Origin: a virus
Length of the DNA: 37,131 bases
Direction: 5' to 3' (one strand)
Virus record (IMG/VR): IMGVR_UViG_3300046794_000284
Location: 1-37,131 of that record
The position numbers and the translations under genes were made by a program. Below are positions 1-37,131 of the stretch, piece by piece. The notes beneath the pieces are model-generated. The model had not been told where the DNA came from. It made no database searches and worked only from the letters and a program-made list of their open reading frames with translations. How positions within the stretch are numbered: the stretch's first letter is position 1; the number at the start of each line of letters is the position of its first letter.

Positions 1-13
1 TCTCCTGTTCCAT
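1..13 (-). CDS. Possible start of a leftward gene cut by the window edge
   Basis: An ATG on the minus strand at 13-11 is followed by four open codons (M-E-Q-E) before the edge. A purine-rich AGGGG lies five bases upstream and could be its ribosome binding site. It would be the third gene of the leftward operon after the Cro-like and ribbon-helix-helix genes. Nothing can be said about the product. In lambda-type genomes this is where replication or cII-like genes start, but that is only positional inference. Confidence 0.25.
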
Positions 14-128
14 AGATCCCCTGATGCGTTTGGACGTGAGGGACCCGCATCACAGCGGGCCGCCTTTTGATTTATGCGTTTGCGCTCGATTCCGCGCTGT
101 CTAGCCCACCCACGTGTATCTCGCACCG

Positions 129-386
129 TCAAACCCTCATGCGAAGCGGCGCGACACCGTAATGCACCCTCGAGTGGGCGCTCGGTATGGCCAACTTCTG
201 GCCACTCACTGCCCATTTCTCTTGGTTCGCCGCTTCGGTAAACTGGCGCTGCTTTATCCAACTCATCGCCAGATCGCGCAGGAGCCTGCTATGCGGAACA
301 TCTGCATTGACACACGCCTCATTCAGCGCCATGAGCTCGTCGGCGTTGAACAGGGCCTTTACAACAAAGGTCCTCGGGTTCTTCAT
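129..386 (-). CDS. Small ribbon-helix-helix-like protein, second gene of the leftward operon
   Basis: 85 residues if started at the ATG at 386, chosen because AGGAG (396-392) sits five bases upstream; an upstream ATG at 401 lacks such a site. The first 45 residues (T-F-V-V-K-A-L-F-N-A-D-E-L, then a helix with V-P-H-S-R-L-L-R-D-L-A) look like a ribbon-helix-helix or MobC-like DNA-binding fold: a short beta strand then two helices. The remainder has no recognisable features. It lies 105 bp downstream of the Cro-like gene and is probably co-transcribed with it, in the place where lambda has cII. A transcriptional regulator role is inferred. Confidence 0.6.
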   Translation of the reverse strand: MKNPRTFVVKALFNADELMALNEACVNADVPHSRLLRDLAMSWIKQRQFTEAANQEKWAVSGQKLAIPSAHSRVHYGVAPLRMRV

Positions 387-491
387 CACTACTCCTATCA
401 AGCGGTGCTACAAGGATGGGTGACTGCTACTGCGGACTGCGGGTGCTGATCCTATGAACCGTGCTACAGGACTTCGGGAACTGCGGTGCTG

Positions 492-716
492 CTAGTGCTG
501 CTTCGGGGTTGCGTCCGGCCTCTTGCGACGTCTTCGCATAAGCGTTTTGTGTAGCGACTTGATCGCAAGCAGAGTGCTTGCCTTGCAGTCGGGTTGACCG
601 CGCAGGATTCGGTTTACGGTTGGTTGTGTGGTGCCAAGCGCGTTAGCGATCCTGGCTTGGCTCCAACCAGACTCATCACTGATTTCCCTAAGGAGGGTCG
701 GAATGTCTTTGTCCAT
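492..716 (-). CDS. Cro-like helix-turn-helix repressor
   Basis: 74 residues with one HTH domain (about residues 5-55). The recognition helix T-Q-P-T-V-N-R-I-L-R-G is almost the same as that of the divergent CI-like protein (V-P-Q-P-T-I-N-R-I-L-K-G), so both should bind the same operators. The tail is strongly basic (R-R-R-R-K-R-P). It is the first gene of the leftward transcript, right behind a consensus-like promoter whose predicted start lies within a few bases of the ATG, so the mRNA may be leaderless. By position and size it corresponds to lambda Cro. That it is the lytic rather than the lysogenic repressor is inferred from its length and orientation. Confidence 0.75.
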   Translation of the reverse strand: MDKDIPTLLREISDESGWSQARIANALGTTQPTVNRILRGQPDCKASTLLAIKSLHKTLMRRRRKRPDATPKQH

Positions 717-724
717 ACATCGAT

Positions 725-752
725 CCTATACGCGAATGGATAGGCGTGTCAA
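725..752 (-). promoter_or_regulatory. Leftward early promoter (PR-like)
   Basis: On the minus strand TTGACA (752-747) is followed after 16 bases by TATAGG (730-725). Operator 1 (728-741) covers the -10 and part of the spacer, and operator 2 (752-765) touches the -35, so a bound repressor would block polymerase. The same TTCGCGTATAG core recurs in the rightward early promoter at 2977-3004. Confidence 0.7.
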
Positions 753-798
753 TAGGCGAACGAATAGAAATTTGCTGCGACCATATACGCGCGCGGAT
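728..798. promoter_or_regulatory. Three repressor operators (OR-like set)
   Basis: Three 14-bp imperfect dyads with half-sites ATMCG/CGKAT and a 4-bp centre: 728-741 (ATACGCGAATGGAT), 752-765 (ATAGGCGAACGAAT) and 785-798 (ATACGCGCGCGGAT). Start-to-start spacings are 24 and 33 bp. The first two cover the leftward promoter and the third covers the -10 of the CI-like gene's promoter, the geometry of lambda OR with autoregulation. The same motif occurs twice more at 2964-3001. Confidence 0.72.
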
Positions 799-801
799 AA
801 T
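772..801 (+). promoter_or_regulatory. Repressor maintenance promoter (PRM-like), probably leaderless
   Basis: TTGCTG (772-777), an 18-base spacer and GATAAT (796-801) place the transcription start at about the A of the ATG at 808. No ribosome binding site precedes that ATG. This fits a leaderless message, as for lambda cI from PRM. Operator 785-798 overlaps the -10. Confidence 0.55.
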
Positions 802-807
802 CAGCTT

Positions 808-1275
808 ATGAACCTATCAACTGTGTCAACTAGGCTTGACGAAGCGATGACAAAGGCCGGCTTCTCGCAGAGCGGCCTGGCGCGCGCATCCGGCGTACCT
901 CAGCCGACCATCAACCGGATTCTCAAGGGCCCGAACAAGCGAGGCCCAGAGAGTGAGACGCTGCGCAAGCTAGCTGTGGCCTGCAATGTCTCGTTTGATT
1001 GGTTGAACGAGGGCATCGGACATCCTTCTAGGATCGGCATCAGCAAAGCCAAAGAGGCCGTTATAACGCCGCCGGTTCAGCCGGTCCGAGAATCTTGGCT
1101 ACAGCGGGTGGACGCAGACGAGGCCGAGTTGCTAGAGCTGTATCGCGCCCTCAAGAAGGCCAAACAAGCTGCCGCGAAGGGTCATCTAAGACTGTTGGCC
1201 GGCAAGCCTGCGCGCGAGAGCGGCGACTCAACTACTGGCACTGACCAGACGGAGCACGGGGCGAAGAGGAAATAG
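808..1275 (+). CDS. CI-like prophage repressor (HTH, XRE family)
   Basis: 155 residues. Residues 5-65 form an XRE-type HTH domain (S-T-R-L-D-E-A-M-T-K-A-G-F-S-Q-S-G-L-A at the start, recognition helix Q-P-T-I-N-R-I-L-K-G). The C-terminal part, about 100-155, is helical and charged, ending K-R-K. No LexA/S24 self-cleaving peptidase domain is present, so RecA-driven autocleavage like that of lambda CI is not expected; induction may need another factor. The start at 808 rather than an upstream in-frame ATG at 628 is chosen because HTH homology begins here and the promoter ends here. It diverges from the Cro-like gene across three operators. Its 3' end overlaps a small antisense gene (1228-1398). 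Confidence 0.8.
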   Translation: MNLSTVSTRLDEAMTKAGFSQSGLARASGVPQPTINRILKGPNKRGPESETLRKLAVACNVSFDWLNEGIGHPSRIGISKAKEAVITPPVQPVRESWLQRVDADEAELLELYRALKKAKQAAAKGHLRLLAGKPARESGDSTTGTDQTEHGAKRK

Positions 1276-1398
1276 CTCCGTATATAGGTCAGATAGGGCA
1301 AGCAGCTCCGCTCGCGCCTCTGGGGTAATCATACGCAGATTGCGTAACATGGCTGTCTCCAGGGGATCCGGCTCATCGGCTTCGCGATTATTCGGCAT
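1228..1398 (-). CDS. Small protein overlapping the 3' end of the repressor gene
   Basis: A 56-codon frame beginning M-P-N-N-R-E-A-D-E-P, with AGGTG four bases upstream of the ATG at 1398. The central part (P-E-A-R-A-E-L-L-A-L-S-D-L-Y) looks like a compact amphipathic helix. It overlaps the last 48 bases of the repressor gene on the opposite strand, so the two transcripts would collide or form antisense RNA. No family is recognised. A minus-strand TATAGT near 1430 could serve as its -10. It may be a real small gene or a chance frame. Confidence 0.4.
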   Translation of the reverse strand: MPNNREADEPDPLETAMLRNLRMITPEARAELLALSDLYTELFPLRPVLRLVSASS

Positions 1399-1570
1399 AC
1401 GACACCTGTTCGTTATGGTATTTGTAACTATACGGTGGTGCTGCAGGGTAAGATCAAAGGAATGAAGCTCGCCCTCAGTTCCGCGGTATAAATCAAACTC
1501 AACGCATTTTCGGCTTCCAGTATGGAAACACAGTTACCAACTTTGATTCCGTTGGTGCAACAATCGGGCG

Positions 1571-1801
1571 ATGACGAAACCGCCTGTTCAAAAACAAATT
1601 CAAAAGGATTACGTGCAGTCCGCCGTTCGCTTGCCGCGCGCACTCCGCCAAGAACTCAAAGAGGCGGCCGAGAGAAACGGTCGCACTATGAACGCAGAAA
1701 TCTTGGCTAGGCTCAAGGCCTCCCCTCTCGATGAAATCAAGCAACAAAACGAAGAACTTAAGAAAATGCTTCGCGAGGTACTGGATCGCATGCCTGGGTA
1801 A
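1571..1801 (+). CDS. Arc-family ribbon-helix-helix DNA-binding protein
   Basis: 76 residues. Residues 14-50 match the Arc/Mnt ribbon-helix-helix pattern: a strand (Q-S-A-V-R-L-P), helix A (R-A-L-R-Q-E-L-K-E-A-A-E-R-N-G-R-T) and helix B (M-N-A-E-I-L-A-R-L). The C-terminal 25 residues form a heptad-rich helix (E-I-K-Q-Q-N-E-E-L-K-K-M-L), likely for oligomerisation. In P22, Arc and Mnt control the antirepressor gene in the immI region; this gene likewise sits in the immunity interval, though no antirepressor is seen beside it. No clear ribosome binding site precedes the ATG. Confidence 0.8.
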   Translation: MTKPPVQKQIQKDYVQSAVRLPRALRQELKEAAERNGRTMNAEILARLKASPLDEIKQQNEELKKMLREVLDRMPG

Positions 1802-1917
1802 AGTCTTGAATCGCCGACAAACCTCGTGTTCATGATAAGTCTATTCCAAAAGCAATAAAAATACCGCTCTACCGTTCATTTTTTGCAACTACGCAACACA
1901 ACTGCCTGAGCTAAATG

Positions 1918-1933
1918 CTGTATGTTTATACAG
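1918..1933. promoter_or_regulatory. LexA (SOS) box candidate
   Basis: CTGTATGTTTATACAG is a perfect 6-4-6 dyad that fits the CTGT-N8-ACAG LexA consensus of beta- and gammaproteobacteria. A second dyad, TATAC-N6-GTATA (1927-1942), overlaps it. The box lies in a non-coding, AT-rich gap about 290 bp upstream of the lipoprotein gene. Which transcript it controls is not clear. Confidence 0.55.
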
Positions 1934-1947
1934 TAGTGTATAGCATT

Positions 1948-2145
1948 CTAAACCGTAGCGCCACGTGCAAATGTTGCCATAACAATACAGGCAGGGAGAC
2001 CGACCAGTGCTAGCGTTAAATGCGGCATGGTGGCAACGCTCATCTGCGGCGACTGGCCGAACACACGTAGCTCAGCGCACAGTGCTCGGGAGGTAACTTG
2101 GCTCTGCCGTGCCTGTTGGAGTCGTGCCACTTTATTAACTTTCAT
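1948..2145 (-). CDS. Possible small membrane protein
   Basis: A 65-residue frame if started at the ATG at 2145 (M-K-V-N-K-V-A-R-L). The first half is basic and polar. The last 23 residues (L-T-L-A-L-V-G-L-P-A-C-I-V-M-A-T) could form one membrane helix. A weak AAGG lies nine bases upstream of this ATG. The longer frame to 2235 overlaps the lipoprotein start and is less likely. No family is recognised, and its head-to-head placement with the lipoprotein gene would require divergent promoters in about 70 bp. It could be spurious. Confidence 0.3.
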   Translation of the reverse strand: MKVNKVARLQQARQSQVTSRALCAELRVFGQSPQMSVATMPHLTLALVGLPACIVMATFARGATV

Positions 2146-2219
2146 GATGTTGCCTTGCTGCGATAGGGGTAGTATGGATGGGCGAGCGGCACGCCCCGAT
2201 GCCGTCATGGGAGGCAGAT

Positions 2220-2849
2220 ATGAAGAATCTGGCAATGGCAGGACTAGCTGTATGCTTCGCTTCCGGATGCGCTACTTCGACCAACTACGTCCCACCAGGC
2301 CGAGTTGCCGTTACCAATGCTATCAAGGTTGATAGGCCATTCGATAACGTTTGGGACCAGCTAGTCAGAGAATTAAGCAGTGATTTTTTCGTGATAAACA
2401 ACATCGATAAAAACTCACGAATTATCAACATTTCTTTCACCAGTAACCAGCCGTCTGACTACGTGGATTGCGGGCGCACCTCTCAGACATCTAGCGGCAT
2501 TTTTACAGGTGGCGTTACGCAATACAACACCGCCGATTCCGTCACGTACTACACGAATGACCGGATCGGTCAAGCATACACCGTCAGGAGAACGACCAAG
2601 CTTGACGGCCGGACAAACATCTACGTTGCACCGGAAGGTCAGAGCACTAATGTCGCAGTCAACACGAAGTATGTTCTGGGAATGAATACCGTGATCACTG
2701 CGTACGATGGGCGCCAGGTTAATCAGGCGTCAAAAGCAATCGACTTCTCCACAAAGAGCCCAGCCAACCCTACGTCGAGCGAAGCCGGTTGCGCGACCAA
2801 AGGTGTGATCGAAGGCAAGATATTGTCGCTCGTAAGCACGCTAAAGTAA
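2220..2849 (+). CDS. Phage-encoded lipoprotein (lysogenic conversion candidate)
   Basis: 209 residues, started at the ATG at 2220 because GGGAGG lies just upstream; an in-frame ATG at 2178 would add 14 residues in front of a complete signal peptide. Residues 1-16 are a lipoprotein signal and F-A-S-G-C17 is the lipobox, so the mature protein is acylated at Cys17. The body begins with a V-D-R-P-F-D-N-V-W pattern seen in small envelope lipoproteins of unknown function, and it has two further cysteines (in V-D-C-G and A-G-C-A-T). It is followed by its own terminator and lies in the lysogenically expressed interval, a typical place for a superinfection-exclusion or fitness moron. That role is inferred. 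Confidence 0.75.
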   Translation: MKNLAMAGLAVCFASGCATSTNYVPPGRVAVTNAIKVDRPFDNVWDQLVRELSSDFFVINNIDKNSRIINISFTSNQPSDYVDCGRTSQTSSGIFTGGVTQYNTADSVTYYTNDRIGQAYTVRRTTKLDGRTNIYVAPEGQSTNVAVNTKYVLGMNTVITAYDGRQVNQASKAIDFSTKSPANPTSSEAGCATKGVIEGKILSLVSTLK

Positions 2850-2879
2850 GCGCGAAAAGGTCTTTGTAGCCTCATTCTT

Positions 2880-2901
2880 AAGCCCCGACTCCGGGGCTTT
2901 T
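2880..2901 (+). terminator. Rho-independent terminator after the lipoprotein gene
   Basis: AAGCCCCG and CGGGGCTT pair across a four-base loop, and the 3' arm runs directly into TTTT. It separates lipoprotein transcription from the early promoter about 80 bp downstream. Confidence 0.8.
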
Positions 2902-2963
2902 CCGCTTGGAAACGTCAGCAAAAACCAACGAAATCTGAGGTCTAAAAAAATTTTCGGATAGCT

Positions 2964-3001
2964 ATCCGTTCGCGTATTGCATTTTCCATCCGTTCGCGTA
3001 T
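2964..3001. promoter_or_regulatory. Two repressor operators (OL-like set)
   Basis: ATCCGTTCGCGTAT occurs exactly twice, at 2964-2977 and 2988-3001, start-to-start 24 bp. It is the inverse orientation of the 728-741 motif and has the same half-sites as the operators between the two repressor genes. One copy covers the -35 and the other the -10 of the promoter at 2977-3004. Confidence 0.8.
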
Positions 3002-3004
3002 AGT
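2977..3004 (+). promoter_or_regulatory. Rightward early promoter (PL-like)
   Basis: TTGCAT (2977-2982), a 16-base spacer and TATAGT (2999-3004). It has the same spacing and core as the leftward promoter and is embedded in two operators. It is the only good promoter seen ahead of the 11-kb run of plus-strand genes. Confidence 0.7.
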
Positions 3005-3047
3005 TGAATCACATCAGCAGCGCAAACCAATCGCAACGGAGCTCACC

Positions 3048-3227
3048 ATGAAACTTGCCAAAGCCCAGTACCACTTCGGACGCGCTACGGCTCGCCTGGC
3101 TGTGCCGCTGATGCGCCTGACCGGCTTCCGCTTTTCGAAGGCATGGCGCGGCCAGAGCTTCATCAACCACGTGGAAGCGAACCTGATGGCGGACGGGTTC
3201 GACGTTCCCGTCATCCGGTTCAACTAA
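3048..3227 (+). CDS. Small early protein, first gene of the rightward operon
   Basis: 59 residues, basic, beginning M-K-L-A-K-A-Q-Y-H-F-G-R. A GGAG lies eight bases before the ATG. It is the first gene transcribed from the repressor-controlled early promoter, about 40 bases downstream of the predicted start, the position of N or other early takeover functions in lambdoid phages. There is no arginine-rich N-like motif strong enough to call an antiterminator, and no family is recognised. Confidence 0.6.
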   Translation: MKLAKAQYHFGRATARLAVPLMRLTGFRFSKAWRGQSFINHVEANLMADGFDVPVIRFN

Positions 3228-3230
3228 GTC

Positions 3231-3377
3231 ATGAAAGTCACTGTCGCACGCGCTCTGCTTGGACTGCTGACAGTGGCAGCTGTCACGACGGGGAGTTTTT
3301 ACCTCGTCACTTGGATTCACCAGCTTATCGAGCAGGTTTTGTGGACCCTGGCCCATCTGCCAGGCAGCCAAATCTAA
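3231..3377 (+). CDS. Small single-pass membrane protein
   Basis: 48 residues. Residues 5-30 (A-R-A-L-L-G-L-L-T-V-A-A-V-T-T-G-S-F) form one hydrophobic helix with a short basic start, so it probably inserts in the inner membrane. It begins three bases after the previous stop, consistent with co-translation. Early-operon membrane peptides of this size can be host-takeover or kil-like factors, but no family is recognised. Confidence 0.55.
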   Translation: MKVTVARALLGLLTVAAVTTGSFYLVTWIHQLIEQVLWTLAHLPGSQI

Positions 3378-3389
3378 CGGGAGTCTGTC

Positions 3390-3530
3390 ATGCCGAGCAA
3401 AGAGGAAGTCCGGAAGTGGATGGAGCAACGTCAGCAGGCCAGGACAGTGCCGCCGTCACCGCAAGAGGTGCGCCGGATGCTTGGATGGCACCTGACGGCC
3501 CCGGTCAAGAACACCAACTGCGACCGTTAA
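3390..3530 (+). CDS. Small hydrophilic early protein
   Basis: 46 residues, starting M-P-S-K-E-E-V-R-K-W-M and ending N-C-D-R. It has an N-terminal charged helix and a second short helix (S-P-Q-E-V-R-R-M-L-G-W-H-L). A GGGAG precedes the ATG by seven bases, and the gene is spaced 12 bases from the previous stop and 10 from the next start. No function can be assigned; tight packing in the early operon supports it as a gene. Confidence 0.5.
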   Translation: MPSKEEVRKWMEQRQQARTVPPSPQEVRRMLGWHLTAPVKNTNCDR

Positions 3531-3540
3531 GGAGCGCGTC

Positions 3541-3843
3541 ATGTCGACCGAAACCGCACAGCTGCTGTACAGCGGCTACCCCTACGGCGAGCGCATCAAG
3601 CTCGATCTGTACGGCTTGCCGGCCAATGAAGACCACGGCCACATCGTCGTCACCGCAACGCTGGCCGACACGAAGATGATCCTGTCTTACATCCTGAACG
3701 ACGACACGCTCGACCTGATGGGCGAATGGCTCGACAAGGAATCGGCCAAGACCTACCGCATGAGCCGCGCCGAAGCACGCGCCGAACGGTTCTCGCATGA
3801 ACGTGCGATGTCGCGGATCGACCATCAGTGGAGGTCGCTTTGA
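3541..3843 (+). CDS. Early protein of unknown function
   Basis: 100 residues, preceded by AAGGAG. Residues 1-50 alternate short strands (A-Q-L-L-Y-S-G-Y-P-Y-G-E-R-I-K-L-D-L-Y-G, H-I-V-V-T-A-T-L) and the C-terminal half is a charged helix (S-R-A-E-A-R-A-E-R). It is acidic overall with a basic end. The last codons overlap the next gene in a TTGA arrangement, so translation is probably coupled. No family is recognised. Confidence 0.65.
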   Translation: MSTETAQLLYSGYPYGERIKLDLYGLPANEDHGHIVVTATLADTKMILSYILNDDTLDLMGEWLDKESAKTYRMSRAEARAERFSHERAMSRIDHQWRSL

Positions 3844-4076
3844 ACACGAACCTCGGCGATCTCGCTCTGCGCATCCTGCTCGACAACCTGCGCATTGCCA
3901 AGCACCCGGCTGACGAATACGACCGGATTTACCAACGCGGCTATGTCGATGCAATCGCGCTGTGCATGCACCCATCCCCTGCCCTGCTGGCGGAAGCGAA
4001 AGCGGAGGTTGACGCGCTTCGCCTGGACAGGCCGCTCAAGCCGTACCAGCGCAGGGAAGTCGAACAGACGTACTAG
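3840..4076 (+). CDS. Early protein of unknown function, TTG start
   Basis: 78 residues if started at the TTG at 3840, which has GGAGG five bases upstream and overlaps the previous stop (TTGA). A GTG at 3828 lies inside that ribosome binding site and is a worse choice. It is mostly helical: L-R-I-L-L-D-N-L-R-I, then Y-D-R-I-Y-Q-R-G-Y-V-D-A-I, then A-L-L-A-E-A-K-A-E-V. It is the last gene before the 278-bp folded non-coding segment. No family is recognised. Confidence 0.6.
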   Translation: MNTNLGDLALRILLDNLRIAKHPADEYDRIYQRGYVDAIALCMHPSPALLAEAKAEVDALRLDRPLKPYQRREVEQTY

Positions 4077-4112
4077 GTTCACAGCAGACCGCAGCTGGTA
4101 GTCGGGACATAA

Positions 4113-4313
4113 CGCCAGCAGACATGTGCGTATGGGAAGTCCTGGTCCCCTCGGTCTACACGAGGTTTTTAGGACGCGCGGCATGTCTGGCGGCCCGGAA
4201 CTAGACGGGCGTTACAAGAGAGTCGGTTGTGCTGTATGCGCTCATTCCGTGAGGCGTATGCGGCGGCTGTCACGGAGCGAACGGGGAAACCCGGGCAGCC
4301 GATTTCCTTGTAA
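4113..4313 (+). ncRNA. Strongly folded non-coding segment, candidate structured RNA or leader
   Basis: The 278 bp between 4076 and 4355 hold no convincing gene but several nested helices. In element A (4113-4192), CGCC/GGCG plus AGACATG/CATGTCT (11 bp with a three-base bulge) encloses GTCCT/AGGAC (4139-4143 with 4171-4175). That encloses CCTCG/CGAGG (4149-4153 with 4161-4165) across a 5x5 internal loop. In element B (4212-4313), 4212-4226 pairs with 4299-4313 at 14 of 15 positions including two G-U. It encloses a 9-bp hairpin with one bulged G (about 4236-4259) and a CGGG-GAAA-CCCG GNRA hairpin (4282-4293). CGGCTG/CAGCCG competes with the base of the outer helix. It may be a separate RNA or the 5' leader of the gene at 4355. 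Confidence 0.45.
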
Positions 4314-4354
4314 CTGATCACACGCAGTCCACCGGATAACGAGAGGAGAACACG

Positions 4355-4729
4355 ATGAGCAACACGAAGCACACGCCGTTGCCTTGGATCGCAGTGGGAA
4401 GTTACTGGATCATTCCGGCTACTCATCAGGAGCGCGCCATTGGTGGCTCGACAAATGCGAAAGATCATGTGGAGAAGTTCGCCCATGTGATTGCGACGGT
4501 CGAGCAAGACGAAAAGCGATTTACGCACGAGCAGGTAGAAGCCAACGCCGCCTTCATCGTCCGCGCCGTGAACTCGCACGAGCAGCTGGTGACGGCGCTG
4601 CACCAAATTCTCGACACGAAGCCAGCGTATGGGATGAACCCTAATGCAGTCGTTGGAAGTCCTCATGCGATCGGCTGGAACGTGCATGACATTGCCCGCG
4701 CCGCCCTTGCCGCAGCGGAGGCAGCATGA
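4355..4729 (+). CDS. Conserved phage protein of unknown function
   Basis: 124 residues behind GAGAGGAG. It starts with the H-T-P-L-P-W signature and carries N-A-A-F-I-V-R-A-V-N-S-H-E-Q-L-V near residue 70 and an alanine-rich helical end (I-A-R-A-A-L-A-A-A). This pattern is common in small accessory proteins of phages of Proteobacteria, where the role is unknown. The stop overlaps the next ATG (ATGA). The structured segment 4113-4313 forms most of its upstream region and might regulate it. Confidence 0.7.
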   Translation: MSNTKHTPLPWIAVGSYWIIPATHQERAIGGSTNAKDHVEKFAHVIATVEQDEKRFTHEQVEANAAFIVRAVNSHEQLVTALHQILDTKPAYGMNPNAVVGSPHAIGWNVHDIARAALAAAEAA

Positions 4730-5097
4730 ACGCCCGCATGTCACCCGAAGAGGCCCGCGAAAACAAGCTCTGCCTGTTGATCAACGCCCGCACGCACGCT
4801 ATCGAGCGCGACATCCTCACCGGCCGCGTATCAACCACGGAGGCTGTTTTGGAGCGCATGACGATCGACGGCGACGAAGACGAGGTGCGCGTGATCCTCT
4901 GGACTGCTGTCGTCGGCGGCGCCTGCGCAGTGGGTGCGCACAGCATGTCCGGCGTCGAGGCGGCGATCTACTTCGAGGCCGAGGCGCTGGCCGAGAAGGA
5001 TGTGGCTGACATGGAGCGGCGGCGCATCGACGAAGCGCGGTTCGACCGCATCGAGCGGCGCGTGTACGACCACTTCTTTGCGCGGGAGGCGGTATGA
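4726..5097 (+). CDS. Helical early protein of unknown function
   Basis: 123 residues, overlapping both neighbours by ATGA and so translationally coupled. The N-terminal helix (S-P-E-E-A-R-E-N-K-L-C-L-L) leads to a hydrophobic stretch (I-L-W-T-A-V-V-G-G-A-C-A-V-G-A) that is borderline for a membrane segment. The last third is strongly charged (A-D-M-E-R-R-R-I-D-E-A-R-F-D-R-I-E-R-R). No family is recognised. Confidence 0.65.
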   Translation: MNARMSPEEARENKLCLLINARTHAIERDILTGRVSTTEAVLERMTIDGDEDEVRVILWTAVVGGACAVGAHSMSGVEAAIYFEAEALAEKDVADMERRRIDEARFDRIERRVYDHFFAREAV

Positions 5098-5492
5098 GCA
5101 AGCTGTTCCGCCAACAGGCAGCGTATCTGCGCGCTGAGAACCGCCGGCTCACCGAAGAACTGATGTCGATGCCAGTGTCGGCCAACGACCGCGAACAGGG
5201 GCCGATCGCAGTGTGGCGCTCCAACCGCTTCCTCGTGCAGTTGTTCAATGACAGCGGTGCGCAGCGCATCACGATCAACCGCGCAGCTATCGACGAGACG
5301 ACCGGCCGCTGGTTGGACGGCATTACGTGGGACGAGATCCAGGGCATCAAGCGGAAGATCGGCTTCGGCGACCGCTACGCCGTCGAGTTGTATCCGGCGG
5401 ACGCCGACGTCGTGAACGTAGCGAATATGCGGCACATCTGGCTGGTCGACGCGCCGGCATTCGCATGGCGAAAGAAGCTGGCCGCAGCTTGA
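5094..5492 (+). CDS. DUF7694-like phage protein
   Basis: 132 residues. An N-terminal helix (1-25) is followed by a compact domain with I-A-V-W-R-S, I-T-W-D-E-I-Q-G-I-K, G-F-G-D-R-Y-A-V-E-L-Y-P and V-N-V-A-N-M-R-H-I-W-L-V. I recognise this order as the DUF7694 family, a domain of unknown function found in phage early regions. It starts by ATGA overlap with the previous gene. The following 409 bp have no gene and hold a folded RNA candidate. Confidence 0.75.
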   Translation: MSKLFRQQAAYLRAENRRLTEELMSMPVSANDREQGPIAVWRSNRFLVQLFNDSGAQRITINRAAIDETTGRWLDGITWDEIQGIKRKIGFGDRYAVELYPADADVVNVANMRHIWLVDAPAFAWRKKLAAA

Positions 5493-5602
5493 CCGAAAAG
5501 GAGCGCCCCACCCCTTCAACGTGCGGGCTTGCCAATCTCCGGGTCAAAAAAAGGAGGCCTACTCCGGGCACAGGAGCGCTCGCACTGCGTCAGGTGTCGC
5601 CT

Positions 5603-5762
5603 CACCCTCGTAAGGGGTGACCACACAGAGGCATCATCGGACATGGGTCTTGCGGCGTAGGGACCGTGCCACGGCGGCATGCAGCAGTCGCGAAAAACTC
5701 GAGTAAGTAGCGGTGCGTAAGTCTTGGGGTTCGACTCCCCGCCGATGGTGCCTCTGTGTGGT
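5603..5762 (+). ncRNA. tRNA-like structured RNA candidate closed by a 21-bp helix
   Basis: Bases 5620-5640 pair with 5742-5762 along 21 consecutive positions with a single G-U. The inner seven pairs (5634-5640 with 5742-5748) act as an acceptor stem. A textbook T-arm precedes the 3' strand: stem 5725-5729/5737-5741 and loop TTCGACT (5730-5736) with the invariant TTC-purine-A. Downstream of the 5' strand, GGTC/GACC (5646-5649 with 5662-5665) resembles a D-arm and TGCC/GGCA (5667-5670 with 5676-5679) a middle hairpin, but its loop has five bases and no U33. The tRNA-like body is 116 nt, too long for a canonical tRNA and too short for tmRNA. A further hairpin, CACCC-N7-GGGTG (5603-5619), abuts the 5' end. 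No coding frame explains the segment. Confidence 0.5.
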
Positions 5763-5798
5763 GTCGCATGACCGTAACCGCATGGCTAGTACCCATGC

Positions 5799-5834
5799 CC
5801 CGATATGCCCGGCACGAGTGTGCCAAGGATCGGG
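5799..5834 (+). other. Stable hairpin in the leader of the gene at 5902
   Basis: CCCGAT (5799-5804) pairs with ATCGGG (5829-5834). Inside it, GGCAC-GAGT-GTGCC (5811-5824) forms a perfect five-pair stem with a four-base loop. It lies between the tRNA-like segment and the ribosome binding site of the next gene; with no T-run it is not a terminator. It may be part of the same RNA or a leader element. Confidence 0.45.
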
Positions 5835-5901
5835 AGCCGCGAAAGTCGCCCGCACCACGCCTGGACAACAACCGCCGGCCGCCGGCCAGATAGGAGCAGG
5901 A

Positions 5902-6165
5902 ATGGTCATCAAGTACAAAACGCGTTGGGACGAGATCACTCCAGTCGAGTGTGAGCGTGAAACGGAGAGTTGCGTCTACATCAAAGGGCGCCGCTACGCA
6001 AAAGAATCCAGCTGGGAGAATTATCACGACTCCTGGGCTGACGCGCACGCGTTCTTGGTGGATAACGCTCAAGGGAATGTGGACGGCCTACGTCTGAAGC
6101 TGGAGCAGGCCAAGGGGAAACTCGGGCAGATCAAGGGCATGAAGCCGCCAAAGGGTGCCGCATGA
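5902..6165 (+). CDS. Early protein of unknown function
   Basis: 87 residues from the ATG at 5902, chosen because AGGAG lies five bases upstream; an in-frame ATG at 5713 would translate through the tRNA-like RNA. It begins M-V-I-K-Y-K-T-R-W-D-E-I, has a strand-rich centre (C-V-Y-I-K-G-R-R-Y-A-K-E-S) and a basic helical tail (L-E-Q-A-K-G-K-L-G-Q-I-K). The stop overlaps the next ATG. No family is recognised. Confidence 0.65.
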   Translation: MVIKYKTRWDEITPVECERETESCVYIKGRRYAKESSWENYHDSWADAHAFLVDNAQGNVDGLRLKLEQAKGKLGQIKGMKPPKGAA

Positions 6166-6368
6166 GAGCCGCCCGCATCGCCCGCCGCCTGGTGCGCAAG
6201 ATCATCAAGCCCTTCGTCCTGTGGCTGGCCGAGCTGCAGATCGCCGAGGCCGAAGCGCACGCCGACCACTACATGCGGCTTCGCTCTGACCTGGTCAGCA
6301 TGGAAAAGGACATGCGCGTGCACGCCGTCGTGCTGATCGCGCGCAGGAATCAAATCCGAAATTGGTAA
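6162..6368 (+). CDS. Small basic helical protein
   Basis: 68 residues, coupled to the previous gene by ATGA. It begins with an arginine-rich amphipathic helix (R-A-A-R-I-A-R-R-L-V-R-K-I-I-K-P-F-V-L-W-L-A) and continues as a second long helix (E-A-E-A-H-A-D-H-Y-M-R-L-R-S-D-L). Membrane association through the first helix is possible. No family is recognised. Confidence 0.55.
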   Translation: MRAARIARRLVRKIIKPFVLWLAELQIAEAEAHADHYMRLRSDLVSMEKDMRVHAVVLIARRNQIRNW

Positions 6369-6387
6369 CTCAACCAAGGAGAACGCC

Positions 6388-6522
6388 ATGGTCCGCAATA
6401 CGAATACCGTCACGCGCATCACCGAGCACGAACTGTTCGCCGCCAAGGTCAAGCTTGCTGGTCTGGCGTTTCTCGCTGTGATCGACGTCGTGGTGATCAC
6501 TGTGACGAAGTTGTTTCCCTGA
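6388..6522 (+). CDS. Small single-pass membrane protein
   Basis: 44 residues behind CAAGGAG. The last 25 residues (A-K-V-K-L-A-G-L-A-F-L-A-V-I-D-V-V-V-I-T-V) form one membrane helix, with a polar 18-residue N-terminal segment that carries T-R-I-T-E-H-E-L. It lies 62 bp upstream of recT. No family is recognised; size and a good ribosome binding site support it. Confidence 0.5.
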   Translation: MVRNTNTVTRITEHELFAAKVKLAGLAFLAVIDVVVITVTKLFP

Positions 6523-6583
6523 TCGACGCTGAGCAGCACAAGCACCGGCGGAATGACGAACGCAGCACGAATTGGAGATAAAT

Positions 6584-7591
6584 ATGAGTAACGCACTTGC
6601 CATCGTTACCGGGGCGATACAGGAGGCGCGCGACGACTTCTCGCGCGTTCTGGTCGACCGTAGTATCAGCTTCGAGCGCGAGTCGGGTTTCGCGATCCAG
6701 CAGCTGCAGAAGAACGAATTCACGCTGAAGGTTGCGATGCAGAGCCGCCAGTCGGTGATCAACGCCGTGACGAACATTGCCGCGATCGGCATCAGCCTGA
6801 ACCCGGCGCGCAAGCAAGCGTACCTGATCCCGCGCAAGGTGAACGGACAGATGGAAATCTGCCTGGACCTGAGCTATATCGGCCTACTTGACCTGGCGGT
6901 CGCGTCTGGATCGATCCTGTGGGGTCAGGCCGAGATCGTTCGCGAGAACGACGGATTCACCTTGAACGGCTTCGACAAGGCCCCGACGCATGTGTTCAAC
7001 CCATTCGGCAAGGACCGCGGCGATATCGTCGGCGCGTATGTGGTCGTCAAAACGCACAGCGGCGACTACCTGACCACGGCGATGTCGATCGAAGACGTGC
7101 ACAGCATCCGTGATCGCTCGGAAGCGTGGAAAGCCTACCTCCAGAAGAAGGTCAGTACCTGCCCTTGGCTGACAGACGAAGGCGAGATGATCAAGAAGAC
7201 CGTCATCAAGCGCGCTTACAAGCTGTGGCCGAAGACCGAGCGCCTGGACGATGCAATGACCCACCTGAACCAGACGAACGAGGAAGGCTTGGCGCAGGAT
7301 CGCCCTGACGACTGGATCGACGTCGCTCCGATGATTGCCGAAGCGCTGCGCACGAAGACCGACGTTGACGCGCTGAACTACTGGAAGGCTCATAACGGCC
7401 AGCTTGCGAATCAACCGGCCGACCACAAGAAGCTCAAGGAAGCGATCGCGACGCACCGCGCAAAGCTGCGGCAGTCGGTCGAGGACGCAAACACGATCGA
7501 AGTCCAGGCTACAGAGCAGAAAGCCGGGCCCGCGCCGGCCATGAGCGCCGAAGAATCTGACTACCAACGCACCGCAGGAGCTGAAGCATGA
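6584..7591 (+). CDS. recT: RecT-family single-strand annealing protein
   Basis: 335 residues from the ATG at 6584, which has GGAG six bases upstream; a TTG at 6572 inside that site is less likely. The RecT core spans about 20-210: L-Q-K-N-E-F-T-L-K-V-A near 45, the N-I-A-A-I-G-I-S-L-N-P motif near 70, A-Y-L-I-P-R, and L-S-Y-I-G-L-L-D-L-A near 100. RecT anneals complementary single strands during recombination or replication of phage DNA. The C-terminal 100 residues are more divergent and helical. It is coupled by ATGA to the exonuclease gene, its usual partner, the two forming a Red/RecET-type pair. Confidence 0.92.
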   Translation: MSNALAIVTGAIQEARDDFSRVLVDRSISFERESGFAIQQLQKNEFTLKVAMQSRQSVINAVTNIAAIGISLNPARKQAYLIPRKVNGQMEICLDLSYIGLLDLAVASGSILWGQAEIVRENDGFTLNGFDKAPTHVFNPFGKDRGDIVGAYVVVKTHSGDYLTTAMSIEDVHSIRDRSEAWKAYLQKKVSTCPWLTDEGEMIKKTVIKRAYKLWPKTERLDDAMTHLNQTNEEGLAQDRPDDWIDVAPMIAEALRTKTDVDALNYWKAHNGQLANQPADHKKLKEAIATHRAKLRQSVEDANTIEVQATEQKAGPAPAMSAEESDYQRTAGAEA

Positions 7592-8265
7592 AATTCATCG
7601 AATGCCCACAAGGGACGCCGGAATGGCTCGCCGCGCGCAGCGGGAAAGTCACCGCCTCGTGTTTCGCAGACGCCATCAGCCGCTGCCAGAAGAAGTCTGG
7701 CGCTCGTAATGTTGGCGACCCGACGGCGGTAGCGGAGCGCTACGCCGCCGACCTCGCGATTGAGCGTATCAGCGGACAGCCTCACGGCGAACCGCCGAAA
7801 GCCTGGATTCTCGAGCGCGGTCACGAAATGGAAGCCGCGGCGCGCATGTACTACGAGGCCCGCACTGGCTCTTTCGTCACGGAAGCCGGTATCTGCCTGA
7901 CCGACGACGAGGTGTTCGGCTACAGCACGGACGGCCTCGTCGATGACGATGGCCTCATTGAGATCAAATCGCCGATCGACAGCAGCAAGATTCTGGCCAT
8001 GTGGCAGACCGGCGACACGTCGGAATACGACCATCAGATGCAGGGAGGGCTTTGGATCAGCGGCCGTAAATGGTGCGACTTCATCATGTACGTGCCTGAC
8101 CTTGCCGTCGTCGGAAAAGACCTGTTCATCAAGCGTATCTACCGCGACGAAGCATTTATCGATGCGATGGTCGAGAAGCTGGCCGCGTTCGACAAACTGG
8201 TCGGGCAGTACGAAGCCGTGCTGCGCAGCGCCGTAGGCCGCGAGCCGATGAGGGAGGCAGCATGA
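7588..8265 (+). CDS. YqaJ/lambda-exonuclease family 5'-3' dsDNA exonuclease
   Basis: 225 residues. The start (Q-G-T-P-E-W-L-A-A-R-S-G-K-V-T-A-S) is the family's conserved N-terminal block, and R-G-H-E-M-E-A-A-A-R follows near 78. The nuclease site is S-T-D115-G then L-I-E125-I-K127-S-P, matching Asp119/Glu129/Lys131 of lambda exonuclease. H-Q-M-Q-G-G-L-W near 149 is the downstream family motif. It makes 3' single-stranded tails for the RecT protein encoded just upstream. Genes overlap by ATGA on both sides, so recT, exonuclease and ninB are made as one translationally coupled set. Confidence 0.92.
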   Translation: MKFIECPQGTPEWLAARSGKVTASCFADAISRCQKKSGARNVGDPTAVAERYAADLAIERISGQPHGEPPKAWILERGHEMEAAARMYYEARTGSFVTEAGICLTDDEVFGYSTDGLVDDDGLIEIKSPIDSSKILAMWQTGDTSEYDHQMQGGLWISGRKWCDFIMYVPDLAVVGKDLFIKRIYRDEAFIDAMVEKLAAFDKLVGQYEAVLRSAVGREPMREAA

Positions 8266-8654
8266 CGAAACGCACCTTCATCCTGGCCCACGACCAGGCC
8301 CGACGTAACGCTGTCCGATTCGTCGCCGAGGCGCCAGTTGGCTACTGCGTCACAGTCTCGGAGCCAACCCGCAACTTGGAGCAGAACGCAGCCATGTGGG
8401 CAATGCTGACCGACGTAAGCGAACAGGTCGTGTGGCACGGCCGACGCCTCGGCCCGGAATCGTGGAAACACATCTTCACCTCGTCGCTCAAGAAGCAAGA
8501 CGTGGTTCCGGGCCTCGATGGCGGCTTCGTGGTCCTCGGCCAGTCGACCAGCACTATGACCAAGCGCGAGATGTCGGATTTGCTGGAACTGATCCAGGCA
8601 TTCGGCGCGCAGCACGACGTGCGGTTCAACCAAAACGAGAGAGAAACAGCATGA
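8262..8654 (+). CDS. ninB: NinB/Orf-like recombination mediator
   Basis: 130 residues. It carries the NinB pattern: R-R-N-A-V-R-F-V near 15, the R-N-L-E-Q-N-A-A-M-W-A-M-L block near 43, G-P-E-S-W-K-H-I-F near 65, G-F-V-V-L-G-Q-S-T-S near 87 and a C-terminal Q-A-F-G-A-Q-H-D-V segment. Lambda NinB (Orf) binds single-stranded DNA and substitutes for RecFOR functions, which fits its place right after RecT and the exonuclease. It overlaps both neighbours by ATGA. Confidence 0.9.
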   Translation: MTKRTFILAHDQARRNAVRFVAEAPVGYCVTVSEPTRNLEQNAAMWAMLTDVSEQVVWHGRRLGPESWKHIFTSSLKKQDVVPGLDGGFVVLGQSTSTMTKREMSDLLELIQAFGAQHDVRFNQNERETA

Positions 8655-9676
8655 CCAACCGAGAATCCGCAGAACACACCGTGAAGACTCTTGCCATCGA
8701 ATCGTGCGAGCAATGGTTGAACTTCAAAATGTCCGAAGGCGTCCGCGCTGCCATTCCTGGCACCAATAAGCTGATCATGGTCGGTCGTGCCGACTGGATC
8801 GCCAAGAACGTGCCGGACGTGGAGGTGCTGATTGCCGCAGCAGAGCAGCCGACCGGCGATCTGACGGAGAAGGTCCGCGCCGCAATGATTCGCGCCTACG
8901 ACCTCGGCCAGAAGTATTGGAAGCAAGCGGATAGTGAATACGAGAGCGAGCACAAGAAGGCCGATGTAACCGCTGGCCGCTTCATCGAAGTGAATGACGA
9001 ACTGTGCGCTGCGATTGCCGCTCACCTTGGAAACCAGTCACAGGCAGCACAGCCGAGCGAATTAGCCACGCAATTGCGCGACCGCCACGCCCGCGAAATA
9101 TGGGACTGGGACATCTTGCTTGATGCCGCCAAAATGATTGAGCACCTCGCGGGCCAGTCACAGGCAACCAAGGCGCAAGCAGTGCCGAAAGGCTTCGCGC
9201 TGGTGCCAATTGAGCCGACGCAAGAAATGTTCACTGCCGCGCGCACATCGACATCTGGAAGCAATACGGAAAAGCTGCTGATGGCAAGCTACTGGCGGAA
9301 CATGCTTGCCGCCGCTCCTACCGCACAGGAAGGTGTCGTGACTTCTTGCGAAGGCACTCCCCAACAGGCAGCGAAGGCCGAAAACTTCGCCGACTGGCTC
9401 AAGCGTGAAATGCCGCCCGGCACCGTCATCAGTGACCCGGCATGGTGGGCACCTCGTATTCATCGCGCTGTCAGCTTGGACCTCGCCCCTACTACCAGCA
9501 CCGTGAGCGCGCCGGATGAGATTCGCAATGCTGCGCTGGAAGAAGCGGCAGTTGCGTGCTTTTGCGCCGTCGCCAACCGCCGCCCGGTCTACGCAAAAGA
9601 CTGTGTTGAACTGATCCGCGCCCTCAAGCGCACCGTGAGCGCGCCGGATGGCGCAAATGGGAGCGCGAGTGAATGA
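8651..9676 (+). CDS. Mosaic phage protein of unknown function
   Basis: 341 residues from the ATG at 8651, which overlaps the ninB stop (ATGA). The longer frame from 8396 lies inside ninB and is rejected. It looks assembled from small modules common in phage accessory proteins: an N-terminal domain to about 110, a segment with R-E-I-W-D-W-D-I-L-L-D-A-A near 155, a P-I-E-P-T-Q-E-M-F module followed by Y-W-R-N-M-L-A-A-A-P (about 195-235), and a W-A-P-R-I-H-R-A block near 275. Two copies of T-V-S-A-P-D, encoded by an exact 21-bp repeat, frame the last 44-codon unit. Its end overlaps the methyltransferase start. Confidence 0.6.
   Translation: MTNRESAEHTVKTLAIESCEQWLNFKMSEGVRAAIPGTNKLIMVGRADWIAKNVPDVEVLIAAAEQPTGDLTEKVRAAMIRAYDLGQKYWKQADSEYESEHKKADVTAGRFIEVNDELCAAIAAHLGNQSQAAQPSELATQLRDRHAREIWDWDILLDAAKMIEHLAGQSQATKAQAVPKGFALVPIEPTQEMFTAARTSTSGSNTEKLLMASYWRNMLAAAPTAQEGVVTSCEGTPQQAAKAENFADWLKREMPPGTVISDPAWWAPRIHRAVSLDLAPTTSTVSAPDEIRNAALEEAAVACFCAVANRRPVYAKDCVELIRALKRTVSAPDGANGSASE
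9498..9650 (+). repeat. Exact 21-bp direct repeat, 132 bp apart
   Basis: The same 21 bases begin at 9498 and 9630 (core GTGAGCGCGCCGGATG). The offset is 44 codons, so both encode T-V-S-A-P-D in one frame of the mosaic protein. The second copy runs into the methyltransferase start region. Confidence 0.85.
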
Positions 9677-10382
9677 GCTGGCACTTTTCGCAGGCGCTGG
9701 AGGCGGAATTCTTGCGGGCAAACTGCTTGGGCGCCGAATCATCGGAGCCGTGGAAATCAATGCCTACTGCGCCAGACGACTCATGCAGCGACAAAATGAA
9801 GGACACCTGCCACCGTTCGCCATTTGGGACGATGTTCGTACCTTCGACGGACGCCCATGGAGAGGCCGTGCTCACCTGGTTTCTGGCGGCTTTCCCTGCA
9901 CCGACATCAGTCCCGCTGGAAAGAAGGTCGGGATCGAAGGTGAGTTCAGCGGACTGTGGGTGGAAATGGCCCGCATCGTTCGCGAGGTGGAGCCCTGTTT
10001 CGTCGAAGTGGAAAACTCGTCAGCACTGCTTCATCGAGGGCTCGGCCGAGTTCTCGGAGACCTGGCCGAGATGGGGTTCGATGCACGATGGGGAGTGCTC
10101 GGATCTCACCACATTGGCGCCGAGCACGAACGCGAGCGGACGTGGATCGTGGCCCACTCCGTGTCACGGCTCAAGTCACTGGGGTGGGACATTCCAGGAG
10201 GTCGGCGGCAGCAAAAACAAGTTGCGTGGAACGCCCATCGGCAAGCTGTATGTGAACCCGGATTTCTGGGAAAGCCTGATGGGATGGCCGATCGGATGGA
10301 CCGGAATCGCGCCATTGGAAACGGACAAGACCCGCGCGTGGCAGCAGCAGCATGGAAAATTTTAACTGGAGAGGAAGCATGA
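9669..10382 (+). CDS. DNA (cytosine-5) methyltransferase
   Basis: 237 residues from GTG at 9669, chosen because GGGAG lies five bases upstream and it overlaps the previous stop; ATGs at 9648 and 9657 are alternatives. It transfers methyl from S-adenosylmethionine to cytosine C5. Motif I is L-F-A-G-A-G-G-G (6-13), the catalytic loop G-G-F-P-C77-T, motif VI V-E-N-S (114-117), motif VIII E-H-E-R-E-R (152-157) and motif X A-I-G-N-G-Q (215-220). The target-recognition part between VIII and X is only about 55 residues, and the whole enzyme is shorter than the usual 300-400. The stop overlaps the next start (ATGA). Protection against host restriction is the usual role. A second long frame covers almost the whole gene. 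Confidence 0.88.
   Translation: MNELALFAGAGGGILAGKLLGRRIIGAVEINAYCARRLMQRQNEGHLPPFAIWDDVRTFDGRPWRGRAHLVSGGFPCTDISPAGKKVGIEGEFSGLWVEMARIVREVEPCFVEVENSSALLHRGLGRVLGDLAEMGFDARWGVLGSHHIGAEHERERTWIVAHSVSRLKSLGWDIPGGRRQQKQVAWNAHRQAVCEPGFLGKPDGMADRMDRNRAIGNGQDPRVAAAAWKILTGEEA
9673..10365 (+). CDS. Overprinted open frame inside the methyltransferase gene
   Basis: 230 codons in the +1 frame, starting M-S-W-H-F-S-Q-A-L-E-A-E-F four bases after the methyltransferase start and stopping 17 bases before its end. It contains segments I recognise from stand-alone phage proteins: K-D-T-C-H-R-S-P-F-G-T-M-F-V-P-S-T, then F-S-E-T-W-P-R-W-G-S-M, then L-A-P-S-T plus S-W-P-T-P, and a final L-M-G-W-P-I-G-W-T. Those patterns also occur at the C-terminus of some long phage methylases. 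Either this frame is translated, or it only looks conserved because the overlapping enzyme is. The composition (rich in W, S, P) suits a shadow as well as a real protein. Confidence 0.4.
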   Translation: MSWHFSQALEAEFLRANCLGAESSEPWKSMPTAPDDSCSDKMKDTCHRSPFGTMFVPSTDAHGEAVLTWFLAAFPAPTSVPLERRSGSKVSSADCGWKWPASFARWSPVSSKWKTRQHCFIEGSAEFSETWPRWGSMHDGECSDLTTLAPSTNASGRGSWPTPCHGSSHWGGTFQEVGGSKNKLRGTPIGKLYVNPDFWESLMGWPIGWTGIAPLETDKTRAWQQQHGKF

Positions 10383-11071
10383 CAACCCCTACCACACAGC
10401 GCGAGGCGGACGAGCGCGCACTATTTGAAGCATGGTTTGAAGTAGAACACCCGCTGACGCTGCAAGACGATGCTGACATGCGCTTTGAGCGTGCAGGCGA
10501 TGAATACTTCAGTTGCACAGTACAGAACCTATGGGAAGTCTGGCAGGCCCGCGCTGCCCTTGCACAGAGCGAAGCCCCCGCGCTGCCACGCGCAAACGGC
10601 GTTTCGCGCGATGCCGAATGGCCAAAGGCGATGCTCGTATTTTTCGAGCGGGAACTGACCGACGACGAAATGCGCGCCTTGCACGACAAACTCGCCCAGC
10701 GAGCCGCGCCCGAAGCACCTACCATCGTTTTGCACGATAGTGCGTCCTCGCTCATCAAAGCACGGATTGCGGCCACCACGGCAAGCGCGAGCTTGGATGA
10801 CGTGCTCGGCCCGCAACGCTGGTCGAAAGAAGCCGAGATGACGGAATCGTGGCTCGCCCAGCAGGGCGCATCCCATGCAGCGAATGCTGGCGAGGATACC
10901 GAGCGGGACGCAATCGATGCGGCGCGCTATCGCTTTCTTCGAGAAGCTGATCTTGACGCCATTGCTGCCGGCCATTGGCAAACCGGACGAGTTGTTGACG
11001 GCGTGAAGTTTGACGACGCCATCGACGCCGCAATCGCCGCCAGCGCGGCAGAACAGAAAGGACCGCAATGA
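10379..11071 (+). CDS. Mosaic phage protein of unknown function
   Basis: 230 residues from the ATG at 10379, preceded by GGAGAGG and overlapping the methyltransferase stop. Two modules often seen in phage accessory proteins are visible. One is an N-terminal E-R-A-L-F-E-A-W-F ... L-W-E-V-W-Q-A-R-A-A-L domain (about 12-65). The other is a C-terminal D-A-A-R-Y-R-F-L-R-E ... F-D-D-A-I-D-A-A-I domain (about 180-220), related to the Y-R-C-L-R-D module of the gene at 12164. Between them are helical segments with no assignment. It is coupled to the next gene by ATGA. Confidence 0.6.
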   Translation: MTTPTTQREADERALFEAWFEVEHPLTLQDDADMRFERAGDEYFSCTVQNLWEVWQARAALAQSEAPALPRANGVSRDAEWPKAMLVFFERELTDDEMRALHDKLAQRAAPEAPTIVLHDSASSLIKARIAATTASASLDDVLGPQRWSKEAEMTESWLAQQGASHAANAGEDTERDAIDAARYRFLREADLDAIAAGHWQTGRVVDGVKFDDAIDAAIAASAAEQKGPQ

Positions 11072-11259
11072 GCACGCGCGAAATCCACCCAATCGACATG
11101 CAGATGGTCGTCGAGTTCCTGCGCGAGAAGCTGCGCATCGAGGTCGAAACCGAGAGCAACTACACCGGCGACATGGACGGCGGCGGTAGCCTGTACCGTG
11201 ACAGCCATACGATAAAACTAACTTTAGACGGCGAGGTAATCAGTGAAACCAGTATCTGA
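11068..11259 (+). CDS. Small phage protein of unknown function
   Basis: 63 residues, coupled by ATGA to the gene before. It has a helix (H-P-I-D-M-Q-M-V-V-E-F-L-R-E-K-L) and a beta-hairpin-like second half (G-S-L-Y-R-D-S-H-T-I-K-L-T-L-D-G-E-V-I). It resembles many small acidic phage proteins but no family is named with confidence. Its last 17 bases overlap the next gene. Confidence 0.55.
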   Translation: MSTREIHPIDMQMVVEFLREKLRIEVETESNYTGDMDGGGSLYRDSHTIKLTLDGEVISETSI

Positions 11260-11809
11260 CCAAGAGCGCACCGCTCCTGTCTCTGCCCCTATTGGGGAAG
11301 AACTGCCGCCGCTACCTGATCATCCTGAGGCCCAAGTGATGCGTTGGTCCGAACTGGAGAAGCGCAGCCTACGCCAGTATGCCCGTGATGCCATCGCCGC
11401 CGATCACGCGCGCATTGCCAGCATCACGCCTCCTACGCGGCAGGAACTGCACGACATCATCGAACCGTATGCTCACAGCATCATCAAGCGCGGATTCAGC
11501 ACTGAAGAGCAAGACGAGCGGCTTGAGGCAATCGTGCGATGGATGGAGGACAGGTGCCGCGCCTACATCGACGGTCGCACTGCTGGAACAGCGCCCGTAG
11601 TGCCAGAAGTTGTGCAGCAGGCGCTCGACATCGCGCTTGATTTGGCGATGGCAGAAGCGGACAGCGTGCACAAGATCTATGCCGGCTACAAGCAGCACAG
11701 GCACGAGGCTGTAGACCGCGATGTGGAAACGATCAAGCGCGCAATCGACGCCGTCAATCCGGCCGCCCCTTCACCACTGAACAGTGGGAAGGAGGAAGCC
11801 CATGACTGA
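11243..11809 (+). CDS. Phage protein of unknown function, GTG start
   Basis: 188 residues from GTG at 11243, with GAGG ahead of it and a 17-bp overlap with the previous gene. The N-terminal 30 residues are proline-rich (E-E-L-P-P-L-P-D-H-P-E). The rest is helical, with R-Q-Y-A-R-D-A-I-A-A-D-H-A near 50, E-L-H-D-I-I-E-P-Y-A near 72 and I-K-R-A-I-D-A-V near 170. The helix before A-A-D-H-A is frequent in phage accessory proteins of this mosaic type. No function is known. Confidence 0.6.
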   Translation: MKPVSDQERTAPVSAPIGEELPPLPDHPEAQVMRWSELEKRSLRQYARDAIAADHARIASITPPTRQELHDIIEPYAHSIIKRGFSTEEQDERLEAIVRWMEDRCRAYIDGRTAGTAPVVPEVVQQALDIALDLAMAEADSVHKIYAGYKQHRHEAVDRDVETIKRAIDAVNPAAPSPLNSGKEEAHD

Positions 11810-12167
11810 TTTCTACATCGTCAGCGTGAAGCACACGAACCGCGAGCACAAGTACATCACGGTGTGGCGGCCGGAAGACAAGGGCTATGCGTGGCCGCTG
11901 TCATGGGCAGGTAAGTATAGCGAGGCCAAGATCCTGGCGCATCGGGACTATTACCACAGGGGCGACGATACGCTGGCGGTGCCGTGCGTCTTGCTCGACT
12001 CGCTGGCCGTTCCGCCGACCAAGGGCACCATTGACAACGACGCCGGCCCGGTCGTGCTGAACACGGCGGCGAACTGGAAGTGCATTCTGGAGTTCGCCAT
12101 GCCGGACCCGATTCACAAGCCGCAACCGCAATACAAGGGCGCTCGGCGCCAGAAGGAAGCAGTATGA
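11802..12167 (+). CDS. Conserved phage protein of unknown function
   Basis: 121 residues from the ATG at 11802, with AGGAGG upstream. It starts with a characteristic block (F-Y-I-V-S-V-K-H-T, then Y-I-T-V-W-R-P-E-D-K-G-Y-A-W-P-L-S) found in small proteins from many Proteobacteria phages. The centre has an aspartate and cysteine pair (V-P-C-V-L-L-D) and the C-terminus is basic (Y-K-G-A-R-R-Q-K). The stop overlaps the next ATG. The role is unknown. Confidence 0.65.
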   Translation: MTDFYIVSVKHTNREHKYITVWRPEDKGYAWPLSWAGKYSEAKILAHRDYYHRGDDTLAVPCVLLDSLAVPPTKGTIDNDAGPVVLNTAANWKCILEFAMPDPIHKPQPQYKGARRQKEAV

Positions 12168-12733
12168 CCGTGGACATCGAAAAACTGAAGGCGCTGGCAT
12201 TGGCGTATGTGTACGAAGACGGCGATCACTGGTATAGCGTAGGTCAACTCGCCGATGGCATCACCTACGACCCTGCGGTGAACTTCATTGCGGATTGCTC
12301 TGCCGCTGCTGTGCTTGAACTGATCGCCGAAGTCGAGCGCCTGAGCGCTGAGTTGGCTGCCGGTGCCGCGCGCCAGGGCGGCAATACTAGCCAAGTCGGC
12401 TGCGAGCGCGATGACGGATTACTCAACATCCACGCCGAAAGCGAAACGTGCGAGGTTTGCTCGGCTCCCGCAGCGGGAACGGTGGAGAAGGATGCGGAGC
12501 GGTATCGGTGTTTGCGCGACTTAATGCTCAGCGCAAAGGGAGGCGCGTCGTTGACCGTGAATCAGGAGTTGGCCTACTACGAGACACCTGAGCCAGGTGA
12601 GGAGGTCTGCTTCCAGTTCTACCCGGACACGCCGGTCGGCTTCTACGCCTTTAACGGAACAACGTTGGATGAGGTGGCTGACGCGGTAGTTGAGCAGTTC
12701 GGGGCGCACACCAAAGCCGGTAAGGAGGAATAG
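12164..12733 (+). CDS. Mosaic phage protein of unknown function
   Basis: 189 residues from the ATG at 12164, overlapping the stop before. An N-terminal domain (E-K-L-K-A-L-A-L-A to V-L-E-L-I-A-E-V-E-R-L) ends in a short coiled coil. A linker with C-E-V-C (about 108-111) follows, then a module with D-A-E-R-Y-R-C-L-R-D-L-M near 122 shared with the gene at 10379. The end (D-E-V-A-D-A-V-V-E-Q-F) is helical. The C-x-x-C could bind metal only if partnered, and no second pair is close. It ends directly at the start of xis. Confidence 0.55.
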   Translation: MTVDIEKLKALALAYVYEDGDHWYSVGQLADGITYDPAVNFIADCSAAAVLELIAEVERLSAELAAGAARQGGNTSQVGCERDDGLLNIHAESETCEVCSAPAAGTVEKDAERYRCLRDLMLSAKGGASLTVNQELAYYETPEPGEEVCFQFYPDTPVGFYAFNGTTLDEVADAVVEQFGAHTKAGKEE

Positions 12734-12925
12734 ATGAAACAGGCAAAACCAGCGATTCAATCTCGCTACGTCACCCTGCGCGAGTGGGCGGAGATGATGT
12801 TCTCCAAGATACCGCACGAGAACACCCTTCTCCGCTGGGTGCATGATGGGCGCATTCAGCCGCAACCGAAGAAGATCGGCAAGTCCTGGCAGGTAAAGCG
12901 GGACGCGCAGTACGTGGCGGACTAA
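12734..12925 (+). CDS. xis: Excisionase
   Basis: 63 residues behind TAAGGAGGAA. It follows the lambda Xis pattern: Y-V-T-L-R-E-W-A near 12, then T-L-L-R-W-V-H-D-G-R-I near 32 as the winged-helix recognition part, then P-Q-P-K-K-I-G-K-S-W-Q-V. Xis bends attR DNA and steers Int towards excision. It lacks the long basic C-terminal tail of lambda Xis (72 residues). It ends one base before the int start codon, so the two are co-expressed from the early operon. Confidence 0.85.
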   Translation: MKQAKPAIQSRYVTLREWAEMMFSKIPHENTLLRWVHDGRIQPQPKKIGKSWQVKRDAQYVAD

Positions 12926-12926
12926 G

Positions 12927-14024
12927 ATGGGCCGTAGACGACTCGCCAAGAACCGGGCCTTACCCCCGAACCTGTACCAGAACCCGATGGGGTATTTTTA
13001 CTACCGCAACCCGGTGGAGAAGACTCAAAAAGGGCTTGGCCGGGATAAGGCGCATGCGGTGCAGGAGGCTCGGGCGGCGAATGCCGCTTTGGCGACGCGC
13101 AAGCCCTCTTCTCTCGTGGACTGGGTGATGGGCAAGACCGAATACACCTTGGAAGGATGGCTTCCTGTGTACAAGGAATTGTGGATGGAGAAGAAAAAGC
13201 CGCGCGACAACACGATCCGTGCGTGCACCATGTACATCAAGCGGATGACCGATGCCGACATTGGAAGGCGTCGGCTGAAGGACATCACGACGGCGCACGT
13301 GGCGACATTCCTTGAGGACGTCGAAGAGGAAAGCGGTCAGGCGACGGCCAATGCAGTGCGCGCGCGCATGAGCGACGTGTTCCGATGGGCGGAAACGCAG
13401 GGGCTGATTGACGTCGGACGCAGTCCGGTCAGCGCAACCAGGGCGCCGCGGCCCCAGGTGAAGCGCGAGCGCCTGTCGCTGGAGCAGTTCCATGCTATCC
13501 ATGCGAAGGCGCCAAGGTGGCTGCAACGCGCGATGTACCTGGCTTTGACAACGGCCCAGCGTCGCGACGATATCGCCGGCATGAGGTTCTCCGACTGGCG
13601 AGAGGGCTTCTTGCACGTTACTCAAGGCAAGAGCAACGGGACGGTGAGGCTACGGCTCAGCGGGGATATCCGTTTGGCTAAGGTCGGCATGTCGATCGGC
13701 GAAGCAGTCCAGGCATGCCGAGATTTGATTACGACGCACTACCTTGTGCATCACGTTGAGCACCAAGGATCAGCCAAGCCGGGCGACCGGGTGACTAGCA
13801 ACGGCCTGTCGAATGCGTTCCAGAACGCACGGGAAGCGGCCGGAATCAAGGCTGCAGAGGGACGAACGCCGCCGAGCTTCCACGAGATTCGGAGCTTGGC
13901 CCAGCGCCTGTATCGCGAGCAGTACGGCGCTGCCTTTGCTCAGGCGATGCTCGGCCATAAGACTGCCGTCATGACAGACAAATATCACGATTTGCGCGGG
14001 GACTGGCAGGTAATCGCAGCCTAA
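12927..14024 (+). CDS. int: Lambda-type tyrosine integrase
   Basis: 365 residues. The N-terminal block M-G-R-R-R ... L-P-P-N-L-Y-Q-N, Y-Y-R-N-P and G-L-G-R-D matches the arm-binding domain of lambda Int. The core-binding domain spans about 70-175 and the catalytic domain 180-360. Catalytic residues are Arg212 (A-Q-R-R-D-D-I), Lys235 (Q-G-K-S-N-G), His319 and Arg322 (F-H-E-I-R-S-L), His344 (L-G-H-K) and Tyr353 (D-K-Y-H-D). Arg212 and Lys235 have the same numbers as in lambda Int. It cuts and rejoins attP with attB. It is the last gene of the rightward operon, next to the AT-rich attP candidate. Confidence 0.95.
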   Translation: MGRRRLAKNRALPPNLYQNPMGYFYYRNPVEKTQKGLGRDKAHAVQEARAANAALATRKPSSLVDWVMGKTEYTLEGWLPVYKELWMEKKKPRDNTIRACTMYIKRMTDADIGRRRLKDITTAHVATFLEDVEEESGQATANAVRARMSDVFRWAETQGLIDVGRSPVSATRAPRPQVKRERLSLEQFHAIHAKAPRWLQRAMYLALTTAQRRDDIAGMRFSDWREGFLHVTQGKSNGTVRLRLSGDIRLAKVGMSIGEAVQACRDLITTHYLVHHVEHQGSAKPGDRVTSNGLSNAFQNAREAAGIKAAEGRTPPSFHEIRSLAQRLYREQYGAAFAQAMLGHKTAVMTDKYHDLRGDWQVIAA

Positions 14025-14025
14025 G

Positions 14026-14167
14026 ATTTCAGTAAAATTTTATACGGATTTCTGTAAAATCCGCTGAAACCCGCATGGATGCTAGTTCGCGTGCTTGGCT
14101 GTACTTAACATTGGTGGCCGGATATTTTCTAAAGTAAATCAGTAGCTTAATGCTTAATCTAGCATTA
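14026..14167. other. Candidate phage attachment site (attP) region
   Basis: Directly after int the sequence turns AT-rich and carries ordered repeats. ATTTCAGTAAAAT (14026-14038) and ATTTCTGTAAAAT (14048-14060) are direct copies 22 bp apart, suitable as Int arm sites. The second lies in a perfect 7-bp hairpin (14045-14063). TAATGCT-TAATCT-AGCATTA (14148-14167) is a 7-6-7 dyad, the form of a tyrosine-recombinase core with a short overlap. The whole gap 14025-14245 has no gene. The core has not been proved against a host attB. Confidence 0.5.
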
Positions 14168-14245
14168 TACCGTACCCACCCACCTCCACTGTATAAGCAC
14201 AATGTAAACAATAACTTAGAGCTGTATTTTAGTAGGCCGGAGCGC

Positions 14246-14536
14246 TTAGCCTGCGATCAACCTGACCGACCACTCCTGCACGCACTCGGCGCCGTCCTGG
14301 GATTTCTCCGTGCCATAGAAAAGCATGCCGGTCGTCGTCATCGTGATCAGCTGAGCATTTTGAAGCTCGGGTATCAGCGGCTTCCGTTGCTGGTCGCTCG
14401 GTTCGTACAGGGTAGCTTCTGGTCGGTAGCCGCAGATCGCAACGACAAGTTCGCCCCGCACGCCCGTGCTGGCGGAAATCTCGCGGTCAGGCAGGCGCCG
14501 GCCGCGGTGCCGAAGTCGTTTGACGATACTGTACAT
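14246..14536 (-). CDS. Small protein under an SOS box, next to attP
   Basis: 96 residues if started at the ATG at 14536, which lies inside a LexA box, so the message would be nearly leaderless; GTG codons further in (residue 26) would give about 71 residues. The C-terminal half (I-P-E-L-Q-N-A-Q-L, then M-L-F-Y-G-T-E-K, then Q-E-W-S-V-R-L-I-A-G) looks like a small beta-barrel-type phage domain I cannot name. It is the last leftward gene before attP, where lysogenic-conversion or damage-response genes often sit. An SOS-induced function is inferred only from the box. Confidence 0.55.
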   Translation of the reverse strand: MYSIVKRLRHRGRRLPDREISASTGVRGELVVAICGYRPEATLYEPSDQQRKPLIPELQNAQLITMTTTGMLFYGTEKSQDGAECVQEWSVRLIAG

Positions 14537-14546
14537 GCATACAGTA
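14527..14546 (-). promoter_or_regulatory. LexA (SOS) box over the start of the 14246-14536 gene
   Basis: TACTGTACATGCATACAGTA (14527-14546) matches the outer TACTG ... CAGTA of the E. coli LexA consensus exactly and has the CTGT-N8-ACAG core used in betaproteobacteria. A TATACT just upstream on the minus strand (14550-14545) can serve as -10, so LexA would block this promoter. Confidence 0.7.
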
Positions 14547-14553
14547 TATCAGC

Positions 14554-15786
14554 CTACACAGTGTAGACCTCGCGCTCTTCGGGTGTGGCGACGCAGGCCT
14601 TGCCAAGCCTGGCGCGCACCTCCTGGATCGGCAATACGCGGCGCCCTACCTCGCCGTAGGTCTTGGACCGCAGCACGATCGTGATCGACTTCCGATTCCG
14701 GTAACCGGCGTCATGCGCCCATTTGTCGAGCGCCGCAAGATGATTGAACGACTCGACGAAGATACCGGGATGCTCCTTCATGACCATGCCGTGATGCACA
14801 TGGCCGACGTCTACATAATGGTGCTCGGTCTCGCCGTAGTCCTTCCGATAGTCGTTCGTCATCACGTGCGCCAACTGTTGCGGCCGGCACTTATCCGAAT
14901 GGTGCGTCATAACCAGCGTGTTACCCATGCGATAGGCGATGAATACCGAATCGTTGTTCAGCACGTTGACCCGCCCGGTATGCCCGTACGCGACGCGCAA
15001 GAGCTCCGCCATCCATATGTCGTTCGTCCGGCTGTGGTTGCCCTGATTAACGATGACGTCGACATGCCGGGCCTTCGTCAGCGCCTTCTCGACGATGAAG
15101 CGCATGACTCTGGAATAGACCTTGATCATCTTCGGGAAGCGCGTGTCGCAGTCGAGTCTATGTTTGCTGGCTTGAGTTTCGCCTTCGAAATTCTCGAAGT
15201 GAGTGGCGTCGCCGAGGTCGTTGATGACCAGGCGCTCACAGGATGGCAACTCGTCGATCAGGATGCCGATCGCGGCGCACAACTCTTGCTCGGCAATTTT
15301 CAGGTCAAAATGTTCGCCTACCTCGCTCGCATGGGCGAGCATTCCCAGATGGGCGTCCCCGATTTGGATCCATGGGATGACGTCGGACTGGAAGTCGAGC
15401 GGCGCCGCGGGAGCTACCAATGGGCCGACGTCCTCGATAAAGCCTGCGAGCGCCTCGCACATGAGCTCGCGCTGCCTCTCTGGATCGATCGCCGACTTGA
15501 CCCACTGCGCGGATGGCTTTCCATCCTTGTCGTAGTACGTCGACACGCCTTTGACCAGAAACCCATCTGGCACAACGTGCGTCATGTCGTGTGCCGGCGA
15601 GTAGCCCTGACGCGCCGCAGCTTTGTCGATGCGATCCAGTGCGGCGCAAATCGTACCTTTGCTCACGCCCAGCGCGCGCGACGCTGGCCGGATGCCACCA
15701 TGCTCGATCACAGCATCGAGGTACAGCGCCTGCTGGGGCGTGGCGAACTGGCGCAGCTGCGGGTCGTATTTGCGTGCTTCGGGCAT
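14554..15786 (-). CDS. Metallophosphoesterase with N-terminal helix-turn-helix
   Basis: 410 residues from the ATG at 15786, which has GAGGTG upstream; a longer frame to 15837 lacks a site. Residues 10-60 look like a winged HTH (G-G-I-R-P-A-S-R-A-L-G-V-S-K-G-T-I). From about 135 the calcineurin-like phosphoesterase motifs follow in order: G-D-A-H, N-D-L-G-D-A, Q-G-N-H-S, T-H-H-S-D and V-G-H-V-H-H. These bind two metals and hydrolyse phosphodiesters or phosphomonoesters; a DNA substrate is suggested by the HTH. Related proteins occur in phages without known role. It lies between lysis genes and attP, in the late orientation. Confidence 0.75.
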   Translation of the reverse strand: MPEARKYDPQLRQFATPQQALYLDAVIEHGGIRPASRALGVSKGTICAALDRIDKAAARQGYSPAHDMTHVVPDGFLVKGVSTYYDKDGKPSAQWVKSAIDPERQRELMCEALAGFIEDVGPLVAPAAPLDFQSDVIPWIQIGDAHLGMLAHASEVGEHFDLKIAEQELCAAIGILIDELPSCERLVINDLGDATHFENFEGETQASKHRLDCDTRFPKMIKVYSRVMRFIVEKALTKARHVDVIVNQGNHSRTNDIWMAELLRVAYGHTGRVNVLNNDSVFIAYRMGNTLVMTHHSDKCRPQQLAHVMTNDYRKDYGETEHHYVDVGHVHHGMVMKEHPGIFVESFNHLAALDKWAHDAGYRNRKSITIVLRSKTYGEVGRRVLPIQEVRARLGKACVATPEEREVYTV

Positions 15787-15793
15787 ATTCACC

Positions 15794-15964
15794 TCAAGGA
15801 TTGATGCGTGCCAGCACCAGGGCGAGCAATTCCGCATCGTTGGCTGTAGCGCGGATGTCGTCGGCCCAGATGGGCACCGAGCCGCGAGTTTTGGTCATGA
15901 CGGAATAGAAAAGCGCGCCCGGCTCTGAAGCAAAGGCGCGCATCTTCCGCAGCAGTTCGTCCAT
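15794..15964 (-). CDS. Small protein of unknown function
   Basis: 56 residues beginning M-D-E-L-L-R-K-M-R-A-F-A and ending L-A-L-V-L-A-R-I-N-P. Its stop codon is part of the ribosome binding site of the metallophosphoesterase gene seven bases later, and it starts 16 bp after the Rz stop, so packing supports it. It is helical with no membrane segment. No family is recognised. Confidence 0.55.
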   Translation of the reverse strand: MDELLRKMRAFASEPGALFYSVMTKTRGSVPIWADDIRATANDAELLALVLARINP

Positions 15965-15980
15965 GGCTATCTCATCGCAC

Positions 15981-16484
15981 TCACTTTCCCGCCGGCGGAT
16001 TCTGTGGCCATGCTTCGATCAAGGTACGTTTCTCGCTGTTGAACTTTTCAGCCGTGACTGCCAGTTCTCCGCGTCTTGTTGCGCACTCTGCAAGAACTTC
16101 CCCGTAGGCTCTGGCGGTGTTACGTAGGGCATCTGCGGTAGCGCCGGACATGCTGTTGCCAATGGCTGCGATGGTGTCGCGCAGGCCGCTAGTAGACACG
16201 CCAGCACGAGCGGCAAGAGCCTGGATGGTCTGATCGCGTTCCTGTGCATGCTGATTCGCCTCGTTGACTTGGGATTGAAGTTGCTGTTCACGCTGGCGGG
16301 CGGCGTCTTTTGCTTCGGCGAGCTGCTTCGCGTACTCGGCGCGGACCTCGTTGCGCCCGATGTCGCGCTCGTGCTCGAGGAACTGGTGCGCGCCGTACAG
16401 AACCCCGGCGGCCAGCGCTCCGAAAATGGCGATCTCGAAGGCGAGCTTGTATGGCGCCAGGCGCAAGAGTATGGCGGCGATCAT
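15981..16484 (-). CDS. Rz-like inner-membrane spanin (DUF2514-like)
   Basis: 167 residues. A membrane anchor at about 14-33 (A-F-E-I-A-I-F-G-A-L-A-A-G-V-L-Y-G-A) is followed by a long periplasmic coiled coil (35-90, E-Y-A-K-Q-L-A-E-A-K-D-A-A-R-Q-R-E-Q-Q-L) and a C-terminal domain with S-T-S-G-L-R-D. That layout is an i-spanin of the DUF2514 type, which joins the outer-membrane partner to disrupt the envelope at the last step of lysis. The partner Rz1 is encoded entirely inside it in another frame. The start overlaps the stop of the gene before (ATGA). Confidence 0.85.
   Translation of the reverse strand: MIAAILLRLAPYKLAFEIAIFGALAAGVLYGAHQFLEHERDIGRNEVRAEYAKQLAEAKDAARQREQQLQSQVNEANQHAQERDQTIQALAARAGVSTSGLRDTIAAIGNSMSGATADALRNTARAYGEVLAECATRRGELAVTAEKFNSEKRTLIEAWPQNPPAGK
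16019..16249 (-). CDS. Rz1-like outer-membrane lipoprotein spanin, embedded in Rz
   Basis: 76 residues from the ATG at 16249 (M-H-R-N-A-I-R-P). A signal peptide ends at the lipobox L20-A-A-C23, leaving a short mature lipoprotein that is proline-rich (P-A-L-P-Q-M-P-Y-V-T-P-P-E-P), as Rz1 proteins are. It lies wholly within the Rz gene in another frame, the arrangement of lambda Rz/Rz1. It is the outer-membrane half of the spanin complex. Confidence 0.82.
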   Translation of the reverse strand: MHRNAIRPSRLLPLVLACLLAACATPSQPLATACPALPQMPYVTPPEPTGKFLQSAQQDAENWQSRLKSSTARNVP

Positions 16485-16594
16485 CGACGAACCCGCGCGT
16501 CCGGCAGGCAGGTTGCGACCGCGTAGACGACAACCACGCCGGCCACGAAAGCACCGATCACCATACCGAGGAAGAATGCCTCAGAGATGCTCAT
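16481..16594 (-). CDS. Small single-pass membrane protein in the lysis cassette
   Basis: 37 residues. Residues 5-28 (E-A-F-F-L-G-M-V-I-G-A-F-V-A-G-V-V-V-V-Y-A-V) form one membrane helix with a short basic tail (D-A-R-V-R-R). It overlaps both neighbours by ATGA, so it is embedded in a translationally coupled lysis set between a holin-like gene and Rz. It could be a pinholin, antiholin or accessory peptide; no family assignment is possible at this length. Confidence 0.6.
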   Translation of the reverse strand: MSISEAFFLGMVIGAFVAGVVVVYAVATCLPDARVRR

Positions 16595-16827
16595 GGCTGA
16601 GTATCCTTCTTGATGCCGAGCGCCACGCCCAACGCTGCCACCGTTGCGCCCATGCCGAGGCCAAACGCCTGCAGGTCGAAATGCTGATGCTGGATCACGA
16701 CGTCGTACGCGCTCATGCCCAGGCCCTGCAATGAACCCAAGATGCCGATCACCCGGACTGGGCAGATCGTTTTGTTGTCGGGCTCCGTGAGAATGTCCCG
16801 AAGCTGTTTCTTTATCCAGTTCAGCAT
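16591..16827 (-). CDS. Holin-like membrane protein
   Basis: 78 residues from the ATG at 16827, preceded by GGAGGGG. A charged N-terminus (L-N-W-I-K-K-Q-L-R-D-I-L) is followed by two hydrophobic stretches (V-R-V-I-G-I-L-G-S-L-Q-G-L-G-M-S-A, about 24-40, and A-F-G-L-G-M-G-A-T-V-A-A-L-G-V-A-L-G-I, about 53-71). Two membrane segments, small size and a place next to the endolysin fit a holin or holin-associated protein. The exact class is uncertain. The endolysin gene overlaps its start. Confidence 0.6.
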   Translation of the reverse strand: MLNWIKKQLRDILTEPDNKTICPVRVIGILGSLQGLGMSAYDVVIQHQHFDLQAFGLGMGATVAALGVALGIKKDTQP

Positions 16828-17300
16828 TGCAGTTCCCCTCCCGCCCTGACGAAGACCCGGCGCAGGTCCGCTAGGTCGTTGGTGTGTTGCCCAAAGGTCG
16901 AGCCCGGAAAACTCGCCCAGCAGCTTGCGCATTTCGCGACGGCGCTGTCGAAGTTGCCCGCCTCGATGTCGGCCAGTGCGCCGCGCTCGCGAATCTGCTG
17001 CACGGCAATCGCATCCTGGCTCGCCGGAGAAAAGTCGCTCAGGCCAAGCTGTTTTTTGTACGGGTCGAAATAGCGCGCCAGCAGCTGATACCTGCCTGCA
17101 GCCGTCGACTTGATGCCGAGTCGCGGCAGATCGATCAACTGGCGCGGGTGATCGAGGTAGCTTGAGAACAGACGCGGATGGTCAGGGGTACTGCCCACAA
17201 GGACATTGAAGCCATTGTCCGACACGAGCAGCAGCCGGGCCCCGAGCTCACTGGTTGCGATGGTGTCGAGAAACGCTTTGAGTTGAGTGGATATGCTCAC
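16821..17300 (-). CDS. Lambda R-type endolysin (lytic transglycosylase)
   Basis: 159 residues. It aligns by eye with lambda R: A-F-L-D-T-I-A-T-S-E18 at the start (R has the catalytic Glu in S-E-G), then the F-N-V-L-V-G block, Y-L-D-H-P-R, K-S-T-A-A-G-R-Y-Q-L-L, K-Q-L-G-L-S-D-F-S-P-A-S-Q-D, Q-Q-I-R-E-R-G-A-L and C-A-S-C-W-A-S-F-P-G. The enzyme cleaves peptidoglycan with formation of anhydromuramic acid. There is no signal or membrane anchor, so it needs a holin for release. It overlaps the holin-like gene by 7 bp and follows another small membrane gene. Confidence 0.9.
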   Translation of the reverse strand: MSISTQLKAFLDTIATSELGARLLLVSDNGFNVLVGSTPDHPRLFSSYLDHPRQLIDLPRLGIKSTAAGRYQLLARYFDPYKKQLGLSDFSPASQDAIAVQQIRERGALADIEAGNFDSAVAKCASCWASFPGSTFGQHTNDLADLRRVFVRAGGELQC

Positions 17301-17303
17301 GGA

Positions 17304-17564
17304 CTACCCCTTGAAGAAGTGCTGCACGACCCACGTCACAACGCCGCCAACCGCCGACGCCGCGCCGCCTACGACCATCAATGTTTTCCAGCCGCCGCGC
17401 GCCTCGGAAAGAGTAAGCAGCACCTGATCGAGCTTTTCGGTCAGCTGCTGATTGCTCTCTTCAAGCCTCGCGGTGCTTGCGGAGAGATGGGAGACTTGGA
17501 CTTCAAGCCGGGTGATGTCGATGCGGGCCTGGACCAGCGCCTCGTTGTGGTTGGTGTCATTCAC
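17304..17564 (-). CDS. Coiled-coil protein with C-terminal membrane helix, XhlA-like lysis accessory
   Basis: 86 residues. The N-terminal 60 form a coiled coil (I-T-R-L-E-V-Q-V-S-H-L-S-A-S-T-A-R-L-E, then Q-L-T-E-K-L-D-Q-V-L-L) and the last 25 a single membrane helix (T-L-M-V-V-G-G-A-A-S-A-V-G-G-V-V-T-W-V-V). This plan is that of XhlA-like hemolysin or holin accessory proteins. It ends three bases before the endolysin. A terminator lies just upstream of its start, so it may have its own promoter or depend on antitermination. Confidence 0.6.
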   Translation of the reverse strand: MNDTNHNEALVQARIDITRLEVQVSHLSASTARLEESNQQLTEKLDQVLLTLSEARGGWKTLMVVGGAASAVGGVVTWVVQHFFKG

Positions 17565-17575
17565 GATGTGCCCAT

Positions 17576-17597
17576 AAAAAAGCCCGCAAGTGCGGGC
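17576..17597 (-). terminator. Rho-independent terminator, minus strand
   Basis: GCCCGCA and TGCGGGC pair across a two-base centre (17582-17597), followed on the minus strand by six T (17581-17576). It lies after the 17637-17912 gene and before the XhlA-like gene, so transcription into the lysis genes must read through it or restart. Confidence 0.75.
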
Positions 17598-17636
17598 GGG
17601 GTGAGGGGAAGCGTTTGCCGGTCGGTGCCGGCTCGG

Positions 17637-17912
17637 TCAATATTTGTCGCAGTGCCCAGGGTCGAACCTGTCGAGAAGCCGGCAGAGGATGCACGCCCAT
17701 CGCCTCCCCTCTTTGCGCACACGCTGCGCTCTGGCACTCAGATACTCGTCGTCGACGCCACCGGCCATCACGTTGCCGACGCGGTCGAATCCCTTGGCGA
17801 AGGTCCAGGCGCGCGGGGAGCCGACCAGGATCGAGACCAGCATCCACGGCACGGCGAGCACCGCGCACAGGACGCAGACCAACCAGATACCGAGCAACCC
17901 CACACGCGCCAT
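17637..17912 (-). CDS. Conserved small membrane protein of phage lysis regions
   Basis: 91 residues. One or two membrane helices lie in the first 32 (L-L-G-I-W-L-V-C-V-L-C-A-V-L-A-V-P-W-M-L-V-S-I). The cytoplasmic part carries S-P-R-A-W, F-D-R-V-G-N, L-S-A-R-A and W-A-C-I-L-C-R-L-L-D-R. I have seen this pattern in proteins of unknown function beside lysis genes in Burkholderiales phages. It could act as a holin, but that is not shown. It is flanked by two terminators and so forms a short transcription unit or a read-through island. Confidence 0.6.
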   Translation of the reverse strand: MARVGLLGIWLVCVLCAVLAVPWMLVSILVGSPRAWTFAKGFDRVGNVMAGGVDDEYLSARAQRVRKEGRRWACILCRLLDRFDPGHCDKY

Positions 17913-17928
17913 AGATGCCTCGCAAATG

Positions 17929-17951
17929 AAAAAGCCGCCTCGTGGGCGGCT
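17929..17951 (-). terminator. Rho-independent terminator, minus strand
   Basis: AGCCGCC and GGCGGCT pair across a five-base loop (17933-17951) and are followed on the minus strand by a T-run (17933-17930). It ends the tail-fibre transcript after the 17974-18357 gene. Confidence 0.75.
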
Positions 17952-17973
17952 CGTTGGAAAGGGACGACAGCGA

Positions 17974-18357
17974 TTACATCGCCAGGATCGCGGCGCCGCG
18001 CCCAGGCGCTATCAGGCCGGCTACTTCCAGCGCGTTGACGCCGGCAATGGTCAGTGCATCGGTAAGCACCACCGCAGGGGCCGCGTCTACCATGGCGATG
18101 TAGTCGGCGATCAGGGGATTGCCTACAGCAGCGGTACGGATCGCAGCGCGTTCTGCCTGCGTAAAGCGGTTGAGGAAGTCGAACGGGGTAATGCGCGTCA
18201 CCAGGTAGGAGGCGACAAGGCCGTCCAGTTGCCCATCAACCAGCTTCTGAAGGAATTCAACTTCCGAGAGCGGCTGGGCGCTGAGGTTGTAGGCAGTGCG
18301 TGCTTTGTCCAGCGCGGCTAGTTTTGCGGCGTCGGTTACGGTGACAGTAATATCCAT
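17974..18357 (-). CDS. Fibre-distal phage protein of unknown function
   Basis: 127 residues. The first 25 form strands (I-T-V-T-V-T-D-A-A-K-L), followed by a helical domain with L-V-T-R-I-T-P, F-L-N-R-F-T-Q-A-E-R-A-A-I and a C-terminal T-I-A-G-V-N-A-L-E-V-A-G-L-I. Proteins with this pattern commonly follow fibre genes in Burkholderiales phages; they may help fibre assembly, but this is not proven. It is the last gene before a terminator. Confidence 0.6.
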   Translation of the reverse strand: MDITVTVTDAAKLAALDKARTAYNLSAQPLSEVEFLQKLVDGQLDGLVASYLVTRITPFDFLNRFTQAERAAIRTAAVGNPLIADYIAMVDAAPAVVLTDALTIAGVNALEVAGLIAPGRGAAILAM

Positions 18358-18385
18358 GGTGTTCCTTTCTGGTCCAGGAGGAGAA

Positions 18386-19114
18386 TCAGGTGCAGGTAAA
18401 AACTTGCGGCCGTACGGCGCTTGTCGCGTCTGCAGTCAAGGCATCAAACATGAATACGTCTGGCGCAGCGAAGTTGTCCGCGATAACGCCTCCCCATGTG
18501 AATGTCTGATTGGTCTGTACTGATGTAACGCCCTTGCGAGCTATTTCTTCATAGCAGTAGCGTGATCCGCCGCCGTTGTACGAGCCCACAACGAGAGTAA
18601 AGCCCGAAGGAGGGTTATTCTGACTAAAAATTCGGTCGCTACCTACGCCGAACAGCAGCAGGCAGTTAGCGCTGGTGGTGCTGATGCCAGAAAACGTGGG
18701 GGTCAGCACGCCGGACCCAGTGGCCGGCAGCGAGCTGTTTGAATCCCATGGCGCCGCCGTGTTGCAGCCAGAGACACCGAATACGAGCGCGGCTGCGTCA
18801 TCGTAGGTCGATGAGGCGAAATTAACCGTAAAGACTGTGGCCGTGAGGGTCGATGGAGCAAGCGCCCACCAGACCTCGAGACTATCCTTCAGATTATTCT
18901 GCGCGGCCGAAACGATCTGTGAGCGGCGGGCAAATGTCAGGCCGCCACCGGTCACCGATGTGACGGCAGGCGGCGTCGTGCCGGTGGTGCTACCTATCGA
19001 TACCTGGACCACGATAATGCGATTGGCGCCGGTCGTAGTGAGCCCGCCCATCGCGATCGACGCGACGGCGGTCCCGATACCGGTAGCGGTTCCGTCAACT
19101 ACAGGTGCGGCCAT
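18386..19114 (-). CDS. Putative tail-fibre or receptor-binding accessory protein
   Basis: 242 residues, rich in T, S, G and A with alternating short strands throughout (N-R-I-I-V-V-Q-V-S-I, A-T-V-F-T-V-N-F-A, N-C-L-L-L-F-G-V-G). A beta-sandwich of jelly-roll type is the likely fold. It begins M-A-A-P-V-V-D-G-T-A and has no signal peptide. It follows the long fibre gene by nine bases and probably forms part of the distal fibre or a decoration that contacts the host surface. No family is assigned. Confidence 0.55.
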   Translation of the reverse strand: MAAPVVDGTATGIGTAVASIAMGGLTTTGANRIIVVQVSIGSTTGTTPPAVTSVTGGGLTFARRSQIVSAAQNNLKDSLEVWWALAPSTLTATVFTVNFASSTYDDAAALVFGVSGCNTAAPWDSNSSLPATGSGVLTPTFSGISTTSANCLLLFGVGSDRIFSQNNPPSGFTLVVGSYNGGGSRYCYEEIARKGVTSVQTNQTFTWGGVIADNFAAPDVFMFDALTADATSAVRPQVFTCT

Positions 19115-19123
19115 AGCTTCTCC

Positions 19124-21718
19124 TTAACGCGTGCCGGTCAGCACGATACCGATATCAGCAAGCGTGGCGTCCGGTGTTCCTGGCGCGATGATCGAAAGGA
19201 CATCGCCGGCGGCGAGCGATTTAGATGTGCCACTGACCGTGGTGAATGTGGCCGTTGATCCCGACGAGGCAAAGGTAATCGTCCCAATTGTCGTGCCGTT
19301 GTTCTGCACATCGATCGCGGTGCTCGCGGTCGCCGCCACCGATGCTTTCGCGTAGCTGCCGGCGAAGTTCGCCGGGATCGTGATGGCGCGCGCAACAGGC
19401 ACGCGGACAATCTTCGATGAGGCTCCCGGCACGCCCGGGTAAAATGCCGTCAGGTCGAACGGTTGAGCGAGTGGCGCATAGAGCGTGTCGAAGTAGGTCT
19501 TGAGCGCAGTCTTGATGTTCGCCCAGCTGAGCTTTTTCAGAACGTTGGATGCTGCGCTGTCCATCAGCCCGACATAGTCGGCGTCGACCGGCGTCGTCTT
19601 GGCGGTGGCGCTATTGATCAGCGCACCGATTGTCGTGGTCGTTTCGTCGCCGGTGTTCGTGCCGCTATTCGTGCCGGTGATCTGCGACGTGAGAGCTAGC
19701 GTGCCAGTGGTGGCCGGCGCCGTCAGCGTGACGGTTCCAAGCGCGCCCGTAGGCGGCTGGACGGTGATGGTGCCGCTGGCGGCGTTCGCCAGAACGACCT
19801 TGCCGACGGACGAGCCAGCCACGCCGAGATTCAGGGCCGAAGCGCCATCGGTTGTTATTCCTGCCGCCACTTTGGTATCAGCCGTCCCGGCACCCAATAC
19901 GACGGCGTTGCTGGTGAGCGACCCGCCCGTATGGGTGACTGTCCCGGTGCCGGCGGCTGCGAACTGAGCATCAACATATGCCTTGGTCGCCTTCTGGCTC
20001 GCTAAGCGTGTGTCACTATTGGCTGCGAGGGCTACATCCGTGTCGAGCGCGACCCCGCCCTTTACGAGCTTGCCGGTGGTCCCGTCAAACTGGGTGAAGT
20101 GACTGTCTGTTGCGGATGCTGGGCCAATAACGGCTCCATCGATGTTGACCTGGCTGATAACCCAGTTGGCGCCGACCGTCGCGTGATTGCCGGATGCCGT
20201 GCTGTCGGTAATGCAGTAGAGCGTGTCGCCAGCCTCGACGTTCGGGCCCGATGCCCCGCCGATCTTGCCCGCGACACTGACCTTGTACAGGTTGCCGGCA
20301 TCGGCCGCCGGATAGTTCGGGTTGGCCGAGCAGTCGATCACGCCCTTGAAGATCATGACGTCGGTCGCGCCGCTCGTCGCAATGGCGTCCACGTATGCCT
20401 TGACGGCCTTCTGCGTGGCGACGCGGGCATCGCTGTTCGCCGCCAATGACGTATCAGTGTCCGATGCCAGCGTGGCGACCGTGCCTAGGCCCAGCGTCGT
20501 GCGCTGCGCTGCCGCATCAGCATCGTCCAGCAGTGCCCGTCCCGCTGCCGTCAGGTCGTATGTCGACGCCGTGCCGGAACCGCTGAACATGACGCCTTTG
20601 TCCGCCGCACTCGTGAGTGCCGCGAGTGCCGCCAGTTCGGCGTCGTAGGCCTGCACGTCAGTGCCGATGGCCAATCCAAGTGCCGTGCGCGCGGCGCTGG
20701 CACTGGTGCCACCGGTACCGCCGCTGGCGACCGGAAGGGCGGTTCCAGAGTAGGTCAGCGCGAGCGTGCCTGTGCTGGTAACGGGCGAGCCGGACACCGA
20801 CAGGAAGCTTGGGGCTGACAGGCCCACACTGGTGACAGTGCCAGCGCCAATGCCGCCGGGCGTCACCACCTGGAATACGTCGGTGCCATCCTGGCCGAGT
20901 AGCGCCGTAGCGCCGGCCGCAACCACGACCCCGGCGCCGCTGGCGCCCTTGATGGTCAGCGTGTGCGCGCCGCTGGTGTTGTTGGTGACGATCCACAGGC
21001 GCGGGCTAGCGCCCAGCGGCACGATGACGTTGATGTCGGCCGTGATCGCGCCGGTGAAGTTGTGCAGGGTGTTATTCGCCTCGGTGCTGGTCAGCGTCAC
21101 GTCGACGCCGCCGGCCACGCTCTTACTCAAGCGGCCGGTCTGCCATGTGCGCGCGAGACTACCGGCGACTGCGGCGGTTTCGCCCGCTTCCAGGCGGTCG
21201 TCGAGTTTCGTATAGGTGGCGCCGAGCGCGGTACTGACCTGCGCCGCGACGTCATCGGCCGCACCCCACACCACAGGCGCAATGCGCGTGATAGTGCCAA
21301 AGGCCGAGCCGGTCCACACCACGGAATACATGTCTTCAGTGCCGGCTGTAGCACTGCGAACCGGCGCGCCGGTTTGGTCCGCGTAGACGTAGTACGTGGC
21401 CGCCGACAGACCGGTAAAGGACAGTGCCGCCGGCGCTGGATTGCGGACCACCTTGGGGATCGACGGCTTCCAGTTGAACCCGGCCGCGACAGTCAGGGTG
21501 TCGCCGCTGCCCGTGGCCGCGTAGCTGTCCGCGCCGATAATCGATGCGATCGGGCCGAACAGGGCGATGAATGCCGAGCCACCGCTGGATGATGCTGCGA
21601 CCTGGCCGGCGAGGTTGGTCTCCAGCGCGTCAATCGCCGACTTGATGTTGGCGTTGTTGGCGTTGTGCTTCGAGATGTAGTTGGTGTCGCCGTTTGCAAA
21701 CGTTTGCAGGTCGTTCAT
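19124..21718 (-). CDS. Tail fibre protein
   Basis: 864 residues of low-complexity, repetitive structural sequence. The N-terminal 150 attach to the tail (N-D-L-Q-T-F-A-N-G-D-T-N-Y). The shaft contains recurring units: S-L-A-A-N-S-D-A-R-V-A-T-Q-K-A-V-K-A-Y-V-D-A and A-L-A-A-N-S-D-T-R-L-A-S-Q-K-A-T-K-A-Y-V-D-A, and paired T-A-L-G-L/T-T-L-G-L segments. These are typical of phage fibres built on trimeric repeats. The C-terminal 100 residues are a beta-rich end without catalytic motifs. It probably binds the receptor with the following proteins. The start overlaps the stop of the 170-residue gene. Confidence 0.85.
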   Translation of the reverse strand: MNDLQTFANGDTNYISKHNANNANIKSAIDALETNLAGQVAASSSGGSAFIALFGPIASIIGADSYAATGSGDTLTVAAGFNWKPSIPKVVRNPAPAALSFTGLSAATYYVYADQTGAPVRSATAGTEDMYSVVWTGSAFGTITRIAPVVWGAADDVAAQVSTALGATYTKLDDRLEAGETAAVAGSLARTWQTGRLSKSVAGGVDVTLTSTEANNTLHNFTGAITADINVIVPLGASPRLWIVTNNTSGAHTLTIKGASGAGVVVAAGATALLGQDGTDVFQVVTPGGIGAGTVTSVGLSAPSFLSVSGSPVTSTGTLALTYSGTALPVASGGTGGTSASAARTALGLAIGTDVQAYDAELAALAALTSAADKGVMFSGSGTASTYDLTAAGRALLDDADAAAQRTTLGLGTVATLASDTDTSLAANSDARVATQKAVKAYVDAIATSGATDVMIFKGVIDCSANPNYPAADAGNLYKVSVAGKIGGASGPNVEAGDTLYCITDSTASGNHATVGANWVISQVNIDGAVIGPASATDSHFTQFDGTTGKLVKGGVALDTDVALAANSDTRLASQKATKAYVDAQFAAAGTGTVTHTGGSLTSNAVVLGAGTADTKVAAGITTDGASALNLGVAGSSVGKVVLANAASGTITVQPPTGALGTVTLTAPATTGTLALTSQITGTNSGTNTGDETTTTIGALINSATAKTTPVDADYVGLMDSAASNVLKKLSWANIKTALKTYFDTLYAPLAQPFDLTAFYPGVPGASSKIVRVPVARAITIPANFAGSYAKASVAATASTAIDVQNNGTTIGTITFASSGSTATFTTVSGTSKSLAAGDVLSIIAPGTPDATLADIGIVLTGTR

Positions 21719-22227
21719 GCCGTTACCTTAATCAAAGTCGTGCCCTGGTAAATCGCGATGGAGCCGTAGGCCGCCGAGCCGTATCCGCCAAAATTGGCGA
21801 GATCCCCGTAGCCGACCGGGATGGAGATGATCGACAGATCCTCGATCACGCCGAACGTGAAGTCCTCCAGGTCCACCGGGACCCGGATATACGTGCCCGG
21901 CATCTGCTTCGAGAAACCGATAATTTCGTAGCGGCCGGATGCGGAGCGGCGCAGACGCACGGCCGAACCCACGTCGGCGTACACGACGTCCATGTTGCCG
22001 CGCGCGATCGGAACGTCGTGTAGTACCGAGCCCACCGTGCCGACGTTCAGCAAGTTCGCGCTCTGGTCGTTGCCTTGGTTATTTACGATTGCAACGTCTA
22101 CGTCACACGCGTAGGTCGTGGACAAGCCATCCGTCACGCTCAGGGTTGGACGCGTCAAGACCTTCCCGTCCAGCTCCTGCTGCATGTCGCGCTGCTGCGC
22201 GTCGATAAGATAGGTGAGTACGGACAT
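21715..22227 (-). CDS. Tail-tip structural protein of unknown function
   Basis: 170 residues. The N-terminal helix (I-D-A-Q-Q-R-D-M-Q-Q-E-L) leads into a beta-rich body with I-A-R-G-N-M-D-V-V-Y-A-D-V-G-S-A-V-R-L and a glycine-rich end (G-Y-G-D-L-A-N-F-G-G-Y-G-S). Its position between the hub-like protein and the fibre suggests an adaptor that joins the fibre to the tail tip. It overlaps the fibre start by ATGA. No family is recognised. Confidence 0.55.
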   Translation of the reverse strand: MSVLTYLIDAQQRDMQQELDGKVLTRPTLSVTDGLSTTYACDVDVAIVNNQGNDQSANLLNVGTVGSVLHDVPIARGNMDVVYADVGSAVRLRRSASGRYEIIGFSKQMPGTYIRVPVDLEDFTFGVIEDLSIISIPVGYGDLANFGGYGSAAYGSIAIYQGTTLIKVTA

Positions 22228-22230
22228 TGT

Positions 22231-23688
22231 CTAGCACCTGAAGCCAGTGATATCGAGGGTGGCCGGCGAGCCGATCGACAGGTCGCGGGCGTAATCCGTG
22301 ACGTAGACCCGGCTGCCGTCCTTCAGTGAAATGATGTCGCCCCGCTCTATGCGCGGATCGTCCACAATCGACACGTTGTACGAGCTGGCGGATCGGTACG
22401 AGTAGATCAGTTCGCGGACCGCGAAGCCCTCGGACTGCTCCTGATTCATCACAAAGTCGTTTTCGATCTCCGCGACGTTGATCTCCCAATCCTGCACGTT
22501 CTTCCCGTACGCGGTCGTCGTGTTCCTGGCGTGCACCATGTCGTACGGTGTACCCCATATTTCGTAGACGCCGGTCCCGATGGACATCATCGTCACCAGC
22601 AGTGCGACGTCGGCCGCGCCCTCAACAAGACGCCCTTCCGGGATCGTCACGCCGCCGCCAAACGACACGACGCCGTCAGGAATTGCATGCGCCGCAAGCT
22701 TCGCGGCAATGGCCGCCGTGGCGAGACCTGGGACCCATGCGTAAGTGGTGAGTTTTATCTGGCCGGATGTAATGCTCTTCTGGCTGTAGTCCTCGCTGCA
22801 AACCGGCAGCAGGCCGGCATTCGCCGACTGTCGCACTACCATGTGCGTATTGCGCGCCCGCTGCGTTCCGTCCTGGCTGAACGCGACATCGCGCTCCAGC
22901 TTCAGCTTGAAGAAGCCGGCCGTCATCGTGGCCTTGTCCAGAATGCGATCCTGTTGCGAGACTTCGGTCAGGTTCGGGTCGAGCCACTTGATCTTTACCT
23001 CGGTCGCCGGGGCGCGAGACTTGGAGCCGTTCACGTTCAGCAGGCGGGTGTTATCGGTCAGCACGATGTCCGCGGCGCGCGTCGTGTCGCGCGAGATCGA
23101 CTTGAGGCGCCCGCGTGCGTCGACATACGGCTCAAGGCCAGAGGGCTGCATCAGCACTGTGAACATCTGCCACGGCGGCAGGTCCGCAAGCTGCGTGTTC
23201 GAATGCACGGTGTAGCCGGGGATGTTCAAGGTGCCGATTTCGAAATCCGTGAGGCCTATCCCGTAGCAAATCTGACGGGCGATGTAGTCCAGCGGCGTCG
23301 AGACCGGATATAGGTCCGTCAGGCGGCGGGTTTCGCGCCAAAGCGGCGACGTGTCACGCGACCGCGCCACGATGGTCATCGACTTCTGTCCGGACGAGAG
23401 CCGAAAATCGTTGATCGCCTGGATGATACCGATCCAGAAGCTGCGCCCTTCGAGCCTGATCTCGAGCACCTGTCCGTACTTCGGCTGATTCGCCCCATAC
23501 AGTTCGTCGTGCCACGCCAGCCCGACCGATACCTCGCCCGGCGACTGGCGCACGGACGTGCAAAACTGCGTGATCTCCACCGGCTCAAGTGAAACGCCCC
23601 GCAGCACGTCCAACGGGCTCGCAGAATGCACGAAGACCGTCGTTGTCCGCCCGCTGTCGAGCGGGTACGGATCCCAAGTCACATCCAT
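22231..23688 (-). CDS. Tail hub-like protein
   Basis: 485 residues. The first 180 carry short strands with E-V-S-V-G-L-A-W-H-D-E-L-Y-G and F-W-I-G-I-I-Q-A-I-N-D-F, and then P-L-D-Y-I-A-R-Q-I-C near 140, features of hub proteins of the gp27/gpD type that cap the tail tube. The middle includes W-Q-M-F-T-V-L-M-Q-P-S-G-L-E-P-Y and the C-terminus S-L-K-D-G-S-R-V-Y-V-T. No lytic domain is visible. The assignment rests on position and pattern rather than on a named family match. Confidence 0.6.
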   Translation of the reverse strand: MDVTWDPYPLDSGRTTTVFVHSASPLDVLRGVSLEPVEITQFCTSVRQSPGEVSVGLAWHDELYGANQPKYGQVLEIRLEGRSFWIGIIQAINDFRLSSGQKSMTIVARSRDTSPLWRETRRLTDLYPVSTPLDYIARQICYGIGLTDFEIGTLNIPGYTVHSNTQLADLPPWQMFTVLMQPSGLEPYVDARGRLKSISRDTTRAADIVLTDNTRLLNVNGSKSRAPATEVKIKWLDPNLTEVSQQDRILDKATMTAGFFKLKLERDVAFSQDGTQRARNTHMVVRQSANAGLLPVCSEDYSQKSITSGQIKLTTYAWVPGLATAAIAAKLAAHAIPDGVVSFGGGVTIPEGRLVEGAADVALLVTMMSIGTGVYEIWGTPYDMVHARNTTTAYGKNVQDWEINVAEIENDFVMNQEQSEGFAVRELIYSYRSASSYNVSIVDDPRIERGDIISLKDGSRVYVTDYARDLSIGSPATLDITGFRC

Positions 23689-23801
23689 GGTTTATCTGCC
23701 TCAAGAAATAGTGATCGCATGCCCGATGTCGCCAACAAGGGCGACACCGCAATGCCTGACCAGCGCACGGCGGCCGCAGACCAGTGATCGATGATGAACA
23801 T
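23679..23801 (-). CDS. Possible 40-residue protein between two tail genes
   Basis: A 40-codon frame fills the 116-bp gap between the 998-residue tail protein and the hub gene. It starts M-F-I-I-D-H-W-S-A-A-A-V-R-W and its last codons overlap the hub start. GGAGG from the upstream gene's polyglycine codons lies 12 bases before the ATG. Similar short tryptophan-containing proteins occur in tail operons, but no family is named. It could be chance. Confidence 0.4.
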   Translation of the reverse strand: MFIIDHWSAAAVRWSGIAVSPLLATSGMRSLFLEADKPWM

Positions 23802-23804
23802 CGA

Positions 23805-26801
23805 TCAGCCCCCGCCTCCTCCGCCGGTGGGAAGGGAATACGTTAAAATCCAATGGTCGTAGGGCCAGTAATAGGTCGCATCGGACGCGGCGGTGCCATC
23901 GGTATAGCCGTTATAGGAAATGTACTTGCCCCACTCCGGAATATGGAACATATCCATAGCCGTAACGGGTTGCATCCTGTCCCAATTAAGGCCATCGGTG
24001 CTGCTGATGGTAACCCTGACAGGTTCAGCCCCCGAACCGCTGCTGTTGACGATGTAGCCAAAGGCCAGATACCGGCTTTGTTCTTCCACCCAAAATGGCG
24101 CGGTGACCGACAGGGGGAAGAAGATGTTGGTTACTGGCGTCCACGTCACACCATCCGGGCTGGACATCATGGACCATGCATAAGGCTTGTCTGCCACGGC
24201 GTCACTCATGGGGCGGCTGAGACCACCGGCAATGTACAGTTCGATATCCGGGTTCCAAGACACAGAGCGCCACAGGCCAACCGGGGTGGTGCGCCGTGTC
24301 CACGTCACCCCATCTGGACTTGTGGCGGCACCCTGTCCGTCATCGGACGGGAACACGGCCAAGAATTGTGCCTGTTCTTCAGACCAAATTAACCCCATGC
24401 CCCCTCCCACGTTGGCGTCGCTGAGGGCGGAAGGCGTGGTAAGGGTCCACGTTAGGCCACCATCTGTACTGGTGCCGCTTGTGACACCCCCTGTGTAAAT
24501 GCCGATGCCTACGACGAGGTTCAGAGACGGCACCGGCACCATGCGAATCCAGTTTACATCCGGGGCTCCAATCTGTTCATGCCACGTAATACCGTCATCA
24601 CTCCACATGGTGTTATAGGGCACATAGATACCAAAGATGGTGCTTCCGCCAGTCAGGGTGGGCAGACTGTAATAGATGAACTTGGAGATTTGCTCACTCC
24701 AGAAGAACACGTTCTTCCAACGGTTATCTCCACTTGGGCCTAATGATCGGCTCACCCATGTGATGCCGTCCGTCGAGGTGATGGCATCCCCCCCTGCTTC
24801 CCCCCCAAGGTCGGACAGGTAAATTGCTACGTCCAAGGTCGGGGAGTAGGCCCGAAGACTCCACTGGCTCGCGGGCGGCGTCACGGTCGTCCAGTTCATC
24901 AACCTGCCTTGTGTGGAGGTGTAGTCCGTGTCCAAGCTGAAGTTGACATCCAGCGCCACGCCATTCTTGGTCTCCGTGTAGGGGGGCAGAGTGTCAGTGG
25001 TAGGGGTGGGCGGGGAAGTCAGCGCTTCGTGATACCTGTAATCCAGGATGGAATTGAGGAACGTCACCAGTTCGATGGGGGTCATGGCGCGAGGTGTGCC
25101 GCTTAAGGCGATTTGGCCACTCACCGCCCCGCCAACCACGATGCCTCGACCTTTGGCCATGTTGGGGGCGATCACACTGGACTTACCAAGAAGGGTGGCG
25201 CCAGCAGGCGATGCCAAGTCGGCGGAAAAATATCCGCTATCGACCGGTCCATTTATATCTGAAATAAACGACACTTCTTCCGGGCCGTGCATGGCGAATC
25301 CTGACAGCAAACTCAGCCCTGGCGTCCAAGCGCCTCCGCTACTGGCTGCGGTCGTGAAGCTCGCGCCAGTCACAACCAAGGAATCAAGTCCCGCACCGTT
25401 GCGATGCAGGTAATGGGGATAGTAGGTCGTGCTTGCTGCCAGGCCGGTGACGCTCACGTTTTGCACGCCGGTGCCTGTCACGATCTGCGCCAGCCCTGCC
25501 TTGACATCGGCAGCCGTTGCGGTGGAGCTGGCAGAGAACAGGATGTATAGCGATCCGCTCCTCTGATTGGTCGACACAGTCCCGGTAGCAGTTGTGGCGC
25601 CGGTCTGCGTAGCAGTGGGCACCGATAATATCGGGGCGACGGTTTCAGTTCCAGGGCCAGGACGAGGAAGCCCAGTGTCAACGTTTGCCGTTGCGGTCAC
25701 CTCGCTTAATCCGGCGTCGGTGCCCACCAGGTTGATCGTCGCATACCCGTAGCTGTCGGTGATATGCGCGCCAGGCCCGATCGAGCCGGGATCGGTCGCG
25801 GTGACGGAAATCGGCAGGCTTGGAATCGCCTCGCCGGCGTCGCCAACAGCGCGCACGAGCATCGGCACGGTGCGTCCCTTGCGCGGGGGCTTCAGCGGGA
25901 TCGGGCGCGTGATATTGGTGGCGATCGGTACTGGGTAGTAGCCCGTGATTGTGTTCGAGGATGAGCCGTCAGCGTTGATGGGCGGCTCGCCGGGTACGCC
26001 GTCGACGAAATTGAACGCCAGCAGTCGGCGCAACACGAAGTCCCAGGCGTAGGTGATTCTAAATACGTTGTGCGGGCCGGACACCGGCGCGCGTGTGGTC
26101 GAAAGGATAGCTCCGGTTGTGTAGTCGACCAGATTCAGCATGCCGTTGCTGCAAACCACGAAGCAGCGCCGGTCGTCCTCCTGCATGATCTGGACCACCG
26201 GCCCCGACACCCAGATGCGGCGCAGCAGCGCGCCGGTGGCCAGATCGTTGACCAGAATGTAGCGCGCGTCCACCGTCGCCGGGTAACCTGACATGACAAT
26301 GAGGTTGCGCGCCCGGTCAATCATCGGGTGGGCGATTCCGTGGAATAGCTGGTCCGACGGGATCTCGAAGAAACTGGCGGCGGTCGTGTTGCTTACCGCG
26401 TAGGTCAGCGGGTCGAGTTCGCACAAGTTGGCGTCGTGGTTCGTACTCCATAGGGCGCCGTCCCGGCTTTGCATGATCTCGGAGTCGAGGCTGTTGCCAA
26501 TGAGTTCGCCGTAGCCGAGAAAGGCGCCCGTAGTGCCATCGAATTTCAGCGACTGGCCGACCGACGGGAAATAGATATTGCTGGTAACCGCGTTCAGGAT
26601 GATCGTGGACGGACCGTTTGGAGTGGCCTCCTTTTTCACGAACATTGCATTCACACGGTCGAATTCCTCGCCGTACATCCTGGGCGGCGTCGTGAAATAG
26701 GCAATCTGCGGCGGATTCACAATTTGACCGTACGGGCCGGTCAGGGTAGGGTCGTCCGGCATCCTGTACGGCACATTGACTTCAAAAATCTGCTTGTACA
26801 T
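23805..26801 (-). CDS. Large multidomain tail protein with Asp-box repeats and polyglycine end
   Basis: 998 residues. About 1-290 look like a beta-propeller (Y-I-L-V-N-D-L-A-T-G-A-L-L, then M-L-N-L-V-D-Y-T-T-G-A-I-L). An Ig-like domain follows (300-375, T-D-S-Y-G-Y-A-T-I-N), then a fibronectin-like segment (390-490). From about 680 to 960 at least six Asp-box-like motifs recur: S-T-D-G-I-T-W, S-D-D-G-I-T-W, S-T-D-G-G-L-T-W, S-P-D-G-V-T-W twice and S-T-D-G-L-N-W, typical of sialidase-type propellers. No catalytic sialidase residues are evident. The protein ends in six glycines. It is likely a tail-tip or host-binding protein. Confidence 0.65.
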   Translation of the reverse strand: MYKQIFEVNVPYRMPDDPTLTGPYGQIVNPPQIAYFTTPPRMYGEEFDRVNAMFVKKEATPNGPSTIILNAVTSNIYFPSVGQSLKFDGTTGAFLGYGELIGNSLDSEIMQSRDGALWSTNHDANLCELDPLTYAVSNTTAASFFEIPSDQLFHGIAHPMIDRARNLIVMSGYPATVDARYILVNDLATGALLRRIWVSGPVVQIMQEDDRRCFVVCSNGMLNLVDYTTGAILSTTRAPVSGPHNVFRITYAWDFVLRRLLAFNFVDGVPGEPPINADGSSSNTITGYYPVPIATNITRPIPLKPPRKGRTVPMLVRAVGDAGEAIPSLPISVTATDPGSIGPGAHITDSYGYATINLVGTDAGLSEVTATANVDTGLPRPGPGTETVAPILSVPTATQTGATTATGTVSTNQRSGSLYILFSASSTATAADVKAGLAQIVTGTGVQNVSVTGLAASTTYYPHYLHRNGAGLDSLVVTGASFTTAASSGGAWTPGLSLLSGFAMHGPEEVSFISDINGPVDSGYFSADLASPAGATLLGKSSVIAPNMAKGRGIVVGGAVSGQIALSGTPRAMTPIELVTFLNSILDYRYHEALTSPPTPTTDTLPPYTETKNGVALDVNFSLDTDYTSTQGRLMNWTTVTPPASQWSLRAYSPTLDVAIYLSDLGGEAGGDAITSTDGITWVSRSLGPSGDNRWKNVFFWSEQISKFIYYSLPTLTGGSTIFGIYVPYNTMWSDDGITWHEQIGAPDVNWIRMVPVPSLNLVVGIGIYTGGVTSGTSTDGGLTWTLTTPSALSDANVGGGMGLIWSEEQAQFLAVFPSDDGQGAATSPDGVTWTRRTTPVGLWRSVSWNPDIELYIAGGLSRPMSDAVADKPYAWSMMSSPDGVTWTPVTNIFFPLSVTAPFWVEEQSRYLAFGYIVNSSGSGAEPVRVTISSTDGLNWDRMQPVTAMDMFHIPEWGKYISYNGYTDGTAASDATYYWPYDHWILTYSLPTGGGGGG

Positions 26802-27823
26802 CAGAACTCCGCTGTTGCCTGGATCGTTGGTGCCGTGCCGGCCGTTATCGGCGCGACATAGCCGGTATATGCGTAACCATCGGCGTCCGTCGTGGATTGC
26901 GTCGTGGTCAGGGCCCCGTCGCCCGAGGTGATCGACCAGGAGATCAACTCACCCTCGCAGGGCTCCCCATGATCCCCGACCAGCTGCGCACGCACCTGAG
27001 TCACCTTGCCACCCAAGAGAGGCGTGACCGCTTCGGGGTTGCTTAGTGAATCCGGCCGCACGGAATTGGCCCATACGCTCACGTGCCAGTCCCCGCCGCT
27101 CACTTCATAGCTGATGTAGACGTCGTATTTGATGCTGTACCATGCGCCGCTGTTCGGTCCGATCCACGAAATCCACGGCTTGACGACCTGCTGCTTCGCC
27201 ACGACGTCGTAGAACAGGATGCCGCCGCTCGGGTAGATCAGGCAGAGCACGCCTTCATCCCTCGTCCGCGACACGGACGGTACGTTTGGCAAGTCGTAGA
27301 TCGGATCCGAGATCGGTGGCGTCAGCGTGCACTCTGCAACCCACTCGGAATCGCTGCCATCGATGGCGCGCCTTGTGATGTAAGGCCCCTGGATCGCGAT
27401 CAGGCGGTCGGCGGTGCGGATTTGAGGGAAACTTCCGGATGAAGCGGCGAGCGCTGCGCTGCGCACGACCAGCTTGTCGGCGTAGACGCCGGTTTGCTTG
27501 TCGAAGCCCCACACATACCCGGCCGCCGTCCCCAATTCCGAATCGAAATCGGTGTCGTACATCACCCATTCGTATTGCCCGACCAAGTCGACCAGCATGG
27601 CGCCGTGCCGCGTCTTACCCCTGGTGCCGCACGTGCCGTCCAGTTGCGCAACGAAATAATTTGGGCCGAAACCGAAGATATCGCCGATCGAGGTGTAGGC
27701 GCTCAGGCTGCCGATGCCCAGTTCGTCGTCCCAAAATGCGCGGCCGGTCGCGTTCGGGCCTGTGTATACGCTGCCGGCGCCGAAGCGCGCCACGGTATAG
27801 GGCCCTGCCAACAGTTCCATCAT
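26801..27823 (-). CDS. Tail protein with C-terminal Ig-like domain
   Basis: 340 residues from the ATG at 27823, which overlaps the previous stop; a longer frame to 27976 lies inside that gene. It begins M-M-E-L-L-A-G-P-Y-T-V-A. Its first 260 residues form a strand-rich body (Y-V-W-G-F-D-K-Q-T-G-V-Y, then S-G-G-I-L-F-Y-D-V-V) similar in style to the propeller part of the next gene. The last 75 residues form an Ig-like domain with S-W-S-I-T-S-G-D-G-A-L and T-D-A-D-G-Y-A-Y-T-G. It probably lies at the tail tip. No named family. Confidence 0.6.
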   Translation of the reverse strand: MMELLAGPYTVARFGAGSVYTGPNATGRAFWDDELGIGSLSAYTSIGDIFGFGPNYFVAQLDGTCGTRGKTRHGAMLVDLVGQYEWVMYDTDFDSELGTAAGYVWGFDKQTGVYADKLVVRSAALAASSGSFPQIRTADRLIAIQGPYITRRAIDGSDSEWVAECTLTPPISDPIYDLPNVPSVSRTRDEGVLCLIYPSGGILFYDVVAKQQVVKPWISWIGPNSGAWYSIKYDVYISYEVSGGDWHVSVWANSVRPDSLSNPEAVTPLLGGKVTQVRAQLVGDHGEPCEGELISWSITSGDGALTTTQSTTDADGYAYTGYVAPITAGTAPTIQATAEF

Positions 27824-28353
27824 TCCACACGCCCCGCAATCTTCATGCGCAGCACGATCGGGCCACGGACCCAGCCCTGATGCGCCAGGGACGACAAGGT
27901 GATCTCCTTGCCGGCCACCGTCAGCGACAACAGAATGACCTTGAATCCGAGATTGCTTGTGTAGGTCGGATACCACTCCACGTAAGCAAGCGACGGGTCG
28001 GGCGGATTCATCCAGAACGCCATCAACGCGCGTACCAGCGACAGTTCGCCGGCGACAGACTGCGTCCAGCGCTCTTCTACCGTGACGTCACGGATATTGC
28101 CGACGAAAAGCGTGTTCGCAGAGCCGAGCAGCGTTTTCGCGCTCGCCCATATCGGCGCCACGATCACGTCGCCGTCGATGTTGGACCACTCGTCAGGCCC
28201 GCGAACGTAGTCGTACGTCCCGAGCGACGGATGGATCAGGCGCCCGCGGCCATTGGGCGCGCCTACGGCCGGCAGAACGGTCAATTGCACCGAATCGACG
28301 GCCGTAGCGCCCTCGCCGACCGCGATAGTCGCCGAACTGGTCAGAGTCGTCAT
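27820..28353 (-). CDS. Tail protein of unknown function
   Basis: 177 residues, all-beta by pattern: S-V-Q-L-T-V-L-P-A-V-G-A-P-N-G-R-G-R-L at 20-40, D-V-I-V-A-P-I-W-A-S, N-T-L-F-V-G-N-I-R, A-Y-V-E-W-Y-P-T-Y-T and K-V-I-L-L-S-L-T-V. It follows the short Ig-like gene after nine bases and overlaps the next start. By position it corresponds to the minor tail-tip proteins encoded after the tape measure in long-tailed phages. No family is recognised. Confidence 0.6.
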   Translation of the reverse strand: MTTLTSSATIAVGEGATAVDSVQLTVLPAVGAPNGRGRLIHPSLGTYDYVRGPDEWSNIDGDVIVAPIWASAKTLLGSANTLFVGNIRDVTVEERWTQSVAGELSLVRALMAFWMNPPDPSLAYVEWYPTYTSNLGFKVILLSLTVAGKEITLSSLAHQGWVRGPIVLRMKIAGRVE

Positions 28354-28362
28354 TGAAAGCCC

Positions 28363-28581
28363 CTAGGTTCCATACTTCACTTCGATCGTCACCACGTCGC
28401 CAGCGGTTCCAGGCGTGTAGATCGCATGCGCGTGCCCGCTGGCGTCCGTATAGCCTTCTCCTGGCGTCAGAAAGCCGCTTCCGGTCAGCGTCCATTGAAC
28501 GCTGACGTTCGGCGGCCCGGAGAAGATCAGCAGCGATGTCGCGTCCTCTGCGACGTTTGGCGGATAGGCTGAAATAGTCAT
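28363..28581 (-). CDS. Small Ig-like tail protein
   Basis: 72 residues that amount to one Ig-like (Big_1-like) domain: V-S-V-Q-W-T-L-T-G-S-G, then T-P-G-E-G-Y-T-D-A-S-G-H-A-H-A-I-Y and a final V-T-I-E-V-K-Y. Such domains decorate phage surfaces and can bind carbohydrates weakly. It overlaps the tape-measure stop by ATGA. A related fold appears in the next-but-one and following proteins. Confidence 0.65.
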   Translation of the reverse strand: MTISAYPPNVAEDATSLLIFSGPPNVSVQWTLTGSGFLTPGEGYTDASGHAHAIYTPGTAGDVVTIEVKYGT

Positions 28582-31500
28582 CGGTGCGCCAGTTGTCGTG
28601 CGAGCTCCCCGTCCAGCCAGTCGGAAAGCTTCATGTGCATGGCATCAGGATGGATTTGCAGCGTGTAGGGCGACTGCCCCGCGTTCCCCTGCCCGCCAGC
28701 CGTCAACGAGCGGAGCCGCTCCGCGTCGTAGGCCGGCACGATCATTTCGCCCTTGTGAATCTGCGCGATCATGTCTTGCGGGACGCGGTCGGTGCCGACG
28801 TCGAAACTGAACAGGTTCGAGAACCATCTGCCGACGCTCGAAAAGAAGCCGCCATCGGATCCGCCATTCACCATCGAGATGTCGGCATTGGCATTGACCG
28901 AGGTCTTGCCGCCGCCAAACAGCCCGCCGAGCAATCCGCCAGACCCGAACAGCGAGCCGCCCATGCTCGTCCCGCCTGCGCCGAACAGCGACTCGAACAG
29001 GCTGCGCCCCAGTTGCTCCGAGATCAGCTTCGTGAGCGTCGACTTGATGCTGTCCGCGAAGTCCTTGAACGCATTCGTGGCCGATTTCGATCCGCTGATC
29101 ACGCTGTTGAAGAAGTTCGCAAACCCGCCCTCGATGCTGTTGTCGAGCGTCTGCTTGACACGCATGTCCTCCGGGTTCATCTCGGAGAGCGTCGCGTTCG
29201 TGCGCGCCTGCGCGAGACCGAGCGTCTTCAGGCGCTGGTCCTTCACGGCCTGCGGAGCGTCCGATGCCTCGATCAGCGCGCGTTCCTTGACGATCAGCTC
29301 GTCGAGTTGACGTGCTTCCTGCTGCCGCAGGGCGAAAATCTTCTGCTCCGCCTGGTACTTGGTCAGATTGCCGGACCGAACTTCAGCATCGACTGCAGTT
29401 TCCTTGGTCTGCGTGTCCTCGCGCACCTTCTTGACTGCGTCGCCGTACTTTTCCCATGCGGCCGTCAGATTGGCGGTGTCGATGGCCTTTTGCGTGAGGT
29501 CGACATTTTTCTGATCTTTGTTGATTGCGAATCGCTTCTTTTTCTCTTCGAGCTCGGCAATCTCGCGCGCCATGTGTGCTTGAGACTTTTTACCCTCAGC
29601 TTCGAGCTGCTGCGCCTCAAGCGCGATGCCTTCCTTGGTCAGCGCATTCAGGTCTTTTTGGCGCTGAACCTCGACGGACTTCTCGTTGTCGGCCCGATCG
29701 CGCTTGCGCAGGGTGATTTCGGTGTTGGCGCGGTTCACACCGGCCTTGTCACCCTGACGCTGGTAGGCGGCTTTCTCGCGCTCCAATTCGGCAATCTGCG
29801 CGTCGACGCTCTTGCGCATCGTCACTAGCTTGTCGTCGTAGTACTCGTTGATCGACAGCTTGTTGGCCTTGTAGAGCTCGTCCTCCGCCTTCATGTGGCG
29901 CGCGAGCTCGTCCTCTTCGAGGCGCAGATCGTTCTTCGCGTCGTCCAGGTTGGCGTCGTAATTCTTGAACCGGCCGCGCTTCTTGCTGCTACCGAGAAGA
30001 CCGGCGGACTCCTCCTTGTTGTCTGCTAATTGCTGAGCGATCGCCTTGTCGCGCTTGATCTTGTCTTCGACGGCTTTCGCGGCCGGCGATACGTCCTCGC
30101 CGCGATCCCAGTCGCCGGAGGCGCCACCGCGCACGCCCTTGGTCGCTGACTTAGTGCCGGCAACAAATTGGAGTAGCCCATGGGCGCGCGCACGGTTGTT
30201 CGCCTCGACCTGAGCGTCGGCCGCGTCTTTCGACAGGAATCCGAAGTACTCCTTCGTCCGGATCCACATGTTTTTGAAGTCGGTTACCACTCGATCCGAA
30301 AGCAATTTGGACCAGTCGCCTACCGAATGGCCGAAAACCTCCAGCTTCGAGATCCAGTCGCCGAGACCGGCATCCCAGATGAGCAGGATGATGCCGATTG
30401 GCCCCGCCAGGCGCAACAGGAAGCGCAGGATCAGCGGAATCGCGCTCGCAATGATGCCGCCGACGCCAGAAACCACCGTACCGAAGCCACCGAACGACCC
30501 GGCCGTGACGCCCAGGATCGCCCCGAGCGGACCAAACAGGCGCGTCACGCCAGAGATCAGCAGTGAGACGCTTCCCAGCGCACCAGAGAGACCCAGCAGG
30601 AAGCCAAACACCGGATGATCCTGGCTCAGGTGCCCAAGCACCTCGACGATCTTGGTAAAACCCTCCAGCAGCGGATTCAGGACCGGCAGGAGCGTCGTGC
30701 CGATTGCGATGGCGAGGTCATTGATCGCCTTGTGAAAGCGCTCCCAGTTTGCGGCCGACAGTTTTTCGCCGTTCTCTACCTGCTGATCCTTGCCGGCGAC
30801 CTGCTTGATGTTGGCCACATCCTTTTCGATGAGGTCCTTCTTCGACAAGAGTTGGAAAGCGCCCTCTGCCGCCTGGCTATTCGGGAACAGAATGTCCGTC
30901 TTCTGCTTGATCGCATTGGTGTCGCCCATATCGACGCCGGCAGCGATCAACGCGGGTCGCAGATACTCGTCAACCCAAGTTTTGAAATTCTTGCCGGCGA
31001 TCTCGGTGCCAGCGATGGCACCTGCCTGGATACTGGTGACTTGATTCGTGTTTGCGTTGACGTTGACCTTTTCCGGATCGACGAGGCCAAGCTTCATCCA
31101 CTCGTCACGGTTCTTGGTCGTGATCGCGCGCGACTTGGTGACGCTGTTGACGAGTGCGGTCATCATGGTGCCGATGCGCCCTCCAGTTCCACCACCAACT
31201 TGATCTTGCTCGATCAACGCCGCGAAGGTCAGCAGCGCTTCGTCGTCCATCGTGCGACCGAGACCCCCCTTGGCATAGGTCAGGTTGCCGAACAGGTTGT
31301 TCGGATTCACACGGCCCTGCGTCGCGGCGACGATCTTCGTGACAAGGTTCTGCTGTGCCTCCATCGCGGCCGGATCCATCGTCACGCCGCGGCCTTCGAG
31401 GAACTTCGCGAAGTTCAACGTGCCCTGCTCGTCAAGCTTTTTCCCGCTCGGCATAGAGAGGTTGATTGCAAAGACGGATTTTGCGAAGCCTTTTAGGCCT

Positions 31501-32201
31501 TCTGCTGCTTCGTGCGCGCTGCCGGTGGCGTTGCGGAGGTCGATCGCCATCTCCAGCAGTTCGTTCTGGTCGAACTGGTGAAATTCGCGCCCAGTCTGAC
31601 GCACCGACTTGTGGATCGCGTCCGACTCATCCGGGCGCAGATTCATGTTGCGCAGGCGGTTGTCGGTGCGCTCGTATTCGGCCGCGTCGGAAACGGCCGT
31701 TTTCAGGCCTTTTTCGATCTTAAAGGCGGCCCAGAGTTCGCTCATGCCGCGAATCGAAGCGGCGAGCGCGTTCACGTGCGTTCCAGCGCCCTGCGCGCCG
31801 GTGCCGACCGCGTTCATTGCGGCGCCGGCTTCCGTGCTCGCTGCAACCGCTGCACTACCGACGCCAGCCAAGCCAGTGGTCGTCATGGCGAGCTGGCCGA
31901 CGATGCGCTCGAGCGACAGCGACAGCGCCGCCATCGTCGTTTCCAGACGCGCGGTTTCGCCCGCCGCCGTGCCTGCCTGGGTGCCGACGGCACCCAGTTC
32001 AGCAGCGGCGCCGGCCGAGTTTGACTTGATCAGGCCCAGCGAAGCGCCGAGCGCATCCATGCCGCCGGCGAGGCCAGCCAGGCGCGACGAGACGCCCGAC
32101 ACAGCAGATTCCAACGCCTCAAGCGTCGAAATGAACGCCCGCACCGGAGCACTGGCCGTATCGACCAGATTCAGGCGCATTTCAATGTTCATCGATGCCA
32201 T
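28578..32201 (-). CDS. Tail tape measure protein
   Basis: 1207 residues from the ATG at 32201. The protein sets tail length and is ejected at infection. The N-terminal 200 are alanine- and glycine-rich helices, the region 560-660 has several hydrophobic stretches (L-L-G-L-S-G-A-L-G-S-V-S-L-L-I, then I-I-A-S-A-I-P-L-I-L-R-F-L-L), and 780-1030 is a long charged coiled coil. The C-terminus carries F-D-V-G-T-D-R-V-P-Q-D-M-I-A-Q-I-H-K-G-E-M-I-V-P-A, a motif found at the end of many tape measures. At about 0.15 nm per residue it predicts a tail near 180 nm, as in siphoviruses. It is the largest gene and follows the G/GT pair except for the inserted moron. Confidence 0.92.
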   Translation of the reverse strand: MASMNIEMRLNLVDTASAPVRAFISTLEALESAVSGVSSRLAGLAGGMDALGASLGLIKSNSAGAAAELGAVGTQAGTAAGETARLETTMAALSLSLERIVGQLAMTTTGLAGVGSAAVAASTEAGAAMNAVGTGAQGAGTHVNALAASIRGMSELWAAFKIEKGLKTAVSDAAEYERTDNRLRNMNLRPDESDAIHKSVRQTGREFHQFDQNELLEMAIDLRNATGSAHEAAEGLKGFAKSVFAINLSMPSGKKLDEQGTLNFAKFLEGRGVTMDPAAMEAQQNLVTKIVAATQGRVNPNNLFGNLTYAKGGLGRTMDDEALLTFAALIEQDQVGGGTGGRIGTMMTALVNSVTKSRAITTKNRDEWMKLGLVDPEKVNVNANTNQVTSIQAGAIAGTEIAGKNFKTWVDEYLRPALIAAGVDMGDTNAIKQKTDILFPNSQAAEGAFQLLSKKDLIEKDVANIKQVAGKDQQVENGEKLSAANWERFHKAINDLAIAIGTTLLPVLNPLLEGFTKIVEVLGHLSQDHPVFGFLLGLSGALGSVSLLISGVTRLFGPLGAILGVTAGSFGGFGTVVSGVGGIIASAIPLILRFLLRLAGPIGIILLIWDAGLGDWISKLEVFGHSVGDWSKLLSDRVVTDFKNMWIRTKEYFGFLSKDAADAQVEANNRARAHGLLQFVAGTKSATKGVRGGASGDWDRGEDVSPAAKAVEDKIKRDKAIAQQLADNKEESAGLLGSSKKRGRFKNYDANLDDAKNDLRLEEDELARHMKAEDELYKANKLSINEYYDDKLVTMRKSVDAQIAELEREKAAYQRQGDKAGVNRANTEITLRKRDRADNEKSVEVQRQKDLNALTKEGIALEAQQLEAEGKKSQAHMAREIAELEEKKKRFAINKDQKNVDLTQKAIDTANLTAAWEKYGDAVKKVREDTQTKETAVDAEVRSGNLTKYQAEQKIFALRQQEARQLDELIVKERALIEASDAPQAVKDQRLKTLGLAQARTNATLSEMNPEDMRVKQTLDNSIEGGFANFFNSVISGSKSATNAFKDFADSIKSTLTKLISEQLGRSLFESLFGAGGTSMGGSLFGSGGLLGGLFGGGKTSVNANADISMVNGGSDGGFFSSVGRWFSNLFSFDVGTDRVPQDMIAQIHKGEMIVPAYDAERLRSLTAGGQGNAGQSPYTLQIHPDAMHMKLSDWLDGELARQLAHR

Positions 32202-32235
32202 AAGGCGCCATCCGAAATATGTTACATTTTGAATA

Positions 32236-32778
32236 ATGCAAAAACGTCTCGCCGACCTGCTCAAGCTGTTTTTGCTCGCCCTGCTGCTCTATGCATTCGG
32301 GTGGTATTTGTCGCGTCTTCCGTTTTGGTACGCCGTATTCATTGGCGTTGGGTTTCCTGCCGCTTTGCTCGGTGCGTATATGCGACGCCAAGAGGAAGCA
32401 CAGTGCTTGCGCACGAGCGATGTCTCGAAGCTGACGCCACTTGCCTATGAGGATTACTGTGCATTGGCACTGCGCGACGCCGGTTGGAACGCTCGCACGA
32501 CGCCGAGGCAGGACCAGGGCGTGGACGTGCTAGCGGTCCTGCGTGGGACGAAAGTGGCGATTCAATGCAAGATGTACACGCACCCGGTCAGTAACCGGGC
32601 CGTGCAGGAGATCGTCGCAGGCCGGCTGCACTACGGCGCCGACATCGCGGTCGTGGTCAGCCCGGCGCCATACACGCGCTCGGCACAGGAACTCGCGGCC
32701 AGCACGCGGGTGCTACTGCTACATCACGACCAGTTGGCGCAACTGGAGCGGCTGGCACGGATACCGAAGACGCGCTAG
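32236..32778 (+). CDS. Membrane-anchored Mrr-like restriction endonuclease domain protein (moron)
   Basis: 180 residues on the strand opposite to the tail operon. Two N-terminal membrane helices (about 9-26 and 29-47) are followed by an Mrr-type nuclease domain: Y-E72-D-Y-C-A-L-A, then Q-G-V-D97-V-L-A, V-A-I-Q110-C-K112, S-N-R-A-V-Q-E-I and a final strand-helix with Q-L-A-Q-L-E-R-L. D97 and Q-x-K are the catalytic PD-(D/E)xK positions of the family. The start codon lies only 34 bp from the divergent tape-measure start, so its promoter must sit in that AT-rich gap or in the tape-measure end. Expression from the prophage, and defence of the lysogen against other DNA, are inferred. Confidence 0.78.
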   Translation: MQKRLADLLKLFLLALLLYAFGWYLSRLPFWYAVFIGVGFPAALLGAYMRRQEEAQCLRTSDVSKLTPLAYEDYCALALRDAGWNARTTPRQDQGVDVLAVLRGTKVAIQCKMYTHPVSNRAVQEIVAGRLHYGADIAVVVSPAPYTRSAQELAASTRVLLLHHDQLAQLERLARIPKTR

Positions 32779-32797
32779 TCGCCGGTCATGGACTTGA

Positions 32798-32995
32798 TCA
32801 AAGATACAATGCCCTAGGGGTCTCATAAATATCCGGCGCCGTGTCCCTAATGAATGCGAAATCTTCGTCATCCAGATCATTGTCCAACTTATCTAACGCT
32901 AGCCGGCGCGCCTCTTCCAAGTTGCTGGCAGCAACAACCATGAAGTTTGACTCCTCAGTCGAGTCATCGTTACAGATCCATACGTATAGGTTCAT
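32798..32995 (-). CDS. Small acidic protein of unknown function
   Basis: 65 residues from the ATG at 32995, with GGGAGAGAGG upstream; the longer frame to 33043 is less likely. It starts M-N-L-Y-V-W-I-C-N-D-D-S-T-E-E-S, has a helix (N-L-E-E-A-R-R-L-A-L-D-K-L) and then a very acidic stretch (D-N-D-L-D-D-E-D). It lies between the tail chaperone genes and the Mrr-like gene, 19 bp from the latter's stop and convergent with it. The DNA looks more AT-rich than its neighbours. It may have entered together with the Mrr-like gene. Confidence 0.6.
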   Translation of the reverse strand: MNLYVWICNDDSTEESNFMVVAASNLEEARRLALDKLDNDLDDEDFAFIRDTAPDIYETPRALYL

Positions 32996-33053
32996 GCCCT
33001 CTCTCCCGATGTTTGAGCGAGGATAAATATCGCATGTTTTCACCGCGAGGTCA

Positions 33054-33613
33054 TTAGCCTCCGGTCAGCGTCCGGATCGCATCCTTGATCGCGTCGCCTT
33101 CCGCATTCGCGGCCATCCAGCCATGCGCGAGGCGCTGCGCCGCTTCTTCCCGATCGAGCACACCACCCTCACGCAGGAACAGCTTGATCTGGCTTAGGGT
33201 GTAGCCGGGGATGTCGCCCCATCGGTGGCCGGCGCGGATGAGGCGGGCGACGACGGCGCCCCAGTCCCACTCACGGCTTGCGTGAGGCGCTGCAGCACGG
33301 GAGACATCCGCTGGACGAAAAAATCCCTGTTCACCTGAATGACCGCTGCCATCAGGTTGAGGCCCTCGTCGGATGGTAGCGTGTCGAACCACTCGCGCTT
33401 TTTCTTCGCAGCCAGACACAGCAGCTGCAGCAGGTCTTCGCCGCCGGCCGACGCGATCTCGATCAGGTTGCCGCCGTCGATCACTTCCTTGATCGACGCG
33501 AAGCACTTGGCGACCTTGGGCAGTTGGCCGAACACGAACGGGGAAACGGTGATCGTCTCCCCGCCAGCGACGACCTCTTGGCCCGGGAACAGGGCTTTCA
33601 GGTCTTCGCTCAT
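33054..33613 (-). CDS. Tail assembly chaperone GT fusion made by -1 frameshift
   Basis: The frame 33054-33506 has no good start of its own and begins to look like protein only after the slippery site. Joining it to the upstream frame by a -1 slip at TTTTTTC (33323-33317) gives 99 residues of G followed by 87 residues. That extension has W-D-W-G-A-V-V-A-R-L-I, G-D-I-P-G-Y-T-L-S-Q-I-K-L-F-L and A-A-Q-R-L-A-H-G-W, a typical T domain. As in lambda gpG/gpGT, the rarer fusion would bind tape measure and tail tube during assembly. It lies between the tube and tape-measure genes, as expected. Confidence 0.8.
33194..33613 (-). CDS. Tail assembly chaperone G
   Basis: 139 residues beginning M-S-E-D-L-K-A-L-F-P-G. 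The middle is helical (V-A-K-C-F-A-S-I-K-E-V-I, then D-L-L-Q-L-L-C-L-A-A-K-K-K) and the end is a loose S-A-P-T-rich tail (P-S-S-P-A-S-S-A-P-A-T-D-G). It starts two bases after the tail-tube gene stops. This unshifted product is the abundant chaperone; a minority of ribosomes would shift at residue 99 to make the GT form. Confidence 0.8.
   Translation of the reverse strand: MSEDLKALFPGQEVVAGGETITVSPFVFGQLPKVAKCFASIKEVIDGGNLIEIASAGGEDLLQLLCLAAKKKREWFDTLPSDEGLNLMAAVIQVNRDFFVQRMSPVLQRLTQAVSGTGAPSSPASSAPATDGATSPATP
33317..33323 (-). other. Programmed -1 frameshift site
   Basis: On the minus strand the heptamer T TTT TTC is in phase with gene G (codons GAT-TTT-TTC, codons 97-99), the canonical X XXY YYZ form. 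After a -1 slip both tRNAs re-pair on TTT TTT and the T-domain frame stays open to 33054. Confidence 0.75.
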
Positions 33614-33615
33614 GA

Positions 33616-34383
33616 CTATGCTTTAAGAATAGTAAAGAACTGGCTCAGATCCGTCGCCGCCTGCGGCAGCGGTTTGCTCGTGTCCTGCAGCAGCATTCCG
33701 TCGAGCTCGAAAGTCTGGTGTTTCTTTTCGATGAGCGAGAAGGCCTTGGCCATGTCGAGCGCTGCCTGGTGGCACGTCACGATCACAGGTTGATTGCCTT
33801 GCGCCGTGTTTCGGCCATGCAGGCGCAGCGTGTAGTAACGCTGGCCAGTGGTGAACGCTTCGACCTTGCCGTTATAGGCGGCGTAGTCGTAGCTGACGGT
33901 GGTGGTCAGCGGCGTGCCTTCGGGGATCGTGGTCGATCCAGCCAGCACCGTGATCGATCCATTCGCCGCATCGACGGTGTAGTCGGTGCCCAGCACGGCG
34001 CCGGACACGACGACGTTCGACACGCCGGGGTGCGCCAGTGGGGTCATCAGGCCGTTGTACAGCACGATGGATTCGCCGGATACCGAGTCTGCGTCGACTT
34101 TGCCGGCGCTGCCGCCCCAGGTTGCGCGGATCCAGTTGGCGATCTTGATGTCCAGCGTGCGCAGTTTGACCGAGACATCCGTTTCGGTCGGGATGTGTGC
34201 CGCGGTCAGGCCCAGGCCGGATTGCGATTCCTTGATATCTTCGAACTTCTGCTTCGGATCGATCGTGAACGTGTCGGTGTCGCCGATGAATTCGAAGCCG
34301 GAGAGCGGCGCGCCGTTGAATGCGCGCTCCTGGATGAACAACTGGCCCTGAAAGAGACCGTACGAGCTATCGCTAAATGCCAT
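33616..34383 (-). CDS. Major tail tube protein (putative)
   Basis: 255 residues. It begins M-A-F-S-D-S-S-Y-G-L-F-Q-G-Q-L-F-I, is beta-rich, and has F-I-G-D-T-D-T-F-T-I-D-P near 35, the V-K-L-R-T-L-D-I-K-I-A-N-W-I segment near 72 and a T-V-S-Y-D-Y motif near 165. The place directly upstream of the G/GT chaperone genes is where lambda-type phages encode the tube protein. No sheath gene is evident, in line with a non-contractile tail. Assignment is by position and composition. Confidence 0.65.
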   Translation of the reverse strand: MAFSDSSYGLFQGQLFIQERAFNGAPLSGFEFIGDTDTFTIDPKQKFEDIKESQSGLGLTAAHIPTETDVSVKLRTLDIKIANWIRATWGGSAGKVDADSVSGESIVLYNGLMTPLAHPGVSNVVVSGAVLGTDYTVDAANGSITVLAGSTTIPEGTPLTTTVSYDYAAYNGKVEAFTTGQRYYTLRLHGRNTAQGNQPVIVTCHQAALDMAKAFSLIEKKHQTFELDGMLLQDTSKPLPQAATDLSQFFTILKA

Positions 34384-34410
34384 GGTGATTTACCTTTCGA
34401 GGGGAGTTGG

Positions 34411-35199
34411 TTAGGCGGCCGAGATATCGCGGTCGGTCTTGGCGACGATCTTGATGACGTTGCCGGAGGTGCCGCCCGAGGTGACGGTGATGCCGGTCAC
34501 GTCGACAAACACCTTCGTGGTGTCGGACAGGTTCGTTTCGTGCGCGTCGGTCAGGGTCGAGATCGACACCGTCAGCGTCGCGGTCGTGCCGTCGAACTTC
34601 TTGCCGGTGATCGACAGCGCGGTCGTCGCGGTCAGCGCACCGACGTTCCTGGCGACCAGCTTGGCGCCGCTGTATTTCGTCTTGTCGATGGCGGCCAGGT
34701 GCGTATAGGTGCCGGTCGTGGCGCCGGTGACGTTCACGCGTGCGATGTCGAGATCGGCGCCGATGAACACGTTCTTGGCCGACAGCGTCTTGAGGTGATC
34801 GGTGAACGCGGCGTGGAAGCGCAGCGTAGGCGCAGATGCGTTCAGCGTCGACAGGTAGCCGTCGAGGTTCGTCGCGCCGCCGTAGCGCTTCACGTGCGTG
34901 TCGAGCGCCTTGACCATCGCGCTGATGCCCGGGATGCCGAGCAGGAAGCCGGTCGGCACGACGGGATGCGTTTCGTCGAGGTCGCGCGCAGCGGGCAGCA
35001 GGTCGGCCGTCACGGCTTCGTCGTTGGAGTCGAGCAGGTACTGCGCGATGCTGCCGGAACCGGACAGCACGGCATTGCTTGCGGCATCGAGGCCGGCCGT
35101 GAACGAGCTGTCGAAGTTCGGGTCGCCTACCGACATGGCGGCGAAGCGTGCGAGCTTGTCGCCGATGGCCTGCAGGGCGCTATTGCTGATGAGGGGCAT
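34411..35199 (-). CDS. Structural tail protein (putative)
   Basis: 262 residues. The N-terminal 130 are helical (Q-A-I-G-D-K-L-A-R-F-A-A-M, then I-A-Q-Y-L-L-D-S-N-D-E-A-V) and the C-terminal 120 form a beta-rich, threonine-rich domain (T-A-T-L-T-V-S-I-S-T, then G-I-T-V-T-S-G-G-T-S-G). It lies between the tail terminator-like gene and the tube gene. It may be a second tube or a decoration protein; the C-terminal part resembles an Ig-like add-on. No named family. Confidence 0.55.
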   Translation of the reverse strand: MPLISNSALQAIGDKLARFAAMSVGDPNFDSSFTAGLDAASNAVLSGSGSIAQYLLDSNDEAVTADLLPAARDLDETHPVVPTGFLLGIPGISAMVKALDTHVKRYGGATNLDGYLSTLNASAPTLRFHAAFTDHLKTLSAKNVFIGADLDIARVNVTGATTGTYTHLAAIDKTKYSGAKLVARNVGALTATTALSITGKKFDGTTATLTVSISTLTDAHETNLSDTTKVFVDVTGITVTSGGTSGNVIKIVAKTDRDISAA

Positions 35200-35246
35200 A
35201 ATATTTCCTTGTTGAGAGAATCCCGCTCACCGCGGGCGGGGTACTG

Positions 35247-35696
35247 CTACATGAAAGCGTCGAGCGTGTAGTGCTGTTCGTAGGCGAGGCGGTCCGGGTA
35301 TACCATGGCCAGCTTTTGGCCGATGTATCGCCAGCGGTTGCCAGAAGGTGCCTCGCGGCCGTTGTCGCGCACCGCGGCGATCACCGATTCGAGCAGCGGG
35401 AATTGCGCCGTCAGCAGGTCGTCCTGGCTCACGTACGGCACGTAGATCACGACGCTGAAGACCTGCTGCACGTTCTCACCGCTCGGGATCAAGCCGCCCC
35501 GCCCGCCGGACTGAGACGAGCCATAAGGCGACTCGTCGACCTGGTCCTTGCCGAACATGATCCATGCGGCCGGCAGCGGGATCTTGGTCATCGCCGGATC
35601 AGCGCCGCGGCCACCAATCGCCAGGCCAGCCCGCCCCTCGAAGCCTTCAACGGACGTCACGCGCGCGACGAGGTCGGCGGTGTTTTCAGAGATCAT
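35247..35696 (-). CDS. Tail terminator-like protein (putative)
   Basis: 149 residues. It begins with an N-terminal helix (N-T-A-D-L-V-A-R-V-T-S-V), then short strands with F-S-V-V-I-Y-V-P-Y-V near 83 and a helix (L-T-A-Q-F-P-L-L-E-S-V-I-A-A-V) followed by W-R-Y-I-G-Q-K-L. Small alpha/beta proteins of this plan cap the tail tube. The position after the virion morphogenesis protein and before the tube supports it. The family match is not firm. Confidence 0.55.
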   Translation of the reverse strand: MISENTADLVARVTSVEGFEGRAGLAIGGRGADPAMTKIPLPAAWIMFGKDQVDESPYGSSQSGGRGGLIPSGENVQQVFSVVIYVPYVSQDDLLTAQFPLLESVIAAVRDNGREAPSGNRWRYIGQKLAMVYPDRLAYEQHYTLDAFM

Positions 35697-35723
35697 GCTT
35701 GCGTATCCTTTCCGACGACGCCT

Positions 35724-36149
35724 TCACAGCAGCGCCTCGATGAACCGGACGGCCGAGAAATCCAGGCCTGCGATGTCCTCGTCTGACCAGCCCATGAACG
35801 GCCGTGCGGCCATGCGTTCGGTCCCGTCCTGCAGGTAGGATGCATATGGCACTTCGCTGCTCACCGATACGCCGTCCGAGGCTGAGTGAAATTTGATTGA
35901 ATTGAGCAGCGTGCCGTCGTCCCACAACAGGCCCTGGCCGGCGTTGCCCTTCTTCGTGCGGTACTTCTCGGTGCTCGGCATCCACGGCGACCATGCTGCG
36001 CTGTCCGGATCCTGCTTGGACTGCCGGATGCGCTGCTGGACCGATTGCTGAGCCTGCTGACCCACCTTCGCCATCCAGGGCGACATGTTGAGCGAGGCGA
36101 GGCGGTTCAGGCACGCCAGCGCCTGCTCCAGATCGATGGTCATCGTCAT
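35724..36149 (-). CDS. Phage virion morphogenesis (tail completion) protein
   Basis: 141 residues. It has an N-terminal helix pair (L-A-C-L-N-R-L-A-S-L, then V-Q-Q-R-I-R-Q-S), the S-P-W-M-P-S-T-E-K-Y block near 55, L-L-N-S-I-K-F near 82, and near the end Y-A-S-Y-L-Q-D-G-T followed by A-A-R-P-F-M-G-W-S-D-E-D. This matches the virion morphogenesis/Phage_tail_S type proteins that complete tails. The start overlaps the stop of the connector gene. Confidence 0.75.
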   Translation of the reverse strand: MTMTIDLEQALACLNRLASLNMSPWMAKVGQQAQQSVQQRIRQSKQDPDSAAWSPWMPSTEKYRTKKGNAGQGLLWDDGTLLNSIKFHSASDGVSVSSEVPYASYLQDGTERMAARPFMGWSDEDIAGLDFSAVRFIEALL

Positions 36150-36760
36150 ATCGTGACCAGCCTCAAGTGCGCAACGTAGCCGATGCTGGTGAAGTCAGGC
36201 GCGTCGACGACGTATCGAATTCCGTTTTCGTCCAGCACGACGTCGTCCTGCTTCAGCGTGCCTTCGGGCAGCGGAATGAACGTGGTCCAGTGCGTAATCG
36301 CCTGCCCCATCGTGGTCGCGTACTGCGACTGCTTGATGTCCTCGCGCTTGAACTGCATGAAGCACGGGATGTCGGTCGCGTAGTACTCGATGGACTGGTC
36401 GCCGCCGTCGTATGAGCCGCGGCCGATGGAAACCACGTGATTCGTTTCCACTGCCTGAATCGGCAAATTCGGCTGCATGTCGCCGATGTAGAACGTGCCG
36501 GCCGGCCCCTTCAGGATGTCGCGCGGCAGCAGCAGGCGGCCATCGGCGTAGCAGTACCAGACGGGTTGCTGGTACTTGTTCGGGATCGCGAATTTCTTCT
36601 CGGCCGCCAGCGCGACCGGGATGCGCGTGATCTTGTTTAGCTCATCGGTAACGGCGATCGGCTCGTCGAAGCGGTACACGTCGTACATCGAGCCCTGGCG
36701 CGCGGCCAGCTTTGCATAGCCTGCGTAGATAAGGCCTTGCAGGCGGGCACCGGTCATCAT
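36146..36760 (-). CDS. Head-tail connector region protein (putative)
   Basis: 204 residues. The N-terminal helix (L-Q-G-L-I-Y-A-G-Y-A-K-L-A-A-R) is followed by a beta-rich body: S-M-Y-D-V-Y-R-F, P-V-W-Y-C-Y-A-D-G-R-L-L-L, D-I-P-C-F-M-Q-F-K-R-E and I-R-Y-V-V-D-A-P. It overlaps both neighbours by about four bases and lies where head-tail joining proteins are encoded. No family is named with confidence. Confidence 0.6.
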   Translation of the reverse strand: MMTGARLQGLIYAGYAKLAARQGSMYDVYRFDEPIAVTDELNKITRIPVALAAEKKFAIPNKYQQPVWYCYADGRLLLPRDILKGPAGTFYIGDMQPNLPIQAVETNHVVSIGRGSYDGGDQSIEYYATDIPCFMQFKREDIKQSQYATTMGQAITHWTTFIPLPEGTLKQDDVVLDENGIRYVVDAPDFTSIGYVAHLRLVTI

Positions 36761-37131
36761 TCGAGCCTCAGCGTATCAATGCCGTTGCCGCAACCAGCAT
36801 CAAGAGCACATGCCACTTCCACTGCCTTGCGCGAATTGCGGCCCAGGTGCATCGCGGCGAGCGCGTAGTCGCGGCCCGATCCCATGGCGTACTTTTGGTC
36901 CTCGATTGTCATGGCGTGCGGAGTCGATTCGAAGATCCTGATGCGCGGACCTGCCTCGATCACGAGCAATCGCGCCCGGAAGCTTTCGTTGGCATCGCGG
37001 TTGTCAGGAAACGCTTCCGGTAATGCGCCGGCTTGATACCACGCCATCAGCGCTTGGCCGGCATCGAATTCACCAGACACCGCCAGAAGTTCACCTGCAG
37101 CAGTCCTACGGATTTTCGTGACGGTCGCCCA
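36757..37131 (-). CDS. HslV/proteasome-like Ntn-hydrolase (partial, 5' end outside window)
   Basis: The frame stays open to the window edge, so the GTG at 37080 need not be the start. The visible 124 residues contain a strand pair (A-T-V-T-K-I-R-R-T, then A-A-G-E-L-L-A-V-S-G) followed by A-L-M-A-W-Y-Q-A-G. The C-terminal part has A-M-G-S-G-R-D-Y-A-L-A-A-M-H-L-G and K-A-V-E-V-A-C-A-L-D, the signature of the HslV peptidase subunit and its phage relatives. The expected N-terminal catalytic Thr would be outside. Nearness to head genes suggests a head-maturation or host-directed protease, but this is not shown. Confidence 0.7.
   Translation of the reverse strand, partial: WATVTKIRRTAAGELLAVSGEFDAGQALMAWYQAGALPEAFPDNRDANESFRARLLVIEAGPRIRIFESTPHAMTIEDQKYAMGSGRDYALAAMHLGRNSRKAVEVACALDAGCGNGIDTLRLE

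Follow-up and report, generated by a model that had tools for sequence, protein, structure and literature searches.

Riboswitches and other leader switches contain mutually exclusive helices that share one strand, and they are located just upstream of a gene. The BOX elements of Streptococcus pneumoniae are modular, structured intergenic repeats with a variable middle, present in multiple copies in bacterial chromosomes. Among phage noncoding RNAs, GOLLD possesses a linker that sometimes contains tRNAs (PMC12286853), and phage tRNAs are known to counter the tRNA-degrading defences retron-Eco7 and PrrC170 (PMC11555353).

The RNA described here lies in the window, that is, the whole stretch of 37,131 nucleotides analysed (IMG/VR virus record IMGVR_UViG_3300046794_000284), and consists of a constant 3' module, M3, preceded by an exchangeable cassette (Table 1). 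Like riboswitches and leader switches, it has one strand common to two alternative helices and is located upstream of a gene; unlike them, it has a constant 3' domain, a swapped upstream domain, and unrelated downstream genes. It resembles the BOX elements in its modular build and variable middle, but M3 is single-copy in phages and its cassettes are non-homologous. Many GOLLD RNAs exceed 800 nt and are found near tRNA islands, whereas the M3 RNA lies in an early operon, has mostly non-tRNA cassettes, and gives no GOLLD match by Rfam. With the defence-countering phage tRNAs the window cassette has in common a tRNA shape and a phage origin; those tRNAs, however, are functional, whereas the window cassette has an extended acceptor, a replaced anticodon arm, and no encoded CCA. 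The arrangement of T-arm and acceptor found in tRNA (RF00005) and tmRNA is common to a subset of the cassettes only.

Table 1. Features of the M3 RNA and its flanking genes (positions in the window)
Feature	Position	Strand	Remarks
Upstream gene, DUF7694 protein	5094-5492	+	Bounds the intercistronic region together with the downstream ORF
Pre-cassette hairpin TCACCC-TCGTAAG-GGGTGA	5602-5620	+	Adjoins arm A
Arm A, 5' side of the 21-bp helix around the cassette	5620-5640	+	Base ACCACAC like downstream strand C
tRNA-like cassette interior	5641-5741	+	D-like hairpin 5642-5668, middle hairpin 5676-5723, T-arm 5725-5741
Arm B, 3' side of the 21-bp helix	5742-5762	+	Last 7 nt (5756-5762) also in M3 P1 with C
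Module M3	5756-5860	+	Covariance model 69 bits, E 2.4e-15 (window among the model's 30 sequences), match 5754-5865
M3 P1	5756-5764/5852-5860	+	Closes the module
M3 P2	5780-5785/5793-5798	+	Loop CTAGTAC 5786-5792
M3 variable P3 domain	about 5800-5833	+	
M3 conserved 3' motif GAAAGTCGCCCG	5841-5852	+	
Strand C (GCACCACGC)	5852-5860	+	Forms P1 with B; competitor of A
Downstream ORF	5902-6165	+	Encodes 87 aa without a Pfam match; RBS AGGAG; start codon lies 41 nt past the M3 end

The first-pass annotation of this DNA had described positions 5620-5762 as a tRNA-like RNA within an extended helix in an early phage operon, and this description is supported. The two arms, 101 nt apart, can pair along 21 uninterrupted positions, one of the pairs being G-U. 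The T-arm (TGGGG-TTCGACT-CCCCG) abuts the acceptor-like 3' strand in the manner of a tRNA, and the D-like and middle hairpins both occur in the minimum-energy fold. The 181-nt fold has a z-score of -3.8, and none of 200 dinucleotide shuffles folds equally well. The feature is real and not a product of chance, because the long helix is kept in relatives with different sequences and the T-arm recurs among them. A normal anticodon loop, reported as lacking, is indeed absent, the minimum-energy fold having an irregular 48-nt middle hairpin in its place. Judged by RF00005, the window therefore has the T-arm with a TTCRANN loop abutting the 3' strand of the acceptor, and lacks the seven-base anticodon loop and the canonical anticodon stem. 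ARAGORN detects neither a tRNA nor a tmRNA in the window, the RF00005 covariance model (cut-off 29 bits) does not match the window cassette, and no tmRNA with a tag reading frame is found in the window by ARAGORN or Rfam.

The 21-bp helix and the T-arm constitute no more than the left half of a larger RNA, whose right half is M3. The conserved RNA spans about 5602-5860; the range first annotated takes in the helix and the T-arm and leaves out the part that is best conserved. The tRNA-like body is likewise present as described, but what had been overlooked is that it is an exchangeable cassette of a larger modular RNA whose constant part is situated further 3'. In relatives, the identity to the window is about 81% at 5518-5626 and 93-96% at 5756-5852, and the body in between differs. 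A hairpin precedes arm A in most relatives inspected, with stems that vary (TCACCC, GACTGG, GGCTC, GCCTG, and TCCGC).

The first relatives were reached by way of RecT neighbours, at phage loci (L numbers below) both in viral contigs and in bacterial genomes, with Massilia, Duganella, and Noviherbaspirillum among the latter. When these loci were pooled with the results of two pattern scans of IMG/VR, 48 distinct matches were obtained. Two chance-like matches and two incomplete elements were dropped, which left 44. One more locus came from a third pattern of different design, and it looks like a chance match. Three loci (L131, L179, and L196) appear to be chance pattern matches, and the matches checked from the initial pattern search were mostly ordinary tRNAs.

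M3 is present in 44 non-redundant phage elements. Its consensus reads GCATGACYGGATCTG, the P2 hairpin with GGCTAGTACC, the variable P3 domain, and GTGAAGGTAGCCCGG, the whole closed by P1. Membership in the family was defined (model R1) by the P1 and P2 helices, the GGCTAGTACC loop, and a significant model score. All of these are found in the window, although its match is not an independent one, the window being among the 30 sequences of the model. The conservation of the CTAGTAC loop, of ATGAC, and of J1/2 is partly imposed by the search patterns; in L195, which was recovered by the covariance model, the P2 stem is kept and the loop is not. For counting covariation, the variable P3 domain was excised to obtain an ungapped alignment. 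In these 30 sequences, 84.3% of the cells of P1 (11 pairs) and P2 (6 pairs) are paired, versus 66.9% in shuffled and 28.8-49.0% in slid controls; the covariation score is 0.520 versus 0.224, and all 11 pairs of P1 have changes on both sides. Compensatory changes in relatives, on which the first-pass annotation had staked the existence of the RNA, are thus found. The ratio of G-U to A-C is 55:5 in P1 and 58:8 in the A:B helix, and this large excess of G-U in both helices indicates that the RNA corresponds to the gene-sense strand.

The annotation's statement that no known RNA class fits is borne out by Rfam 15, in which the element matches no family at the gathering thresholds in the window and eight relatives (GOLLD, ROOL, and HEARO being among the families searched). 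Permissive Rfam searches with five elements gave chance-level matches only, and searches of the literature (open-licence papers) returned no description of the M3/cassette RNA. M3 is a candidate RNA family absent from Rfam.

Outside these phage contigs, M3 is rare. A composite M3 sequence compared at the DNA level with the INPHARED phages and the PLSDB plasmids gave short partial matches, none of them real. The exact M3 pattern is found in none of 399 and none of 369 bacterial genomes. The covariance model finds M3 in three of 245 genomes of the family and in none of 399 of the order, under strict filters and with few candidates, so that weak matches may have been lost. By these searches, M3 is nearly absent from bacterial chromosomes, on which ground a genome-wide repeat was rejected. 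Within the phages it is essentially single-copy per contig.

Upstream of M3, a hypervariable cassette of about 35-220 nt, with an interior of about 22-218 nt, is closed by the A:B helix, which is 13-23 bp long in nearly all elements and exceeds the best of 528 shuffled controls in 31 of the 44. Blast clustering divides 42 cassettes into 31 sequence clusters. A cassette invertible between inverted repeats was considered and dropped, no cassette being in reverse orientation in this clustering. The exchange is most readily seen in pairs of loci. Between L119 and L138, the identity is 92% in the 5' flank, 46% in the cassette (the random level is 47%), and 96% in M3; between L044 and L173, the corresponding values are 97%, 48%, and 99%. 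The breakpoints are located within arms A and B. Conversely, similar cassettes recur in different contexts (L044 and L142; L128, L138, L148, and L172; L135, L156, and L174); by eye, the L133 cassette also has a relative in the bacterial genome locus L195. On these alignments, near-identical phages exchange whole RNA domains in the way that genes are swapped.

The tRNA-like nature claimed for the window body holds for the window, but the cassettes of most relatives are not tRNA-like; those of L119, L068, and L057, for example, have different, non-tRNA structures. One recurring non-tRNA cassette, with the pattern GCGGCGGC...GGCACCGG-CCATGTAAGCCGGC..AGCCAAGGA...ATCAAGCCCGGCCCGC in L133, L195, and perhaps L165 and L170, looks like an RNA family of its own. 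At L193 (1230-1530), a tandem pair of different cassettes, each with a short hairpin before it, is followed by a single M3.

The tRNA-like minority is nevertheless far from accidental. A T-arm (5 bp, TTCRANN loop) is present upstream of M3 in 10 of the 44 elements, versus 0.015 expected from base shuffles. In the window and in L042, L044 (of which L043 is a duplicate), L140, L142, L157, and L167, it directly adjoins the 3' strand of the helix. The tRNA model gives 39.2, 35.3, 25.1, 24.0, and 21.7 bits for five relatives, two of which are above the Rfam cut-off of 29 bits. ARAGORN calls a tRNA in the body of L044, and in that of L042 only one with an intron-like insert of 81 nt. By eye, D-arms of the canonical type are recognized in L042 and L140, and about 70 nt replace the anticodon arm in L140. 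Of the tRNA-like cassettes, that of the window is one of the most derived. The T-stems and acceptors differ in sequence, so that these cassettes probably go back to several tRNAs. The excess of T-arms over the shuffles and the two cassettes above the tRNA cut-off argue that the tRNA-like body is a recurrent cassette type, apparently acquired independently, of which the window holds one. L160 has a further tRNA-like body (GATGGTGTAGCTTAGTGGCA...TTCGATTCGTTGCCACCATC), whose anticodon region contains an insert, ahead of the cassette that belongs to the M3 at 6916.

Arm B is complementary to the upstream arm A as well as to the downstream strand C, and in 39 of 40 elements the alternative pairings share 4-14 nt (median 8). 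Where B varies (GTGTGG, TGATGG, TTGTTGG, TTGTTGTT, and TTGAGTG), A and C both change accordingly. Of the 50 overlap positions with unlike bases in A and C, 38 allow each of the two to pair with B; because the helix finder favours pairing, this count is suggestive only. The overlap of the two pairings suggests a switch, and the shared strand and three-way covariation would be best read as one. In the ViennaRNA calculations, P1 is scarcely formed in the presence of a cassette, the complete A:B helix being dominant; therefore, a switch would require a trigger such as cleavage, binding, or kinetics. L130, L161, and L176 have no cassette helix, and their P1 is unopposed and 15, 12, and 25 bp long, respectively.

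The element occupies the space from a stop codon to a ribosome-binding site, and the distance from M3 to the start codon is usually 37-70 nt. The downstream genes of different elements are mutually unrelated, which argues against the control of one specific gene and against a riboswitch role. In each of the 19 loci where a homologue of RecT, YqaJ, or NinB is found, it is encoded on the same strand and 0.8-4.3 kb downstream; the other loci are short or without detectable homologues. In the window, the genes for RecT, a YqaJ-type exonuclease, and NinB (6587-8651) follow directly downstream and are consistent with short-homology recombination that could shuffle cassettes. Element-free sites also exist: L040 and L041 (hairpin-ACCACAC-CCGAACAAC) have one CCACAC, versus two in the filled L157 and L128, and the element is likewise absent from L039, L064, and L066.

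Other structured stretches are seen near these sites. Upstream of the pre-cassette hairpin, window positions 5497-5600 form a conserved and probably structured stretch (GC-rich hairpin, TTGCC, CGGGTCA), which may be a leader RNA module in its own right. The M3-free sites L039, L040, and L066 also have a related sequence (TTGCCCTG..CTCGGGTCAG..GGGATCTC). A further conserved, structured intergenic module CACGCGCTGCGCGTGC...GCGCAGCGG...CCGGACGAGAGTAACCGGCACC is found in L044 (2740-2880), L043, L052, L060, and L173; in some phages it follows M3 directly on the 3' side, and it occurs by itself in L060. An int-alpA RNA (Rfam RF02996) occurs at L137 (10867-10936), in the same phage contig as an M3 element.

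The reading favoured here, tentatively and with somewhat less than an even chance of being right, is that of a structured intercistronic phage RNA in which M3 is constant and the cassette is an exchangeable interaction domain that gates it. The RNA would be transcribed early in infection, within the early transcript. In the window, the cassette has a tRNA-like body, with a T-arm, an acceptor-type helix, a D-like arm, and a replaced anticodon domain. Pairing of B with A would close the cassette hairpin and leave P1 open, and pairing of B with C would close P1 and fold M3; the A:B helix would in this way gate the folding of M3. The cassette would be interchangeable and would bait, mislead, or sense some host or phage factor, and it may confer a benefit against defences. 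Recombination through the conserved flanks and the helix arms would exchange cassettes between phages. It is conceivable, if rather doubtful, that the RNA constitutes a natural device in which swapped input cassettes, including tRNA mimics without the usual anticodon arm, gate a constant actuator early in infection via the competing helices, for example after cleavage by a host tRNA-targeting defence.

Several other explanations bear on the same observations. The unit A-cassette-B-M3-C may be a small mobile or insertion element that inserts 3' of intergenic phage hairpins, with A and C as the direct repeat of insertion and a structure that serves mobility. The single and double CCACAC of empty and filled sites, the three further loci without the element, the hairpin of variable sequence ahead of the unit in most elements inspected, and the hairpin before each of the tandem cassettes of L193 all agree with this, and the resemblance of A to C is a possible footprint of insertion or of deletion between short direct repeats. 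Deletion between repeats, however, yields identical element-free sites, which do not give the direction of change. Moreover, there is about one copy per phage contig and hardly any in bacterial genomes, the orientation and early-operon position are constant wherever testable, and M3 and the flanks stay while the cassettes change; mobility is accordingly regarded as quite unlikely. A cis-acting role in mRNA processing or insulation, in which RNase III cuts A:B, the P1-closed M3 caps the 5' end of the downstream early mRNA, and the cassette content drifts nearly freely, would suit the intercistronic place close to the start codon, the near-perfect helices of 13-23 bp, and the freeing of the P1 strand by removal of A. 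Free drift would not yield structured cassettes that recur as families in different phages, nor several that are tRNA-like far beyond chance, and this explanation is improbable.

Action in trans, with the cassettes as decoys, is also on the unlikely side: the tRNA-like ones would titrate or distract host tRNA-targeting defences, and the others would be matched to other factors. Otherwise similar phages do differ in their cassette, as an arms race predicts, some of the bodies are tRNA-like without the usual anticodon arm, and phage tRNAs acting against retron-Eco7 and PrrC170 provide a precedent (PMC11555353). On the other hand, most cassettes are not tRNA-like, the CCA end is absent and the acceptor extended, and the known phage counter-measures use intact tRNAs. 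The mimicry of tRNA toward EF-Tu, RNase P, or a tRNA-targeting defence, as raised in the first-pass annotation, is possible. Its alternative, the remnant of an old attachment site, is not supported and was rejected, as it does not suit the recurrence of the body in sense orientation at a conserved early-operon place, its replacement with unrelated structured cassettes, and the lack of an integrase or att context here. Finally, the conservation of M3 might be attributed to a leader peptide, since an ATG frame (MTGSGRLVP...) is open for at least 11 codons in all elements. No Shine-Dalgarno sequence is seen upstream of it, however, the tails vary from 11 to 100 codons and are unconserved, third codon positions are fixed while second positions vary, L130 is frameshifted, and the motif is lost in L195. 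This explanation is very improbable and was rejected.

The RNA is, as far as these comparisons indicate, a previously undescribed modular RNA carried between early phage genes. The swapping of protein modules by phages is already known; here, whole RNA domains are swapped at precise boundaries, and the RNA next to them retains an identity of about 96-99%. Should the cassettes meet host factors, they would together form a readable record of what, at the RNA level, phages need to evade or exploit, with the tRNA-like ones as pointers to tRNA-targeting defences that can be tested directly.
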